DNA of 61,200 bases from Desulfopila aestuarii DSM 18488 (GTDB lineage: Bacteria > Desulfobacterota > Desulfobulbia > Desulfobulbales > Desulfocapsaceae): positions 1 through 61,200 of the forward strand of contig CAMBBS010000025.1 in the NCBI GenBank assembly GCA_945863875.1. The letters are read 5' to 3'. Each line of letters starts with the position of its first letter. The first letter of the stretch is position 1. This document shows positions 1 through 61,200 of the stretch, piece by piece. The position numbers and the translations under genes are program-made. The notes under the pieces are model-generated. The model was not told where the DNA came from. It worked only from the letters and a program-made list of their open reading frames with translations, and searched no databases.

Positions 1-1
1 C

Positions 2-370
2 GCGCCCATGCGCGAGCGCATGCGGGAGTATTGCGAGATCTTTCTCTACAGCACCGATCCCCTGGTAATAACCAGGGCCAAGCGCACTCTGGCCAACTGG
101 GAGAACCTCTTTACCTTCCTCATATATGAGGGCGTCGAGCCCACCAATAACATTGCCGAACGTGCCATCCGGCCGTCGGTGCAGTGGCGCAAAATTTGCT
201 TCGGCTCTCAGTCCGACACCGGTCTGCGCTTTACCGAACGGATGTTGTCCATTGTCGGCACCTGCCGTCTGCACGGCGTCAATCCGTACCATTTTCTAAC
301 CAAGGTCGTCTACGCCTCATTCTCCGGCAAAGACTCCCTACCCGATCTGTCCCGGCTGCTCCAGCAATAA
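2..370 (+). CDS. IS66-family transposase, C-terminal fragment (5' end outside window)
   Basis: The frame is open at the left edge, so only the last 122 residues of a DDE transposase are seen. The motif NNIAERAIRP, followed by W-RK, then GS-S-TG and a conserved S, is the typical C-terminal core of IS66 transposases, including the region of the last catalytic Glu (AER). The family is usually about 500 residues, so most of the gene lies outside. The product would move its own insertion sequence by cut-and-paste or copy-and-paste. No other IS66 gene is visible. About 75 bases after the stop, positions 421-447 resemble an IS terminal repeat, so the element may end there; this is a guess. Confidence 0.9.
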   Translation, partial: APMRERMREYCEIFLYSTDPLVITRAKRTLANWENLFTFLIYEGVEPTNNIAERAIRPSVQWRKICFGSQSDTGLRFTERMLSIVGTCRLHGVNPYHFLTKVVYASFSGKDSLPDLSRLLQQ

Positions 371-736
371 AGTAATGCCCCCCATCTTTTTAGTTAGCCT
401 AAGTTGTTGTTAAGTAAGTCTTGCCCGGTGAACGGCTACTTGCGATGAAGCCGCTGGCCAAAAAAGATATTGCTGTGCTTATCCGGGAGGTACTTGCTGG
501 GGGTCAATTGCTATCATAATAATCTTTCACCGGAGACAGTTCCAGAGTATTTTCAAGACAATCTTTACATTTTCTGTAGGCATGAGATGATTCTTGGCAA
601 TGTAAAGCGAATGCCCGTGAGGTCCAGTTGATATGTTTCCTGAACACCTCTGGTTTCGGTAAGCCGAAAGGACTGTCGTGTGTGAGGATATAATACCGAA
701 CAGATCAGGAAGGCAAAACAGAAATGGAACCAGCAG

Positions 737-925
737 TTAAGCCAACCCGGTTTTCTCCCAATACCCTTCAACCCCTGGTTTATCTTTGAAGAAATCGAGG
801 AATCTGCTCTTGCTGCAATCTTCCTTGCTGATGTGGGTACTGTACTTATCAATCATCGATCGCTGTCCACGCGGGTCGTAGGGTCCCCATTCAATAAATA
901 AGTCTTCCTGCTGCTCTTTGGTCAT
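737..925 (-). CDS. Small hypothetical protein, 62 aa
   Basis: The ATG at 925 is preceded on the minus strand by AGGAAG at a spacing of about 4-5 bases, which is why this internal start was chosen over a longer one. The product is hydrophilic and charged, rich in Asp, Glu and Lys (for example FIEWGPYDPRGQ), with no signal peptide or membrane segment. No family is recognised. It lies alone in a gene-poor region, so it may be a remnant. Confidence 0.35.
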   Translation of the reverse strand: MTKEQQEDLFIEWGPYDPRGQRSMIDKYSTHISKEDCSKSRFLDFFKDKPGVEGYWEKTGLA

Positions 926-1303
926 GTCGCTTCCTACTCCGGTTGAATGTGGTGGTGAAACCTGGAACATACCAGAGAGACCCACATAAAAATCACACAA
1001 TCTAGAAAAATTGACAAAAAGAATTACCATTCACCCCCGACCGAGGGTTACTTCTTGCCCGAGATTTTAATATCCAAGGTCGAATCGTAATCAGAAAAGT
1101 TACAAGGGTGTCAGTTGTAGTGTCAGAAACACGGCAATTAAGGATCAGTGGAATTTGAGGCGGCATACGCAACACGCAACGCAACGCCAATAAAGCAACC
1201 ACGGGGATATCTTATCCGGCGGAATGACCTCCATGGTACGAAAGGGGGGTGGTGGTACACACGTGCGGCGAGTAAGGTTTCAGTGGCGGTTTCAGTCATG
1301 GTT

Positions 1304-1582
1304 TCAAGTATATTCCCACGATATGCCTGTACTCTCGGTGAGTATGTACGACTTTCCGGCTAAATAGAAACCTTCGATTCGTTTGCCGTCTGCTGAGTAC
1401 TTGATTTGGGGTTTTCCCTGTGATACAATATCATCAGATTGAGCGGATTCGAGGGTTTGGATGGGTGTAATCCCCAGAACGGCACTATGGCAGTTACCTA
1501 ACCTTGATCCGCTCTTTCTATTTGAATAAAACGTTATTGTTGTTTGCCAACAGCCATTCACGCCGACGATAACCTTAAACAT
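1304..1582 (-). CDS. Small hypothetical protein, 92 aa
   Basis: The ATG start has AAAGGATGG just upstream on the minus strand. The product has no recognised domain, no membrane segment, and moderate amino-acid bias. It shares the gene-poor region with the 737-925 ORF. It may be a real small gene of a mobile element or chance coding; nothing in the sequence decides between them. Confidence 0.28.
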   Translation of the reverse strand: MFKVIVGVNGCWQTTITFYSNRKSGSRLGNCHSAVLGITPIQTLESAQSDDIVSQGKPQIKYSADGKRIEGFYLAGKSYILTESTGISWEYT

Positions 1583-2256
1583 CCGCCATCCTTTGTCATA
1601 GTGTAGATTTTCTTATTGCCGTCCACAGCCAAGACTCCACCACGGCCAGACCTCGTACAACAAACTTATTGAGCGAGCCACGACCGACCAGCAACGGGAA
1701 CCACCTTTATTAACACGCTCAGTACTCCATAATAATCCGTACAGCTATCTTTTTGCATGGCCTATGGTCTGGACAGCATTTCCTTTAAATTCGTTGTTAT
1801 GCGTCAATCTGGTAGGAAATCACAGTACGGCTTATGCACATCTACGCTCAGTAAGCCGTCATTGTCAGGAAGCGACATTTACGACGATACAGCCGATTCT
1901 TTAGCTGAGCAGGATGTTTTTTCTTAATGAGCAATCCATGAGAAATGGCAATAATCAATTTTTGGTATAGGCAAGGTCAAAGACTGTGCTGATTTTTTTA
2001 CGAGATCGGCCAAGGTGCGGCTCTTATGACAGTCTGAGTTTTGACTTGCCTCTGTCATTCGAGCGAACCGACAGCGGTGAAATGTCACTTTTCCGGTGGA
2101 GCTCGTGATCTGTTACCGACCGACAAGACCGGATTGTTCGTTACGCTGTAACGGCTGGTATGGTCATGGCTTGAATCGTTACCGGAAACTTTATTCTTGA
2201 TGGGCTGATTCTGGAACCAGCCGGGATAATTATTTTTTAGGCATGAAAAATATAAC

Positions 2257-2280
2257 GGGGGACAGGTGGGGGACAAACCG
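2257..2280 (+). repeat. Shared tRNA-flank motif, left copy (possible integrase-gene tail)
   Basis: GGGGGACAGG followed by a second GGGGGACAA lies just beyond the tRNA-Arg(UCG) terminator. A near-identical sequence sits at 57103-57125 beside the tRNA-Arg(CCG) gene in the same orientation relative to its tRNA. Read on the plus strand it encodes GDRWGTN in a frame running toward the tRNA. The position fits the 3' end of a tyrosine-integrase gene next to its tRNA attachment site; that is inference. Confidence 0.45.
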
Positions 2281-2290
2281 CCTTGAAAAG

Positions 2291-2325
2291 AAAAAAGCAC
2301 CTAACCCGAAACGAGTTAAGTGCTT
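2291..2325 (-). terminator. Rho-independent terminator of tRNA-Arg(UCG)
   Basis: On the minus strand an 11-bp stem (AAGCACTTAAC paired with GTTAGGTGCTT, one G-U pair) encloses a 9-base loop and is followed by a run of six T. It begins 9 bases after the CCA end of the tRNA. Confidence 0.85.
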
Positions 2326-2333
2326 GAATTTAT

Positions 2334-2410
2334 TGGTACACCCGGCCCGATTCGAACGGGCGACACCCGGATTCGAAGTCCGGTGCTCTATCCAGCTGAG
2401 CTACGGGTGC
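2334..2410 (-). tRNA. tRNA-Arg(UCG)
   Basis: Seventy-seven bases fold as a full cloverleaf. The acceptor GCACCCG pairs with CGGGTGT, the D arm is GCTC-AGCTGGATA-GAGC, the anticodon stem CCGGA/TCCGG closes loop CTTCGAA with anticodon TCG, and the T arm contains GTTCGAATC. The 3' CCA is encoded. It reads CGA codons. A promoter lies upstream and a terminator downstream, so it is a single-gene unit. Its 3' end faces the accessory flank, the usual position for an integrative-element attachment site. Confidence 0.97.
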
Positions 2411-2424
2411 TGGTTTGCAGGAAA

Positions 2425-2453
2425 TGGATACCATGTTCGAGAACCGAGGTCAA
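2425..2453 (-). promoter_or_regulatory. Predicted promoter of tRNA-Arg(UCG)
   Basis: On the minus strand a TTGACC -35 box (2448-2453), a 17-base spacer and a TATCCA -10 box (2425-2430) would start transcription about 8 bases before the mature tRNA. Confidence 0.55.
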
Positions 2454-2521
2454 TGGTAATGTCTTCAGCCGATTGATTTCCATGCAATTCGCAAGCCCTT
2501 CGACTAACCATCCTTTTTGTG

Positions 2522-3718
2522 TCACTTTTTTGTCGGAACCTTACAGCCGATTGACCCGGCCTGCTTGAGAAAGAAATCATCGGTCATGCCGGCGATAAAA
2601 TCGCGGACCTTCTCCTCATGGCTGTATTTTTGCAGATAATGCGGATTAATGTCGGTCATCAGGTCAACATCACCGGACAATTGCTCCGGCGAGTGTGTCA
2701 GACAATGCAGATAGTGATCGAATAGTCGGGTAAAGCAATCCCCTATAAGCGGGTTCTGCTGCTTGGTCTGCGGGGCCAGATAGATACGCTCATAGTTAAA
2801 GGTTTTCAGCTCCCGCAGGGCCGCGGCAACCTCTTCGCTAAAGCCGATGGTCGACGTCGTCGCATTTGCAAGAGGGCCGATGTGACTGTGGGTGATAAGA
2901 TCGGTCACCAGGCTATAGACAATGGTGCCGTTGGTGTGGCCGAGAAGTGTCCGGCAGTTTTTGGGAATGTCTTCCCGGGAGATCAAACCGAGGATAATGG
3001 CATCCTCAATATCCCGGCCGATATAGGCGATGGTATCGGCCAGGCGGACAACACAGGCTTCGAGTGTGGACGGCATGTTGACAAGCTGGGAATTTTTTGA
3101 CTTTTCCTCCAGCTTCCGGTCGAACTCCTCGAAGGTAGTGATCGGGTCAGGGCAGAGAAATTGTGCGTGGATTTCTCCGTCATGGCAAAGGATACCATCG
3201 AGCACCTGCAGGGTGAGATTCCAGCCTTTGCCTTTTCTTTCGAGCTTGTCGAGCAGGCGGACCGACTGGATGTTATGCTGAAATGGCGGCAGGCCGTGTG
3301 TAAGACAGATGGCCGAGAGGAATGCTTCCCCGTCGTGGCCGAAGGGCGGATGACCGACATCGTGGCCGAGGGAAATGGCCTCGATGAGGTCTTCATTTAA
3401 GCGCAGAAAACGGCCGATTGTTCGGGCGATCCGGGCAACCAGCTGCACATGCAGTACCCTGTGGGTGATGTGATCATTGGCCACCAGGGAAAAAACCTGG
3501 GTCTTGTCGATATATCTGCTGTAGGCCCGGGAATAGAGAATCCTGTCGGCATCGAGCGCAAATTGCTGCCGATAGGCGGTGGTATCTTCGGAGGTTCGCC
3601 TTACACCTCTATGGGACAGGGTGGCGCCACGCGACAGGCGCTGTAATTCCTCATGGTCCAGTCTGGCAAGTTCCTTGAAAAGGAGTGAGGTGGTATTTCC
3701 GGTGGTTGATTTATCCAT
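2522..3718 (-). CDS. dgt: dGTPase-like HD-domain deoxynucleoside triphosphate triphosphohydrolase
   Basis: The 398-residue protein has the HD-superfamily signature: H86 in THRV, the H119-D120 pair in LGHDVGHPPFGHDGE, and a later Asp in RLADTIAYIGRDIED. This arrangement and length fit the dGTPase family, which cleaves dNTPs to deoxynucleosides and tripolyphosphate in the cytoplasm. The N-terminal ADRILYSRAYSRYIDKTQVF stretch is also typical. No strong ribosome binding site precedes the ATG. It is transcribed divergently from the selenoprotein gene and lies upstream of tRNA-Arg on the same strand. Substrate preference among dNTPs cannot be read from sequence. Confidence 0.93.
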   Translation of the reverse strand: MDKSTTGNTTSLLFKELARLDHEELQRLSRGATLSHRGVRRTSEDTTAYRQQFALDADRILYSRAYSRYIDKTQVFSLVANDHITHRVLHVQLVARIARTIGRFLRLNEDLIEAISLGHDVGHPPFGHDGEAFLSAICLTHGLPPFQHNIQSVRLLDKLERKGKGWNLTLQVLDGILCHDGEIHAQFLCPDPITTFEEFDRKLEEKSKNSQLVNMPSTLEACVVRLADTIAYIGRDIEDAIILGLISREDIPKNCRTLLGHTNGTIVYSLVTDLITHSHIGPLANATTSTIGFSEEVAAALRELKTFNYERIYLAPQTKQQNPLIGDCFTRLFDHYLHCLTHSPEQLSGDVDLMTDINPHYLQKYSHEEKVRDFIAGMTDDFFLKQAGSIGCKVPTKK

Positions 3719-3833
3719 GTTCGTATTGATATAGAAATAAAAAGTGGCTACTGTTCAGGACAATGACAGCCTTATTTTGATAAATTATGCTCGTAGCGTT
3801 ATCCCAGAGTAAGAAACATTCAAGGAAAAACAA

Positions 3834-4061
3834 ATGAAGATATCCATTGAGTATTGTGCAAAGTGAAACTACCAGCCGCGTGCCTCCAGTCTGGGGGCTG
3901 AACTCAAAGATGCGTTTGGTGTGGAAGTAGAGTTGATATCCTCTTCGGGAGGGCTCTTCGAGGTCGTGGCTGATGACAAGCTGATCTTTTCCAAGAAAAG
4001 TCTGCAGCGTTTTCCGGAAGAAGGGGAAGTGACACATCTGCTGCAGGCCGGTCGTCGTTGA
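3834..4061 (+). CDS. SelW/Rdx-family selenoprotein with in-frame UGA (Sec) in a CxxU motif
   Basis: Reading through the TGA at 3864-3866 gives a complete 75-residue thioredoxin-like Rdx protein. It starts MKISIEYCAK, then Sec11, then NYQPRASSL, and later has the family landmarks SSGGLFEV, KLIFSKK and RFPEEGEV. The redox site is C8-A-K-U11, the CxxU/CxxC position of SelW, SelT and SelH homologues. AAGGA at 3822-3826 lies 7 bases before the ATG. It ends at TGA 4059-4061, 14 bases before the convergent DtxR-type gene. Rdx proteins are small cytoplasmic thiol/selenol oxidoreductases of uncertain substrate. Standard gene calling misses it because the UGA reads as stop. Confidence 0.93.
3867..3900 (+). 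promoter_or_regulatory. Candidate bacterial SECIS hairpin
   Basis: Just after the Sec UGA, GCCTC (3882-3886) can pair with GGGGC (3894-3898) around a 7-base loop CAGTCTG. An alternative pairing uses the outer CAGCC and GGCTG. The loop centre is about 23 bases from the UGA, within the range for SelB-binding elements in bacterial selenoprotein mRNAs. The fold is weak to moderate and was judged by eye only. Confidence 0.45.
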
Positions 4062-4075
4062 AAGCACCCGGCGGA

Positions 4076-4579
4076 TCAGATTTTTTTCGGGGTGTCGAGG
4101 CAGTGGGAAACGCAGCTTTCACAGTTATCGTTTTGTTTTCCCCGTCTGCAGTAATCGGCAAAACCTTTGATCAATTCGTCGCCACCTCGGGGACAGATCT
4201 GCATGAATTCGGTGAAACTGATCATCCGGGCAATGATTTCAGGCGGCGCGGCATGCTCGATCCGGCAGGCGCCTTCTTCGGCAATCGAATCTTCGATGGT
4301 CAGCACGTCGATAAAAAAACGTTTCAGGGCATCGTGACGGAAAATAACATCTTCCGCCACCTCTTTGCCCTCGTCCGTCAGGGTTATGGCCTCGTACGGC
4401 GAATAGTAGATAAGACCTTTTTTGGACAGGGCCCGCAAGGCTTCCGTTACCGAGGCCCGGCTGACATCGAGACGGGCGGCAATCTCCTTGCTTCGTGCAA
4501 CGAGCTTTTCTTCGATTATGTGATAGATTGCCTCAATGTAATCCTCAAGGCTGGCACTGAGGTCCGTTTTTTCTTTCAT
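4076..4579 (-). CDS. DtxR/MntR-family metal-dependent transcriptional regulator
   Basis: The 167-residue protein has an N-terminal winged helix (SASLEDYIEAIYHIIEE, then AARLDVSRASVTEALRALSKKGL) and the metal-binding dimerisation domain with C105-RIE108-H109, the Cys-x2-Glu-His cluster of iron-type DtxR proteins. It has no C-terminal FeoA-like SH3 domain. Instead the tail carries four Cys (YCRRG, NCESC, SHC). I chose the ATG at 4579; a longer form would need TTG at 4651. It probably represses metal-uptake genes when Fe2+ or Mn2+ is sufficient. No target operon is adjacent. Confidence 0.88.
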   Translation of the reverse strand: MKEKTDLSASLEDYIEAIYHIIEEKLVARSKEIAARLDVSRASVTEALRALSKKGLIYYSPYEAITLTDEGKEVAEDVIFRHDALKRFFIDVLTIEDSIAEEGACRIEHAAPPEIIARMISFTEFMQICPRGGDELIKGFADYCRRGKQNDNCESCVSHCLDTPKKI

Positions 4580-4734
4580 ATTCAATTGTTGTCGATTAAT
4601 GGGTAGGAGAAGACGGCTGTCGGGCCGGCCGACAACGGGCTCTCGATACAACCGGCTTGAATCATAAATAAACTACTGTCCTTTTCCAGCAGAGTCAAGC
4701 AAGGACTTTTTAATTGTGAGGATGTCAACAACCG

Positions 4735-6423
4735 ATGCTGTGTGAACTGCGTGTAAAAAATCTGGCCCTGATCGAGTTTCTCGAGCTGGGTTTTGACCAG
4801 GGGAAAGCCGGGGGACTGGTCGTCATGACCGGGGAAACCGGAGCGGGAAAGTCGATCATGATGCGGGCCATTCATCTCCTGTCAGGGGGAAGGGCTTCGC
4901 CTGACTGGATTCGCAGCGGGGCCGAGAGCTGTGAGGTGGAGGCCTTGTTCGAGATCAATCCCCACCACCACCTGCTCCTGCAAAAACTGGAAGAAGGCGG
5001 TTTTGGCGAGGAGCCTTCGCTGGTCATTAAACGGATCATGAGCGACGCTGGCCGGAGCAGGTTTTATGTCAACGGTTCGCTGGCGACGGGCAAAATAGTA
5101 GCCGAGCTGACGGCTGAATTACTCAGTGTCGCCAGTCAGCATGATCAACAGCAGCTGCTGCAGCCGGGGCTGCACCTTGATTACCTCGACACCCTGGGCG
5201 ACCTCTGGGCCGATCGGCTGTTTGTCGGCAAGATCCATAAGACTTGGCAGGACAAAAAAGCCGAGCTGACGGCGCTTCGGCTGCAGGAGCAGGAAAAAGA
5301 GCAAAGGCAGGATTTTCTCAGGTTCCAGGTCAGCGAGATCAGGGAAGCGGCGCTGCAGCCGGGAGAAGACGAGCTGCTGCTTGCGGAAAAGAAGAGACTG
5401 AAAAATGCCCAGACTCTGATCACCCTCAGTCAGTCGACGCACCGGCTGTTTTCCCATGAACTGATGGATCATCTCACCACCCTGCGACTTAACATGGCCC
5501 AGCTGGCGGCAATCGATCCCGGCGTCGTCAAACTTGCCGAGGATATCACCGGCTACACCTTTCTCGCTGAAGATTATGTCAACGAGCTGAAAGGATACCG
5601 CGACTCGCTGGAAAACGATCCCTATCGACAGGAGCAGGTCGCCGAACGGCTCGATCTCGTCCAGCAGCTGAAAAGGAAATACGGCGTGTCGGTGGAGGAC
5701 ATTCTCGATTTTGCCGAGCAGGGTGAACGTGAGCTGGAGCATCTGGACAATATGGATAAGGAAATCGCCATTCTGGAAAAGGAAGTGGCACTGCTCGAAG
5801 GAGATATGTGCGATCGGGCCAAGCTTCTCTCGGAAAAACGCATGATGACCGCCGCTACTCTGGAAGCGGCAATGAACGTCGAGTTGTCTTCGCTGGCCTT
5901 TCATCAGGCTGGTTTTCAGATGGTCTGGAAAGATGTGCCGCAGCTGCCGGAAACGATGCGGGCGAGCGGCTGGGAAAGGGGCGAATTTTTCTTTTCCGCC
6001 AACCCCGGCGAGCCGGCAAAGCCCCTGGCGAAAATTGCCTCCGGCGGCGAGCTGTCACGGCTGATGCTGGCCATGAAATGTCTGCTGGCACGAAAAGATA
6101 TGGTGGAAACGGTCATTTTCGACGAAGTGGATGCCGGGATAGGCGGTGAGGCGGCCGAGGCGGTGGCCAGGAAGATTCAAGAGCTTTCTGCGCATCATCA
6201 GGTTTTTTGTATCACCCATCTGCCCCAGATTGCCGCCCGGGGCACCCTGCATTTTCAGGTATCGAAAAAAGTCGGCGATGGGCGCACCCAGTCGGCCGTT
6301 GTCCGCCTCACAGCTGAATCAAGGGTACAGGAACTGGTCAGGATGCTCGCCGGGGATTCCGCCACCGAGCAGACCCAGGCCTGGGCGGAAGAGCTGCTGG
6401 TCAAAGGCGGTGTCAGCGCGTGA
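4735..6423 (+). CDS. recN: DNA repair protein RecN
   Basis: The 562-residue SMC-like ATPase has a Walker A GETGAGKS at residues 33-40 preceded by LCELRVKNLALIE. A long central coiled coil (about residues 165-370) is rich in Leu, Glu and Lys. The C-terminal ABC signature SGGELSRLMLAMK precedes Walker B VIFDEVDAGIGG near residue 460, then an H-loop CITHLPQIAA. RecN acts in recombinational repair of double-strand breaks in the cytoplasm. GTGAGGA precedes the ATG. Its stop overlaps the GTG start of the next gene by 4 bases, so the two are translationally coupled. Confidence 0.97.
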   Translation: MLCELRVKNLALIEFLELGFDQGKAGGLVVMTGETGAGKSIMMRAIHLLSGGRASPDWIRSGAESCEVEALFEINPHHHLLLQKLEEGGFGEEPSLVIKRIMSDAGRSRFYVNGSLATGKIVAELTAELLSVASQHDQQQLLQPGLHLDYLDTLGDLWADRLFVGKIHKTWQDKKAELTALRLQEQEKEQRQDFLRFQVSEIREAALQPGEDELLLAEKKRLKNAQTLITLSQSTHRLFSHELMDHLTTLRLNMAQLAAIDPGVVKLAEDITGYTFLAEDYVNELKGYRDSLENDPYRQEQVAERLDLVQQLKRKYGVSVEDILDFAEQGERELEHLDNMDKEIAILEKEVALLEGDMCDRAKLLSEKRMMTAATLEAAMNVELSSLAFHQAGFQMVWKDVPQLPETMRASGWERGEFFFSANPGEPAKPLAKIASGGELSRLMLAMKCLLARKDMVETVIFDEVDAGIGGEAAEAVARKIQELSAHHQVFCITHLPQIAARGTLHFQVSKKVGDGRTQSAVVRLTAESRVQELVRMLAGDSATEQTQAWAEELLVKGGVSA

Positions 6424-7469
6424 AAAAGATGAAAGCGCTGTCGCTTTTTTCCGGAGGGCTTGATTCCATCCTGGCCACCCGGCTGGTGATGGACCAGGGC
6501 GTCGAGGTCGAGGCGATCCAGTTCGTCACCCCCTTTTTCCACTACGATATTCTCGAGGATATCGAGGCGCACAGGCAGCGGGTGTTGGCCCGTTATGGCG
6601 TACATGTTATCGTCGAGGACATCAGTCCCGGCTATCTGCAGCTCTTGCGTAATCCGTTGCACGGCTTCGGCCAAAATTTTAACCCCTGTATCGACTGCAA
6701 GATCTTGATGCTTTCCCGGGCGAAAAAGATGCTCACGGAGAGGGGCGCGTCTTTTCTTATTTCCGGGGAAGTGCTCGGCCAGCGGCCGATGTCCCAGCGC
6801 CGTGATACGCTCAACGTCATCGAGCGGGATTCCGGCACAAAATCGATCCTTCTACGCCCGCTCTGCGCCCAGCTTATGAATGAAACGGAGGCGGAGGCAA
6901 AAGGGTGGGTGGATCGGACAAAACTTCTGCGCATGAGTGGTCGTGGTCGTTCGCCGCAGATTGCCCTGGCGAAACAGTACGGTATTACCGATATCCCTGC
7001 TCCGGCCGGAGGATGCCTTCTTGCCGACCCCATTCTCAGCAAGCGTATTGCCAAGGCCTACGCGCGTGAGTCGATATTGCAGACAGCGGCAATAAGCGTG
7101 ACCGATATCCGGCTGCTGCTGGTCGGTCGCCAGTTTATCCTGCCAGGCGGCGGATGGTTGATTGTCGGCCGTACCGAGAAGGATAATATCAAGATGGAAA
7201 AACTGGCGCAGGACGACGACGCGGTGCTGCAGATGGAAGAGTGGGCGGGGCCGTTGGCCGTTTTGAAAAAAGCCGGCAGCCGCTATCCGAACCTGGTAAT
7301 GCTTGAGAGGGATCTCGAACGTGCCGCCTCTCTGGTTGTCCGTTACGGCAAAAAACTGCCGGAAAACATCAGCAGGGGTGAGGTTACCTGCACCCTTGGG
7401 GCAACTCGTCGGCTGATACGCGCCTTGCCTCTGGCTGATGATATTTTCCAGGACTGGGCCCTGCGCTAA
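6420..7469 (+). CDS. PP-loop (AANH) ATPase, MnmA/ThiI-like
   Basis: The PP-loop motif FSGGLDS at residues 10-16 and a Cys pair in NPC90-IDC93 place this 349-residue protein among adenine nucleotide alpha-hydrolases related to tRNA-thiolating enzymes. The middle region (LISGEVLGQRPMSQ, SGRGRSPQIALAKQYGI, PAPAGGCLL) resembles proteins often annotated as tRNA thiouridylase-like in Deltaproteobacteria. A probable role is ATP-dependent tRNA thiolation or related sulfur transfer; the substrate is unknown. The GTG start overlaps the recN stop (GTGA), the reason for choosing it. It converges with the dus gene. Confidence 0.8.
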   Translation: MKKMKALSLFSGGLDSILATRLVMDQGVEVEAIQFVTPFFHYDILEDIEAHRQRVLARYGVHVIVEDISPGYLQLLRNPLHGFGQNFNPCIDCKILMLSRAKKMLTERGASFLISGEVLGQRPMSQRRDTLNVIERDSGTKSILLRPLCAQLMNETEAEAKGWVDRTKLLRMSGRGRSPQIALAKQYGITDIPAPAGGCLLADPILSKRIAKAYARESILQTAAISVTDIRLLLVGRQFILPGGGWLIVGRTEKDNIKMEKLAQDDDAVLQMEEWAGPLAVLKKAGSRYPNLVMLERDLERAASLVVRYGKKLPENISRGEVTCTLGATRRLIRALPLADDIFQDWALR

Positions 7470-7492
7470 ACCACCTCTGCACAGGAAGAAAT

Positions 7493-8443
7493 CTACTTTG
7501 TAAAAAGCTCTTCGACAGTATTACGGTAGCCTGCCGGAGTGTGGCTTTTGAGGATTTTCTTGAGCATCTTTTTATTTCCCGGAAAGGAGGCAATAAGGTA
7601 GAGCCAGAGATGTTTTACCCGGCCAAGCAGATGGCTGGGGCCGGCGAGCCGCTCGGTGTACCTGCGGAACAGTTCGTCGTGAAAATTATAGAGGCGCATT
7701 TTTCTTTCTTCTGCCGATTGCGGCGGAAAGCCCTTTATTTCCTCGGCAAGAAAGGGGTTACTGAGAGCGCCACGACCGATCATCCAGCGATTGACCGTTG
7801 GAAAACGGTCGGCAAGCGATCTGAAGGTCTCAATATCATTAATATCGCCGTTATAGGCGAGGGTATGCCTGCTGAGCTGGCGGCAGACGGCAAAGCCGTC
7901 GGGGTCCGTGACCCCATTGTAGAGCTGTTTGCCGAGTCTGGCATGGATGATTATCTCTTTGAGCGGGAACTGGTCAAGCTGCGGCAGAAGAGCCCTGGTC
8001 TCGGCGTGGTCGTTGAAACCCAGTCGCGTCTTGATGGACAATTCGATTTCCAGTTTCGGCATGATCCTGCTGAGCAGGCCGAGTATCTCTTCAGGATAGG
8101 GCAGTAAGCCGGAACCTCTTTTTTTGCGGGCGACCATCGGCGCCGGGCAGCCGAGATTCCAGTTGATGTGCCTGTAGCCAAGGTCTGCCAGGCGGCGGGC
8201 CAAAACCAGAAAGTCCTCCGGGTCGGTATGCAGCAGCTGCGGCACGACCGGCAGGTTGCGGTTATTTTCCGGCAGCACATCACGGATCTGTTTATCTTCG
8301 TACAACGATTTTTTCTGCGGCGTGATAAACGGTGCCACCGCCGCGTCAAAGCCGCCAAAGTGGCGCGTCAGGATTTCCCGAAAGAGTGATTCGGTGAGCC
8401 CGCGCAGAGGGGCGAGATAGAGAAATGGCTGTAGTTCGTTCAT
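7493..8443 (-). CDS. dus: tRNA-dihydrouridine synthase family protein
   Basis: The 316-residue TIM-barrel flavoprotein has the N-terminal APLRGLTES of the family and the catalytic Cys99 in NWNLGCPAP. It then has the SIKTRLG motif with its conserved Arg, the HAR-G segment with a phosphate/FMN-binding His, and the C-terminal MIGRGALSNPFL. Dus enzymes use FMN and NADPH to reduce specific uridines in the tRNA D loop. Which site is modified cannot be told. It is transcribed alone, convergent with the PP-loop gene. Confidence 0.93.
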   Translation of the reverse strand: MNELQPFLYLAPLRGLTESLFREILTRHFGGFDAAVAPFITPQKKSLYEDKQIRDVLPENNRNLPVVPQLLHTDPEDFLVLARRLADLGYRHINWNLGCPAPMVARKKRGSGLLPYPEEILGLLSRIMPKLEIELSIKTRLGFNDHAETRALLPQLDQFPLKEIIIHARLGKQLYNGVTDPDGFAVCRQLSRHTLAYNGDINDIETFRSLADRFPTVNRWMIGRGALSNPFLAEEIKGFPPQSAEERKMRLYNFHDELFRRYTERLAGPSHLLGRVKHLWLYLIASFPGNKKMLKKILKSHTPAGYRNTVEELFTK

Positions 8444-8610
8444 CAGGCGTATCTTTTTTTCTTTGGTTGGATGTGGTATCTTTACAGCGTTTCCTTAGGA
8501 GGCTGTCCGAAGAATCGTCAACGATAAGCGGGGAGACTGTGGTGCTTTAGGCTTTTGCCGGGGTACCGCATAAGGCGGGAATATAGCCAAGAGTAGAAAG
8601 AAAGAAAAGG

Positions 8611-10107
8611 GTGTATCGCATAGTGCTGGAGAATTTAATAAAATGTTGTAAAAGCTATCCTGCGGAATTACTCCAGGCGCTTTTGCGCACAGCCGAAGAA
8701 AATGGGGTGCGGATGTACCTGGTGGGGGGGACCGTCCGCGATTGTCTCTTGGGCCGAATTTCTCATGATCTGGATATTACCGTCTCCGGGCGGGTTTTGC
8801 CCTGTGCACAATATCTGCAGCGTGAGGTTGGTGGTGGAACCTTGATCGATCTGTCCGGCCCCGATGACGAGGCGGTTCGCCTGGTCTGGCGCGGTGAGCA
8901 GGTTGATCTGGCGGCTTTTCGGGCAGGCGTAAAGACCATTGAAGAAGATTTACGTCTGCGGGACTTCACCGTCAACGCCATGGCAATGGAGCTTTCGCAG
9001 GTGCAGTCGAAGGCGGAAACGGCAGCATCGAGCAGGAGGCTGCTCGATCCCACCGGTGGTCTGGAGGATTTGCGGCAGGGAAGGGTGCGGCACTGCCCAG
9101 GTGCCTTTGCTGCCGACCCGGTGCGGATGTTGCGCGGCTATCGAATGTGTGCCGGCCTTGGCTTCCTTCTCGACCTGAAAACGAAGGCGGCAATTGCCCG
9201 GGATGCGGCTCTGATTGAAAAGACTGCCGCCGAGCGGATATCCTACGAGCTGCAGCTGATTTTCGATTCGCCGCGGACCACGGAGACTCTTCGCGATATG
9301 GCCGAGACCGGCCTTTTGCGCCGGCTGCTGCCGGAACTGTATCAGGGTGAAGGGGTGGAGCAACCCGAATTTCATCATCTGGATGTCTTGGAGCACTGTT
9401 TCCTGGCTCTGCAGATGATGGAGACGGTCATCGCCGAGCCGGAGCGGTTTTTTCCTGGCCATGGGATAAAAATTACCGGCTATCTGCAAGAAGAAAGGGT
9501 GGTCCGATGTCTGAAATGGGCGGCCCTTATGCACGATGTCGGCAAACCGGTAACCAAAGAGATACGCCTTGATAAAGATGACCGGGTTACCTTTTACGGC
9601 CACGACGAAGTGGGTCGGGAACTCTTTTTGCAGTTTGCCGATCGCTCAAAATGGAGTAAAGCAGATGCGCAGCTGGTCGGCAGCCTGATTGCCATGCATA
9701 TGCATCCGTTTCACCTGTGCAATGTGCAGCGGGAGGAACCGGTTTCTAAAAGAGCGGCACTGAAACTCTGTCGCCGGGCGGAAAAGAGTCTCATGGGATT
9801 GTTTTTACTGGCCATGTCGGACAGCCTGGCCAGTCTCGGAGAAAAGAAGCCGGAGCGGATGGAGGAAGAGCTGCTGACTCTTTTTGCTACGGTCGATAAA
9901 ATGTATGATGAGACGATAGCCCCGGTGTTGCATGGGCCGCGTCTTTTGACCGGCAGGGATTTGATCGGTGAATTTCACCTTGTGCCGGGGCCGCTTTTTG
10001 CAGAAATTCTCGAGGAGCTGGAGGCGGCAAGGGTCGAGGGTAAAGTGATCGATAGAACAACCGCCCTTGCCTGGGTGGATAAATATTTGAACGAGAGAGT
10101 TTCCTGA
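8611..10107 (+). CDS. cca: CCA tRNA nucleotidyltransferase / poly(A) polymerase family, with HD domain
   Basis: The N-terminal class II nucleotidyltransferase head has GGTVRD (residues 39-44) and the catalytic DLD (53-55). RRxRDFT-type and RMLRGYR motifs follow, then an HD hydrolase domain with LMHDVGKP near residue 310, for 498 residues in total. The protein adds or repairs the 3' CCA of tRNA; the HD part may give 2',3'-cyclic phosphodiesterase or phosphatase activity. Some poly(A) polymerases share this architecture. The GTG at 8611 abuts the AAAAGGG ribosome site, so the in-frame GTG at 8623 is an equally likely start. Confidence 0.88.
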   Translation: MYRIVLENLIKCCKSYPAELLQALLRTAEENGVRMYLVGGTVRDCLLGRISHDLDITVSGRVLPCAQYLQREVGGGTLIDLSGPDDEAVRLVWRGEQVDLAAFRAGVKTIEEDLRLRDFTVNAMAMELSQVQSKAETAASSRRLLDPTGGLEDLRQGRVRHCPGAFAADPVRMLRGYRMCAGLGFLLDLKTKAAIARDAALIEKTAAERISYELQLIFDSPRTTETLRDMAETGLLRRLLPELYQGEGVEQPEFHHLDVLEHCFLALQMMETVIAEPERFFPGHGIKITGYLQEERVVRCLKWAALMHDVGKPVTKEIRLDKDDRVTFYGHDEVGRELFLQFADRSKWSKADAQLVGSLIAMHMHPFHLCNVQREEPVSKRAALKLCRRAEKSLMGLFLLAMSDSLASLGEKKPERMEEELLTLFATVDKMYDETIAPVLHGPRLLTGRDLIGEFHLVPGPLFAEILEELEAARVEGKVIDRTTALAWVDKYLNERVS

Positions 10108-10177
10108 GGGATACCTCGGCCAAGCGATGCCCGATCCTGGTTTTCGTCTTGTCAAAGAAAAATAAATGGACTAAAAC

Positions 10178-10774
10178 GTGCGTAAAATAAACGACTACTA
10201 TTCGAGAAAGGCCAAAAAAGATAAATATCCGGCCCGCTCTATCTATAAACTGGAAGAAGTGCAGCTCAAGTACAAATTTCTTCACTGGGGCGACAGCGTG
10301 CTCGATCTGGGCTGTTATCCAGGCAGCTGGTCGCTGTATGCCTCGGAAGTGATTGGCCCGAAAGGGATTGTCGTCGGGGTTGATCTGCAGCAGGCGGATC
10401 AGACCGTCCGACCAGGAGGATCGCCGATTCACTGGCTCTGTCAGGATATACTCGAGCCGGAGATGATTCTTATGGTCCGGAAATTTCGTCCGGCCTTCAA
10501 GGTAATTATTTCTGATCTGGCGCCGGCGACCACCGGCAATAAATGGACGGATGCCCAGAAATCACTGATTCTTGTTCGGAAAACCCTGGCCCTTGCCGAG
10601 GAACTCCTGCTCAATAAGGGTCACTACATCTGCAAGGTTTTTCAGGGTGAAGATTTTCCTGTCTTTGTCGAGGAGCTGAAAAAGCGTTTTGCCATGGTCA
10701 AGGTACTTAAACCAAAGAGCTCACGCATTGAAAGCAGGGAAGTATTTGTGTTGGGAATGGAGTATAAAAAGTAA
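10178..10774 (+). CDS. rlmE: 23S rRNA 2'-O-methyltransferase RlmE (FtsJ/RrmJ)
   Basis: The 198-residue Rossmann methyltransferase has the SAM-binding VLDLGCYPGSWS motif. The catalytic K-D-K-E tetrad appears as Lys in YPARSIYKL, Asp in IISDLAP, Lys in YICKVFQGED and Glu in SRIESREVF. RlmE methylates U2552 in the A loop of 23S rRNA and needs the assembled 50S subunit. A GTG start gives the usual family length. It runs with the cca-like gene and yebC in the same direction with short gaps. Confidence 0.95.
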   Translation: MRKINDYYSRKAKKDKYPARSIYKLEEVQLKYKFLHWGDSVLDLGCYPGSWSLYASEVIGPKGIVVGVDLQQADQTVRPGGSPIHWLCQDILEPEMILMVRKFRPAFKVIISDLAPATTGNKWTDAQKSLILVRKTLALAEELLLNKGHYICKVFQGEDFPVFVEELKKRFAMVKVLKPKSSRIESREVFVLGMEYKK

Positions 10775-10828
10775 TCTCCGGGAATAAATTGTAAGCAACA
10801 AAGGTATTAAATAATAACCAGGTGATAT

Positions 10829-11581
10829 ATGTCAGGACATTCTAAGTGGTCGACAATCAAGAGGAAAAAGGGTGCAATTGATGCAAAACGGGGCAAGGTC
10901 TTCACTCGTTTGATTAAGGAGATTACCGTTGCAGCCCGTCATGGCGGCGGCGACCCTGAAGGCAACCCGCGCCTGCGGTCGGCGATTGCCACGGCCAAGT
11001 CGGAAAATATGCCGAAGGATAACATTGCCCGGGCGATCAAGAAGGGTACCGGCGAGATAGCCGGCGAGGTCTACGACGAGATCATGTACGAAGGCTATGG
11101 CCCCGGCGGCGTGGCTATTCTCGTTGAATGTCTGACAGACAACAGAAATCGGACCGTGGCCGATGTGCGGCATTATTTTGCGAAAAATAACGGCAACCTG
11201 GGCGAATCCGGCTGCGTGGCCTATATGTTTGACAAGAAGGGTCTGCTTCTTATCGACAAAAGCACAGTCGAGGAAGAGACGCTGATGGATGCGGCTCTTG
11301 AAGCCGGCGCTGAAGATGTTGTCGAGGAAGAGAGTGAATTCCAGATCCTCACCGCCCCGGAAGAGTTTGACGGCGTACGCGGCGCATTGGAAGAAGCCGG
11401 TATCAGCTTTTTGGATGCTTCCATCTCCATGGTTCCGCAAAATACCGTGGAGGTGACCGATGAAAAAATTGTCCGCGCCCTTATGAAGCTGATGGAGAGC
11501 CTTGAGGACCACGACGATGTCCAGAATGTCTATGCCAATTTTGATATAGACGATGATCTGATGGAGTTGCTGTCGGAATAG
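10829..11581 (+). CDS. yebC: YebC/PmpR-family DNA-binding regulatory protein
   Basis: The 250-residue protein opens [18 protein letters not shown], the hallmark of the YebC/TACO1 family. It continues with [21 protein letters not shown] and the acidic C-terminal domain ([18 protein letters not shown]). Family members act as transcription regulators, and some are now linked to ribosome stalling at proline stretches. CAGGTGATAT precedes the ATG. It lies directly upstream of ruvC, a widely conserved arrangement (yebC-ruvCAB). Confidence 0.97.
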
Positions 11582-11602
11582 GCAGTTATTTCGGCAGCTA
11601 TT

Positions 11603-12076
11603 GTGGAGAGAATAATCGGCATCGATCCAGGGAGCAGGATTACCGGCTACGGCGTTATTGATGCTGATCGCGGGCAGTTACATTTTGTTGCCTGCGGCGT
11701 CGTTAAAACGACGACAAGCTCTCCCTTTTCCTATCGGCTGAATGAAATATTTGACGGCATAAATGAGGTGGTCCAGGTGCATGGACCGGCCATTGCCGCC
11801 ATTGAAGAGGTCTTTCTGGCCACCAACCCACGCTCGGCCTTGAAACTGGGCCATGCCCGTGGGGCTGCCGTCGTCGCCGCCATGCAAAACGGGCTGGTTG
11901 TTTTTGACTATAGCCCCCGGGCGGTAAAACAGGCGGTTGTCGGCTACGGGCAGGCGGGAAAACACCAGGTTCAGCATATGGTCCGGGTGCTGCTCGGCTT
12001 GTCCGGTTCACCGAGCGCCGATGCCGCCGATGCCCTGGCCGTGGCCATATGCCATGCCAATCAGCTGCAACTATGA
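11603..12076 (+). CDS. ruvC: Crossover junction endodeoxyribonuclease RuvC
   Basis: The 157-residue RNase H-fold resolvase has the acidic catalytic residues in IGIDPGSRITGYG (Asp8), in AIEEVFLATNPRSALKLGHARG and in the C-terminal DAADALAVAICHA. RuvC nicks Holliday junctions symmetrically with RuvAB. The GTG at 11603 gives the normal N-terminus (MERIIGIDPG). It is the first of the ruvCAB run, 28 bases before ruvA. Confidence 0.97.
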   Translation: MERIIGIDPGSRITGYGVIDADRGQLHFVACGVVKTTTSSPFSYRLNEIFDGINEVVQVHGPAIAAIEEVFLATNPRSALKLGHARGAAVVAAMQNGLVVFDYSPRAVKQAVVGYGQAGKHQVQHMVRVLLGLSGSPSADAADALAVAICHANQLQL

Positions 12077-12104
12077 TGGCCTTCCATCTCCAGGTACTCC
12101 ACTT

Positions 12105-12728
12105 ATGATAGCGACACTAGCAGGCAGGGTATTTTCAAAAGGTTTTGACCGGGCGGTCGTCGATGTGGCCGGTGTCGGCTATGAGGTGATTTTATCCACC
12201 GACAATGTTGCCCGAATGCCCGAGAAGGGCGAGGACGCTTTCTTCTATATTCATACCAATGTTCGGGAAGACGCGATTACCCTGTTCGGATTCTTGGAGG
12301 AACAGGAGAAAGAGCTCTTTCTTATTTTGAAAACCGTTTCCGGGATTGGGCCCAAACTGGCTCTGGCCATGCTTTCGGGCTTGCGGGTCGGTGAGATCTG
12401 CCAGGCGATCAGCAGCGGCGACATCAAAAGACTGACAACGCTCCCCGGCGTCGGCAAAAGGACGGCGGAGCGTATCTGCGTGGATCTCAAGGAGAAAGTG
12501 AGCCATCTGGTTTCCGGAACAATTTCGCTGCAGGGGGGTGGATCCACTGTGGTTGCCGTCGAAGGTTCGGCAGCGGCCGACGCCATCTCCGCCCTTATGA
12601 ATCTTGGCTATGCCGATGGGGTGGCCAGGGCGGCGCTGGCCAAGGTGAAAAAACAGCTCGGGGAAGAGGATTTTTCTTCCCAGAAGGTTGAAGTTCTTAT
12701 TCGGGAGGCTCTTAGAGCACTGGCATGA
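12105..12728 (+). CDS. ruvA: Holliday junction branch-migration protein RuvA
   Basis: The 207-residue protein starts [13 protein letters not shown], the normal N-terminus. The upstream in-frame extension reads through ruvC in another frame and was discarded. An OB fold is followed by helix-hairpin-helix motifs ([15 protein letters not shown] and [14 protein letters not shown]) and a C-terminal domain that contacts RuvB ([19 protein letters not shown]). RuvA holds the junction in square-planar form and loads RuvB. Its stop overlaps the ruvB start (ATGA). Confidence 0.97.
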
Positions 12729-13789
12729 ACATTGAGGAAGACATCAGCTCCGATACGTCCGCCAACCGCATAGTCGCGCCAGGGCCGCAGATGCGCGAAC
12801 CGGCCAATGACAATTCGCTGCGCCCGCAAAGGCTCGCCGACTATATCGGGCAGGAGCAGGTGCGCAAAAGCCTGGCCATTTTTATCAAGGCGGCCCTGGG
12901 CCGTGGCGAACCTCTCGATCATGCACTCTTTCATGGTTTTCCAGGTCTTGGTAAAACCACGCTGTCCTATATTATTGCCAACGAAATGGGAGCGGGGATA
13001 AAAGTCACCTCTGGCCCGGTTATTGAAAAACAGGGCGATCTTGCCGCTATTCTCACCAGTCTGCAGGAAGGAGATGTCCTTTTTATCGATGAAATCCACC
13101 GCCTGAACCACGCCGTCGAAGAAGTGCTCTATCCGGCCATGGAGGATTTTCAGCTCGATCTGATTATTGGCCAGGGACCGGGGGCTCGATCGGTCAAAAT
13201 GGACCTGCCGCGGTTTACCCTGGTCGGGGCGACGACCCGTACCGGCTTATTGACGCCACCGCTCAGAGACCGCTTCGGGGTAGTGCTGCGGCTGGAATTT
13301 TATTCTCCCGAGGAGCTTGTCACCATCGTCCGGAGATCGGCGAAAATACTTGGCATGACCATCGATCAGTCTGGCGCCCTTGAGCTCGGCAAGAGATCCC
13401 GTGGAACGCCGCGAATTGCCAACCGACTGCTTCGGCGGGTACGGGATTTTGCCGAAGTGGGCGGCCATACGGTGGTTGACAGTGACGTCGCCAACGCGGC
13501 ACTGAATCTTCTAGGCGTTGACCAGTTCGGTCTCGATGACATGGACAGGCGCATCATGCTGACCATTATTGATAAATTTGCCGGTGGGCCGATCGGTCTG
13601 GAAACTTTGGCGACGGTGGTCTGTGAAGAAAAAAATACCCTGGAAGATGTCTACGAACCTTTTCTCATTCAATCGGGTTTTTTGAATAGAACGCCACGGG
13701 GACGGGTGGCGACAGCCAGGGCATACGAACATTTTAAACGGAAAATTCCCCGGCAGAATGCCATGCAGCAGTCTCTTTTTGACGAATAA
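12725..13789 (+). CDS. ruvB: Holliday junction helicase motor RuvB
   Basis: The 354-residue AAA+ ATPase has Walker [10 protein letters not shown], Walker [10 protein letters not shown], sensor 1 [12 protein letters not shown], an arginine finger in PLRDRFGV, and a C-terminal winged helix ending in [14 protein letters not shown]. It drives branch migration with RuvA. The start codon overlaps the ruvA stop by 4 bases, pointing to coupled translation. The N-terminal 30 residues before [15 protein letters not shown] are slightly longer than in many homologues. Confidence 0.98.
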
Positions 13790-13830
13790 CAAGAGGCGTC
13801 CCTCCCTCCTTCCATGAAGAGGATACACCT

Positions 13831-14661
13831 ATGCGTAAAACACTTGCAGAAATACGATCAATGAAAGCAGAAGGAAAGAAGATTTCCATGTTGACCGCCT
13901 ACGACAGTTCAATGGCGCGATTATTAAGCGGTTGCGAGATTGATATTTTGCTGGTCGGCGATTCCCTCGGCATGGTCATGCTCGGTTATGATTCGACGGT
14001 GCCGGTGACGATGGATGAGATGCTCCATCATACCAAGGCCGTTCGTCGTGGCGCCCCGGAGAGTTTTATCATTGCTGATATGCCGTTTGGGGCGAATCAT
14101 ACCGGCGAACGGGATGCGGTGAAAAACGGCATACGATTTCTGAAAGAGGCCGGGAGTGATGCGGTAAAACTGGAAGGCGGCCTGGAAATGTGCGGCGTGG
14201 TTCGGGCCTTGGTTCAGGCTGGTGTGCCGGTCATGGCTCATATTGGTCTGACGCCGCAGACGGCCAGTCAGCTTGGCGGCTATAAATTGCAGGGCAAGGG
14301 ACTTGACGACGCCAGGCGGCTTCTTGCCGAGGCAAAAGGCCTGGAAGAAGCCGGCGCCTTCGGCCTGCTGCTTGAATGTATTCCGGATAAACTGGCGCAG
14401 GTGATCACCAAGTCGATGAAAATCCCGACTGTCGGAATCGGCGCGGGCGTTCATTGCGATGGCCAGGTGCTGGTTATCAACGATCTGCTCGGCATGTTTG
14501 ATAAATTTACCCCGAAATTCGTCAAAAAATACGCCGATCTCTCGCCCCTCATCAAAGAGAGTATCCAGCAGTATCACACTGAAGTGAAGGCAGGTACCTA
14601 TCCGGGAACCGAACACAGTTTTTCAAGTGATGCGGATTATAGCAGCCTTTTGCGTGAATAA
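13831..14661 (+). CDS. panB: 3-methyl-2-oxobutanoate hydroxymethyltransferase
   Basis: PanB makes ketopantoate from 2-oxoisovalerate and 5,10-methylene-tetrahydrofolate, the first step toward pantothenate and CoA. The 276-residue barrel shows the family landmarks MLTAYDSSMARL, LLVGDSLGMVMLG (metal ligand Asp), ADMPFG, VKLEGG, MAHIGLTPQ and PTVGIGAG, with the catalytic Glu in LLECIP. A 41-base gap separates it from ruvB. No other pantothenate gene is beside it. Confidence 0.97.
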   Translation: MRKTLAEIRSMKAEGKKISMLTAYDSSMARLLSGCEIDILLVGDSLGMVMLGYDSTVPVTMDEMLHHTKAVRRGAPESFIIADMPFGANHTGERDAVKNGIRFLKEAGSDAVKLEGGLEMCGVVRALVQAGVPVMAHIGLTPQTASQLGGYKLQGKGLDDARRLLAEAKGLEEAGAFGLLLECIPDKLAQVITKSMKIPTVGIGAGVHCDGQVLVINDLLGMFDKFTPKFVKKYADLSPLIKESIQQYHTEVKAGTYPGTEHSFSSDADYSSLLRE

Positions 14662-15011
14662 GCTAAGGCCTGCTGTAATCTGTTCTTCATTCCCTTGGGG
14701 CCGACCGATGGACATTGAGTCAGCCCCTTGCCTTGTCCGGTAAACGGTTACCCCCCTCTCCACCCTCTTCACCACTTTGCTCCACTAAAAAAATCAATTT
14801 TTTTTGCCCTCAGGGTAGCAATTATTTAACCACCTGAAAACACGTGATTACTTGTCTTTTTGAGGCAATCGGTGCGTTGGGCATTTTGTGGCGGTATTTC
14901 GCTGTTTTTACTAGATGCTGTGGGGATTTACTTCACCATGCCCCAATATATTGTGGTTGTGTTGGTCCTGGGAGAAATAGTTATCACCTTGAAGTTACAA
15001 ATTTATTTCTC
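14662..15011. other. Long leader between panB and the dcw promoter
   Basis: No ORF with a ribosome site is seen. The stretch contains a weak GGGGC/GCCCC inverted repeat (about 14698-14728) that could end panB transcription. It also has a perfect AT palindrome (AAAAAAATCAATTTTTTT type) near 14786-14805. A clear -35/-10 pair follows from 15012. An additional promoter may lie here but none is convincing by eye. Confidence 0.5.
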
Positions 15012-15040
15012 TTGACACTGGGCCTGCCTTTTTATAAAAA
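15012..15040 (+). promoter_or_regulatory. Predicted sigma-70 promoter of the mra/dcw operon
   Basis: A perfect TTGACA -35 (15012-15017) is followed after 15-17 bases by overlapping -10 candidates TATAAA (15033-15038) and TAAAAA (15035-15040). Transcription would begin near 15045, directly at the start of the GTGG repeat array, so a protein on those repeats would block the promoter. Confidence 0.7.
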
Positions 15041-15048
15041 GAAACCTA

Positions 15049-15095
15049 GTGGTTGAAAGTGGGGTGCAGGTAGTTGGAAGTGGTTCGGTGTGGGT
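15049..15095 (+). promoter_or_regulatory. MraZ-box array (GTGG repeats at about 10-bp spacing)
   Basis: GTGG begins at 15049, 15059, 15080 and 15090, with a degenerate copy (GGTAG) near 15069. The units are therefore spaced 10, 10, 11 and 10 bases, one helical turn apart. MraZ binds direct repeats of TGGG-type units with 5-base spacers in its own promoter in E. coli. The array lies between the promoter and the likely mraZ start, which suits autorepression. Confidence 0.7.
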
Positions 15096-15108
15096 TGCGG
15101 GGGCGTAT

Positions 15109-15561
15109 TTGACACAAAATCGATTTCGAAGCAGAACGGTTCACGTACTGGATACGAAAGGGAGGCTGAATCTTCCCAGTCGTTTTCGTGATGTGCTGCG
15201 CCAAAGCGGTTCCGATATCCTCATGGTCGCCCCCTGGAAGACACATTTACGAGCGTATCGCATGGCCGAGTGGGAGGCCCTCGAGACAAAATTGTTGACC
15301 CAGGGCGGTGAGATGGGGATCAGCAAATTTGTGCATTATGCGCTTGGTGGCGTCGTTGAGTGTGTCGTCGACAATCAGGGGCGTATCCGCCTTCCTCCTG
15401 AATTACGCGTCGAGGCCAATCTGAGCAAGGATGTGGTCTTGACGGGCATGATAGATTGGTTTGAAATCTGCGATAAAGAGGTGGCGCAGGCGGAAATTGA
15501 CAGCACCCGTGATAATTTTGAAGAATATCAGGCAAGTCTTGCCAGGATGGGGATTCTCTAG
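15109..15561 (+). CDS. mraZ: Transcriptional regulator / cell division protein MraZ
   Basis: The product has the two AbrB-like repeats of MraZ: RSRTVHVLDTKGRLNLPSRFRD at the N-terminus and CVVDNQGRIRLPPELR in the second half. I start it at TTG 15109, which gives 150 residues, the usual size. The upstream in-frame GTG at 15049 would add about 20 residues encoded by the GTGG repeat array and place the start near the +1. A G-rich run at 15099-15103 lies before the TTG. MraZ represses the dcw operon. The stop overlaps the rsmH GTG by one base. Confidence 0.9.
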   Translation: MTQNRFRSRTVHVLDTKGRLNLPSRFRDVLRQSGSDILMVAPWKTHLRAYRMAEWEALETKLLTQGGEMGISKFVHYALGGVVECVVDNQGRIRLPPELRVEANLSKDVVLTGMIDWFEICDKEVAQAEIDSTRDNFEEYQASLARMGIL

Positions 15562-16475
15562 TGGTCATCGAACGCCAGGCAGGGCAGCTGCATACCTCGG
15601 TATTGTTGCCGGAGTGTATCCATTATCTCGCTCCGCAGGCGGGCAAGGTGTATGTCGACGGCACGCTTGGCCTGGGCGGGCATACCGAAGCCATACTGGA
15701 CGCCTCGGCCCCGGATGGCAGGGTTATTGCTTTTGAATGGGATGGCAGCGCACTCCAGTACGCTCTGCAGAGATTGGACCGTTTTAAGGATCGATTGACG
15801 GTGGTCCGGCGAAATTTCGCCGAACTGGCCGAAGGGCTGGACGAAATTGGTGTTCAGGAAATAGATGGATTGCTCATCGATGTCGGGGTTTCTTCTCTGC
15901 AGCTTGACCTGGGTGAACGTGGCTTCAGCTTTCAGCGTGATGAACTCCTCGACATGCGCATGGATAACCGGGGGAAAACAACGGCGGAGGCGATTTTGGC
16001 CTCCTGCTCGGAACAGGAACTGGCGGATATTTTTTATTACTACGGGGAAGAACGACAGGCTCGGCCGATTGCCAACGCGATAATTGAGTACAGAAAAAAA
16101 GAGCAGATCCGCACCACCAAGCAGCTTGTCTCTATAGTTGCCCATGCGGTGCCAAAACGCTTTCATCCGAAAAGAATTCATGTCGCGACGAAGGTCTTTC
16201 AGGCCTTACGCATAGCGGTCAATACCGAGCTGGAAAATCTGGCCCGCATTCTCGATGACGGCGTGCGGTATTTAAAACCGGGGGCCAATTTTTGTGTGAT
16301 CTCTTTTCACTCTCTGGAAGATCGGATCGTCAAGAGAAAATTTAGAAACAACGAGTTGCTGGACGTATTGACCGGTAGGCCGGTCCAGTCTTCGCCGGAG
16401 GAGATTGCCCTCAATCCCCGGTCGCGAAGTGCACGACTGAGGGTTGCACAAAAAAGAATTTCCAATGCACACTAA
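15561..16475 (+). CDS. rsmH: 16S rRNA (cytosine-1402 N4)-methyltransferase RsmH
   Basis: RsmH (MraW) methylates C1402 of 16S rRNA in the P site. The 304-residue protein has the SAM-binding GTLGLGGHTEAIL, IDGLLIDVGVSSLQLD, RGFSFQRDELLDMRMD, the KVFQALRIAVNTELENL helix and the C-terminal ISFHSLEDRIVK with NPRSRSARLRV. The GTG start shares one base with the mraZ stop, so it is tightly coupled in the operon. Confidence 0.97.
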   Translation: MVIERQAGQLHTSVLLPECIHYLAPQAGKVYVDGTLGLGGHTEAILDASAPDGRVIAFEWDGSALQYALQRLDRFKDRLTVVRRNFAELAEGLDEIGVQEIDGLLIDVGVSSLQLDLGERGFSFQRDELLDMRMDNRGKTTAEAILASCSEQELADIFYYYGEERQARPIANAIIEYRKKEQIRTTKQLVSIVAHAVPKRFHPKRIHVATKVFQALRIAVNTELENLARILDDGVRYLKPGANFCVISFHSLEDRIVKRKFRNNELLDVLTGRPVQSSPEEIALNPRSRSARLRVAQKRISNAH

Positions 16476-16492
16476 CCATCTGAGGGAACACT

Positions 16493-16888
16493 ATGAATTA
16501 TAACAATTCTACAGAAGCGTATATGCGATCGATCGCCAAAATCGGCGGACGGCAGCAGATCGGATCCCGGGATCTTTTTGATCTGTCCGGATGGCTGGTT
16601 TTGTGGAAACCTGTCGGCAGGATTATGTTGATGCTTTTCCCGGTGGTGCTGGTTATACAAATGTTCGTTGGTTCTGCCGTGACAAACACCGAGCAGACGA
16701 TTTCCATGATCGATAATCAGCGGCATGAACTGATGGATAAAAACATTGAACTGCTTGCCCAGAAGGCAAGCCTTTGGGCTCCCGAAAATATAGAGAAACT
16801 CGCCGGAGGAAAATTAGCACTCTATGCAACTTCCGGAGATCAGGTAGGAAGGTTCAATCGGAGCAACGGAACTTTTGTCTATCCCTGA
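16493..16888 (+). CDS. ftsL: Cell division protein FtsL (divergent)
   Basis: The call rests mainly on position between rsmH and the ftsI-like gene and on topology. The product has a cytoplasmic N-terminus of about 45 residues, one membrane segment (IMLMLFPVVLVIQMFVGSAV), then a short extracytoplasmic coiled-coil region (MIDNQRHELMDKNIELLAQKA) in a 131-residue protein. FtsL normally forms a heterotrimer with FtsB and FtsQ and activates FtsW-FtsI. GAGGGA precedes the ATG. Sequence conservation of FtsL is low throughout the family. Confidence 0.8.
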   Translation: MNYNNSTEAYMRSIAKIGGRQQIGSRDLFDLSGWLVLWKPVGRIMLMLFPVVLVIQMFVGSAVTNTEQTISMIDNQRHELMDKNIELLAQKASLWAPENIEKLAGGKLALYATSGDQVGRFNRSNGTFVYP

Positions 16889-16896
16889 TAAAAAAA

Positions 16897-18807
16897 ATGA
16901 TAAAAAAATCCCGCCTCAGATTGCAGAAAGAAAAAAAGGGGGGGCGGGTAATTCTTTCTCTGTTGATTGTTGCGGCACTTGGAGCTGCTTTATACCAGGT
17001 CGAACGGTACTACGGAATAACCAGCTCTCTCGAGGATCTTCTGCACACCGTAAAAAGCACCTTTTCCGGCAATGGTCCGGCCAGAGGAGCATTTTATGAC
17101 CGAAACCTCAAACAGCTTGCGGTAACTCTTGAACGGGTTTCGGTGTATGCAAGAACCCGGGAAATCGATTCTATCCAGCAAACGGCGGCTCAACTCGGTC
17201 AGATACTGGCTCTGGATAAGGATACCTTAGAAGAGCAGCTGCAAAGAGGTGCGCTGCGACTTTGGATCGCCAAAGATATAAGTCAGGAACAAGAACTTTC
17301 TCTTAATAATCTCCAACTGCCCGGAATATATCTGCAGAGAGATGAAAAGAGATATTATCCCAATGATTTTCAGGCAGCCCATATTGTCGGATATGTCGAA
17401 AACGGCATAGGTTTGGCCGGGGTGGAATTTTTTTATGATCGACTTTTGGCCGGCAGGAAAATAAAACAGCAGAAAGAACAGCAGCCCCTGAGTAATGCGC
17501 TGGACCTTGTGTTAAGCCTCGATCTGAAAATACAGGATATTCTCGAAACCCTCAGTGACGATATTGCTCGCAGTGAACAGGCGGCAAAAGTCACTGTCTA
17601 TCTGCTGGAAAGCGGCACCGGTGAAATAATCGGCGGTGTCAACCTGCCTGGGTTTAACCCTAACACCTTTACCAGATATTCTCAGGAACAGACGGAGAAT
17701 ATGTTTTTTGTTCCTCTCTGTATTCCTGAAAAATTTCGAATCTTCCTGCGGGATGCGACAATGCTGTACGCACAACCTGTGCATGACCTCTCACCCTCTG
17801 CCTGGAGTATTGTCCCGGAGAATAATGATCTCGGCAGTCAGCTGCGTTTCTGGGATTCTCTCGGGCTTCAGGAATCATCGAAAACTGATTTTCATGTGCC
17901 GGCACAATCCGGAAAGGCGGCAGCGAGCGAACAGAAGCCGGTCGTTGAACCAGTCGGATCATTCGGCTTTGTCCCGGAATCTGCCACACCTTCGCGGTTG
18001 CTGACCACCTTCTCTATTCTGCTCGGCAAAGGTGAAAAAATAGATCCTTTTGTCGTAAAAAAGGTTGTTGATAAAGAAACGGGTGAAGAGGTTCTCCTCT
18101 CGGGAAATGAAGAGAATGACAGCCGGTTGGCCAACTGGTCTGCCGCTGCAGGTGAGCGGCTGAAATCTTTTTTTGAAAGTCAGGCAAGCCGGGGAGCATC
18201 GGGGGCATATTTTTTCAGGGATGATATCCTGGTTACCGCTCTGCATGGCGGACGGCAGCACTATCTCATCAATGATGTTGTGTTTGCCACACTTCCTGCC
18301 GGAAGCAACGATATGCATATGCTGATTGTTGTGCAGCGGAGCCCGCTGGGAGTGAGCAGTGACGTGGACGAAAAAAGAAAAACTATCGAGCAGATTGTCG
18401 AAGAAAAGGTCGAGAGAATCTCGGTACTCCAGCAAATAGGCAAGTCTTTAGCCGATTTTGCAGAAACTGAGGTCGGGCACGAGGATAATTATCAGGCGGG
18501 GAACCGCCTGGCTCTTGAGTTGAGCGGCATTCTTAAAAAAGTTGAGAAAGAAGAACAGGTCACCCCCGGGGTCATGCCGGATCTGAAGGGGTTTAGTCTG
18601 AGAAAAAGTCTGCGTCTCCTGCAGGGGATACCTGTCGAGCTGCAAATCCAGGGAACAGGAAGGGTTGTCGATCAAAAGCCCCGGCCGGGGACCTCGTTGA
18701 AAGGAATAACCGAATGTGTCTTGATTCTTGAAAAGCAGGAGAATATAGTTCCAGATAAATTACCCAAGGGGCCGCCTGCAGGGGTGACCCCGGGAGACAA
18801 GAAATAA
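16897..18807 (+). CDS. ftsI: FtsI-like protein with degenerate transpeptidase domain and PASTA domain
   Basis: Order and overall fold are those of FtsI: membrane anchor (about residues 15-35), PBP dimer domain (GPARGAFYDRNLKQLA, AAHIVGYV, GVEFFYDRLLAG) and transpeptidase-like domain (LVLSLDLKIQDI, SFGFVPESATPSRLLT). A C-terminal PASTA repeat (about 560-618) starts MPDLKGFS. All three catalytic motifs are gone. The PGSTFK-type SxxK site reads CIPEKFRI (275-282), the SxN segment is deleted, and KTGT reads ALHGG (448-452). It should not acylate beta-lactams or cross-link glycan. I start it at ATG 16897, 8 bases after ftsL, although no clear ribosome site is present. The frame is intact over 636 residues, so this is a maintained pseudoenzyme rather than a pseudogene. 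Confidence 0.88.
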   Translation: MIKKSRLRLQKEKKGGRVILSLLIVAALGAALYQVERYYGITSSLEDLLHTVKSTFSGNGPARGAFYDRNLKQLAVTLERVSVYARTREIDSIQQTAAQLGQILALDKDTLEEQLQRGALRLWIAKDISQEQELSLNNLQLPGIYLQRDEKRYYPNDFQAAHIVGYVENGIGLAGVEFFYDRLLAGRKIKQQKEQQPLSNALDLVLSLDLKIQDILETLSDDIARSEQAAKVTVYLLESGTGEIIGGVNLPGFNPNTFTRYSQEQTENMFFVPLCIPEKFRIFLRDATMLYAQPVHDLSPSAWSIVPENNDLGSQLRFWDSLGLQESSKTDFHVPAQSGKAAASEQKPVVEPVGSFGFVPESATPSRLLTTFSILLGKGEKIDPFVVKKVVDKETGEEVLLSGNEENDSRLANWSAAAGERLKSFFESQASRGASGAYFFRDDILVTALHGGRQHYLINDVVFATLPAGSNDMHMLIVVQRSPLGVSSDVDEKRKTIEQIVEEKVERISVLQQIGKSLADFAETEVGHEDNYQAGNRLALELSGILKKVEKEEQVTPGVMPDLKGFSLRKSLRLLQGIPVELQIQGTGRVVDQKPRPGTSLKGITECVLILEKQENIVPDKLPKGPPAGVTPGDKK

Positions 18808-18865
18808 GTCTGAAATTTATTAGTGTTCCCTTGCCGTCCAGCGTTTATGCGTAGGGTGCTTTTTT

Positions 18866-21800
18866 ATGTTTCAGCCTTGGTGTAAACCGACAATCTTTTA
18901 CAATACAATGCGCATGGCATCTTCGACAACACCCACGACAGTTGCATCTCTTCTCCACGGGCTGCGATATACATTGATCTCTTCCAACTCCGCCAGGACA
19001 ATGGATGAACAGCTGATCACCACGGTCGCCGTTGACTCGCGTCACGTTGTTCCAGGCAGTCTTTTTATCGCTCTTGCCGGAGTTGCCTGCGATGGTCACA
19101 ATTATATTGAGGCGGCTGTAGCTGCCGGATCCCCGGTCATAATCTGTGGTCCAGGAAGAATTGACCAAGCCCGGGCAAGAGACCTGCAGGCAACTGTCAT
19201 AGAAGTAGAAGATACCGCGCAGGCATATGCGGCCATCGCGGCAAACTTTTTTCATCGACCCGCGGAAAGACTGCACTTTATCGGTATCACCGGCACTAAT
19301 GGCAAGACTACATGTACCTATCTTCTCGAGCATGTTTTGCTGCAGGCGGGCATGGCGGTCGGGGTTATCGGAACGGTTAACAACAGGTACACCAACCGGC
19401 GGTTGGAGCAGAAGATTCTGCCAACCCGCTTTACTACCCCGGAGGCTTTTTTGCTTCAGGAATTGTTGCGAGAAATGGTTGATAATGGGGTGGACCAGGT
19501 GATTATGGAGGTGTCGTCGCATGCCTTGGCCCAGTCGCGCATCGGCTCCATCTCGTTTGATGCTGCCGCTTTTACCAATCTGTCCCGGGATCATCTGGAT
19601 TATCATACAGGCATGGAAGATTATTTTCAGGCCAAGGCTCGTCTCTTTTCGGAGTATATGAAAAATACCGGGACAGCAGTTCTGCCGAGAGTGCACGGGA
19701 GTTCGGAGGAAAAAGAATGGCTGCATCTGCTGCAGGATATTTGTGACAAAAGGTGCAGGAAAACGATACGATGGGGCGAAGAAGAGGGGGCGGAGGTCTG
19801 GCTGCGGAGTTACTCGACTACCCTTGAGCAGACGGATCTCGTTCTTGCGACCCCTTCCGGCCGGCATACTCTTTCGTCGCCGCTGGTCGGGCGCTACAAT
19901 ATAGATAATATCTTGACCGTTTACAGTCTCTGTCTGGCCCTGGGCCTTGATGAGGCCTTTATCTGCCGCGCTCTGGCCACAGCTGCCGGAGCTCCCGGAA
20001 GACTCGAGCGGGTCAGCACTGGTTCGGCCTGGGAGAGAAAGGGGCCGGTGGTGCTGGTTGATTATGCGCACACCCCGGACGCTCTGGAAAAAGTGCTGAC
20101 AACCGTGGCTGCTCTGCCGCATAATAAGTTGGTCTGTGTCTTTGGCTGCGGCGGGGACAGGGATCAGGGTAAGCGGCCGCTGATGGGCGAAATTGCGGGA
20201 AAATTATGTGATATCGCTGTAGTGACGGATGATAATCCACGCAACGAAGACCCTGAACGAATAGTGGCGCAGATTCTTAGTGGACTGCGCAAAACGACGC
20301 TGCCCCGGCTGGAAGTGAAAAATGATATATCTCTCCAGGTAACAAGCAGCAAAGATTTTGGATATGTGGTAATACGTGACAGGCAAAAAGCGATCGATGC
20401 AGCGATTCGGGCGGCTTCGCCTGGAGATATCGTCGTTATTGCCGGCAAAGGCCATGAGCCCTACCAATTGACCCTGCAGGGAAAACGTTTTTTTGATGAT
20501 CGCCTGGCCGCAAAACGCGTGCTCTTCTCGTGGACGGCGGAGCTGGTGGCGACTGCAGCGGGAGGCAGATTGTACCCAGGGAAGAATCCAGTAGATTCGA
20601 CGAAATTACTCGGCCCGGTCATTACCGATAGCAGGCTAGTCAGCCGCGATGGGATTTTTGTCGCCCTGAAAGGAGAAAGCCATGATGCCCATGACTTTGC
20701 CTGGCAGGCGGTGGAAAATGGTGCTGCCTGCCTGGTGGTTGAAAAAAGGCTTTCTCTCCCACCCGAGTTGGCGGTTTGTCAGGTAGAAGTTGAGGATACC
20801 TCGCAGGCCCTGGGCGACATGGCTGCCTTTCGTCGGAGGCAGCTGGCCGGGCAATGCGACCAGGTCATCATCGGCCTTACCGGGAGCTGTGGCAAGACCA
20901 CCGTCAAAGAGATGGTTGCGGCAATACTTGCGCGGATGTGGCCGGCAGGACCTGATTTTCCTGCCGAATGTGTCTTGAAAACAAAAGGAAATTTTAATAA
21001 TCTTATCGGCCTGCCCCTGTCTCTGCTGCCGCTTGATGTTGAACATCGCGCAGCGGTGCTGGAAATGGGTATGAACCGGCCCGGTGAACTCAAACGGCTC
21101 GGGGCCATCGCCGACCCTGATATCAGCTGTATCACCAACATCCATGGGGCGCACCTGGAGGGCTTGCAGTCGATTGAAGGAGTCGCCAGGGCGAAAGAAG
21201 AGCTTTTTGCCGCAACGAAAGAGTCAGGCATACTGGTTGTCAATCTTGATGATCGCCGAATCTGCGAGCTCTTGAGGAAATATACGCATCGGAAAATTAC
21301 CTTCGCCGTGCACGGTTCAGCGGGACAGCAGCAGGCAGATCTCTGGTCCTCTGAAATGCATATGGCGGAAGGCGGTGCTATCACCTTTACCCTGCATTAC
21401 CGGGAAGAGGCGGTCGGAATCCGCCTCTTTATTGCCGGAGAGCACAATGTCTCCAACGCCCTCTGTGCCGCCGCCATCGGCCTTGCGGCCGGTGCATCAC
21501 TGCAGCACATTGCTGCCGGGCTCGCTGATTTTCGGCCGCCGGATAAACGCATGGAAATGCTCCGTGCCAGATCCGGCTTCACCATAATCAATGACACCTA
21601 CAATGCCAACCCGGCATCAATGGCCGCCGGCCTGAAGACATTGAGGATGATAGCAGGAAAAGCTTCCGTCGCCGTTATCGGTGACATGCGAGAACTTGGT
21701 GCCGCTGCCAGGCAGGCGCATTGCGACATCGGCACATTGATTGCTGAATTGGCGATTGATTGGGTCGGAGTGGTTGGGGAATTTAAGAAAGATGTGGTAC

Positions 21801-21985
21801 AGGGAGCGCTCGACCACGGTTATCCGGAGGATCGTCTCCTTCTCTTTGAGGACAAAGAAGGGGCCGCTCGATGGATTCATGACCTGGTTGACCGCAAAAA
21901 GCTTGGCCAGGATGATGTGGTCCTCGTCAAGGCCTCGCGAGGTCTGCGCTTTGAGACCATCGTCGGAGAAATTATTGATTTTTGA
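18866..21985 (+). CDS. murE-murF: Bifunctional MurE-MurF fusion ligase
   Basis: One 1039-residue frame holds two Mur ligases. MurE (about 1-550) has P-loop GITGTNGKTT near 140-149, EVSSHALAQSRI, and DNPR near 455-458, the motif for meso-diaminopimelate. MurF (about 552-1039) has P-loop TGSCGKTT near 671, AVLEMGMNRPGEL and INDTYNANPASM. Together they add meso-DAP and then D-Ala-D-Ala to UDP-MurNAc-dipeptide in the cytoplasm. The two are normally adjacent separate genes. ATG 18866 has AGGGTG upstream; ATGs at 18908 and 18914 are alternatives that fit the usual MurE N-terminus better. Confidence 0.95.
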   Translation: MFQPWCKPTIFYNTMRMASSTTPTTVASLLHGLRYTLISSNSARTMDEQLITTVAVDSRHVVPGSLFIALAGVACDGHNYIEAAVAAGSPVIICGPGRIDQARARDLQATVIEVEDTAQAYAAIAANFFHRPAERLHFIGITGTNGKTTCTYLLEHVLLQAGMAVGVIGTVNNRYTNRRLEQKILPTRFTTPEAFLLQELLREMVDNGVDQVIMEVSSHALAQSRIGSISFDAAAFTNLSRDHLDYHTGMEDYFQAKARLFSEYMKNTGTAVLPRVHGSSEEKEWLHLLQDICDKRCRKTIRWGEEEGAEVWLRSYSTTLEQTDLVLATPSGRHTLSSPLVGRYNIDNILTVYSLCLALGLDEAFICRALATAAGAPGRLERVSTGSAWERKGPVVLVDYAHTPDALEKVLTTVAALPHNKLVCVFGCGGDRDQGKRPLMGEIAGKLCDIAVVTDDNPRNEDPERIVAQILSGLRKTTLPRLEVKNDISLQVTSSKDFGYVVIRDRQKAIDAAIRAASPGDIVVIAGKGHEPYQLTLQGKRFFDDRLAAKRVLFSWTAELVATAAGGRLYPGKNPVDSTKLLGPVITDSRLVSRDGIFVALKGESHDAHDFAWQAVENGAACLVVEKRLSLPPELAVCQVEVEDTSQALGDMAAFRRRQLAGQCDQVIIGLTGSCGKTTVKEMVAAILARMWPAGPDFPAECVLKTKGNFNNLIGLPLSLLPLDVEHRAAVLEMGMNRPGELKRLGAIADPDISCITNIHGAHLEGLQSIEGVARAKEELFAATKESGILVVNLDDRRICELLRKYTHRKITFAVHGSAGQQQADLWSSEMHMAEGGAITFTLHYREEAVGIRLFIAGEHNVSNALCAAAIGLAAGASLQHIAAGLADFRPPDKRMEMLRARSGFTIINDTYNANPASMAAGLKTLRMIAGKASVAVIGDMRELGAAARQAHCDIGTLIAELAIDWVGVVGEFKKDVVQGALDHGYPEDRLLLFEDKEGAARWIHDLVDRKKLGQDDVVLVKASRGLRFETIVGEIIDF

Positions 21986-22095
21986 TACAAAGGGCCTAGG
22001 ATCTTGTCCGAGAATAAACATTTTCGGGAAGCCTTCGAGCCGATCCGGGCCCGTATCACTGTTACTGAACCATCTACCAGCGAGTTGGATTTTTT

Positions 22096-23175
22096 ATGCT
22101 GTATCATCTTTTTTATCCACTGCATACCAGTTTGAGCGGCTTGAATGTCTTCCGCTACATAACTTTCCGTTCCATAGGCGGGGCAGTTACCGCGTTTTTG
22201 CTTGTCCTTATTCTTGGCCAGATTTTTATACGAACCATGCGCCATTATCAGATTGGTCAGGTGGTGCGTGACGACGGTCCAGAGACGCATCTGGCCAAGC
22301 AGGGCGTGCCGACCATGGGCGGCCTGCTGATTCTTACCGCCGTCACCGTTGGGACTCTGCTCTGGGCGCGGCTCGATAACTCCCTGGTGTGGCTTGGCTT
22401 GTCGGTGACCTTGTTTTACGGTTGCATTGGCGCAATTGACGATTTGCGCAAGATACGAAAAAACAACTCCAAAGGCTTGAGTGCCCGGTGGAAGCTGGCC
22501 CTGCAGATTTTCGGGGCCTCGATGGTTGGCCTGGTTATCTTTCTGCATCCAGGCTTTGATGGGCATCTGAGTCTGCCGTTTTTGAAAAACTTTCGTCCTG
22601 ATCTCGGCTGGTTTTATATTGTCTTTGCGACCATCGTCATTGTCGGGGCATCGAATGCGGTCAACCTCACCGATGGACTCGATGGTCTGGCTGCCGGGCC
22701 AACGGTGGTCACCGCCGCGGTGTATCTGGTCTTTTCCTATCTGGCCGGCCATGTGGTGCTGGCCGAATACCTGCAGATTCCCTATGTCGCCGGCAGTGGT
22801 GAGCTGGCCATATTCTGCGGGACGCTCTTTGGAGCATGTCTTGGCTTTTTGTGGTTCAACGCCTATCCGGCGCAGATGTTCATGGGAGATGTTGGCTCGC
22901 TGGCCATCGGTGGGGCTCTTGGTTCCACGGCGATAATCATCAAGCAGGAATTTCTGCTGGCGATTGTCGGAGGAATTTTTGTCATGGAGGCCTTGTCGGT
23001 GATTCTGCAGGTCGGCTACTTCAAGATGACCCATGGAAAGCGGATCTTTTTAATGGCCCCTTTTCACCACCATTTTGAGAAAAAAGGCTGGCATGAACCA
23101 AAGGTTGTCGTCAGATTCTGGATTGTATCGATTGTTCTCGGCCTTGTTGCCATTGCCACATTGAAACTACGCTAG
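22096..23175 (+). CDS. mraY: Phospho-N-acetylmuramoyl-pentapeptide transferase MraY
   Basis: MraY makes lipid I at the inner membrane. The 359-residue polytopic protein shows the family signatures FIRTMRHYQIGQVVRDDGPETH, QGVPTMGGLL, the aspartates in IGAIDDLRK, NLTDGLDGLAAG, FMGDVGSLAIGG and the HHHFEKKGW segment. A 110-base gap separates it from murE-murF. The stop TAG shares a base with the murD GTG. Confidence 0.98.
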   Translation: MLYHLFYPLHTSLSGLNVFRYITFRSIGGAVTAFLLVLILGQIFIRTMRHYQIGQVVRDDGPETHLAKQGVPTMGGLLILTAVTVGTLLWARLDNSLVWLGLSVTLFYGCIGAIDDLRKIRKNNSKGLSARWKLALQIFGASMVGLVIFLHPGFDGHLSLPFLKNFRPDLGWFYIVFATIVIVGASNAVNLTDGLDGLAAGPTVVTAAVYLVFSYLAGHVVLAEYLQIPYVAGSGELAIFCGTLFGACLGFLWFNAYPAQMFMGDVGSLAIGGALGSTAIIIKQEFLLAIVGGIFVMEALSVILQVGYFKMTHGKRIFLMAPFHHHFEKKGWHEPKVVVRFWIVSIVLGLVAIATLKLR

Positions 23176-24569
23176 TGAAGAAGACATCCTTGATATATCC
23201 CGGCGTGAGAGTTGCGGTCATGGGACTCGGCGTCACCGGTCGAGCCGCTGTTCGCTATAGTCTTTCCTGCGGGGCCGAAGTCCTGGTCTCGGACAGCCGA
23301 CTGGAGCAGCGCTTTCTTGCCGAGGAAGGTACTTTGCTCGCTGCGACGGCCATAGCCTGGGAAGCGGGTGGCCACAGCTATGAGTTTTTACACCGGGCAG
23401 ACCTCCTTCTGGTCAGTCCCGGCGTTGATCTGGATCTGCCGCTGCTGCAGAGACTGCGGGCTGACGGAGTACGGATCGTCGGGGAACTCGCCATCGCTGC
23501 CGGTCAGATTGATGTGCCGGTGGTGGCTGTTACCGGGACCAACGGTAAAACGACGGTGACGACCCTCATCGGCGAAATCTGCCGGAGTGCCGGTAAAAAA
23601 GTCTTTGTCGGCGGGAATATCGGTACCCCCCTGTATGAGTATCTGCTAGATCCGGCTGGCTATGACATGGTGGTGGTGGAACTGTCCAGCTTTCAGCTGG
23701 AGAGTGGTGGGGCTTTTTCTCCCGATGTCGGGTTGCTGCTGAATATCACCCCGGACCATCTGGACAGGCATCTTTCAATGGAAAGATATGTGCAGGCGAA
23801 GATGCAGTTATTTCTGCACGCGAAAGCCGAGACCGTGGTGGTTATCAATGGCGATGATCCCCTCTGTCGACTGCTTCCACCTGGACTGCCGGCAGTAGTG
23901 AACACCTTCGGTAAAAGTGAGGGCTGCACGGCAAGATGCGCTGATAAGCGGATCAGCCTCCTGGTGGATAACGAGCAGGAAGAGTATTGCTTTGAAGACC
24001 TTGAGGGCATCAATGACATCACCCTGATGAATTATGCCGCGGCTATCCTGGCGGTCCGCTCGCTGGGCTGCAGCCACCGAACCACCGAGGCCGGACTCCG
24101 AGTTTTTTGTCCGCTGCCGCATCGTATCGAGTTTGTTGCCGAGGTAAACGGGGTAGACTATTTTAACGACTCCAAGGCGACGAATACCGGTGCGGTCATT
24201 GGCGCTCTGGCTCAGTTTGAAAAAAATGTCATTTTGCTCGCTGGGGGGCGTGACAAAGGGGATGATTACCGTCTGCTGCGCGAGAGTGTGGCGGCGGGGG
24301 TAAAAAAAATGATCGTTCTTGGTGAATCAGCCGGGCTCCTGCGCGATGCGCTGGCCGATATCGTCGACATACAGCCGGCGCAGTCCATGGCGGACGCGGT
24401 GCAGATAGCGGCCCGGGAGGCCATGCCGGGCGATATCGTCCTGCTCTCTCCGGCCTGTGCCAGTTTTGACATGTTTACCAGTTATGGCCATCGGGGCAAC
24501 GAATTCAAAAAGGCGGTACTGGCCCTGCCGTCCGCCTTGGGCGATAAGAAAATGGGGGAGGCGGCTTGA
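23175..24569 (+). CDS. murD: UDP-N-acetylmuramoyl-L-alanine:D-glutamate ligase MurD
   Basis: The 464-residue Mur ligase has an N-terminal Rossmann domain (RVAVMGLGVTGRAAVRY), P-loop TGTNGKTTVTT, ELSSFQLE, NITPDHLDRH, FNDSKATN and the C-terminal SPACASFDMFTSYGHRGNEFK. It adds D-Glu to UDP-MurNAc-L-Ala. Its stop overlaps the murG start by 4 bases, leaving no room for ftsW, which normally sits between these two genes. Confidence 0.98.
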   Translation: MKKTSLIYPGVRVAVMGLGVTGRAAVRYSLSCGAEVLVSDSRLEQRFLAEEGTLLAATAIAWEAGGHSYEFLHRADLLLVSPGVDLDLPLLQRLRADGVRIVGELAIAAGQIDVPVVAVTGTNGKTTVTTLIGEICRSAGKKVFVGGNIGTPLYEYLLDPAGYDMVVVELSSFQLESGGAFSPDVGLLLNITPDHLDRHLSMERYVQAKMQLFLHAKAETVVVINGDDPLCRLLPPGLPAVVNTFGKSEGCTARCADKRISLLVDNEQEEYCFEDLEGINDITLMNYAAAILAVRSLGCSHRTTEAGLRVFCPLPHRIEFVAEVNGVDYFNDSKATNTGAVIGALAQFEKNVILLAGGRDKGDDYRLLRESVAAGVKKMIVLGESAGLLRDALADIVDIQPAQSMADAVQIAAREAMPGDIVLLSPACASFDMFTSYGHRGNEFKKAVLALPSALGDKKMGEAA

Positions 24570-25696
24570 GCGGAAAAGATCAGAAAATACGACTGCTTCT
24601 CACCGGCGGCGGCACAGGAGGGCATCTGTTTCCAGCGGTGGCCACCGCCCAGGAGTTCAAGAAGCAGCGGCCGGATACGGAAGTGCTCTTTGTCGGTACC
24701 AGAAGGAAAATGGACAGCAAAAGTCTTGGGGCCTACGGCTTTACCAGTGCGAGTATCCTCTGTTACGGCCTGAAGGGTAAAAATCCTCTGGAACTTCTCA
24801 AAGCTCTTGCCGTACTGCCCTTGTCGTACCTGCAGGCACTGCTGCTCATTCGCCATTTTAAACCGGACATTATCTTTGGCGTGGGTGGCTATGTCACCGG
24901 TCCGGTGGTTATGGCCGGAAAAAATCTCGGTATTCCAGTGGTTATCCATGAGCAGAATTCAGTACCTGGGCTGGCCAATCGAAAACTCGGCAAAATAGCC
25001 GACAGGGTGTGTCTGTCGCTGCCCGGCAGCGGCACGGAATTCCCGGCGGAGAAAATACTTTACACCGGCAATCCGGTGCGCAGTAAAATTCTTGAACTGG
25101 CAAAAAAAGCTCCGCCGCGAAAAAATGAAAAACGAACCCTGCTCATTCTCGGCGGCAGCCAGGGGGCACAGGCGGTAAACACCATGGTATCCGAGGCATT
25201 ATGTTTAATGACCGATGACGAATTGCGGCCTATCAGGGTGATTCACCAGACCGGCGACAGGGATGAAGCGCAGGTAAAAGGAGCATATCGACAACGGGGA
25301 GTAGACGCCGAGGTGGCCGGATTTTTTACGCAGATGGATGAAATCTATGCACAGGCGGATCTCCTCGTCAGTAGAGCCGGGGCGACCACTCTCTCGGAAA
25401 TAGCGGTGCTCGGCAAACCGGCGATTCTTATCCCCTATCCCTCTGCCGCCGACAACCACCAGGAAAAAAATGGCGACTATTATGTATCTGGCGGTGGCGC
25501 CGTCCAATTCAGACAAAAGGAACTGACCGTACAACAGCTCGGGGCGACCATCCTCCAGCTGATCAATAATGAACAGCAATTGCATGCCATGGGGGCGGCG
25601 ATGAAACGACTCGCATTTCCCGATGCGGCCAAAAGAATTGTGGCCTGCTGCCTGGCGGAAAAAGAGAAGCATCAGCGGGACAAGAATGAAGCATAA
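24566..25696 (+). CDS. murG: UDP-GlcNAc:lipid I N-acetylglucosaminyltransferase MurG
   Basis: MurG converts lipid I to lipid II on the cytoplasmic face of the membrane. The 376-residue GT-B protein has the N-terminal [11 protein letters not shown] loop, [34 protein letters not shown] and the C-terminal donor motif [31 protein letters not shown]. It begins with TTG/ATG-type overlap on murD and its stop overlaps the murC ATG by one base. Confidence 0.97.
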
Positions 25697-27081
25697 TGAA
25701 TAGAAAAACAAAACATATCCATTTTGTCGGCATTGGCGGTATCGGCATGAGCGGCATCGCCGAACTGCTGCTCAATTTGGGCTACAAGGTTTCAGGGTCG
25801 GATCTGCACAGCTCGGCCATCACGGAAAATCTCGCACGGCTTGGCGGGCTGATTTATAAAGGGCATAAAAGTGACTGGATAGCGGGGGCCAATGTGGTGG
25901 TGACGTCGTCGGCAATTGCCTCGTCGAATCCCGAAGTGGTTATGGCCAAAGAGACCAATGTGCCTGTGATCATGCGGGCGGAGATGCTCGCTGAGTTGAT
26001 GCGCCTGAAAAAATACGGCATCGCCATTGCCGGCAGCCACGGCAAAACATCCACCACCTCCATGGTCAGCTGGATGCTTGCCGCCGCGGGCCTGGATCCA
26101 ACCATCGTCATCGGCGGGAAGGTCGATGCCCTGGGCGGCAACGCCAAACTGGGCAAGGGCGAGTTTCTGGTGGCGGAAGCCGACGAGAGCGACGGGTCTT
26201 TCTTGAAATTGTCCCCGGTTATCGAAGTGGTGACCAATATAGATCTCGAGCATCTGGATTATTACCGAGATCTTGAGCACATTAAATCGACGTTTCTGCA
26301 GTTTATCGATAAAATTCCCTTTTATGGGGCTGCTATCGTTTGCCTCGACGACGTCAATATCGCCGACATTTTGCCCTCCATTAAAAAAAGAACAATCACC
26401 TATGGCCTGACGCCACAGGCGGATATCTATGCCGAAGATATCGTCTGGCAGGGTGGACGGGTGTTTTTTACCGTAAAAAATGATGCAGGTGTTCTTGGCA
26501 GAATCGATATTATGCCGCCGGGAATCCACAACGTCTACAATGCGCTGGCCGCAGTCTGTGTCGGCGTGGAGCTGGAACTGCCTTTTGCCAAAATTCAGAC
26601 CGGATTGCAGGGGTATGCCGGGGTGCAACGTAGAATGCAGCATAAAGGGGAGGTTGGTGACATAACCATAGTCGATGATTATGGTCATCATCCAACGGAA
26701 ATTCGGGCCACATTAGACGCAATCAAAGGGGCGTGGCCGCAAAAACGGCTGGTGGTTCTTTTTCAGCCCCATCGATACTCGCGCACGAAGGCTTTATTTA
26801 AAGAGTTTCAGACCTGTTTTCATAAGGCTGATTATCTTGTTATGACGGATATTTATCCGGCAAGCGAAGAACCTATACCGGGTGTTACTGGAGAAAGCCT
26901 GCTTGAGGCCACGAAAATGCATGGCCAGCGTCATACCCGGTATATCGGGGGGCTGGAGCACATGGCGGAGGAACTTCTGCCGATGCTGCAGGCCGGTGAT
27001 CTGGTCCTTACCCTCGGAGCGGGAAATATTGTCAGGGTTGGTGAAGAATTGCTTCTTTTATTGCAAAAGAATGCACAGTAG
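25696..27081 (+). CDS. murC: UDP-N-acetylmuramate:L-alanine ligase MurC
   Basis: The 461-residue Mur ligase has the N-terminal [18 protein letters not shown]-loop [32 protein letters not shown], the [10 protein letters not shown] motif and the HRYSRTKAL segment. It starts muropeptide synthesis by adding L-Ala to UDP-MurNAc. The order murG-murC-murB-ftsQ that follows is standard for dcw clusters. Confidence 0.98.
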
Positions 27082-27104
27082 GATGGGTGCACCGGGGAAA
27101 CACC

Positions 27105-28028
27105 ATGAACTCAAGACAACAGGAAAAGTTAACAGGGCTGCTTGCCCGGCCCGTTCATTGGCAATGCCGCTTAGATCGATATACCTCATTTGCCATCGGC
27201 GGCCCTGCCGACGCTGTCGTCAAGGTTGAGAGCCGGCTGGAACTGCAGGCCCTGCTCGTCTTTCTGTTGGATGAACAGATACCATGGCGGGTTATCGGCC
27301 GCGGCACGAACCTGCTCGTAAGAGATGAAGGGTTTGCCGGAGTGGTTCTTCTCCTGGATGGAGAATTCAAGACGGTTGACCGACCGTCGAACCAGAATGT
27401 CGGAAGTGTTATCGTGCGAGCAGGTGCTGGTTGTTCTCTTAGGCAGCTTGCTTATCGCTGTATGGAATGGGGCTATAGCGGAGTAGAATTTGCCTGCGGC
27501 ATTCCGGGGACTCTCGGCGGAGCGATGATCATGAACGCCGGGGCATGGGGCAGCGATATGTCGGCGATTGTTGCGGGCGTTGTGCTGATGACGGCTGATG
27601 GTGAAAAACGATTTGACCGTAGGGAACTGGATTTTTCCTACAGGTGCTGGCATGGCTTTGCTGCGCATCTTGGTTGCGCGGTGGTTGCAGAGGTGGAACT
27701 GGCATTACAAAACGGCGATCCGGATATGATAAGGCAGCAGTGCGAGGCATTACAGGATCGCCGAAAAAAAATGCAACGCTGTACCTACCCCAATGCTGGA
27801 TCGTTTTTTAAAAATCCGGCAAACGACAGCGCCGGCCGTTTAATTGATGCAAGCGGGTTGAAAGGTTTGACTATTGGCGGAGCCATGATCTCTGCACACC
27901 ATGGCAATTTTTTGGTCAATAAAGGGGGAGCCACTGCCGAAGATGTTGTGCGTCTGATGCATGTTGTTCGGGCGAAAGTAAAAAAGGACAGCGGCGTCGA
28001 CCTGGAACCGGAAGTTCATTTTATCTGA
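27105..28028 (+). CDS. murB: UDP-N-acetylenolpyruvoylglucosamine reductase MurB
   Basis: MurB reduces UDP-GlcNAc-enolpyruvate to UDP-MurNAc with FAD and NADPH. The sequence shows YTSFAIGGPADAVV, VIGRGTNLLVRDEGF, GVEFACGIPGTLGGAMIMNAGAWG, the proton-donor Ser in AGSFFKNP and the C-terminal Glu in LEPEVHF, typical of type II MurB. ATG 27105 with GGGGA upstream was chosen over the GTG at 27087, giving 307 residues. Confidence 0.97.
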   Translation: MNSRQQEKLTGLLARPVHWQCRLDRYTSFAIGGPADAVVKVESRLELQALLVFLLDEQIPWRVIGRGTNLLVRDEGFAGVVLLLDGEFKTVDRPSNQNVGSVIVRAGAGCSLRQLAYRCMEWGYSGVEFACGIPGTLGGAMIMNAGAWGSDMSAIVAGVVLMTADGEKRFDRRELDFSYRCWHGFAAHLGCAVVAEVELALQNGDPDMIRQQCEALQDRRKKMQRCTYPNAGSFFKNPANDSAGRLIDASGLKGLTIGGAMISAHHGNFLVNKGGATAEDVVRLMHVVRAKVKKDSGVDLEPEVHFI

Positions 28029-28030
28029 GA

Positions 28031-29059
28031 ATGAAAATGTTACTCGCCAAAATAAAAAAAATATTTTCAACTTTGGCCGGCAAGAAGAAGGGGGGCAATG
28101 GCTATCTGCAAAGTAATCTTGACCTTTCACCTCTATCCGGACAAAGTAGTCGGCAAAGCGGTCAATATACCCCGCAGAAAAAGAGATTGGCCCGTTTCAG
28201 GCAGGTGTTGACCGCAAAAAAAAGAGCAAACTCAAACCACGGGGTATATACAACAGGTACGGCGGCAAAAAGAAAATTGATTTTCAAGATGGCCGGGTTA
28301 GCCACGCTTACCGCCTCTCTTCTCTTCTTTATGTTCGTCGGCGGTTGGCAGATTGTTCTGCAAAATCTCGAAACAGTACCCTTCTTTCAGGTTTCGGGGG
28401 TAGTTTTTTCCGGCACGGAAACCATCGCGGAAGGGAAATTGCGAGAGGCTTCCGGAATCATTGTCCACAAGACAAGTTTGATTGGTCTGGACTGTCGCCG
28501 GGTGGAGGCCTCGCTTCTCAACGTTCCTTGGGTGGCCCGGGCGGTGGTGAAACGGAATTGGCCGTCAACCGTGGAGATTGCCATTGTTGAAAATGTCCCG
28601 GTGGCCCTTTTACACAGCAAAAGTCTGCAAGGAGTCCAGTTGCAGTATATTGACCGGAAAGGGGTACCGTTTCTGCAGGTCAAGCCTGGCGCCGATATTG
28701 ATTTCCCTGTTATTACAGGATTGACGGAGATTGCAGATCCTCTGACGAGAGAAAAATCCCTTGCTGAGGTGCTGGTCTTGCTGAAGAATATTAACGGCAA
28801 CAATCCTTATCTTCCGGCGCAGTCGGTTTCAGAGGTTCATCTGAACAGGGAGGGAGAAATGGTGGTGTATCTCGTTGAAAATCCCTTTCCTATTTTCTTT
28901 GGCAGCAGCGATACAAATAAGAAGTATGCTCGGCTGGTACAGGTTCTCAAGGTATTGTATAAAAATCAGAAAGGAAAAGGGTCGATTTCTCAAATTAAAT
29001 ACATTCAGATGGATTATTTGCAGGACAAGGTGCTCGTCGCAGAGAGTGAATCAAGTTAG
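28031..29059 (+). CDS. ftsQ: Cell division protein FtsQ
   Basis: The 342-residue protein has a long basic cytoplasmic region (about 1-80) and one membrane segment (about 83-105, LATLTASLLFFMFVGGW). A POTRA domain follows (VSGVVFSGTETIAEGKLREASGI, then LLNVPWVARAVVKRNWPSTVEIAIVENVPVAL), then the FtsQ beta domain. FtsQ links early and late divisome proteins and binds FtsL and FtsB. The cytoplasmic part is longer than in E. coli. It starts 2 bases after murB. Confidence 0.93.
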   Translation: MKMLLAKIKKIFSTLAGKKKGGNGYLQSNLDLSPLSGQSSRQSGQYTPQKKRLARFRQVLTAKKRANSNHGVYTTGTAAKRKLIFKMAGLATLTASLLFFMFVGGWQIVLQNLETVPFFQVSGVVFSGTETIAEGKLREASGIIVHKTSLIGLDCRRVEASLLNVPWVARAVVKRNWPSTVEIAIVENVPVALLHSKSLQGVQLQYIDRKGVPFLQVKPGADIDFPVITGLTEIADPLTREKSLAEVLVLLKNINGNNPYLPAQSVSEVHLNREGEMVVYLVENPFPIFFGSSDTNKKYARLVQVLKVLYKNQKGKGSISQIKYIQMDYLQDKVLVAESESS

Positions 29060-29100
29060 TACCTTACAGGTTATTTGCTTGCTTTTTAAAGCTAGTTTTC

Positions 29101-29130
29101 CCCCTCGGATAAGCGACAAATTTCGAGGGG
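29101..29130 (+). promoter_or_regulatory. Hairpin in the ftsQ-ftsA gap
   Basis: CCCCTCG (29101-29107) pairs with CGAGGGG (29124-29130), extendable by two weaker pairs, around a 12-16-base loop. It lies 40 bases before ftsA. No T run follows on either strand, so it may be an RNA-processing or attenuation element rather than a terminator. Confidence 0.35.
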
Positions 29131-29170
29131 CTACTGAAAAGAGTCCCGTCTCCAGGGGTTAGAAAAAAGT

Positions 29171-30457
29171 ATGAATGACAATAATAAAAATGTAGTGATT
29201 ACCGACCTTGATGCTGACCGGGCCGATGAAAAAAATGCCGACTATCAGGCGTCAGGAGAACTTGTCGTCGGTCTTGACATCGGCACGACGAAGATCTGCT
29301 GTGTCGTCGGAGAGGTGTTCGATGACCGGGTTGAGATAATAGGGGTGGGGACGGTGCCTTCCCTGGGCCTGAAAAAAGGTGTTGTCGTCAATATCGAGTC
29401 CACTGTCAATTCCATTCGGCAGGCGGTTATACTTGCAGAGGAATCTGCCGGTTGTGATTTGCGGTCAGTCTATGTTTATGTCGGAATTGCCGGAAATCAT
29501 ATAAAAGGCTTTAACAGCCCTGGTATAGTCGCTGTCAATAACCGGGAAATTAAAGCGGCGGATATTGAGGAGGTTATCGCGGCAGCCAGGACCGTTAAGA
29601 TCTCTGAAAACCAGCGTATTATCCATGTCCTGCCCCAGGAATACATGGTCGACGATCATACCGGAATCCAGAATCCCATCGGCATGACCGGAGTGCGGCT
29701 GGTCACCAACGTGCACATTGTTACGGCAGACATCGGTGCGGTACACAATCTGGTCACCTGCTGCAATAAGGCCGGACTGCAGGTCGCCGAGCTGGTTCTC
29801 GAATCAATTGCCTCGGCCAATTCCGTTTTGAGCAAGGATGAGATGGAGTTGGGCGTCGCACTGATTGATATCGGCGGAGGGACAACCGACCTGGCCATTT
29901 TCTACGATGGGACGATTCGTCATACCTGCGAAATCGGGTTGGGGGGGCATAATCTTACCAATGACCTGTCCGTCGGCCTGCGTACCCCGCTTCAGGAAGC
30001 GGAACGGTTAAAAGAAGATTTCGGCGGGGCGATTGCCTCCTTTATTAAGCCCAATCTTGTGGTAGATGTTCCGACGGTAGGGGATCGGGAACCGCGAAAG
30101 GTGACCCAGAAGGTCCTGGTCGACATTCTCGAGGCGAGGATAGTGGAAATCCTCGAGATGATGAACAGCGAGATGGTTGCCTCCGGACAAAAAAATAAGA
30201 TCAACGGAGGCGTGGTCCTCACCGGTGGGACGGCTCTTCTGGCCAACCTTGTTGAGCTGGCTGAACAGATTTTTGATTTACCGGTGAGGATAGGTTATCC
30301 AACCGGAATAACGGGCAGGGTTGAGGAACTGCACAGTCCTCGATGCACGACAGCGACGGGTCTGGTTCTTTTTGGCAGGAATGCGCGTAACGAGATAGGC
30401 AGGCAGGACAGCTCCTTTATTGGCAGAGTAAAAGAGTGGATTAAAAAAATCATGTGA
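29171..30457 (+). CDS. ftsA: Cell division protein FtsA
   Basis: The 428-residue actin-like ATPase has VVGLDIGTTKICCVV (phosphate 1), the 1C domain with NSPGIVAVNNREI, LIDIGGGTTDLAIF (phosphate 2), GGHNLTNDL and VLTGGTALLANL (adenosine motif). The C-terminal amphipathic helix (RVKEWIKKIM) anchors it to the membrane. It tethers FtsZ to the membrane and starts divisome assembly. It has a slightly extended acidic N-terminus. Confidence 0.98.
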   Translation: MNDNNKNVVITDLDADRADEKNADYQASGELVVGLDIGTTKICCVVGEVFDDRVEIIGVGTVPSLGLKKGVVVNIESTVNSIRQAVILAEESAGCDLRSVYVYVGIAGNHIKGFNSPGIVAVNNREIKAADIEEVIAAARTVKISENQRIIHVLPQEYMVDDHTGIQNPIGMTGVRLVTNVHIVTADIGAVHNLVTCCNKAGLQVAELVLESIASANSVLSKDEMELGVALIDIGGGTTDLAIFYDGTIRHTCEIGLGGHNLTNDLSVGLRTPLQEAERLKEDFGGAIASFIKPNLVVDVPTVGDREPRKVTQKVLVDILEARIVEILEMMNSEMVASGQKNKINGGVVLTGGTALLANLVELAEQIFDLPVRIGYPTGITGRVEELHSPRCTTATGLVLFGRNARNEIGRQDSSFIGRVKEWIKKIM

Positions 30458-30571
30458 TTGCTACGTTTTTTGTTTAAGTGACAACTCCGGGATGCTATAG
30501 TATTGCACTGATAATATTCGTACTTTATCTCTGCATGGAGTCAAATATACGTTACAAGAGAGGGAGGAGAC

Positions 30572-31792
30572 ATGCCGTTTAGGATGGCTGAATCAGAAGG
30601 TGTTGCCGTGGTGAAAGTAATTGGTGTCGGTGGGGGTGGCGGTAATGCTATCAACACGATGGTCGCCAATAGACTTCAGGGAGTAGAGTTCATTGTAGCC
30701 AATACTGATAAGCAGTCGCTTAATCAGTCAAAGGCTGATGTCTGTCTGCAAATCGGGCCGAGTATTACCAAAGGCCTCGGCGCGGGAGCAGACCCGGAAA
30801 CCGGGAATATGGCAGCCATGGAGTCTGTGGAGGAAATCAAAGCGGCTCTTAAAGGCAGTGATATGGTGTTCGTCACAGCCGGACTTGGCGGGGGGACAGG
30901 AACCGGCGCAGCCCCTGTTGTGGCCAGGGCAAGCAAAGAACTCGGCGCCTTGACCGTTGCTGTAGTGACCAAGCCATTTAGCTTTGAGGGCAAATACCGC
31001 GCCCGAAATGCCGAGGAGGGCTGGCAGGAGCTGCAAAAATATGTCGACACGATCATCACCGTGCCTAACGACAGGCTTCTCTCCATAATGCAGAAAAACA
31101 GCAAACTCTCCGATATGCTGGCTATGGCGGATAATGTTTTGCTCCAGGCGGTAAAGGGTATTACCGATCTGATCAATGTTCCAGGGCTGATCAATGCCGA
31201 TTTTGCCGACCTGCGAACAGTGATGAGAGAGGTCGGCCCGGCTGTCATGGGTTCCGGTTCTGCAACCGGTGAGAACCGTGCAACCGAGGCCGCCAGGAAG
31301 GCCATAGACAATCAACTGCTTGAAGACTTCGGCATCGATGGAGCACGCGGTCTACTCATTAATATCTCGGCCTCGGAGGCAAGCTTCACTATGGCCGAAT
31401 TCATGGAGGCGTCTGCGCTCATTCAAGAAAAAGTCGATGATGATGCGAAAGTAGTCATTGGTGCCCTCTATGACGATGCCCTTGGAGATGAATTGCATGT
31501 TACAGTTATTGCCACCGGGGTAGGCGGGATGGTCAACAAGAAAGAGACTATCAATCCGGTCCAGGATCATATGCGGAGGCCGTTACCGATTAAAGAACCA
31601 GAGATTGTCGTCAAAGGGTCGCCGGCTGCCCCGAACAAACAGCCCAGGGTGACGCGGCTGCCCGGTTCAAACTTTGACGCACTGGACAATCTAGGTTCCT
31701 CAAATATCCCCGAGGGCAAGGCGACAACCTCGCTTAACTGGAATGATGATTATCTCGAGACTCCGACATATCTGCGAAAAAAGGCCAACTGA
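30572..31792 (+). CDS. ftsZ: Cell division GTPase FtsZ
   Basis: The 406-residue tubulin homologue has VKVIGVGGGGGNAIN, the tubulin signature GGGTGTGAAPVVA, the T7-loop NADFADLRTVM and a long linker. The tail LETPTYLRKKA is the conserved C-terminal peptide that binds FtsA. It forms the Z ring. GGGAGGAG at 30562-30569 is the strongest ribosome site in the cluster, suiting the high FtsZ level. The 114-base gap upstream may hold its own promoter (TTGCAC, 17 bases, TATCTC near 30506-30534). Confidence 0.99.
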   Translation: MPFRMAESEGVAVVKVIGVGGGGGNAINTMVANRLQGVEFIVANTDKQSLNQSKADVCLQIGPSITKGLGAGADPETGNMAAMESVEEIKAALKGSDMVFVTAGLGGGTGTGAAPVVARASKELGALTVAVVTKPFSFEGKYRARNAEEGWQELQKYVDTIITVPNDRLLSIMQKNSKLSDMLAMADNVLLQAVKGITDLINVPGLINADFADLRTVMREVGPAVMGSGSATGENRATEAARKAIDNQLLEDFGIDGARGLLINISASEASFTMAEFMEASALIQEKVDDDAKVVIGALYDDALGDELHVTVIATGVGGMVNKKETINPVQDHMRRPLPIKEPEIVVKGSPAAPNKQPRVTRLPGSNFDALDNLGSSNIPEGKATTSLNWNDDYLETPTYLRKKAN

Positions 31793-31795
31793 CAG

Positions 31796-31829
31796 GCTCA
31801 CCTTCCCTGGTTCGACGGGGAAGGTGAGC
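31796..31829 (+). terminator. Hairpin terminator after ftsZ
   Basis: A perfect 12-bp stem, GCTCACCTTCCC (31796-31807) with GGGAAGGTGAGC (31818-31829), and a 10-base loop begins 3 bases after the ftsZ stop. No strong T run follows, so it may act as a weak terminator or an mRNA-stabilising end. It marks the boundary of the dcw cluster. Confidence 0.6.
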
Positions 31830-31933
31830 GCTTGATATGTAACTGCTCTGATCGATCGGCTGCACTGTACGCAAGGTGATCGGTGAATGCACCGTACAAA
31901 ATAAACCGCATTACTTCCCTGGGAGAAAGGATA

Positions 31934-33400
31934 ATGACGAAAGGGGATGAGAGTGATGCGGTTCTTGAGTCGATCCGAAAAGAAAAGCTGGAAGCCGGCC
32001 TTGAGTCCTTTAAGCTGGTAAAATACTTTTCCTTTTCCAGTCTCGCTGCCATCCTGGTATTTACTCTTCTGCTCTCCTGGATTATTTCCAACAACGCCCG
32101 AAAAGTTATGCTTGAGCAAAATGAGGAGTATTCTCTTTTGCTGGCGGAAAACCTTAATCAACAGGTTTTCAGGCGTTTCGTTTTGCCCGCAGTTATTCGC
32201 TATGGCGGTATTGCCCTGCGAAAACCCGAACAGTTCGAACTGCTTGACGGGATTATTAAAGGAGTGACCCAGGGTCTGAAAATTGATACGGTAACCATCT
32301 ATGATTCAAGCATGAACATCATCTCCTATTCGACCAATCCAGAGCTCATTGGAAAAAAAGATGTGGGGGGGGCAGAGTATTATAAAGCCTTGGTCGGTAC
32401 GCCCAATTCCCGACTCATTTATAGCGGGTCGGTGCTCAGCATGCTGCACATCACCACCGAGGTCGAATGTGTTCTGAAAACGTTCATCCCTTTTCGTCAG
32501 GTACGTCGTGACGGCGAGGAAGGGGATCTCATCATGGGGGTGATCGAGATTGAAAAAGATCTGTCACGCAACTATGCTAATATCATAAAATTTCAGGGGA
32601 GGATTATCGTCGTCTCCAGTGTGGTCATGGCCATACTTTTTCTCGTGCTGCGATCCATCGTGTCCAGGGCCGGACGAATAATTGAAAAGCGAGCCGTCGA
32701 ACGTTTGCGGCTCGAAGAAAAACTTAATCAGGCGGAAAGGCTGGCGCACCTTGGGAAAATGGTCGCTACGGTCAGCCATGAGATAAAAAGCCCTTTGGGT
32801 ATCGTGCGCAGCACTGCGGAGATTCTCGAAAAACGCATCGCCAAGGTAGCACCCGGCAATGAACATCTGGCCAAAATAATCATTGACGAGACCATGCGGC
32901 TGAACAATATCGTCGTTGAGTTTCTCGACTTCGCCAGACCGCAGAAGGCTGATTTCAAACCGGCCGGCGTGAATCAGGTTGTCAGAAAAGTGCTCGACTT
33001 TCTCTCTTCCGAATTGAAGCGTCAAGATATTGAATTGGTAACCGATCTTGATCCCAACCTGCCGCAGAACAAACTGGACCAGGAGCTTTTTTATCGTGCC
33101 CTGCTTAATATTTTAATGAACAGTATCCAGGCAATGCCCGAGGGCGGACAGTTGCAGGTGACGACCCGCCGCTCACCTTCGACAGGCACTGAACTGGTGA
33201 TCAAAGACACCGGCGTGGGTATGGCACCGGAAAAGCTTGAGCAGATATTTACGCCCTTTTTTACTGACAAAAATAAGGGGACCGGCCTGGGCCTTGCCAT
33301 AACAAAGTCTATAATCGAAACGCACCATGCGGAGATAGAGGTGCTAAGTGAAGAAGGGCAAGGAACTACATTTACTCTTACCCTGCCTCCAACTCCCTGA
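31934..33400 (+). CDS. Membrane sensor histidine kinase
   Basis: The layout is two membrane segments (about 29-50 and 208-228) flanking a Cache-like extracytoplasmic sensor (TVTIYDSSMNIISYSTNPELIG). HisKA follows with His282 in VSHEIKSPLGIV, then HATPase_c with NILMNSIQAM, IKDTGVGMAPEKLEQIFTPFFTDKNKGTGLGLA. I start it at ATG 31934 behind AGAAAGGA, giving 488 residues. No response regulator is adjacent. Instead the stop is 3 bases from a FetA-type ATPase, so the kinase may sense metal or envelope stress linked to that exporter; this is inference. Confidence 0.92.
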   Translation: MTKGDESDAVLESIRKEKLEAGLESFKLVKYFSFSSLAAILVFTLLLSWIISNNARKVMLEQNEEYSLLLAENLNQQVFRRFVLPAVIRYGGIALRKPEQFELLDGIIKGVTQGLKIDTVTIYDSSMNIISYSTNPELIGKKDVGGAEYYKALVGTPNSRLIYSGSVLSMLHITTEVECVLKTFIPFRQVRRDGEEGDLIMGVIEIEKDLSRNYANIIKFQGRIIVVSSVVMAILFLVLRSIVSRAGRIIEKRAVERLRLEEKLNQAERLAHLGKMVATVSHEIKSPLGIVRSTAEILEKRIAKVAPGNEHLAKIIIDETMRLNNIVVEFLDFARPQKADFKPAGVNQVVRKVLDFLSSELKRQDIELVTDLDPNLPQNKLDQELFYRALLNILMNSIQAMPEGGQLQVTTRRSPSTGTELVIKDTGVGMAPEKLEQIFTPFFTDKNKGTGLGLAITKSIIETHHAEIEVLSEEGQGTTFTLTLPPTP

Positions 33401-33403
33401 GAT

Positions 33404-34012
33404 ATGTACCTTTTCGTAGAACATCTCACTTTTCTTGACAAGGGCCCCTATTCATTTGCGGTGGAAAAGGGTGAATGTGTCGGTTTGACCGGCAGATCGG
33501 GAATAGGCAAGACCCAGTTATTTAGAGCGATAACCGACCTTATTCCCGCCGGTGGCGAGGTATTTCTCGAGGGTATTGCCTGCAGTGCGTGCAATCCGAC
33601 ACAATGGCGATCAAAAGTGACCATGGTGCCGGCCGATTCGCACTGGTGGCATGATAAAGTGGGCGACCATTTTGTTGAGTTTGGGCAGAGTCCTTTGCTT
33701 CGTGACAACTGCGAACTGCTCGGCCTTGATGCCGCGGTCCTCGACTGGCAGGTCAGTCGTCTTTCCACGGGCGAACGCCAGCGCCTGGCCCTGCTGCGTG
33801 CTTTGCAAATGACACCGGCTGTACTGTTGCTCGATGAACCCAGTTCCGGACTTGATGCGTATCATACCGGCTTGATGGAAGTGTTTATTGAACAGTACCG
33901 CAGGCTCAATAAGCCGGCAATCGTCTGGGTGAGCCATGATCCGGAGCAGCTCAAACGAGTGTCGGCCAGGGTATTGCGCATGGAGCAGAACGGCCTGTAC
34001 CAAAGCACCTGA
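33404..34012 (+). CDS. fetA: FetA-like ABC transporter ATPase (putative iron/metal exporter)
   Basis: The 202-residue ABC ATPase has Walker A GRSGIGKTQ, signature LSTGERQRLALLRAL, Walker B AVLLLDEPSSGLD and an H-loop in VSHDPEQ. Short length and partnership with an UPF0014/FetB-type permease match the E. coli FetAB (YbbLM) iron exporter. It is translated almost directly after the histidine kinase, so the two are probably in one transcript. The exported ion is not shown by sequence. Confidence 0.85.
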   Translation: MYLFVEHLTFLDKGPYSFAVEKGECVGLTGRSGIGKTQLFRAITDLIPAGGEVFLEGIACSACNPTQWRSKVTMVPADSHWWHDKVGDHFVEFGQSPLLRDNCELLGLDAAVLDWQVSRLSTGERQRLALLRALQMTPAVLLLDEPSSGLDAYHTGLMEVFIEQYRRLNKPAIVWVSHDPEQLKRVSARVLRMEQNGLYQST

Positions 34013-34101
34013 AGCGATCCTGGAAGCGTGCTGTGCCGAAAGATTCTCCTTGGAAATGGGTACGTAAAAAGTTTCTAGAGTGGTAAGAGAGGCGTGAAAA
34101 G

Positions 34102-34905
34102 ATGGATGTCGTCAGTTTAAGTAGTGTCGATCTGGCCATAGCAGCGTCGCTGCTGGTGCTGCTGTCTCTCCTCAGCATGCTGTTGAGTCTCGGTCTTGAG
34201 CGGAAAATTCTTTTTTTTGGCGGTCGGATGACCGCCCAGCTCCTTGTAATCGGCCTAGTGCTGCGTTTTTTGTTTGCCGACGGCAGCCTGCTGCTTGTTC
34301 TGCTTATGTCGACTGTCATGCTGCTGGCCGCCGGGCGGGAGGTGCAGGCCAGACAAAAGCGGAAAATAGTCGGCCTGTCGGGGTACCTGATCAGCATCAG
34401 TGCTATGTTCGTTTCTTCTTTTTCCGTTACCGTCCTGGCGCTGCTGGTTATCATTCGGGTCGAACCATGGTATACTCCGCAATATGCCATTCCGCTGCTC
34501 GGTATGCTCCTTGGTAATACCATGACCGGCATTGCCCTGGCCATGGACAGGATGACCGATCAGCTTTATGGCCGGCGCGGCGAAGTGGAACAACGTTTAT
34601 TGCTCGGACAGACCTGGCAGGAAGCGAGCCGGGATATTCGCAGCGATTGTATGCGGACTGGGATGATGCCGATTATTAACGCCATGGCGGCAGCCGGCTT
34701 AGTCAGTTTGCCAGGGATGATGACCGGACAGATTTTGGGGGGAACCCCACCGGTTGAGGCGGTAAAATATCAAATTCTTATCATGTTTCTAATTGCTGCC
34801 GGGACAGGGTTCGGCGTCGTCAGTGCCATCTGGATGTCCGGATGGCGTCTTTTTGACGAACGGCACCGGCTCCGTCTCGACGTTCTTGACGTCGAGAGGG
34901 CATGA
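34102..34905 (+). CDS. fetB: FetB-like (UPF0014) ABC transporter permease
   Basis: The 267-residue inner-membrane protein has about six to seven hydrophobic segments and the family motifs VEPWYTPQYAIPLLGMLLGNTMTGIALAMDR, LLLGQTWQEASRDI, and MMPIINAMAAAGLVSLPGMMTGQILGGTPP near the C-terminus. It would form the channel of the FetA-FetB exporter, which protects E. coli from iron-driven oxidative stress. An 89-base gap separates it from fetA. Confidence 0.92.
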   Translation: MDVVSLSSVDLAIAASLLVLLSLLSMLLSLGLERKILFFGGRMTAQLLVIGLVLRFLFADGSLLLVLLMSTVMLLAAGREVQARQKRKIVGLSGYLISISAMFVSSFSVTVLALLVIIRVEPWYTPQYAIPLLGMLLGNTMTGIALAMDRMTDQLYGRRGEVEQRLLLGQTWQEASRDIRSDCMRTGMMPIINAMAAAGLVSLPGMMTGQILGGTPPVEAVKYQILIMFLIAAGTGFGVVSAIWMSGWRLFDERHRLRLDVLDVERA

Positions 34906-34956
34906 CGTGAATCTTGCGTTATTGTATATATACTTTTAACCCATATGGAGTAGAAG

Positions 34957-36684
34957 ATGGCAAAACGAATAGTTATTATTGGGGGAGTCGCTGCCGGGCC
35001 AAAAGCCGCCTGTCGGCTAAAACGTCTCATGCCGGATGCCGAGGTAACTGTCATTGACCAGGACACTATCATATCCTACGGAGGCTGCGGTATACCCTAT
35101 TATGTCTCTGGCGATGTCTCAGACGAGAAGGAGTTGCGCTCAACGAGTTTTCATATGCTGCGGGATGAGAACTTTTTTGATAAGGCCAAGGGGGTTAAAA
35201 CTCTTACGGCCACCAGGGCCCTGGCGATTGATCGGAAAAAAAAGACCGTCCAGCTTGAAGATCTCAAGACCGGCAAGAGACAGGATATCGAATACGACAC
35301 GCTGATGCTCGCAACAGGCAGTACGCCGGTTGTTCCACCGATCCCCGGCGTCGATGCGCAGGGTGTTTTCACCGTCAGCGATATGCATAAGGCGATCGCT
35401 ATAAAAGATATGATCGCCAAAGGCAAAGTTTCCAAAGCCGCCGTGATCGGCGGTGGAGCGATCGGCATTGAAATGGCCGAGGCACTGACCGATCTCTGGG
35501 GTATCGAAACCGCTCTTATCGAGTTCCAGAGCCAGCTGTTGCCGCGAATTATCGACTGGCCGCTGGCGACAATGCTGGCAAAACATCTCCGCGATCATAA
35601 CGTGGCCGTGCATCTCGGAGAATCCGCCGAGGAAATTATCGTTAAGGACGGCAAGGTTGTTGCGGTTCGCACCGGTAAACGCACTGTTGAAGCCGATATG
35701 GTAATAATGGCAGTCGGTGTGCGGCCGCGTTCCGAACTTGCCCGAAATGCCGGACTGCTGGTGTCGGCCAACGGCGGTATCGTTGTCAATGAACGGATGC
35801 AGACGTCCGATCCGGACATATATGCCGCCGGCGACTGTGTCGATATTATGCATCTCGTCTCCGGGAAACGATTTGTTGCCCCGTTCGGCAGTATGGCCAA
35901 CAGGGAAGGGCGCGTCGCCGCCGATAATATGGCCGGCATCCCCTCGGTCTTCAAAGGTGGCGTTGGTAGCTTTATTGTCAAGGCCTTTGAGATGTCATTA
36001 GGTTCAGTCGGCCTTAGTCTCCAGGCTGCCCGAGCCGAAGGATTTGCCGCCGAATTTTCACTTTCATCACCCATAGACCGGGCGCATTTCTTTCCAGGAC
36101 ATGATATTCTCATCCTCGAGTTGATTTTCGACAAGCGAAGCAGAAAAGTTCTAGGTCTGCAGGGGATCGGACCGGTCAACGATGCCCTCTCCGCTCGGAT
36201 TGATACCGCCGCTGTGGCCATTGCCGCCGGGGCGACGATCGATGATTTTGCCAATATTGAAATGGCCTATTCTCCACCATTTTCTCCGGCCATCGATCCA
36301 ATCAATGCCGCGGCCTATATTGCCGATAACCTCTGTGATAACCGGATGCGGCAGATTTCGATTGAAGATTTCTACAGTTTTATGGCCAACCCGTCCAGTC
36401 ATCCGGACTGGCAGGTGCTAGATGTCCGCCATAAAAATGAGGCTGCACCTTTTGTCGAACGTTTTGGCGCCGCCTTGTGGCATTCTCTCCCCTACGAGCA
36501 GATGCGCGATCGCTATGCGGAACTGCCGACGGATAAGAAATTCATTGTCTTTTGCAACGCCGGTTCCAGGTCCTTTGAAGTGCAGATCTTCCTGGACTAC
36601 GCCGGGGTAAAAAGCAGTACGGTTCTGCCGGGCGGCTTCAATGTCATCAACCGGATTGGGGCTGACTGGTTGCCTGTAAGCTGA
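34957..36684 (+). CDS. CoA-disulfide reductase / FAD-NAD(P)H sulfur oxidoreductase fused to rhodanese
   Basis: The 575-residue protein begins with an FAD-binding GGVAAGPKAACRLKR and the single redox Cys44 in SYGGCGIPYY, the hallmark of CoADR and NADH-dependent persulfide reductases. An NAD-binding VIGGGAIGIEMAEAL, a second FAD motif (YAAGDCVD) and the dimerisation domain follow. A C-terminal rhodanese domain (about 475-575) has Cys533 in VFCNAGSRS. Such fusions reduce CoA persulfides, polysulfides or CoA disulfide. In a sulfur-cycling anaerobe this fits cytoplasmic persulfide handling. It is a single-gene unit 51 bases after fetB. Confidence 0.92.
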   Translation: MAKRIVIIGGVAAGPKAACRLKRLMPDAEVTVIDQDTIISYGGCGIPYYVSGDVSDEKELRSTSFHMLRDENFFDKAKGVKTLTATRALAIDRKKKTVQLEDLKTGKRQDIEYDTLMLATGSTPVVPPIPGVDAQGVFTVSDMHKAIAIKDMIAKGKVSKAAVIGGGAIGIEMAEALTDLWGIETALIEFQSQLLPRIIDWPLATMLAKHLRDHNVAVHLGESAEEIIVKDGKVVAVRTGKRTVEADMVIMAVGVRPRSELARNAGLLVSANGGIVVNERMQTSDPDIYAAGDCVDIMHLVSGKRFVAPFGSMANREGRVAADNMAGIPSVFKGGVGSFIVKAFEMSLGSVGLSLQAARAEGFAAEFSLSSPIDRAHFFPGHDILILELIFDKRSRKVLGLQGIGPVNDALSARIDTAAVAIAAGATIDDFANIEMAYSPPFSPAIDPINAAAYIADNLCDNRMRQISIEDFYSFMANPSSHPDWQVLDVRHKNEAAPFVERFGAALWHSLPYEQMRDRYAELPTDKKFIVFCNAGSRSFEVQIFLDYAGVKSSTVLPGGFNVINRIGADWLPVS

Positions 36685-36757
36685 TGCTATTTCGTCCGGC
36701 AATGCGTTTCTTATAAAGTTCAGCAAGAGTTTTCTCTCATCCCGGTGGGTTTGCACC

Positions 36758-36798
36758 GCGTGCCCCTGCTTGTCATGGCTAGACAAGCGGAGGCACGC
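36758..36798. other. Long stem-loop between the reductase and HEAT-receiver genes
   Basis: A 17-base arm (36758-36774) pairs with 36782-36798 around a 7-base loop with one mismatch and one G-U. The core is GCTTGTC/GACAAGC and GCGTGCC/GGCACGC. No T run follows. It could end the upstream transcript, protect its 3' end or be a small mobile palindrome. Confidence 0.55.
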
Positions 36799-36879
36799 TG
36801 TGATATGATCAACAAATCAGTTTGGATAAGGGTTTTTTATTGAAAAATTCTGCAAGGGCACGGGTGCGACAGAGTAATT

Positions 36880-38514
36880 ATGGCTGAACTGAATCCGCAA
36901 CATATGATTGAAGAACTCCAGGACAATATCAAAACAGGTGATGCCCTCAAGGCGAGGCTTGTTTTAGCCCATATAGCGCAGGTAGACCACAAGACCCGTA
37001 ATCGGCTGGTATATGTATTGTCGAGGGCGGAGCCGGATTTTTCCGTACCACTTTTCATCTATCTTCTGACGGACCAGATGGCGGTGGCCGATGAGATGCC
37101 GAGCATCCGTGAGACTCTTCTTTCCATTCTTCTGGCCTATCCGGAAAAATTGATAGAATTTCTTGGTTCACCGAAAATCCTCGATAAAACCGAGCTGATC
37201 AAGGTCGTCGGAGAACTTCGTTTGGAAGAGGCAACCTTTGTTCTCCTTGATCTTATTGCCATGTCTGAAAATGAAGCGGAGATTCTGTTAATAATAGAAA
37301 ACCTTGGTCTCATTGGCGACCCGCTGGCGATAAATACCCTGACCGACTATCTCTATGCTGCCAACCGCGAGCTTATCATCGCTGCGGTGCAGTCGCTCGG
37401 ACAGGTGGGGACTCCCACGGCCATGCACCGTCTCGCCGAAAGGATGGGAACGGATAATGAAATTGATTACTTGATCTTGTCGATTTTCTCGGAAGTACAA
37501 GACCAGGTCTCCCTGGAAAAGCTCAACGATACTATCCGTTCACATTATGCGCATATGCGCACTTTTGCTAAATCAGAGTTGGTGAGGATTGGTCCGAAAG
37601 CGGTGCCGGTACTTATTGACAACCTAGTCCACGATGACCCCGACTTTCTCATTCATACTTTGAATGTGTTAGGTGATATCGGCGATGAGTCGGCCGTTGT
37701 GCCTATTCGAAAACTGCTCAGCAATGAACCTAAAAGTGCCAATGTTCGCTTTGCCGCCTACGAGGCGCTTGCCTTGCTGCCCCTGAAAAAGGGCGCATAT
37801 ACCCTTACTGCCGGTTTGACCGATCCGGAAGACCACGTCTGTGTTGCCGCGGCCAGGGCGATTGACAAGAATTTTTCAACGATTCTCGGAGCGGGCATAA
37901 AAAACCTGTTACGTGGGCCGGAAAACGAGGCCCGGCACATTGCCAAAATCATCGTCAATGCCCAGGTTGATTCTATTTTTGTTCACCTGGCCGACGACGG
38001 ACTGTTTGAGGAACTGGCACTGTTTTATCTTCCCCACGCCCATAAGGACATTCGCAAGCATTACCATAAACTCCTGCTCCAGGCCGGAAAAAATGATTTT
38101 GCCGCTAAACTCACCGGTGACGAGGAGCAGGCGGTACGGCCAAAAGTTGTTGCAGTTGACGATTCAAGAATGATTTTAAATATTTACAAGGCAACACTGC
38201 ATGAATTGGGCTTTGAGCCGGTACTGTTTGAGTTTCCTGCGTCCGCGCTGGAATGGCTACAGACGGAGAAACCCCTGATGGTCCTCACTGATCTGAATAT
38301 GCCGGGTATTACCGGGATACAATTAACGGAACGGATTCGTCAGAAGTATTCGGCCAAACTGCTGCCGATTATTATGGTGACGACGCAGAATGAGAGCCAG
38401 GATAATGAGGAAGCCCATATGGCCGGCGTGAACGCAATTGTCCATAAACCGTTCAACGCGAAAAGTCTAGGTGCTGCTATGGATACACTTCTGAAAGGGG
38501 AAGGGAGGCAATGA
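36880..38514 (+). CDS. HEAT-repeat protein with C-terminal response-regulator receiver domain
   Basis: Residues 1-410 form alpha-helical HEAT-like repeats (for example LLIIENLGLIGDPLAINTL, AAVQSLGQVGTPTAMHRL, LNVLGDIGDESAVVPI). Residues about 420-540 are a CheY-like receiver with the acidic pair in VAVDDSRMI, phospho-acceptor Asp471 in LTDLNMPG, a Thr in VTTQN and Lys in HKPF. Receiver domains usually lie at the N-terminus with an output behind; here a repeat scaffold precedes. Phosphorylation may change protein-protein docking. No kinase is adjacent. The 3' end overlaps the PHP gene on the other strand by 38 bases. Confidence 0.9.
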   Translation: MAELNPQHMIEELQDNIKTGDALKARLVLAHIAQVDHKTRNRLVYVLSRAEPDFSVPLFIYLLTDQMAVADEMPSIRETLLSILLAYPEKLIEFLGSPKILDKTELIKVVGELRLEEATFVLLDLIAMSENEAEILLIIENLGLIGDPLAINTLTDYLYAANRELIIAAVQSLGQVGTPTAMHRLAERMGTDNEIDYLILSIFSEVQDQVSLEKLNDTIRSHYAHMRTFAKSELVRIGPKAVPVLIDNLVHDDPDFLIHTLNVLGDIGDESAVVPIRKLLSNEPKSANVRFAAYEALALLPLKKGAYTLTAGLTDPEDHVCVAAARAIDKNFSTILGAGIKNLLRGPENEARHIAKIIVNAQVDSIFVHLADDGLFEELALFYLPHAHKDIRKHYHKLLLQAGKNDFAAKLTGDEEQAVRPKVVAVDDSRMILNIYKATLHELGFEPVLFEFPASALEWLQTEKPLMVLTDLNMPGITGIQLTERIRQKYSAKLLPIIMVTTQNESQDNEEAHMAGVNAIVHKPFNAKSLGAAMDTLLKGEGRQ

Positions 38515-39289
38515 GGTCAAAATATCTGCCAACATCCTCCGGCTTGTGCGCATCGGAGCCGAAAATGAAAGGGATGTTATAGGATTGTGCCATGGCCAGG
38601 ATGCGCCGGTTTGGAAACTGCTCCCGGCGTATGGCAAAGCCGGAACTGTTGATTTCGACGGCCATGCCTTTGGTACTGACCGCCTGAAGCAAAGTGTCGA
38701 TTAAGACATAGTGCGACTCGGTGAAGGAAATTTCCGGTAAATAGCGCAGAGCTGCATCGAGGTGACAGAGCATGGTGCCCGGTAGAGAGCGGACTGCCTC
38801 GGTCAGGGTGATGAAGTAACGATCGAGGATTGTTTCGGCGCCGACCTGCCGGGCGATCAGGATATTGCTTTCTTTACTGCTGAACATATTCAGGTGATCA
38901 GCCATCCCGTCAATCTTTAAAAAATGACAGGAAATGCCAATCTGGTCCCAGCGTCTTTCGGCAAGCCTTGCCTGCAGGATGTCATGGGTATCGGGATTGT
39001 AACCGCATTCGACGCCCAGGCCGATGATTATTTGATCTTTGTATGCTGCTTGCAGTCTCTGTCCTTCGGAAAAATAAATGTCAAAATCATCCGCCGAGAG
39101 CCAGGTTTTCCCAGGAGTATGGCGAATGCCTTGCTCCATATGTTCCAGGAAGATAATTTTTTTCAGTCCCTTGCGGATGGCTGCCTGGACGTACTCTTCC
39201 ATCTCCCCGACCGCATGGCCGCAGAGTCGGGTATGGATGTGGCTGTCGCAGAAAAATGCTGGGTTCTGGTCTGGACTTTTTATCACCAT
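38477..39289 (-). CDS. PHP-domain phosphatase, histidinol-phosphatase-like
   Basis: The 270-residue metal-dependent PHP protein has the motifs CDSHIHTRLCGHA (H-x-H and HA), FLEHM, GVECGYN, ISCHFLKIDG, CHLDAALRY, INSSG and FGSDAHKPEDV, the scattered His/Asp/Glu ligands of the trinuclear metal site. The closest familiar function is HisK-type histidinol-phosphate phosphatase. No other his gene is near, so the substrate stays open. It follows a small ORF on the same strand. Confidence 0.85.
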   Translation of the reverse strand: MVIKSPDQNPAFFCDSHIHTRLCGHAVGEMEEYVQAAIRKGLKKIIFLEHMEQGIRHTPGKTWLSADDFDIYFSEGQRLQAAYKDQIIIGLGVECGYNPDTHDILQARLAERRWDQIGISCHFLKIDGMADHLNMFSSKESNILIARQVGAETILDRYFITLTEAVRSLPGTMLCHLDAALRYLPEISFTESHYVLIDTLLQAVSTKGMAVEINSSGFAIRREQFPNRRILAMAQSYNIPFIFGSDAHKPEDVGRYFDLIASLPLSEVYP

Positions 39290-39328
39290 GACAGAGGTGC
39301 TGAAGTGTTGCTAGGTGGAGTCGCTAAC

Positions 39329-39523
39329 TCAAGCGTTTCCTTTGGGGAAGAAGTGTAATACCCCATCGATATCGGATGTGTCGCAGACATGGCCCAGTTC
39401 GAGTTCAAGATCGAGGTACTCTTCGATACCTTCAATCTTCAGGGAGAGCGCAGGACCATCGGGAAGATGGTAGACGACGGTACTGACACCGGTTAAATCA
39501 ATCGGACGACTAAATATTTTCAT
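39329..39523 (-). CDS. Small conserved-looking hypothetical protein, 64 aa
   Basis: ATG 39523 has AGAAGGG about 9 bases upstream. The product is acidic (EGIEEYLDLELELGHVCDTSDID), has no membrane segment and no recognised domain. It precedes the PHP gene on the same strand by about 40 bases, suggesting a two-gene unit. A perfect 8-bp palindrome (CATGCCGG/CCGGCATG, 39540-39559) lies in its leader just before the ribosome site. Confidence 0.55.
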   Translation of the reverse strand: MKIFSRPIDLTGVSTVVYHLPDGPALSLKIEGIEEYLDLELELGHVCDTSDIDGVLHFFPKGNA

Positions 39524-39802
39524 TCGCTAAAACCCTTCTCATGCCGGTTATCCGGCATGCTGAAAAAATAAATAAAACACTCAAGCATTGTGACATATAC
39601 GAACTATTAAGGAAAACTGCAAGGGGTAAGCTGAAATTGTCGAGCAGTTTCTTTTGGCCGGAGGTGCCAAAAGATACTGCCGGGGCACAGACAAAGATGA
39701 AGAATCGCTGCACAGGTGAAAGTAGTTTACACAATGTGTGGAGATGTTTATGATGAGAGGCTGTCTGCAATAAACTTCAACCCTGCTACGAAAGGGTTCC
39801 GA

Positions 39803-39808
39803 TATAAT
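39803..39808 (+). promoter_or_regulatory. Predicted -10 box for the YkgJ-type gene
   Basis: A perfect TATAAT lies 22 bases before the ATG at 39830; a poor TTCAAC-like -35 sits about 17-19 bases upstream. Its position supports starting the gene at 39830, because an in-frame ATG at 39716 would lie before the promoter. Confidence 0.5.
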
Positions 39809-39829
39809 ATTTTACTTTTAGGTGATGTA

Positions 39830-40795
39830 ATGAGTAAGAACGAAAGTGACGCCAAGGTACAGACAATTTTCGGCAAGGAAAAAAATCCATCGTCGATTGA
39901 ACCGAAAAAATTGACTCTCGACAGTCCGTTGAAATTTCGCTGTCATCCCGGAGTACGATGTTTTACCGCCTGTTGCGGCGGCATCAAAATTATTCTCACC
40001 CCCTATGATATTCTGCAGCTGACCAGAAGACTTGCAATCCCGGCCCATGAGTTTTTGCATACATATAGTCTGCCAACCTATCTTGAAAAAACGGATATGC
40101 CGGGTGTTATGATCAAATTGCGGGAAGAGGACAATAAATGTCCCTTCGTCACCCCTGAAGGATGTACCGTGTATACCGATCGTCCCACCGCCTGTAGGTA
40201 TTATCCCGTCGGCATGGCTGATTTCCATGAGGGCGGTTCGAGAGATGCCGATGGTGAGGAGGTAAAGACCGCCGAAGAAAAGTTTTTTTTCACAGTCAGG
40301 GAGGACCATTGCAAGGGTTTTGAAGAAGATAAAGAATGGACCATTCGTGAATGGCGTGCAGACCAGGGGGTCGATGTTCGCGACGAGATGAATAAGGAGT
40401 GGTTACGACTGGTCATGCGGCGCAAGTCCTACGGTCTCCAGGCCACCCTGTCGGAGCAGGCAAAACGAATGTTTTTCATGGCCTCTACCGATATTGCTAC
40501 TTTTCGTAAGTTTGTTTTCGAGAGTACCTTTCTCGATACCTATGAACTGGATCAAGAGACTATCGACAAGATCCGGGAAGACGATGTCGAATTGATGCTT
40601 TTTTCTTTTAAATATCTGGCAGCTACCCTTTTTGGCGCTCAGACCTTAAATATAAAAGAGGAGAAAATTAAGGCCAAGGTGGCGCAGATAAAAGAACGGC
40701 AGGATGAAACCGTTATGCAGTCGATCAAAGAATATGAGGAGTTGAAAGCGCAGACCGCCGCCCAGAAAGTCGGTACCGGTGTTCTGAAAAAATAG
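39830..40795 (+). CDS. YkgJ-type zinc/iron-chelating CxxC-rich protein
   Basis: The Cys set in FRCHPGVRCFTACCGG, then CPFVTPEGCTVYTDRPTACRYYP and a later HC, matches the YkgJ/CxxCxxCC family, thought to bind a metal or an Fe-S cluster. The helical C-terminal half (about 190-321) ends in a Lys/Glu/Gln-rich coiled coil. I start it at ATG 39830 behind AGGTGA, giving 321 residues. No operon partner is present. The biochemical role of the family is not settled. Confidence 0.82.
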   Translation: MSKNESDAKVQTIFGKEKNPSSIEPKKLTLDSPLKFRCHPGVRCFTACCGGIKIILTPYDILQLTRRLAIPAHEFLHTYSLPTYLEKTDMPGVMIKLREEDNKCPFVTPEGCTVYTDRPTACRYYPVGMADFHEGGSRDADGEEVKTAEEKFFFTVREDHCKGFEEDKEWTIREWRADQGVDVRDEMNKEWLRLVMRRKSYGLQATLSEQAKRMFFMASTDIATFRKFVFESTFLDTYELDQETIDKIREDDVELMLFSFKYLAATLFGAQTLNIKEEKIKAKVAQIKERQDETVMQSIKEYEELKAQTAAQKVGTGVLKK

Positions 40796-40814
40796 TCCTG
40801 AAGAAGGACGCAAT

Positions 40815-40852
40815 AAAAAAGGCCGCGTGGTAACTCCCACGCGGCCTTTTTT
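40815..40852. terminator. Bidirectional Rho-independent terminator
   Basis: GGCCGCGTGG (40821-40830) pairs with CCACGCGGCC (40837-40846) around a 6-base loop, with an A run on the left and a T run on the right. It can stop the YkgJ-type gene from the left and nifJ from the right. Confidence 0.93.
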
Positions 40853-40913
40853 ATTTGCAGAACTGACCTCTTGATACCGGCATTTGTCGGCATCAAGGGA
40901 TTCTGGGGAGAAA

Positions 40914-43900
40914 TTACTCTTCCACTTTTTCTTCAGGCTCAAGGGCTGCTGCAAGGCTCTTGAGGAATTTCAAGCTATGCAGGACGTCTTTCTGTGATTC
41001 GGCAAGAAGTGCATCGGCCTTCGTCGGATTGACCCGCTTGAGCGTACGGTAACGGTTTTCGCCAAGGGCATAATCTGAAAAGCTGATGCTTGGCTCGGTT
41101 TTCGAGTCAATGATCAATGGATTTTTGCCCTGAGCTTCCAGGTCTGGATTGAATCTGTACAGCGGCCAGTGACCGCAGGCCACCGCCTTTTTCTGCTGCT
41201 CAAGGCCAAGCGCCATGTTGATACCATGGTTTATGCAATGGGCATAAGCAATGATCAGTGATGGTCCGTCGTAGGCTTCCGCCTCGGCAATTGCTTTTAT
41301 TGCATGGGCCGGATTCGCGCCGATGCTGATTTGCGCAACATAGACATTGCCGTAGGTGGCGAAGATCATGCCCATATTCTTTTTGGGCATTTTCTTCCCA
41401 CTGGACGCAAACTGCGCGGTAGCGGCACGTGGCGTGGATTTGGACATCTGGCCACCGGTATTGGAGTAAACCTCGGTGTCGAGTACCAGGATGTTGACAT
41501 TCTCGCCGGAGGCCAGGACGTGATCCACGCCACCGTAACCGATATCATATGCCCAGCCGTCACCGCCGAAAGCCCAAACGGATTTTTTGACCAAAAAATC
41601 GGTGAGGTGTAACAGGCGACGGGCGATGGGCTGGCTGTTCCCCTCAAGAGCCGCATTAACCTCGGCAACCCGTGCCCGCTGGGCTTCAATATCCATCTGG
41701 GTAACCTGTACCGCCTCGATGATAGCCGTCGTCAGGTCCTGTTTGACGATGCCTGCCTCAGCGGCACTGGTCAGAAGCTCAATAGCCTGATTGCGCAGCT
41801 TGTTGACGCTGGTACGCATACCGGCACTGAATTCGGCATTGTCTTCGAACAGTGAGTTGGCCCACGTGGGACCGCGACCATCGCTGCGTTTCGAATAAGG
41901 TGTCGTCGGGAGATTGCCGCCGTAAATAGAGGTACAACCGGTAGCATTACCGATGTACATCCTGTCGCCGAAAAGCTGGGAGATGAGCTTGATGTACGGT
42001 GTTTCTCCACAACCGGCACAGGCGCCTGAAAATTCGAACAGCGGTTGTTTCAACTGGCTGCCTTTAATGGTTGCCACATTGATGTCAGCCGGATTGATTT
42101 CTGGCAGAGACAGGAAGTACTCAACATTTTTTGATTGAACAGCTTTAACTTCATCACTGTTGGGTATCATCTCAAGCGCTTTGGTCTTTGCCGGACAGAC
42201 ACTGACGCAGAGGGTGCAGCCGCAGCAATCTTCGGTAAAAATCTGCAGGGCAAAACGTTGGCCCTTAAATGACTTGCCAACGGCATCGATAGACTGGAAG
42301 GCGGCCGGGGCGTCTTTTGCTTCAGGGAAGACCTTGATGCGGTTTGCCGCATGCGGGCAGACCAGGGCGCATTGACCACACTGGATACAGTTTTCCGGGA
42401 TCCAGCGGGGAACGGCAACGGCAATATTACGTTTTTCGTACTGGGTGGTGCCGGTCGGCCAGGTTCCGTCAGCGGGGATTTGCGAAACTTTCAGTTTCGT
42501 TCCGTTGCCTTCAATGATCTTGGCGGTAACTTCCTTGACAAATTTCGGGGCATTCTCTGGTACTGTCGGCGGCATCTCCTTACCGTCTACGGTGGTGCCG
42601 AGGAGGACTTGAACGATATTCTTTACTGCGCCGTCAACCGCGCTGTAGTTCATCTCGACAACGCTGTCGCCCTTCTTGCCGTAGGTCTTTTTGATGGCCT
42701 TTTTGATGGCTTTAATGGCCTCATCCTGGGTAAGGATGCCTGAAATTAAAAAGAAAGCGGTCTGCATGATCATATTGATGCGCGCGCCGAGACCAAGAGC
42801 GAGTCCGAGGGAGACTGCATCAATGATGTAGAACTTGGCATTCTTGTTGATCAGATCACGCTGGACTTTTCCGGGCAGTTCATTCCATACGGTATCTTTG
42901 TCGAAACTGGTAGTCAGCAGAAAAGTGCCGCCTTCGTCCAGGTTGCCGATCATATCCACCTGCTTGAGGAAGGCGAAGTTATGGCAGGCAATAAAATTGG
43001 CCTTGTCGATCAGGTAGGGCGCAACAACCGGGTTTTTGCCAAAACGAAGATGGCTGGTGGTGATTGACCCTGATTTTTTCGAGTCATAGACAAAATACCC
43101 CTGGGCGGAGTTATCAGTTTCGGTGCCGATGATCTTGATGGTGTTCTTGTTGGCGCCCACGGTACCGTCGGAGCCGAGACCGTAGAACATGGCCCGGTAA
43201 ACGTCCTTGCCTTCAATGTTAAAGGAGATGTCGTAGTCGAGGCTTGCAAAGGTTACGTCATCGTTTGGACCGACGCAGAACTTGTTTTTTGGGGCCATGG
43301 CATCCATGTTGTCATAGACAGCCTTAACCATTGCCGGGGTAAATTCTGCGGAACCAAGACCGTAACGACCGGAAAGAATGACCGGCGGATAAATGGAACT
43401 GTTCGATTCAGCTGCTTCGCCGATTGCTGCACGAACATCAAGGTAGAGAGGATCGCCGGGTGCACCAGGTTCCTTGGTACGGTCGAGCACGGTGATACGT
43501 TCCACGGAGGAAGGCAGCGAATTGACCATGGCCTTGCAGTCGAACGGACGATAGAGGCGAACCATGACCATACCAACTTTCTCACCCTGGGAAATGAGGT
43601 AGTCGACCGTCGCGGCTACGGTTTCGCAGCCAGAACCCATCATGACAACGACATTTTCCGCATCGGGTGCACCATGATAATCAAAAAGATGGTACTGACG
43701 ACCGGTGATGCCGGCAAATTTATTCATGGTCTCCTGCATGATTGCAGGGACCGCATTGTAGTATTTATTAACAGTTTCACGACCGGTAAAATAGACATCC
43801 GGATTTTGCGCGGTGCCGCGAATGGTTGGGTGATCAGGTGAGAGGGCTCTGTGCCTGTGCTCGAATATCAATTCTTCATCGATCATTTCGGCCATTTGAT

Positions 43901-44465
43901 CTAAACTGATTTCTTCAATTTTCTGGATTTCATGGGAGGTACGAAAGCCATCGAAGAAATGGATGAACGGGATCCTCGAAGCGAGTGTCGCCTGGCCGGC
44001 GATGAGCGCCATGTCCATGGCCTGCTGCACATTTTCCGAGCAGAGCATTCCGAAACCGGTCTGCCGTGCGGCGTAGATATCACTGTGGTCGCCAAAAATT
44101 GACAGCCCCTGGCAGGCTATGGCCCTTGCGGTCACATGGAAAACTGTCGGGGTGAGTTCACCGGCAATTTTGTACATATTGGGAATCATCAACAGCAGGC
44201 CCTGGGAGGCCGTGAAGGTTGTACAAAGAGCTCCGGTTGCAAGAGATCCATGAATGGAGCCGGCAACCCCGGCCTCGGACTGCATCTGGTTGACGACAGG
44301 GACGGTGCCCCAGATATTTTTTTGCAGGGAAGCCGACTTGGAATCCGCTTCTGCAGCAAGAGGGGTGGAGGGAGTGATGGGGTAAAGTGTGATGACCTCA
44401 CTCGTGGCATAGGCGACATGGGTGCACGCCTGGTTGCCGTCAATTGTAACCATCTTTCGCGACAT
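40914..44465 (-). CDS. nifJ: Pyruvate:ferredoxin (flavodoxin) oxidoreductase, single-chain
   Basis: The 1183-residue polypeptide contains all PFOR domains. These are the N-terminal pyrimidine-binding part (YPITPSTPLAAEADSKSA), domain II, domain III, the 2[4Fe-4S] ferredoxin domain with CIQCGQCALVCP and CCGCTLCVSVCP, and the C-terminal TPP-binding domain (FGGDGWAYDIGYGGVDHVLASG, LDTEVYSNTGGQ) with an extra cluster Cys pair in GACAGCGETPY. It splits pyruvate and CoA to acetyl-CoA and CO2 with reduced ferredoxin, central to anaerobic growth. AAGGAG precedes the ATG. It is a single-gene unit with its own promoter and terminator. Confidence 0.98.
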   Translation of the reverse strand: MSRKMVTIDGNQACTHVAYATSEVITLYPITPSTPLAAEADSKSASLQKNIWGTVPVVNQMQSEAGVAGSIHGSLATGALCTTFTASQGLLLMIPNMYKIAGELTPTVFHVTARAIACQGLSIFGDHSDIYAARQTGFGMLCSENVQQAMDMALIAGQATLASRIPFIHFFDGFRTSHEIQKIEEISLDQMAEMIDEELIFEHRHRALSPDHPTIRGTAQNPDVYFTGRETVNKYYNAVPAIMQETMNKFAGITGRQYHLFDYHGAPDAENVVVMMGSGCETVAATVDYLISQGEKVGMVMVRLYRPFDCKAMVNSLPSSVERITVLDRTKEPGAPGDPLYLDVRAAIGEAAESNSSIYPPVILSGRYGLGSAEFTPAMVKAVYDNMDAMAPKNKFCVGPNDDVTFASLDYDISFNIEGKDVYRAMFYGLGSDGTVGANKNTIKIIGTETDNSAQGYFVYDSKKSGSITTSHLRFGKNPVVAPYLIDKANFIACHNFAFLKQVDMIGNLDEGGTFLLTTSFDKDTVWNELPGKVQRDLINKNAKFYIIDAVSLGLALGLGARINMIMQTAFFLISGILTQDEAIKAIKKAIKKTYGKKGDSVVEMNYSAVDGAVKNIVQVLLGTTVDGKEMPPTVPENAPKFVKEVTAKIIEGNGTKLKVSQIPADGTWPTGTTQYEKRNIAVAVPRWIPENCIQCGQCALVCPHAANRIKVFPEAKDAPAAFQSIDAVGKSFKGQRFALQIFTEDCCGCTLCVSVCPAKTKALEMIPNSDEVKAVQSKNVEYFLSLPEINPADINVATIKGSQLKQPLFEFSGACAGCGETPYIKLISQLFGDRMYIGNATGCTSIYGGNLPTTPYSKRSDGRGPTWANSLFEDNAEFSAGMRTSVNKLRNQAIELLTSAAEAGIVKQDLTTAIIEAVQVTQMDIEAQRARVAEVNAALEGNSQPIARRLLHLTDFLVKKSVWAFGGDGWAYDIGYGGVDHVLASGENVNILVLDTEVYSNTGGQMSKSTPRAATAQFASSGKKMPKKNMGMIFATYGNVYVAQISIGANPAHAIKAIAEAEAYDGPSLIIAYAHCINHGINMALGLEQQKKAVACGHWPLYRFNPDLEAQGKNPLIIDSKTEPSISFSDYALGENRYRTLKRVNPTKADALLAESQKDVLHSLKFLKSLAAALEPEEKVEE

Positions 44466-44785
44466 AATGTGTTCTCCTTTGTTATTTCTGTGAGTTGTGC
44501 CAGCAATGTGGCGGAAACTGCCGAAATAGTATATTTTTCCTGAGGGTTTGTGTCGTCGTGTAAGAAATACCCGGTGATAATAGTATAAGGTGCACCGAAT
44601 TACAACAACTACAACGATAAATTTCGCTGCCCACTATATGCTAAATTCGTAGCCGTTGCAATGGATGAGAATTATTGATTGGTATCATAAATAAAACCAA
44701 TTAAAGGTCAGGCAGTTGCTGCTATCACTACGTTATCAAACAACGATGGCCCTGTTGAAGATTTCCGCATTGAAAGGATAGACAT
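44466..44785. other. Divergent intergenic region nifJ / pabB-pabC
   Basis: The 320 bases are AT-rich and hold promoters rather than genes. On the minus strand TATACT (44528-44533) with ACGACA 17 bases upstream is a plausible nifJ promoter. Toward pabB-pabC only the AAAGGA ribosome site at about 44773 is clear. I see no riboswitch fold. Confidence 0.5.
44528..44556 (-). promoter_or_regulatory. Predicted nifJ promoter
   Basis: On the minus strand, ACGACA (four of six consensus bases), a 17-base spacer and TATACT. The start of transcription would lie about 55 bases before the nifJ ATG. Confidence 0.4.
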
Positions 44786-46726
44786 ATGTTGAGAATTATG
44801 GATCCGGATCTGGAAAAATTGCTTAAATTCCTTGCCTTGCAAGAGGAGTTTGTCTTTCTCGATACCTCACAGCCGAACCATGAAAATGTTGAATCACTTC
44901 TCTTCCTTAAGCCCGTTGATCGGCTGGTATGCCGGGTTGGTGATAATCTTGAAAAGTATCTGGCTGCTCTCCAGGAGCGTTTGACCAACGGATTCTACCT
45001 TGCCGGCTGGGTTGGCTATGAATTCGGGGCAATGCTTGAAGGAAGGATCGGGGCGACGATAACCCCTGCCGCCGATAATCAATTGGTGTTGGCCGATTTA
45101 GGGGTTTTTTCAAAACCACTGAGATTTAGCCATCATACAGGTGAGCACGATTTTCCCTTTGGTGTCGATTGCGGCTCCCTCGAAGGAAAGTATGCCATCT
45201 CCGATCTCAGGCCAAATATGGAGAAAGATGAGTTTTTGCAGGGGCTCCATCAGGTGCGGCAATATATCATTGCAGGTGACACATACCAGGTGAATTACAC
45301 GATGAAGCTGCTCTTTGCTTTTCAGGGTTCCGCCGAAAAGCTCTATGCCGTGTTACGCAAAAATCAGTCGGTTGCCTATGGTGCCTATATCCGGCACGGT
45401 GAGGAGCGGCTGTTATCCTTTTCGCCGGAACTGTTTTTTAGAAAAAAGGGTGACGAGATCACCGCCCGACCAATGAAAGGAACGGCGGCAAAGGGATATA
45501 ATGGTCTGCAGGAGCAGGGTAACAGCCGCGGACTGCATTATGACAGTAAAAACCGAAGTGAAAATGTCATGATTGTCGATCTGCTGCGTAATGATCTTGC
45601 GCGATTGATGCATGGCCACGGAGAGAGCCGCGTTTTCGTCGATTCGCTGTTTGACGTCGAGTCCTATGAGAGTCTGTTGCAGATGACCTCGACAATAAAG
45701 GCCAGGAGTACGTCGACAATCATGACCAATCTGCCGCTTACCGAGCTGTTTCGTGCCTTGTTTCCCTGCGGTTCGATAACCGGTGCGCCGAAAATCCGCA
45801 CCATGCAGATTATCGATGAGCTGGAAAAAGAGCGACGGGGGGTGTATACCGGGGCCATCGGTTATTTCGGCCCGGACGGTTCAGCGGTGTTTAACGTGCC
45901 TATCCGCACGGTTCGACTGCACAAAAATTCGGGAGAAATGGGCATCGGCGCGGGAATTACCCACGATTCGATCCCCGAGGAGGAATGGAAGGAATCTCTC
46001 TTGAAAGGCCGATTCCTCACCCATGCCCAACCGGACTTTCAGCTGTTCGAAACCATTCTCTGGCGGCCCGAAACCGGCTACTGGCTTCTTGAAGAACATC
46101 TGCTGCGCCTGGCAAGTGGGGCGCATTTTTTTAAATTTTCCTGTGAGTTATCAAAGATACGCCTGCTGCTGCAACAGCAGGCAATCACATTGTCCGAGGT
46201 CACCACAGCCGGCGACTGTCATCGGCTGCGTCTGGTCCTGGCAAAGGATGGGCGCACATATCTGTCGGCAGTTCCGTGTAATGCCCCGCTGCGCACTCAG
46301 CTGCCGGCCAGGCCGGAGCAGGATGATAGCTCCGGCTTGGCAACAGTCGATTTTTCTCCGCACCGGATAGATGCCGCAAGCCCTTGGCCTTTTCATAAAA
46401 CCACCATGCGTACGCTTTACGATGCGGCATATAAGCAGGCGCAAGACGACGGCTTGTTTGACTATATCTTCTGTAATACTGCCGGGGAGGTAACCGAGGG
46501 GTGCATTAGCAATATAGTCATTTACCACGAAGGTAAGTACCTGACGCCGCCGGTGGCAAGCGGTCTGCTGGCCGGGGTGATGCGCGGCCAGCTGCTGACG
46601 GACACCGCCGTTCCCGTCGTCGAAAAAGTGCTGACCCCGGCGGATGTCAGAGCCGCCGAGGCGATTTTTGTCTGTAATTCGGTACGCGGCCTGGTACGGG
46701 TAAAAATGCCAGAGCATCCGGCCTGA
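44786..46726 (+). CDS. pabB-pabC: Bifunctional aminodeoxychorismate synthase component I / 4-amino-4-deoxychorismate lyase
   Basis: The N-terminal part (about 1-420) is a chorismate-binding PabB domain with AGDTYQVNYTMKL, FSPELFFRK, ARPMKGTAAKG, NVMIVDLLRNDLAR, PCGSITGAPKIRTMQII and GAGITHDSIPEEEW. The rest (about 425-646) is a PLP-dependent PabC lyase with QLFETILWRP, the EVTEGCISNI motif and GLLAGVMRG. Together with a glutaminase subunit they turn chorismate to p-aminobenzoate for folate. AAAGGA precedes the ATG. No pabA is adjacent, but folC lies 8.5 kb downstream. The fusion removes release of aminodeoxychorismate between steps. Confidence 0.93.
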   Translation: MLRIMDPDLEKLLKFLALQEEFVFLDTSQPNHENVESLLFLKPVDRLVCRVGDNLEKYLAALQERLTNGFYLAGWVGYEFGAMLEGRIGATITPAADNQLVLADLGVFSKPLRFSHHTGEHDFPFGVDCGSLEGKYAISDLRPNMEKDEFLQGLHQVRQYIIAGDTYQVNYTMKLLFAFQGSAEKLYAVLRKNQSVAYGAYIRHGEERLLSFSPELFFRKKGDEITARPMKGTAAKGYNGLQEQGNSRGLHYDSKNRSENVMIVDLLRNDLARLMHGHGESRVFVDSLFDVESYESLLQMTSTIKARSTSTIMTNLPLTELFRALFPCGSITGAPKIRTMQIIDELEKERRGVYTGAIGYFGPDGSAVFNVPIRTVRLHKNSGEMGIGAGITHDSIPEEEWKESLLKGRFLTHAQPDFQLFETILWRPETGYWLLEEHLLRLASGAHFFKFSCELSKIRLLLQQQAITLSEVTTAGDCHRLRLVLAKDGRTYLSAVPCNAPLRTQLPARPEQDDSSGLATVDFSPHRIDAASPWPFHKTTMRTLYDAAYKQAQDDGLFDYIFCNTAGEVTEGCISNIVIYHEGKYLTPPVASGLLAGVMRGQLLTDTAVPVVEKVLTPADVRAAEAIFVCNSVRGLVRVKMPEHPA

Positions 46727-46737
46727 ACAAGCCAGGC

Positions 46738-47250
46738 TCAGTGCACCATTGAGTCGTCCTGCTCGGGGGAAATATGCAGTGGCGGCAGGAGGAGATTGTG
46801 CTGCTCTCCCAGCTTTCGTACCGCTGTCATAAACGATGAGGGTAGGGGTATTTCTCGTTCTTCCATAAGGAAATCGAGTTCTTTGGCCCGGAGCAGGGTC
46901 GCCGAGCTGTTACCGCCTTCCTGGTGATCGCACAGGGTTTGTATACGCAGGGCATCGGTGAGAAGTTCGCGAAGAGGAACTTGTTCCTCTTTGATGTTCA
47001 ACAGCTCCTGCTCAATGGTTCCCCAGTTTTCCTGACTAAAACGGACAAATTTCTTCTCCGGATTCTGCGTGCCGAAAACCTCGTTGGTGATGGCGCCGGC
47101 GAGCATGGTCAGGTGCATTTTATCAAGATCCGGTCTCTTGCTCATCAGATTGCTCCGTACTTCTTTGTAGAGAACCATCTGCACGAGACTGACTCCTTCC
47201 CGCAACGAACTGACAAGCTGAGATTTTTTTTCGGCTGTTTCCGTTTTCAT
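46738..47250 (-). CDS. Conserved-looking hypothetical protein, 170 aa
   Basis: I use ATG 47250; a GTG at 47256 is in frame. The protein is mostly helical, with no membrane segment or Cys pairs, and a C-terminal half rich in Leu (LRELLTDALRIQTLCDHQEGG, AVRKLGEQHNLLLPPLHISP). No family is recognised. It lies 13 bases after the DUF493 gene on the same strand, so the two probably form an operon. It converges with pabB-pabC with an 11-base gap. Confidence 0.75.
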   Translation of the reverse strand: MKTETAEKKSQLVSSLREGVSLVQMVLYKEVRSNLMSKRPDLDKMHLTMLAGAITNEVFGTQNPEKKFVRFSQENWGTIEQELLNIKEEQVPLRELLTDALRIQTLCDHQEGGNSSATLLRAKELDFLMEEREIPLPSSFMTAVRKLGEQHNLLLPPLHISPEQDDSMVH

Positions 47251-47263
47251 TGTCACGATGCCA

Positions 47264-47548
47264 TCAAAGAATGATTTTTATTGCCGGGCTGCATTGTAAT
47301 AATTTATAAATTTTCAATCTGACTTCTTCACTTGGTACTTCGAGTTCTGCATCGAGACTGTGATATTTGCCCATGGAGCTGGTGTGCGAATGGCTGATTC
47401 TCACCGGCAGAGGAAAGCAGGCGGAAACGATGACGTCTTTAAGCAGGCTGCAGTCGATGCCTATTACCCTGTAAGACCAGGTACAGGGGTATGCTATTTC
47501 AGGTCGCTCGGGTGGCTGCTGCAGAAGATTTTGGCGATCGAGTATCAT
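47264..47548 (-). CDS. DUF493 (YbeD-like) protein
   Basis: The ATG at 47548 has AGAAGGA 6-7 bases upstream, and the longer frame is discarded. The 94-residue product matches the YbeD/DUF493 ACT-like fold: YPCTWSYRVIG, then MGKYHSLDAELEVPSEEVRLKIYKLL and the terminal IKIIL. E. coli YbeD lies next to lipB and was proposed as a regulator of lipoate or amino-acid metabolism; its job is unproven. Here its partner is the 170-residue hypothetical gene. Confidence 0.85.
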   Translation of the reverse strand: MILDRQNLLQQPPERPEIAYPCTWSYRVIGIDCSLLKDVIVSACFPLPVRISHSHTSSMGKYHSLDAELEVPSEEVRLKIYKLLQCSPAIKIIL

Positions 47549-47897
47549 GTTTATCCTTCTGGTGGGTTGTCTTGGTATCCTTGAGGAGCCTATTATCCGA
47601 CAGACTCCTGCGGAGGATGAATCAAACGCAAAACTAATAATGAATGAACAGGCAAGAGTCAAGGAAAAGACCGATCAGTGCACTGCTGCGTATCCAAGAG
47701 AAATGCTGGTTTCTGAAAAAACATATGTAAGCGTACGAAATACTCTTTTGAATAAACTGGACGCAGATGATACAATCAACCCAGTATTGTTTAATGGCAG
47801 CAAGAACATAAATGGATATTTTGTCATCTGACCCCGGTAAACGGCAAACAAGCCAGGACTCTTTACTAACAATCGACATATTGAAGAGGAACCGTCA
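47549..47897. other. Intergenic stretch with no convincing gene
   Basis: A 63-codon plus-strand ORF (47640-47831, starting MNEQARVKEK) has no ribosome site and no family. The remainder is AT-rich leader for the hybrid kinase, whose ribosome site GAGGA lies at 47886-47890. Confidence 0.5.
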
Positions 47898-49502
47898 TTG
47901 GAATTAAGTGAAAAACAGGCGATACTCGATGCACTACGTGAGAGTCAAGCGCAGAAAAAAGCAATCTTCGACGGTTTCAGTGGGATTCTTATCCTCTTTG
48001 ACGACCAGATGAAGGCACAGTGGATCAACAAAACGATTTATCTCAAATATCCTGATGCCATCGGCAAAACGTGTCATGAGATTTTCTGTGCTCAAAATGA
48101 TAAATGTACTGTGTGTGCTTTTAACAGAAGTCTGCAGAGCGGCAGTATCGAATCGAGTACGCAGCGGATTGGCGTTTTCGGCAAAGACGGCGATGAGACG
48201 GTGTTCGATATCACTGCGTCTCCGGTAAAGGGAGAAAACGGTGAGGTCTCCGGTGTGATAGGGATTGCCGAGAATGTGACGGAACAGTATCGGCTGGAAC
48301 GGCAGCTGCGGCATACCCAGAAAATGGAGGCTATCGGCACCTTGGCAGGTGGCGTGGCCCATGACTTTAATAACGTTCTTACGCCGATAATGGGTTATTC
48401 GGAAATAATACGTTTGAAATTGAAAAAAGACGGCTTTGGTGACAAGGTCGTTTACGATTATCTCGAGGAAATTCTCAAGGCGTCAAAGAGAGCAAAATCC
48501 CTCGTCGAGCAGGTCCTGACTTTTTCACGCAGTACGGAGAAAAAAGCGGTGCTGCAGTATATGCATCCTATCGTCAAAGAGGTGATGAAGCTGATGCGGG
48601 TTACCCTGCCGAGCACTATCGTCATTAAGGAACAGGTCAATGAGCAATGCGGCCGGGTGTTGATTGATCCAGTGCAGATTCATCAGGTCCTGATTAATCT
48701 CTGCACGAACGCCGCCCATGCCATGGGCGGGCGGCATGGGGTACTCACGGTTACGCTGGACAAGGTTGCACCGCTTGTAAACGGCAGGGACTCGTTGGAG
48801 CTGACCGTGGCCGATACCGGCAGCGGTATCGAGGAGGAGTTTCTTGATAGAATTTTCGAACCCTATTTTTCGACCAAGGAGAAGACCAGGGGGACCGGCA
48901 TGGGGCTAGCCATGGTGCATGGCATCGTCAGTCGTCAGGGAGGGAGCATCACCGTCGAAAGTGTCGTTGGCGAGGGTTCCGTTTTCCGGGTGCATCTGCC
49001 GATAGCTCAAAAGGAGACCGCGGTGGAACAGGTTGTCTCCCTCGGGGACCTGCAGGGAGGTTGCGGCAGTATTCTGCTGGTTGACGATGAGGAGCAGGTT
49101 GTTCAGGTGACGGGTGAAATTCTCCAGAGTCTTGGCTACAGGGTGGTCGGCAGAACACTGTCACAGGATGCTCTGCAGCTTTTTTCCAGGACACCCGAGG
49201 CGTTTGATCTGGTCATTACCGATTTGACCATGCCCGGCTTGACGGGGCTGGAGTTAAGTGAAGGCCTGAAAAAATTACGGCCGGATATTCCTATCATACT
49301 CTTTACCGGGTATTCGGATCAGGTTTCCAAAGATGCCGCCTATGCCGCTGGAATAGACGAGTACTGCATGAAGCCTATTTCCATGCGCGAGCTGGCGACG
49401 GTTGTCGGCCGATTTCTTGGAACTGATAAGGATACCGGCCAAGGTACCCGTCAAGGAAACAAGCGGATCTCTTTTAACGGTCCGCCACGTTCAGCAAACT
49501 GA
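47898..49502 (+). CDS. Hybrid histidine kinase: PAS, HisKA, HATPase, receiver
   Basis: The order is a PAS domain (about 20-130, with Cys in CHEIFCAQNDKCTVC), HisKA with His155 in GGVAHDFNNVLTPIMGY, HATPase_c (NLCTNAAHAM, VADTGSGIEEEFLDRIFEPYF, GTGMGLAMVHGI) and a receiver (LVDDEEQVV, phospho-acceptor Asp442 in ITDLTMPGL, Lys in CMKPIS). The protein is soluble, 534 residues. The TTG start follows GAGGA. PAS Cys residues could bind a cofactor or respond to redox. Its 3' end overlaps the TM2 gene on the other strand by 29 bases. Confidence 0.93.
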   Translation: MELSEKQAILDALRESQAQKKAIFDGFSGILILFDDQMKAQWINKTIYLKYPDAIGKTCHEIFCAQNDKCTVCAFNRSLQSGSIESSTQRIGVFGKDGDETVFDITASPVKGENGEVSGVIGIAENVTEQYRLERQLRHTQKMEAIGTLAGGVAHDFNNVLTPIMGYSEIIRLKLKKDGFGDKVVYDYLEEILKASKRAKSLVEQVLTFSRSTEKKAVLQYMHPIVKEVMKLMRVTLPSTIVIKEQVNEQCGRVLIDPVQIHQVLINLCTNAAHAMGGRHGVLTVTLDKVAPLVNGRDSLELTVADTGSGIEEEFLDRIFEPYFSTKEKTRGTGMGLAMVHGIVSRQGGSITVESVVGEGSVFRVHLPIAQKETAVEQVVSLGDLQGGCGSILLVDDEEQVVQVTGEILQSLGYRVVGRTLSQDALQLFSRTPEAFDLVITDLTMPGLTGLELSEGLKKLRPDIPIILFTGYSDQVSKDAAYAAGIDEYCMKPISMRELATVVGRFLGTDKDTGQGTRQGNKRISFNGPPRSAN

Positions 49503-49878
49503 TCTGATCGTTCAATGTCCACAGGTCATATATATAGCCTAAACCGAGCAGCCCGCCTGTGCAGAGATAAATCAGGCCGGTGATCCATTTGCCCATATAC
49601 ATTCTGTGGATACCGAACAGGCCAAGAAACGCCAGCAGCAGCCAGGCGAGATTGAAATCAATGTGCCCTTCGTGGTAGCGGATATCCGCCTCCCGGTTCA
49701 TGCCTGGAATGAGAAAAAGATCGACGATCCAGCCGATAAAAAATATTCCCAGAGTAAAAAAATAGAGCGTGCCGCTGAGCTGTTTTCCATAGTAAAACCG
49801 GTGTGCTCCGAGAAATCCCAGAATCCAGAGAAGATAGCCGACCAGAAGGGAGTGTGTTGTGTGGTTATTCGTTGCCAT
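49474..49878 (-). CDS. Membrane protein with two TM2 domains
   Basis: Two tandem TM2 units are visible. The first is GYLLWILGFLGAHRFYYGKQLSGTLYF followed by GWIVDLFLIPGM, and the second is AFLGLFGIHRMYMGKWITGLIYL followed by GYIYDLWTLND. Each has a GxHRxYxG turn between two membrane helices and a following DxW/DxF, so four helices in 134 residues. Most TM2 proteins have a single copy. The function is unknown; the family is linked to membrane stress or signalling. It overlaps nagZ by 14 bases on the same strand. Confidence 0.88.
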   Translation of the reverse strand: MATNNHTTHSLLVGYLLWILGFLGAHRFYYGKQLSGTLYFFTLGIFFIGWIVDLFLIPGMNREADIRYHEGHIDFNLAWLLLAFLGLFGIHRMYMGKWITGLIYLCTGGLLGLGYIYDLWTLNDQISLLNVADR

Positions 49879-50923
49879 GGCACATGAGGAGTGGTTGTTT
49901 AAATTTTTGGATTCGGCTCCAGGCCTCCTCCAATCGAGCTTCAGTTATTGTTCCTTCGTCTAGCTTTTGCAAAAGAGCGTCGATCACTTTAGTGAGTATA
50001 AACGGATCACGGTCAAGATTGTTGCCGATAATCAGCAGATCCACGCCGGCAGCGAGTGCCTTGCAACAGGCATCCTCAAGGCCGTAGTGCCCAGTGATTG
50101 CTTTCATCTGCATGTCATCAGTGATAACAACACCATCAAACTGCAGTCGCTGCCGAACGAGTGTCTGGATGGTTGCACGGGACAGGGTGGCAGGGTATTG
50201 TGCATCAAATTTTCTATGAAACAGGTGTCCGAGCATGATTGCCTCGATCTGACCGGTACGTATAAGCTGCTGGTATGGCACGAGTTCGTCCTCCTGCCAG
50301 GTCTCTGTAATATCAACAAAGCCAAGATGTGAGTCGGTGCGGGAACTGCCGTGTCCGGGAAAGTGTTTCAGGCAGGAGAGAATTCCCAGCTGTCTGTGTT
50401 CTCTGATCCAGGCCGCGGCGCGGACGGTAACGACGGCTGGGTCTGCGGAAAAACTGCGGCCGTATTTGCCGATTATCGGATTTTCCTGATAAACATTGAG
50501 ATCGACCACCGGGGCTAGATTCAGGTTTACGCCAATATCGCTTAGCATCCGGGCGGTTTGCCGTGCGCTGGCAATGGTAGCATGCAGATCCGGAGAGTTG
50601 CCAAGTTGAATGGCGGCCGGAGTAACCGGGAAACCTCTTTCTTGCGTAAAGCGACTGACGCGGCCGCCTTCTTGATCTACCGCCACCAGAAAAGGTTTAT
50701 CCGATAATTGCCGCAAAGATGCAGTGAGCAGCTTCAGCTGCCTGGCATCGATGATATTATTGGTTTTTTTTGACGAGGCGAGGCAACGGTCAAAGAGAAT
50801 CACCCCGCCTAAATTTCTTTTGCAGATATCCTGGCCAATTGGGTCGTCAGCCGTGACCGTGTCACCTGAAAAACCGAGGATAAAGAGTTGACCTATTTTC
50901 TGTTCGAGAGAGAGTTGCGTCAT
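49865..50923 (-). CDS. nagZ: Beta-N-acetylhexosaminidase, glycoside hydrolase family 3
   Basis: The 352-residue GH3 barrel has VAVDQEGGRVSRF, the KHFPGHG motif with the catalytic His/Asp dyad region (KHFPGHGSSRTDSH) and the nucleophile Asp in GVVITDDMQMKAI. NagZ releases GlcNAc from peptidoglycan fragments in cell-wall recycling. No signal peptide is seen, so it is cytoplasmic. The TM2 gene follows with an overlap, implying co-transcription. Confidence 0.93.
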   Translation of the reverse strand: MTQLSLEQKIGQLFILGFSGDTVTADDPIGQDICKRNLGGVILFDRCLASSKKTNNIIDARQLKLLTASLRQLSDKPFLVAVDQEGGRVSRFTQERGFPVTPAAIQLGNSPDLHATIASARQTARMLSDIGVNLNLAPVVDLNVYQENPIIGKYGRSFSADPAVVTVRAAAWIREHRQLGILSCLKHFPGHGSSRTDSHLGFVDITETWQEDELVPYQQLIRTGQIEAIMLGHLFHRKFDAQYPATLSRATIQTLVRQRLQFDGVVITDDMQMKAITGHYGLEDACCKALAAGVDLLIIGNNLDRDPFILTKVIDALLQKLDEGTITEARLEEAWSRIQKFKQPLLMCHGNE

Positions 50924-51307
50924 TTTTTCCGGATATAATGGTGTTTCCTGAATTGCCGCAGGTTGTTATGTCTTGAGGAGTACTTTCAGGGAACATAATT
51001 GTCAAAGAAATTTTCGGGGGAATTCTACTGTCAATAATATGACAGAGCTGCGGCGAGAGGCAGGCTGAGAACCTGTAAGAGGTTTAGCAAAAAAATCAGG
51101 GAAAGCTTCTTCTCGACAAAAAATAAATAATATCAGTAATAAAGGAAGTCGTCGAGGGAACATCGTCATTTTAGTGTGACATTGATGGTATAAAAAGTGC
51201 AACGGAGAAAATAAAGAAATAAAAGTAAAGATTTTTAGGTGCCGGCCGATATAAAAATAAGCATAAAGAAAATCTTTTATAATGGACAAAATTGAGGAAC
51301 ATCGCTC
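50924..51307. other. AT-rich regulatory region between nagZ and the diguanylate cyclase gene
   Basis: No ORF with a ribosome site is seen in 384 bases. A perfect 6-6-6 inverted repeat at 51028-51045 could be an operator. Promoters for both flanking genes should lie here but no strong -35/-10 pair stands out. Confidence 0.45.
51028..51045. promoter_or_regulatory. Inverted repeat, possible operator
   Basis: CTGTCA, six AT bases (ATAATA), TGACAG: a perfect dyad of the size bound by a helix-turn-helix dimer, in the divergent region between nagZ and the GGDEF gene. Confidence 0.4.
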
Positions 51308-52321
51308 ATGACTCTTAGAACGCAAGAAGCTCAAATATCCGGATCGAACCTGCAGCAGGCAGAGTTGGAAAAAGTTATGGTCGAGCTGGATATTGTCAAA
51401 AAACAGTCAGAACGACTTGATCTCATCAACAAGCTGCATGCGAGAATGGCTGGAGTCCTCAGTCTGACCGGTATGATTGAAGCCTATTCCGTCTGGCTGA
51501 TGCCGCGGGTCAACCATGAATTGATCGGTTACAACAACAGCAGCCGTAAAAAACGACATCTGTTCTGTTCCGGTCATGGGCCTAATAGACGTAAAGCCAT
51601 TGCCTTTGCCGAACAGCTTATCGAAAACAAGTCGCCTTTTGAAGGTTCCTTTACGAAAAAAGATGGACGGTGTGCTTATAAATGGATTTTTGAAACTGTC
51701 GATGACGCCGGTATCCTGTTGATTCTTAAAAAAGGGCATGAGTTGTCGCCTGAGGAAATCAACCTTATCAATCATTCGCTGGAAATTTTGGCTGAATGTC
51801 TTCGCCGCGGGCTTGCCTATGAGGAATTGTTCGAGCGGGCAAGCAATGACGCGCTCACCGGCCTGTCTAACAGGCGAGTATTTGAAGAACGCATCTATGG
51901 CATGATGGAAAGTGCCAAACGGCACCACCATCCCTTGTCCATGATCTCCATGGATCTGGATAAATTCAAGATGATAAACGATAACCTCGGCCATCAGGTG
52001 GGAGACGAGGTGTTGAAGTCCGTTGCGCAGGTATTGAAACAGGCCGTACGATCAACGGATCTGCTAATTCGCATGGGTGGTGACGAATTCCTGCTCATTC
52101 TCGATAACACCGATCTGCAAAATGCGAGAATTTTGGCGGAACGATTGTGCGTTGCGGTCGATGCGCTTAATATCTGGGCGGACGATGCAACAAAACTTGG
52201 TGTTTCTATCGGGCTTTCCCAGCTCAAGCAGGACGAATCTCTGAAGCAGTGGCTAGAGCGCACCGATGATATCCTCTATCTTGCTAAGGCCGAAGGGCGA
52301 TCAAGGGTAGTGATGGAATAG
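51308..52321 (+). CDS. Diguanylate cyclase (GGDEF)
   Basis: The 337-residue protein has an N-terminal helical segment and a GAF-like sensing region (about 45-175). A GGDEF domain follows with intact active-site GGDEF at 257-261 and an RxxD inhibitory site (RSTD, 248-251) five residues before it. It should make c-di-GMP with product inhibition. No membrane segment is present, so the signal is cytoplasmic. The ATG at 51308 is used although TTG starts nearby are possible. A strong terminator follows. Confidence 0.93.
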   Translation: MTLRTQEAQISGSNLQQAELEKVMVELDIVKKQSERLDLINKLHARMAGVLSLTGMIEAYSVWLMPRVNHELIGYNNSSRKKRHLFCSGHGPNRRKAIAFAEQLIENKSPFEGSFTKKDGRCAYKWIFETVDDAGILLILKKGHELSPEEINLINHSLEILAECLRRGLAYEELFERASNDALTGLSNRRVFEERIYGMMESAKRHHHPLSMISMDLDKFKMINDNLGHQVGDEVLKSVAQVLKQAVRSTDLLIRMGGDEFLLILDNTDLQNARILAERLCVAVDALNIWADDATKLGVSIGLSQLKQDESLKQWLERTDDILYLAKAEGRSRVVME

Positions 52322-52351
52322 ATTTTCCGTATCACACAGGTCATCAATAAA

Positions 52352-52400
52352 CGACAAAGAAAAAGGCCGACTCTAAACGAGTCGGCCTTTTTCTTTGTCG
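52352..52400. terminator. Bidirectional terminator with a 22-bp perfect stem
   Basis: Arms 52352-52373 and 52379-52400 are fully complementary around the loop TAAAC. The core GGCCGACTC/GAGTCGGCC is flanked by A and T runs. It serves the GGDEF gene from the left and the 134-residue hypothetical gene from the right. Confidence 0.95.
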
Positions 52401-52424
52401 AGGAGAATAAAACCGTTCAGAATG

Positions 52425-52829
52425 TCATTCGCTGGTATTCTTGAGGGTAATTTTGATCGGGATTGCGTGCAGCGACCGGCTGTGCTGCTCGGTATAGCCG
52501 AGGCTCCAGTCACCACATTTGCAGGTATCACCAAGCAAGGCATCGAGCTCACGGACAATGCCGGTAATGTTGATAACAGGGTGGCGGGAAAAAACCTGCG
52601 GCAATCCCTGGGTGAGGTTACAGGCCAGACAGCAATTTGGTCGTTCATGCAGGAGCAGCTCCATGATCAGGGTGCTGCCATCGCATTCCCGATATGCCAG
52701 TTCGATATCATAGGCTCCCTCGTCGGCATCACCAAACAGGGCTTCAAAAAAATCATTGGCCCGGTCTTTTGGGAAAATCTTCTCTAAATTCTCTTTGGTC
52801 AGAATGGTTTTCAACGTGTTGGTTGTCAT
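52425..52829 (-). CDS. Conserved hypothetical protein with Cys motifs, 134 aa
   Basis: I start it at ATG 52829 (MTTNTLKTIL). The protein has a helical N-terminus (ENLEKIFPKDRANDFFEALFGDADEGAYDI), then RPNCCLACNLTQGLPQVFSRHPVINI, then DTCKCGDW and LHAIPIKI. The Cys cluster (C-C-x2-C, later C-x-C) and the invariant-looking HPVINI suggest a metal-binding protein. I have no family name for it. It is divergent from the UvrD-type gene (138 bases apart) and ends at the shared terminator. Confidence 0.75.
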   Translation of the reverse strand: MTTNTLKTILTKENLEKIFPKDRANDFFEALFGDADEGAYDIELAYRECDGSTLIMELLLHERPNCCLACNLTQGLPQVFSRHPVINITGIVRELDALLGDTCKCGDWSLGYTEQHSRSLHAIPIKITLKNTSE

Positions 52830-52967
52830 GGGTTGCGTTGTTAAAAAAGAATGAGGATAAGGCGAAGAGCCGTTGATCATAAAAATAGCGACAAAATATT
52901 ATACCAGAGCAGGCAAATTTGTCAACCAACGTTGCGGCGGGATATGGCCTGTGTTAAAGTAGCCGCC

Positions 52968-55166
52968 ATGGAAAATGATCCCTTATCGCCAACATCGAGT
53001 GCCGTCTGCAGTGTTATCAATCGGCAGGAGCTCAACGATGCTCAATATGCAGCAGTAACAACAACGGAAGGACCGGTGCTGGTCATTGCCGGAGCCGGAA
53101 GCGGCAAGACAAGGACCCTGGTGTACCGCGTCGCTCACCTGGTGGAAAAGGGTATTGCGCCGGAAGCGATTCTCCTTCTCACCTTTACCAGGAAGGCCAG
53201 CCAGGAGATGTTGTGGCGTGCTGGCAGACTGCTCAATGAAAACTGCAATAGGGTCGTCGGCGGCACCTTTCACGGGGTGGCCAATATGCTGCTCCGGCGC
53301 TATGGCTCACGCATCGGTTTCGGTTCGTCGTTCAGTATTATTGATCGATCCGATGCCGAGGGCATCGTTAACCTGTTAAAATCCTCGCTGGGTCTTGGCA
53401 AGAAAGATAAACGCTTCCCCTCCAAGCGTGCCGTCATCAATATGATCAGTGGATCTATTAATAGGTCCATCGAGCTCGAGAGCCTGGTGCAGGATCAATA
53501 TGCCCATCTTGCCGATCACCTGGAAGATATTCTCACCCTGCATAAACACTATCAGGAATTTAAGTTTGACCACGGCCTGATGGACTATGACGACCTGCTG
53601 GTCAATTGGAAAAGACTGCTGGCCGAGTCGCCGGAGGTGCAACTGGCAGTATCGGAGCGGTTTTCTCATATCATGGTTGATGAGTATCAGGATACCAATC
53701 TCATTCAGGCCGATATTATCCGCCTGGCCGCCCATACCCATGATAATGTGATGGTTGTTGGCGATGATTCCCAGTCGATCTATTCCTTCAGAGGTGCTGA
53801 TTTCTACAATATCATGCGTTTTCCCAAGGTGTTCTCCGGCACCAGGATAATCAAACTGGAAGAAAATTACCGTTCGACGCAGCCGATACTCTCTCTGACC
53901 AATGATATTATTAGAAATGCTGTGGAAAAATATACCAAAACCCTTTTTAGCCGTATTGCAGGCGATCTGCAGCCGATCGTTTTTGCCGCTCGGGATGAAC
54001 GGGAAGAGGCTGCTTTTATTGTCACAACCATCAAAAACCTGCTGGCAAGCGGGGTGGTGCTGCAGGATATGGCCGTGCTGTTCCGGTCGAGCTTCCACTC
54101 CTATAAGCTTGAATTAGCCCTGGGGGCGGAAAATCTCGAATACGAAAAGCGAGGTGGACTGAAGCTGACCGAGTCGGCGCATATGAAGGATATGATTGCC
54201 TTTCTTCGCGTGATGGTCAACCCGCAGGATACCCTGTCCTGGAACAGGATCCTGCTCCAGCTGGAAAAGGTAGGCCCGGCCACCGCCCAGAAAATTTCTG
54301 CAATGATTGCCGGTGCGGCCGATACGCTCGAGGCCCTGAAACGCTATTCGCCCGGAAAAACATGGCAAGACTCCTATGCACGACTGGTGCAGGTCTTTGT
54401 CGATCTGCATGCCGGTACGCCGACCCCTTCTAAACTTTATGAGATCGCGCTCAACTATTATCAGCCTATTTGCGAGAGAATTTATATCGACGACTTCCCG
54501 AAACGCCAAAAAGACCTCGATCAGTTAAAGAGCATCATGGGCGGCTATGGAGATCTGCAGAGTTTTATCGATGACACGACCCTCGATCCCCCTGAAGAGG
54601 TTGATACGGATGGCCGGGGTATGGACAGGCTCATTCTGTCGACGATACATTCCTCCAAGGGGTTGGAATTTGACGCGGTCTTTGTTATCGGGGTGGCGGA
54701 TGGCCGTTTTCCCCATGCCTCGGCAACTTTCGGCGAGCAGTGGGAGGAGGAGCGGCGACTCCTGTATGTGGCGACAACCAGAGCGAAAAAATATCTCTAT
54801 CTGACCTATCCACGGCAACTGATGACCCCGGACCGGCAGTTTCGTAGAGTCGGCATGTCGCCCTTTTTGAGCGAGTTGAGTGGGGGACTGTTTGAACGGG
54901 TTACGGAAAAATCGGCAGGCGATCGAGATTCTTTTAGCTATCAGCCGGAATTTTCATTTTCATCAGGTGTGACCGCACCTGAAAAAAAGAAAAAACAGAA
55001 AAAAATGGAAATGACGGATTTTTCCGTGGGGGGGAGAGTGAATCACAAGTTTTTCGGGGATGGCACGGTAACAAAACTGTCGAAAGCGCGATCTGTCGAT
55101 ATTCATTTTGACAGACATGGCTTGAAAACTCTTCATCTGGACTACGCTAAACTGACAATTCTTTGA
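52968..55166 (+). CDS. UvrD/PcrA-like superfamily 1 DNA helicase
   Basis: The helicase motifs are in order: Q motif (LNDAQYAAV), Walker A GAGSGKTRT, LTFTRKAS (Ia), VDEYQDTN (II), VVGDDSQSIYSFRGA (III), LEENYRS (IV), LSTIHSSKGLEFDAVFV (V) and RRLLYVATTRAKK (VI). A C-terminal Tudor-like segment (VNHKFFGDGTVTKL) is the RNA-polymerase-binding tail of UvrD/PcrA. The protein would unwind DNA 3' to 5' in repair. I start it at ATG 52968 (732 residues); ATG 52944 is also possible. No strong ribosome site is seen. Confidence 0.95.
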   Translation: MENDPLSPTSSAVCSVINRQELNDAQYAAVTTTEGPVLVIAGAGSGKTRTLVYRVAHLVEKGIAPEAILLLTFTRKASQEMLWRAGRLLNENCNRVVGGTFHGVANMLLRRYGSRIGFGSSFSIIDRSDAEGIVNLLKSSLGLGKKDKRFPSKRAVINMISGSINRSIELESLVQDQYAHLADHLEDILTLHKHYQEFKFDHGLMDYDDLLVNWKRLLAESPEVQLAVSERFSHIMVDEYQDTNLIQADIIRLAAHTHDNVMVVGDDSQSIYSFRGADFYNIMRFPKVFSGTRIIKLEENYRSTQPILSLTNDIIRNAVEKYTKTLFSRIAGDLQPIVFAARDEREEAAFIVTTIKNLLASGVVLQDMAVLFRSSFHSYKLELALGAENLEYEKRGGLKLTESAHMKDMIAFLRVMVNPQDTLSWNRILLQLEKVGPATAQKISAMIAGAADTLEALKRYSPGKTWQDSYARLVQVFVDLHAGTPTPSKLYEIALNYYQPICERIYIDDFPKRQKDLDQLKSIMGGYGDLQSFIDDTTLDPPEEVDTDGRGMDRLILSTIHSSKGLEFDAVFVIGVADGRFPHASATFGEQWEEERRLLYVATTRAKKYLYLTYPRQLMTPDRQFRRVGMSPFLSELSGGLFERVTEKSAGDRDSFSYQPEFSFSSGVTAPEKKKKQKKMEMTDFSVGGRVNHKFFGDGTVTKLSKARSVDIHFDRHGLKTLHLDYAKLTIL

Positions 55167-55234
55167 TATTTTGGTATCTTTCATTTTGGCAGTACGCAAA
55201 AAAACAATCATTCACTCCACAATAACATATCATC

Positions 55235-56566
55235 ATGACATATCAAGAAGTCCTCGCTCATCTCGATGCCCTGCAGATGCATAAAATCAAGCTTGGACTT
55301 GAGGCCATGCAGTCTTTTTTAGAAAAAGTGGATCGACCGGAAAGTCGTCTTCGGTTTGTCCATGTGGCTGGAACAAACGGCAAAGGTTCGGTCTGTGCGG
55401 CGGTAACCGAGGTGCTCAGCCTGGCCGGTTACCGGGTGGGGGTATACACTTCACCCCATCTAAGCAGCGTGCGGGAAAGATTCAGGATCGGCAATGAATA
55501 CATCAGTGAGGAGACCTTCGCCGAGCTTGGCACTAGGATTTGTCAGGTTCTCGGCGAGGAACAGATTACCTACTTTGAATTCACCACCGCGCTTGGGCTG
55601 CTCTGGTTCGCTGAATTGAATGTCGATCTGGTTCTTCTGGAGACCGGTATGGGAGGACGGCTCGACGCCACCAATGTGGTCACGCCGCTGCTATCGGTCA
55701 TCACCAGCGTCAGCATGGACCATGAGGCGTACCTAGGCACCAGTCTTCCCGTCATCGCCGGGGAAAAAGCCGGGATTATCAAACGAGCAGTTCCGGTGGT
55801 GTCCGGGGCGGTTCATCCCGAGGCGGCCGCAGTCATAGAGGCGGTTGCCCAGATCAATGCCGCACCACTGTTTGCTCTTCGTCAAGATTTTGACTATGTG
55901 GTGCATCCTGACATGAGTTGGACATGGGCCGGTGGCAACGCTTTTGCAAACTGTGAAATAGCTGGGCTGCGCTGCAGTCGTGCAAGTCTTGTGCAGCAGG
56001 AAAACGATTCCCTGTCCATTGCCGTGCTAAAGCTGCTGCAAAAAGATGGCTTTCAGGTGAGTGAACAGCAGATTTGCCAGGGACTTGCCAGTGTCAAATG
56101 GCCGGGTCGGATGGAGTGTTTTGACCAGGAGTATACCGCCATCGTATCGAATGATAAAGCAGGGAAGAGCAGGAAGGTTCTGCGTTATCTCCTTGATGGT
56201 GCGCATAACACCGACGGTGTCAAAAATCTGGCAAAGACCGTGAGGGAAAAGTTTCAATATAGAAAACTTGTTGGGGTATGGGGAGCCATGGTCGATAAGG
56301 ATCTTGCCGCGACTCTTGATCTGATGGCGCCGCTTGTTGATGAATTGATAATAACTCAGCCGGATGGTGAACGAGCCGCCACCCCAGAGCAGATCTATGC
56401 CATTCTCAATACCGAGCAACAACAAAAAGCGCGATGTGTCAAAAAAGTTGATGAAGCGCTTGTTGCGGCTCAGGAGACGGCAGAAGAGGGAGATCTCATT
56501 GTTGTCGGCGGCTCGCTCTATCTTATTGGAGCAGTACGCCACCTCTTGCTCGGAGATCTGGTCTAG
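55235..56566 (+). CDS. folC: Bifunctional dihydrofolate synthase / folylpolyglutamate synthase
   Basis: The 443-residue Mur-like ligase has VHVAGTNGKGSVCA (P-loop), VGVYTSPHLSSVRERF, FEFTTALGLLWFAE, LETGMGGRLDATNVV, LLDGAHNTDG and the C-terminal VVGGSLYLIGAVR. It adds glutamate to dihydropteroate and extends folate polyglutamate tails. It lies 68 bases after the helicase gene. The stop TAG shares a base with the GTG of the HNH gene. Confidence 0.97.
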   Translation: MTYQEVLAHLDALQMHKIKLGLEAMQSFLEKVDRPESRLRFVHVAGTNGKGSVCAAVTEVLSLAGYRVGVYTSPHLSSVRERFRIGNEYISEETFAELGTRICQVLGEEQITYFEFTTALGLLWFAELNVDLVLLETGMGGRLDATNVVTPLLSVITSVSMDHEAYLGTSLPVIAGEKAGIIKRAVPVVSGAVHPEAAAVIEAVAQINAAPLFALRQDFDYVVHPDMSWTWAGGNAFANCEIAGLRCSRASLVQQENDSLSIAVLKLLQKDGFQVSEQQICQGLASVKWPGRMECFDQEYTAIVSNDKAGKSRKVLRYLLDGAHNTDGVKNLAKTVREKFQYRKLVGVWGAMVDKDLAATLDLMAPLVDELIITQPDGERAATPEQIYAILNTEQQQKARCVKKVDEALVAAQETAEEGDLIVVGGSLYLIGAVRHLLLGDLV

Positions 56567-56877
56567 TGGCATGGGATTTTTTTGATTTTGATGCACCGGG
56601 GGATGCAGAGATCCGCGCTGAACGCGGCAAGGCAAGGGATCTGCGGAAAACCCGCTGGTGGCAGCAAAAAACCGCCCCAGGACTTTGCCACTACTGCGGC
56701 AAAAAAGTTCTCTTCAGGAATATAACCATGGATCACCTGGTCCCCCTTGCACGTGGCGGTCGTTCGACCAGGGATAATCTGGTTCCCTGCTGCAAGGATT
56801 GCAATAATCTGAAAAAAAGTATGCTGCCTCTGGAATGGCAGGATTATCTTGAAAGAGTAGCCAAGGAGAAAGATTGA
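56566..56877 (+). CDS. HNH-family nuclease
   Basis: The 103-residue protein has CHYCG, then MDHLVPLARGGRSTRDNLVPCCKDCNNLKKS: the HNH signature with DH, the N residue and two CxxC zinc knuckles. The GTG start overlaps the folC stop by one base, so they are coupled, a common arrangement for small chromosomal HNH genes of unknown role. The N-terminal 30 residues (WDFFDFDAPGD) are acidic and aromatic. Confidence 0.88.
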   Translation: MAWDFFDFDAPGDAEIRAERGKARDLRKTRWWQQKTAPGLCHYCGKKVLFRNITMDHLVPLARGGRSTRDNLVPCCKDCNNLKKSMLPLEWQDYLERVAKEKD

Positions 56878-56947
56878 AAATTTGCACGAAATTCATTTTC
56901 TTGTCGATTGTTTGGCCGATTTCGTTTAAAAGCATTGTGCAAATTTT
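56877..56947. promoter_or_regulatory. Distant inverted repeat in front of tRNA-Arg(CCG)
   Basis: AAAATTTGCAC (56877-56887) is an exact inverted copy of GTGCAAATTTT (56937-56947), 49 bases apart. The right arm ends at the tRNA -10 box. It may be a hairpin ending the folC-HNH transcript or a looping operator. Confidence 0.45.
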
Positions 56948-56952
56948 ATAAT
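56925..56952 (+). promoter_or_regulatory. Predicted promoter of tRNA-Arg(CCG)
   Basis: TTTAAA (56925-56930), 16 bases, and a perfect TATAAT (56947-56952). Transcription would start about 13 bases before the tRNA. Confidence 0.6.
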
Positions 56953-56971
56953 TGGACTATTTTTTCCTCAT

Positions 56972-57048
56972 GGGCGGGTAGCTCAGCTGGATAGAGTGTC
57001 GGCCTCCGAAGCCGAAGGTCGCGGGTCCGAATCCCGCCTCGCCTACCA
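56972..57048 (+). tRNA. tRNA-Arg(CCG)
   Basis: Seventy-seven bases fold as a cloverleaf. The acceptor GGGCGGG pairs with CTCGCCT (two G-U), the D arm is GCTC-AGCTGGATA-GAGT, the anticodon stem TCGGC/GCCGA closes loop CTCCGAA with anticodon CCG, and the T loop lies in GGTCCGAATCC. The CCA is encoded. It reads CGG codons. Its 3' end faces the right-hand accessory flank. Confidence 0.97.
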
Positions 57049-57056
57049 ATAAAATC

Positions 57057-57090
57057 AAGGGGTTAAGTCGATTTGACTTAACCCCTTTTT
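57057..57090 (+). terminator. Rho-independent terminator of tRNA-Arg(CCG)
   Basis: A 13-bp perfect stem (57057-57069 with 57075-57087) around loop GATTT, ending in a T run. It begins 9 bases after the CCA, the same distance as at the left tRNA. Confidence 0.95.
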
Positions 57091-57102
57091 CGTTTTTCGG
57101 AA

Positions 57103-57125
57103 CGGTTGTCCCGCTCCTGTCCCGC
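57103..57125 (-). repeat. Shared tRNA-flank motif, right copy
   Basis: Read on the minus strand this is GCGGGACAGG followed by AGCGGGACAACCG. It matches the copy at 2257-2280 at all but about four positions and has the same orientation relative to its tRNA. In one frame it encodes RDRSGTT running toward the tRNA, comparable to GDRWGTN at the left copy. Confidence 0.45.
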
Positions 57126-57326
57126 TTTAATCTTTTTTGAAAAATCACATTTAACCCGAACCCGCTTGAGCTCGGCTAGATTTTTAGTTCGCACCGGTGT
57201 GCACTGATAGGTTCTGAACCCAAAAGGGCACCTTTGACACTTGCGTCGTAAACGGTATATTCTTCAAGTGCACCCACACCATGGAAAAACCAAAATAGCA
57301 CTACAACATTTTGAGACTTTGAATTC

Positions 57327-57917
57327 ATGAAACGACTGCTGCTAGCATTCCTGCTGTTCTCCCTGCTCCTTACCACTGCAGCTCAATCCGGAGTAATCAC
57401 TGGCAAGGTAGTAAGTATTGCAGACGGTGACACCATCACCATTCTTGACAGCAATAAGACTCAGCACAAGATACGCCTGTATGGCATCGATACACCTGAA
57501 AAATCACAAGCCTTCGGGAATGCTGCCAAGAAATCCACCGCAAACCTTACTGCACTGAAGACAGCAGAGGTCATAGCCTATGATACTGATCGATACGGCA
57601 GGACTGTAGGTGTTGTTATGATCGACGGTGAAAATGTCAACCAGGGCCTTATCAATGCTGGCTTCGCATGGCAGTATAGAGAGTACTGTAAGGAAGCGTT
57701 CTGTACCGATTGGATCGGACTGGAAGGTGAAGCGAGAAAGGCAAGAATGGGGCTATGGGCTGATACCAATCCCCAGGCACCATGGGACTATCGTAAAGGG
57801 CAACGAAGCAATACTGCATCAAGTAGCACGATCAATAATACAGCTTCCACAGGTGGCTACCACGGTAATTCAAAGAGCCACGGGCGTGTTTCACTCTCCG
57901 AGTTGCAAAAATTATAA
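57327..57917 (+). CDS. Secreted staphylococcal-nuclease-like (thermonuclease) protein, 3' end frameshifted
   Basis: The product has a signal peptide (MKRLLLAFLLFSLLLTTAAQS) and an SNase domain (about 22-155). Visible landmarks are SIADGDTITI, IRLYGIDTPE (catalytic Arg and Glu) and DRYGRTVGV (second catalytic Arg), then GFAWQYREYC. It would cut DNA and RNA outside the cytoplasm with Ca2+. The frame then runs through a Ser/Asn-rich linker into GRVSLSELQKL and stops. The family-typical Cys-rich C-terminus follows in the +1 frame (57886-58002), so one base has been gained or lost near 57860-57888. The nuclease domain itself is intact. Confidence 0.88.
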   Translation: MKRLLLAFLLFSLLLTTAAQSGVITGKVVSIADGDTITILDSNKTQHKIRLYGIDTPEKSQAFGNAAKKSTANLTALKTAEVIAYDTDRYGRTVGVVMIDGENVNQGLINAGFAWQYREYCKEAFCTDWIGLEGEARKARMGLWADTNPQAPWDYRKGQRSNTASSSTINNTASTGGYHGNSKSHGRVSLSELQKL

Positions 57918-58002
57918 TTGCAAAAATTGTGTAACCGTATTTGATAGCATAATCGATGCTATTGCTGCGGGTTATCGACCGTGTGGACAGTGCAAACCAT
58001 AG
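57886..58002 (+). pseudogene. Detached Cys-rich (Ada-like zinc-binding) C-terminal module of the nuclease
   Basis: In the frame one base ahead of the nuclease gene, VFHSPSCKNYNCKNC precedes FDSIIDAIAAGYRPCGQCKP, ending at TAG 58000-58002. Four Cys in CxxxxCxxC...CxxC arrangement fit a small zinc-binding module related to the Ada N-terminus that follows SNase domains in related proteins. It lacks its own start and ribosome site. A sequencing error, a true frameshift mutation or programmed frameshifting could each explain it. Confidence 0.75.
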
Positions 58003-58626
58003 AGGTGGAGATGAATGTTTCAAAAAAGATCGACACTCATTCCCAAGATTTTCTGGAAAATTTTGGACGTGAACAAGGCCGGAAAATTGATTGAATGGTG
58101 CACCAATTCATACACGATTATCAGTTAATATCTTGCACGCTGCCTGACACTCATCCGGAGGTGACCAGCGAATATATTCTGAAGTTTTCTTGTAGGGGGA
58201 GCAGTTAAAATTCTGATAGGCATTTGGTCTACCGAGAACAAAAGGTCCAGTGGACGCCTCAAGTCGGGACAAATGCCAAATTCGTTGAGGTTTAATCTGG
58301 TAACCTCAACAACGTTCTCTTGGTTGAGCGGGATTGTCATTAGACTGAAGTTTGATTCTCGGGACACGATATATTGGCAAATTTAATGTAAAATATGGTA
58401 CTGTTTTCGGACGAAGGGAGTCTGGAAATATGCCCAATTCAATCACATACGAATGATTGTTGCTATAACGAGATCTTGTCTCTGAGGATTCCAGCATGAT
58501 CCGATCTTCTTATCTGCACCACCTCGGGATTCTTTTATTGCCTTTTTCCGGTAAGTTTTCCTGGTAAGGGAACACACCTGGCCCGGCCATCAATAAAAAA
58601 CTGACTGTTATTTACAGGAGGAGTTT
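58003..58626. other. Gene-poor stretch in the right accessory flank
   Basis: Apart from a 27-codon ORF at 58011-58094, no plausible gene is seen. Minus-strand frames at 58125-58497 lack ribosome sites and family resemblance. An AGGAGGAG ribosome site near the right end (58616-58623) belongs to the 34-residue ORF that follows. Confidence 0.5.
58011..58094 (+). CDS. Possible micro-ORF, 27 aa
   Basis: ATG 58011 has AGAGG at 58001-58005. The product, beginning MNVSKKIDTHSQDFLENFG, is hydrophilic with no known match. It directly follows the nuclease C-terminal fragment. It may be a remnant or chance ORF. Confidence 0.2.
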   Translation: MNVSKKIDTHSQDFLENFGREQGRKID

Positions 58627-58731
58627 ATGCCGCAGAGATTCAAGGGGCGAGTTCTTGTCATCATCGACAATGTCATCGCAGAGCGGTTCAAAGAACAGCA
58701 GACATTGGAAACGAAACAAGGCCAACCATGA
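58627..58731 (+). CDS. Small hypothetical protein, 34 aa, coupled to the PAS gene
   Basis: ATG 58627 has a very strong ribosome site, AGGAGGAG (58616-58623). The product MPQRFKGRVLVIIDNVIAERF continues 13 residues and stops at TGA 58729-58731, overlapping the PAS-gene ATG (ATGA). The good ribosome site and overlap suggest translational coupling. No family is recognised. It may be a leader peptide or the remains of a truncated partner such as a receiver protein. Confidence 0.55.
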   Translation: MPQRFKGRVLVIIDNVIAERFKEQQTLETKQGQP

Positions 58732-60953
58732 CAAACAGAGATGACATAAGCAATCAGGCAAGCGATCTACGTCGACAGGCCGAAGAGTTATCTTTAGAAA
58801 AACCTGCTCTATCGCTGGAAAACATCCATGCGATGTCCGCCGAAGAAATCCAGCAGAGGTTCCACGAACTGCGGGTGCACCAGATCGAGCTCGAGATGCA
58901 GAACAAGGAGCTGCGTGCGGCCCAGGCCGAGATCGAAGCCGGGCGGGCGCGCTATTTCGATCTCTATGACCTGGCTCCGCTTGGCTACTGCACTCTGTCC
59001 GAAAATGGAGTTATCCTGGAAGCCAACCTCACCGCCGCCACTCTGCTGGGATTACCACGAAGTGAACTGGTTACGCAACCGCTCTCCCGCTTCATCCACC
59101 GTGATGACCAGGACATCTACTCCCTGCACCGCAAGCAGCTCTTGGATACGAACACCCTCCAGAAATGTGATCTCCGCCTGGTCCAGCCTGATGGCGGCTA
59201 CATCTGGGCGCATTTGAAGGGAACTGTGATTCAGGCGGATGACGGTGCGCCTTTATGCCGTGTGGCGCTGAGTGACATCAGCTGCCGCATTCAGGCCGAG
59301 AAGCAGCGGGAAACACTCGCCCACAAATACGCCGCCGTGGTGGCCACCACCAGAGATGCGGTGTTGGCTGTTAAACTGGACGGCAGGATCACGGTGTTCA
59401 GCCCCGGCGCGGAAAAACTGTTTGGATGTACGGCTGACGAGGCCCTTGGTTCGCCCGTCATGCGCTTCTGCCCGGAAGACCTCCTGGAGGAACAGGCTGA
59501 AATGATTCGCCGTGTCCTGGATACAGGGGCGGTGGCCGGCTATGAGTCCGAACGGCTGACTGCCGACGGCCGGCGCATACCTGTGGAAATTACGCTGAGC
59601 CGGAACACGGACGACCAAGGCGCGCCCTTGGGGATTAACGCCATTTTGCGGAATATCACCGAGCGCAAGCGGGCCGAGAAGGCATTGATCGAAAGTGAGG
59701 CTCTGTTCCGGGGAATGTTCAAGGATCACAACGCTGTGATGTTGCTCATTGACCCCAGCACAGGCCAGATTGTTAAGGCGAATCACACCGCCGCTCAATA
59801 TTATGGATACCCTCTGAAAACAATGATTCAGATGAATATCCAGCAATTGAATGTTTTATCACCGACAGAAATTGCGCACAGAATGGGCAGTGCATCCAAC
59901 AGGCAGGCCAACATCTTCGAGTTTCGGCATCTGCTGGCAGATGGGCAGGTTCGTGACGTACAGGTTCATTCAACTCCGATAACGATTCAGAACCAAATAC
60001 TGCTTTTCTCGATTATCCACGACATCACCGAGCGAAGACGTGCGGAGGAGGCTGTTGCCCGGTCGGCCGAGGATGGGGGCATCCTGCTGAACACCATCCA
60101 GACCCAGATCTGGTACCTGACCGACGACGACACCTACGGCGCGTTGAACAGGGCTCATGCCGAGTTCAACGGCCTGAAGATCGAGGACATGGCGTTCAAA
60201 AATATGTACGACATCTTCCCCGAGGACACTGTTGAGGTCTGCCGCCAGAGCAACGTCGAGGTCTTCGCCACGGGAAAACCGGTCCACAGCGAGGAGTGGG
60301 TGCCCCATGTCTCGGGGGAGCAACGACTCATCTCCATACTGAAATCGCCTAGATTGCGCGCAGACGGCACGGTGGAATATGTAGTCTGCGCAGCTGAGGA
60401 CATCACCGAACGGAAACGGGCCGAGGAGGCGTTGAAAAGATCGGAAAGGTTTCTTAGATCCACGGTAGACGGACTAACTGCCCATATTATGGTGCTCGAC
60501 GATCGAGGCGAAATCATCCTCACCAACAAGGCATACCGCGATTTCGGAGCGCAGAACGGTATCGAGCCTCGCACCGTTTCCGAGGGTGCCAACTATCTCG
60601 CGGTCTGTGATACAGCATCGGGTGAACATTCCGATGAAGCCGGTCCTTTCGCCGAGGGTATCCGAGAGGTGCTTTCGGGCAAACTCCCATTTTTAGAACT
60701 GGAGTACCCATGCCATTCACCGAGTGAGGATCGGTGGTTCATTGCGCGTGTCACGCCATTTGATGATGAAGGTCCGCGTCAGGTTATTGTCGCCCATGAG
60801 AACATCACCGAGCGAAAACGGGTTGAGGAAGCGTTGCGGGAGAGTGAAGATCAACTCCGACATCTTGTTCATCATCTGCACTCCGGCGTGGTCGTGCATG
60901 CGCCTGACTCTCAAATCATTATTGCCAACAAGCAGGCGGCCACACTACTATAG
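58728..60953 (+). pseudogene. Multi-PAS sensory protein, 5' part, interrupted by a MITE-like insertion
   Basis: An N-terminal coiled coil (IQQRFHELRVHQIELEMQNKELR) is followed by at least five PAS/PAC units. The PAC ends read DISCRIQAEK, NITERKRAEK, DITERRRAEE, DITERKRAEE and NITERKRVEE. A sixth PAS begins with RHLVHHLHSGVVVHAPDSQIIIANKQ and stops at TAG 60951-60953, which is the first codon of the insertion at 60951. The rest of that PAS resumes at 61054 in the correct frame once the insertion is removed. The intact gene probably continued into a kinase or cyclase domain beyond the window. The present product has 741 residues and no output domain. Confidence 0.88.
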
Positions 60954-61051
60954 TGCGTCGCAAGTGACTTGAGACCATTTTACACTGTTAACTCATTAAT
61001 ATATCGAGGTTACAAGAAATGACAGAGTATCAATTCATACGCTACGGACTA
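60951..61051. mobile_element. MITE-like element of about 101 bp with imperfect terminal inverted repeats and TA duplication
   Basis: The ends are TAGTGCGTCGCAAG... and, read inward from the other side, TAGTCCGTAGCGTA.... Sixteen of the first 21 positions match. TA lies on both sides (60949-60950 and 61052-61053). Removing 103 bases (element plus one TA) joins ACACTACTA to GGCATATCC and restores the PAS frame. No ORF lies inside. The TA duplication suggests mobilisation by an IS630/Tc1-mariner-type transposase. Confidence 0.8.
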
Positions 61052-61053
61052 TA

Positions 61054-61200
61054 GGCATATCCATTGACCAGATGAAGGGGAAAACTGCCATCGACCCAGC
61101 ATGGCGTTTCGTTCGGGAAGACGAATCCATCTTGCCACTCGAAGAATACCCGGTACAAAGAGTTTTCGCCGAGCGCCAACCTATCAGTGATCGTGTGATA
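61054..61200 (+). pseudogene. Multi-PAS sensory protein, continuation after the insertion (open at window edge)
   Basis: The 49 codons read GISIDQMKGKTAIDPAWRF, then VREDESILPLEEYPVQRVF. This is the expected continuation of the PAS core that breaks off at 60950. It has no start codon of its own and runs out of the window. Together with 58728-60950 it represents one disrupted gene. Confidence 0.85.

Follow-up and report, generated by a model that had tools for sequence, protein, structure and literature searches.

The window, by which we mean the whole 61,200-nucleotide stretch of Desulfopila aestuarii DSM 18488 analysed here, carries a dcw cluster with the gene order mraZ, rsmH, ftsL, ftsI, murE-murF (one fused open reading frame), mraY, murD, murG, murC, murB, ftsQ, ftsA and ftsZ. 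We named ftsI, murE-murF and ftsQ by Pfam and ftsL, weakly, by NCBIfam. The rest were named by position and sequence, and for the proteins named in this way other genomes have counterparts in their dcw loci. The features relevant to this work are the following:

16493..16888, + strand: ftsL, divergent (NCBIfam ftsL_broad at E 0.0033, below cut-off; position)
16897..18807, + strand: pseudo-FtsI gene in the ftsI slot of the dcw cluster, predicted to encode a catalytically dead class B PBP of 636 aa (open frame, Pfam, joint alignment)
16939..17013, + strand: predicted membrane helix, residues 15-39 (helix in the AlphaFold2 model; membrane nature judged from sequence)
17077..17481, + strand: PBP dimer (pedestal) domain, residues 61-195, with blocks RGxxYDRN, RxYP and GLxGxE (Pfam PF03717 and invariant columns)
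17494..18486, + strand: pseudo-transpeptidase domain, residues about 200-530 (fold kept, catalytic residues absent)
17725..17754, + strand: PEKFRIFLRD at the SxxK position (joint alignment)
17830..17847, + strand: LGSQLR at the SxN position, residues 312-317 (joint alignment)
18238..18252, + strand: ALHGG at the expected place of KTG, residues 448-452 (joint alignment)
18571..18729, + strand: C-terminal PASTA repeat, residues about 559-611 (Pfam and alignment conservation)
23175..24569, + strand: murD, overlapped by murG, with the usual ftsW slot empty (locus reading)
24566..25696, + strand: murG (position and sequence; counterparts in other dcw loci)
28031..29059, + strand: ftsQ, with POTRA_1 and FtsQ_DivIB_C (Pfam)
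29171..30457, + strand: ftsA (position and sequence; counterparts in other dcw loci)
30572..31792, + strand: ftsZ (position and sequence; counterparts in other dcw loci)

The fused murE and murF occupy a single 1039-aa frame (window 18866-21985). At this place, 39 of the 55 named loci L118-L172 have frames above 800 aa, as do 4 of the 20 loci L098-L117 and, outside the class Desulfobulbia, L235.

An FtsI without its catalytic motifs

An earlier note, made from the letters alone, had proposed that this ftsI encodes a dead penicillin-binding protein in an intact frame that keeps its dimer domain and a PASTA repeat. The frame is indeed open for all 636 codons. The dimer domain matches PF03717 at E 7.1e-16 (59.6 bits against a cut-off of 24.4), and the PASTA repeat is present at E 1.9e-4, although its 21.7 bits fall just under the Pfam cut-off of 23.2. 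The transpeptidase family PF00905 gave no Pfam match even with the limit set at E 10, and the class B PBP matches in NCBIfam were all far below their cut-offs. The protein thus has the dimer domain and the place between ftsL and murE of an FtsI enzyme and, by prediction, the transpeptidase fold and the N-terminal membrane helix, but lacks SxxK, SxN and KTG motifs in register.

At the three catalytic sites the joint alignment places PEKFRI (residues 277-282, in the SxxK column and on model helix 278-292), LGSQLR, and a gap at the K column beside ALHGG. The first and the last of these replacements had been read correctly in the note. Its claim that the SxN segment is deleted holds for the loss of the motif but not for a clean deletion: the segment is replaced, and the stretch between the SxxK and SxN sites is about 18 residues shorter (36 vs 54 in L238). 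A string scan of the whole protein revealed no intact SxxK/SxN/KTG set elsewhere: S..K strings occur only at 344 and 567, the latter inside the PASTA repeat, S.N strings only at 57, 135 and 402, and K[TS]G is absent from all 636 residues. At the level of its residues, the window FtsI is confirmed as a catalytically dead class B PBP in an intact frame.

We aligned 92 dead rows (89 from Desulfobulbia including the window, and 3 from other families; 79 distinct sequences) jointly with 10 live class B PBPs. All seven motif residues are kept in 10/10 live rows, and the triad, which the note had described as lost altogether, is found in 0/92 dead rows. The SxxK columns of the dead rows hold the S in two cases, the K in one and both in none. 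S and N of SxN occur together in two rows (L109 and L113), and the K of KTG in one, the full KTG being absent from every row and the K column gapped in 72/92. A scan of 105 ORFs of the class (the window included, 4 of them partial) with a spacing pattern gave a single match; it lies in L103, at 121/210/385, and thus not at the transpeptidase positions. Among live class B PBP controls this pattern, cruder than the alignment, found 23 of 25.

Sequencing error was rejected as the origin of the motif loss, and with it the chance that the note had been misled by a faulty gene: motif-free homologues occur in many separate assemblies and named strains. The contig scan yielded relatives named as Desulforhopalus, Desulfopila, Desulfofustis, Desulfocapsa and Desulfoprunum, among others, and these assign the window to the class Desulfobulbia. 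Of 57 genomes searched with P0001, that of the window among them, 56 gave a match; the sole miss was G022, from the same family. Viral contigs, scanned once with P0001, gave no confirmed viral relative. Elsewhere in the order, the match in other families is often limited to the first half or to the PASTA end, and four loci, from those families or from G028, have partial ORFs under 560 aa.

Conservation of the pseudo-FtsI

The dN/dS ratio over the gene is about 0.22 against L118 and 0.15 against L119 (64 and 63% identity), rough values given that dS is near saturation. Against these near relatives, the pseudo-FtsI is shown to be under purifying selection. The constraint is uneven: it is stronger on the dimer and PASTA parts than on the pseudo-transpeptidase, which changes faster in the same dN/dS comparison, and the PASTA repeat ranks with the best conserved regions of the whole protein. 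We inspected two alignments: A1, with 38 proteins (the window and 37 others) from the 50 loci L009-L038 and L098-L117, and A4, with the window and 51 of the 55 named loci L118-L172 (L131, L149, L156 and L158 left out). Eight dimer-domain columns are invariant in both (R63, D68, G143, R152, G165, G172, G175 and E177). At E <= 0.01, PBP_dimer and PASTA are recognised in 52/52 rows of A4 and PF00905 in 44/52, the window protein not being among the latter.

A structure prediction and a comparison with FtsI had been suggested in the note. The AlphaFold2 model of the window protein, built on the 52-row alignment (pLDDT 79.9, pTM 0.71), matched FtsI-type PBPs by Foldseek: PBP2X 1rp5 at E 9.1e-25, SpoVD 7rcz, and Pseudomonas aeruginosa PBP3 7onx with a TM score of 0.65 by target length and 0.50 by query length (rmsd 8.0). 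As modelled, a still recognisable transpeptidase fold persists without the catalytic residues.

These data bear on whether the gene is a functionless remnant in decay. The faster change of the pseudo-transpeptidase would be expected of such a remnant, as would the shortened versions of FtsI in other families and the lack of a plain full-length copy in two genomes of the window's own family, G022 with no match and G028 with a match split over two frames. Against it stand dN/dS ratios well under 1, full-length open frames in all 14 other genomes of the same genus (14/14), and a common new pattern at the old active site: P-x3-[RK]-x4-[DE] lies on the serine helix in 61/73 rows of the window's side of the class (48/60 distinct), and in 0/19 other dead rows and 0/10 live rows. 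Narrower FRx[FL]-type LRD ends are found at the SxxK site in 22/73 rows. We regard decay as very improbable. The purifying selection would be explained if the protein were still a non-catalytic part of the divisome, and the structural divisome scaffold imagined in the note would fit both the selection pattern and published parallels.

Missing ftsW and the remaining synthases

The window's genome, a draft of 93 contigs that is 98.5% complete, yielded one SEDS gene in a profile search of the whole genome. This gene is rodA, adjoining PBP2, and its neighbours resemble mreD, mreC and mreB, with MreB confirmed, an mre-type cluster. Five genes match PF00905: PBP2 (with STYK and KTG), the only one whose protein has a dimer domain, and four others. 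A GT51 domain is present in three of these; the reading of the fourth covered its C-terminal part only. The search for a second class B PBP with intact motifs, proposed in the note, returned only PBP2, beside RodA. Neither a second SEDS gene (FtsW) nor a second recognised active class B PBP was found by profile searches of the whole genome. What division of the Clostridioides difficile type presupposes is found here: no active FtsW-FtsI pair, and class A PBPs present. The absence of ftsW, the position of PBP2 as sole recognised active class B PBP, and the age of this state are points that go beyond the note.

Two contigs of this genome (G000:C37 and G000:C13) encode very long transpeptidase proteins, with frames of 1157 and 1134 aa and split PF00905 matches; the former has GT51. 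Both proteins are candidates for unusual septal synthases. L,D-transpeptidases were also considered as a replacement: the three YkuD matches of the genome may add cross-links, but nothing ties these proteins to division.

Among 144 Desulfobulbia genomes, 138 have a SEDS match and 6 have none, and two full-length SEDS genes were found in 0/144 (G046 and G154 have two pieces). An FtsW or an active FtsI might have been overlooked elsewhere in the 93-contig draft, or an active site might have gone unrecognised. We find this hardly credible, given that the whole-genome profile searches detected neither protein and that eleven class genomes assembled in one contig have one SEDS match each (G019, G027, G028, G039, G066, G074, G088, G103, G117, G125 and G129), a twelfth, G046, having two pieces of one. 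In that genome the only SEDS gene is split into two abutting matches (C1:137697-138757), either a sequencing fault or a real break. Another class genome, G105 (L269; listed as 90% complete), has a dcw cluster with a dead FtsI and zero PF00905 or SEDS matches, and its assembly may be incomplete.

Outside the class, at least two SEDS matches were found in 105 of 142 genomes of the phylum, one in 33 and none in 4. We checked 20 of these genomes for PBP_dimer genes and read the dcw locus in 17, chosen for contrast and hence a non-random sample. Seven of the 17 loci combine a live FtsI with a SEDS gene, and two of these (G174 and G223) come from genomes with one SEDS match only. The other ten have a dead or shortened FtsI and no SEDS gene, and belong to seven families (f31, f38, f42, f43, f68, f69 and f75). 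Overall, a SEDS gene lies in the dcw locus in 7/7 live loci (6 of them with both murD and murG), in 0/66 dead loci with murD and murG, and in 0/86 dead loci in total. Dated by the dcw-encoded FtsI of relatives, as the note had advised, the loss is old, extending throughout the Desulfobulbia loci read and to the seven further families of the phylum.

A quick-method tree built from nine dcw proteins (41 rows; L174, L180 and L114 left out) requires two changes of state, and we rejected a single loss for all dead lineages on these grounds. We read it as two putative losses, one in the line of Desulfobulbia with f31, f43, f69 and f75, the placement of f31 being weakly supported, and one in the line of f38, f42 and f68. 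The row that falls nearest to the window belongs to Desulfopila sp. IMCC35006, with 78% identity across 2714 columns. An earlier FastTree that included L174, L180 and L114 placed two betaproteobacteria with live FtsI inside the dead side, which we took for a probable long-branch effect.

The families f38 and f68 have at the FtsI place a protein of about 250-330 aa made up only of a membrane segment joined by a linker to a PASTA-like end (L229:16076-16819, L230, L233 and L234), the PASTA match being at E 0.012 in the one protein scanned. Between murD and murG, in the ftsW slot, lies a membrane protein of about 263-270 aa (L229:10088-10897, L230, L233:9695-10489). The two of these proteins that were scanned had no Pfam match up to E 10, and we did not adopt a decayed FtsW as their identity.

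That little beyond a membrane segment and a PASTA-like end remains in f38 and f68, and that PASTA is among the best conserved parts elsewhere, would suit a pseudo-FtsI working outside the divisome in another periplasmic role, for instance sensing wall fragments by its PASTA repeat. We consider this unlikely, since the gene has kept its dcw place between rsmH/ftsL and murE and the blocks of the pedestal domain are preserved.

Division without FtsW-FtsI

We propose that in an ancestor of Desulfobulbia and some relatives ftsW would have been lost from the dcw cluster and FtsI would have lost its catalytic residues. With both gone, no FtsW-FtsI septal synthase is encoded, as the profile searches and alignments show for the genomes covered. 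Judged by sequence, the loss of the septal SEDS-class B PBP synthase is real, old and spread across the class, which has conserved a pseudo-FtsI. This protein retains a predicted membrane helix, its pedestal domain, a pseudo-transpeptidase predicted to fold, and the PASTA repeat. Retention of the pedestal blocks, of the N-terminal helix and of the place in dcw suggests that the protein may serve as a non-catalytic divisome part that links FtsQ-FtsL and the new septal wall to the remaining synthases. Provided that these cells make a septal wall, a dead FtsI implies that cross-linking has been handed to another enzyme, as the note supposed, and in Desulfobulbia the division wall is probably the work of other enzymes. 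Septal wall would be made by class A PBPs, as in C. difficile, with or without RodA-PBP2. We prefer class A PBPs because C. difficile divides in this way, with a non-catalytic class B PBP.

The main rival has RodA-PBP2 performing both elongation and division, with the pseudo-FtsI recruiting or activating it at the ring. This pair is the only SEDS-class B PBP pair found in the window's genome, and the SEDS match present in 138/144 genomes of the class speaks for it too, but its mre-type cluster is the usual setting of elongation. A second argument against it comes from G058, a genome listed as 99% complete, with a dcw cluster carrying ftsA, ftsZ and a dead FtsI. Profile searches of this genome returned neither a SEDS nor a PBP2-like match; for the MreB profile the matches were all weak, and one of them is its ftsA. 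One of its four PF00905 matches (C58:60447-60839) is the dead FtsI; the other three lie in frames of 645, 786 and 1139 aa, which by size alone resemble class A PBPs. G058 points to class A PBPs as septum makers, in a suggestive way only: its absences may reflect one assembly gap, because mreB, PBP2 and rodA are neighbours in the genome of the window. We hold a RodA-PBP2 septum to be possible, though on the doubtful side.

That FtsI is a non-catalytic scaffold, with class A PBPs and/or RodA-PBP2 making the septal wall, we consider likely. A more specific version we advance tentatively, with slightly less than even confidence: an FtsZ divisome without a dedicated SEDS-class B PBP synthase, in which the pseudo-FtsI would be an adaptor for class A PBPs (possibly sensing the wall by PASTA). 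Such a divisome would have had at least two origins in the phylum, with FtsI reduced in one lineage to little beyond a membrane anchor and PASTA.

The FtsW-FtsI pair is regarded as universally conserved, and as essential for making septal wall, with exceptions described in C. difficile and many Clostridia (PMC10693644) and in part of the PVC superphylum (PMC12283558). Here a Gram-negative class lacks ftsW in every genome sampled for it, yet keeps a dead FtsI, a natural experiment in which the structural role of FtsI would be separated from catalysis. Unusual responses to beta-lactams are predicted, as there would be no active FtsI to hit, and roles of FtsI other than cross-linking become testable in culturable Desulforhopalus, Desulfofustis and Desulfobulbus. 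In a literature search of titles and abstract openings, with few subscription papers, we found no report of a dead FtsI in this group.

With FtsI of the PBP3, PBP2X and SpoVD type the window protein shares the dcw position, the N-terminal helix, the dimer domain and the transpeptidase-type fold, whereas here all three catalytic motifs and the partner FtsW are absent. A PASTA repeat is also present in PBP2X, as in the window FtsI.

The Desulfobulbia include the cable bacteria, and a survey of these and of Desulfobulbus reports zipA, ftsW and ftsN as absent from four Desulfobulbaceae genomes (PMC7873302). It concerns the same class and the same absence of ftsW, and the portion of the survey available to us names FtsI as recruited to the division plane and makes no mention of its inactivity (PMC7873302). 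The absence of ftsW was in part already known; the dead FtsI and its extent are apparently new.

In C. difficile, the class A enzyme PBP1 is reported to drive division, the class B enzyme PBP3 being non-catalytic in complex with it (PMC12539705). As here, vegetative division proceeds without a functional FtsW-FtsI and a class B PBP has a non-catalytic role (PMC10693644, PMC12539705). RodA-PBP2 is described as the essential SEDS-class B pair of that species, and is the sole such pair found in the window's genome. C. difficile, by the accounts available, keeps dcw-encoded SpoVD-SpoVE for sporulation, whereas here the dcw copy is dead, ftsW is missing and the class is Gram-negative. In Bacillus subtilis, a catalytically inactive PBP2B is reported to support division if PBP3 is present, a structural role of an FtsI-type protein apart from catalysis, like that proposed here (PMC5656894). 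That protein, as described, is a laboratory mutant that needs PBP3, while the inactive FtsI of Desulfobulbia would be the natural state of a class.
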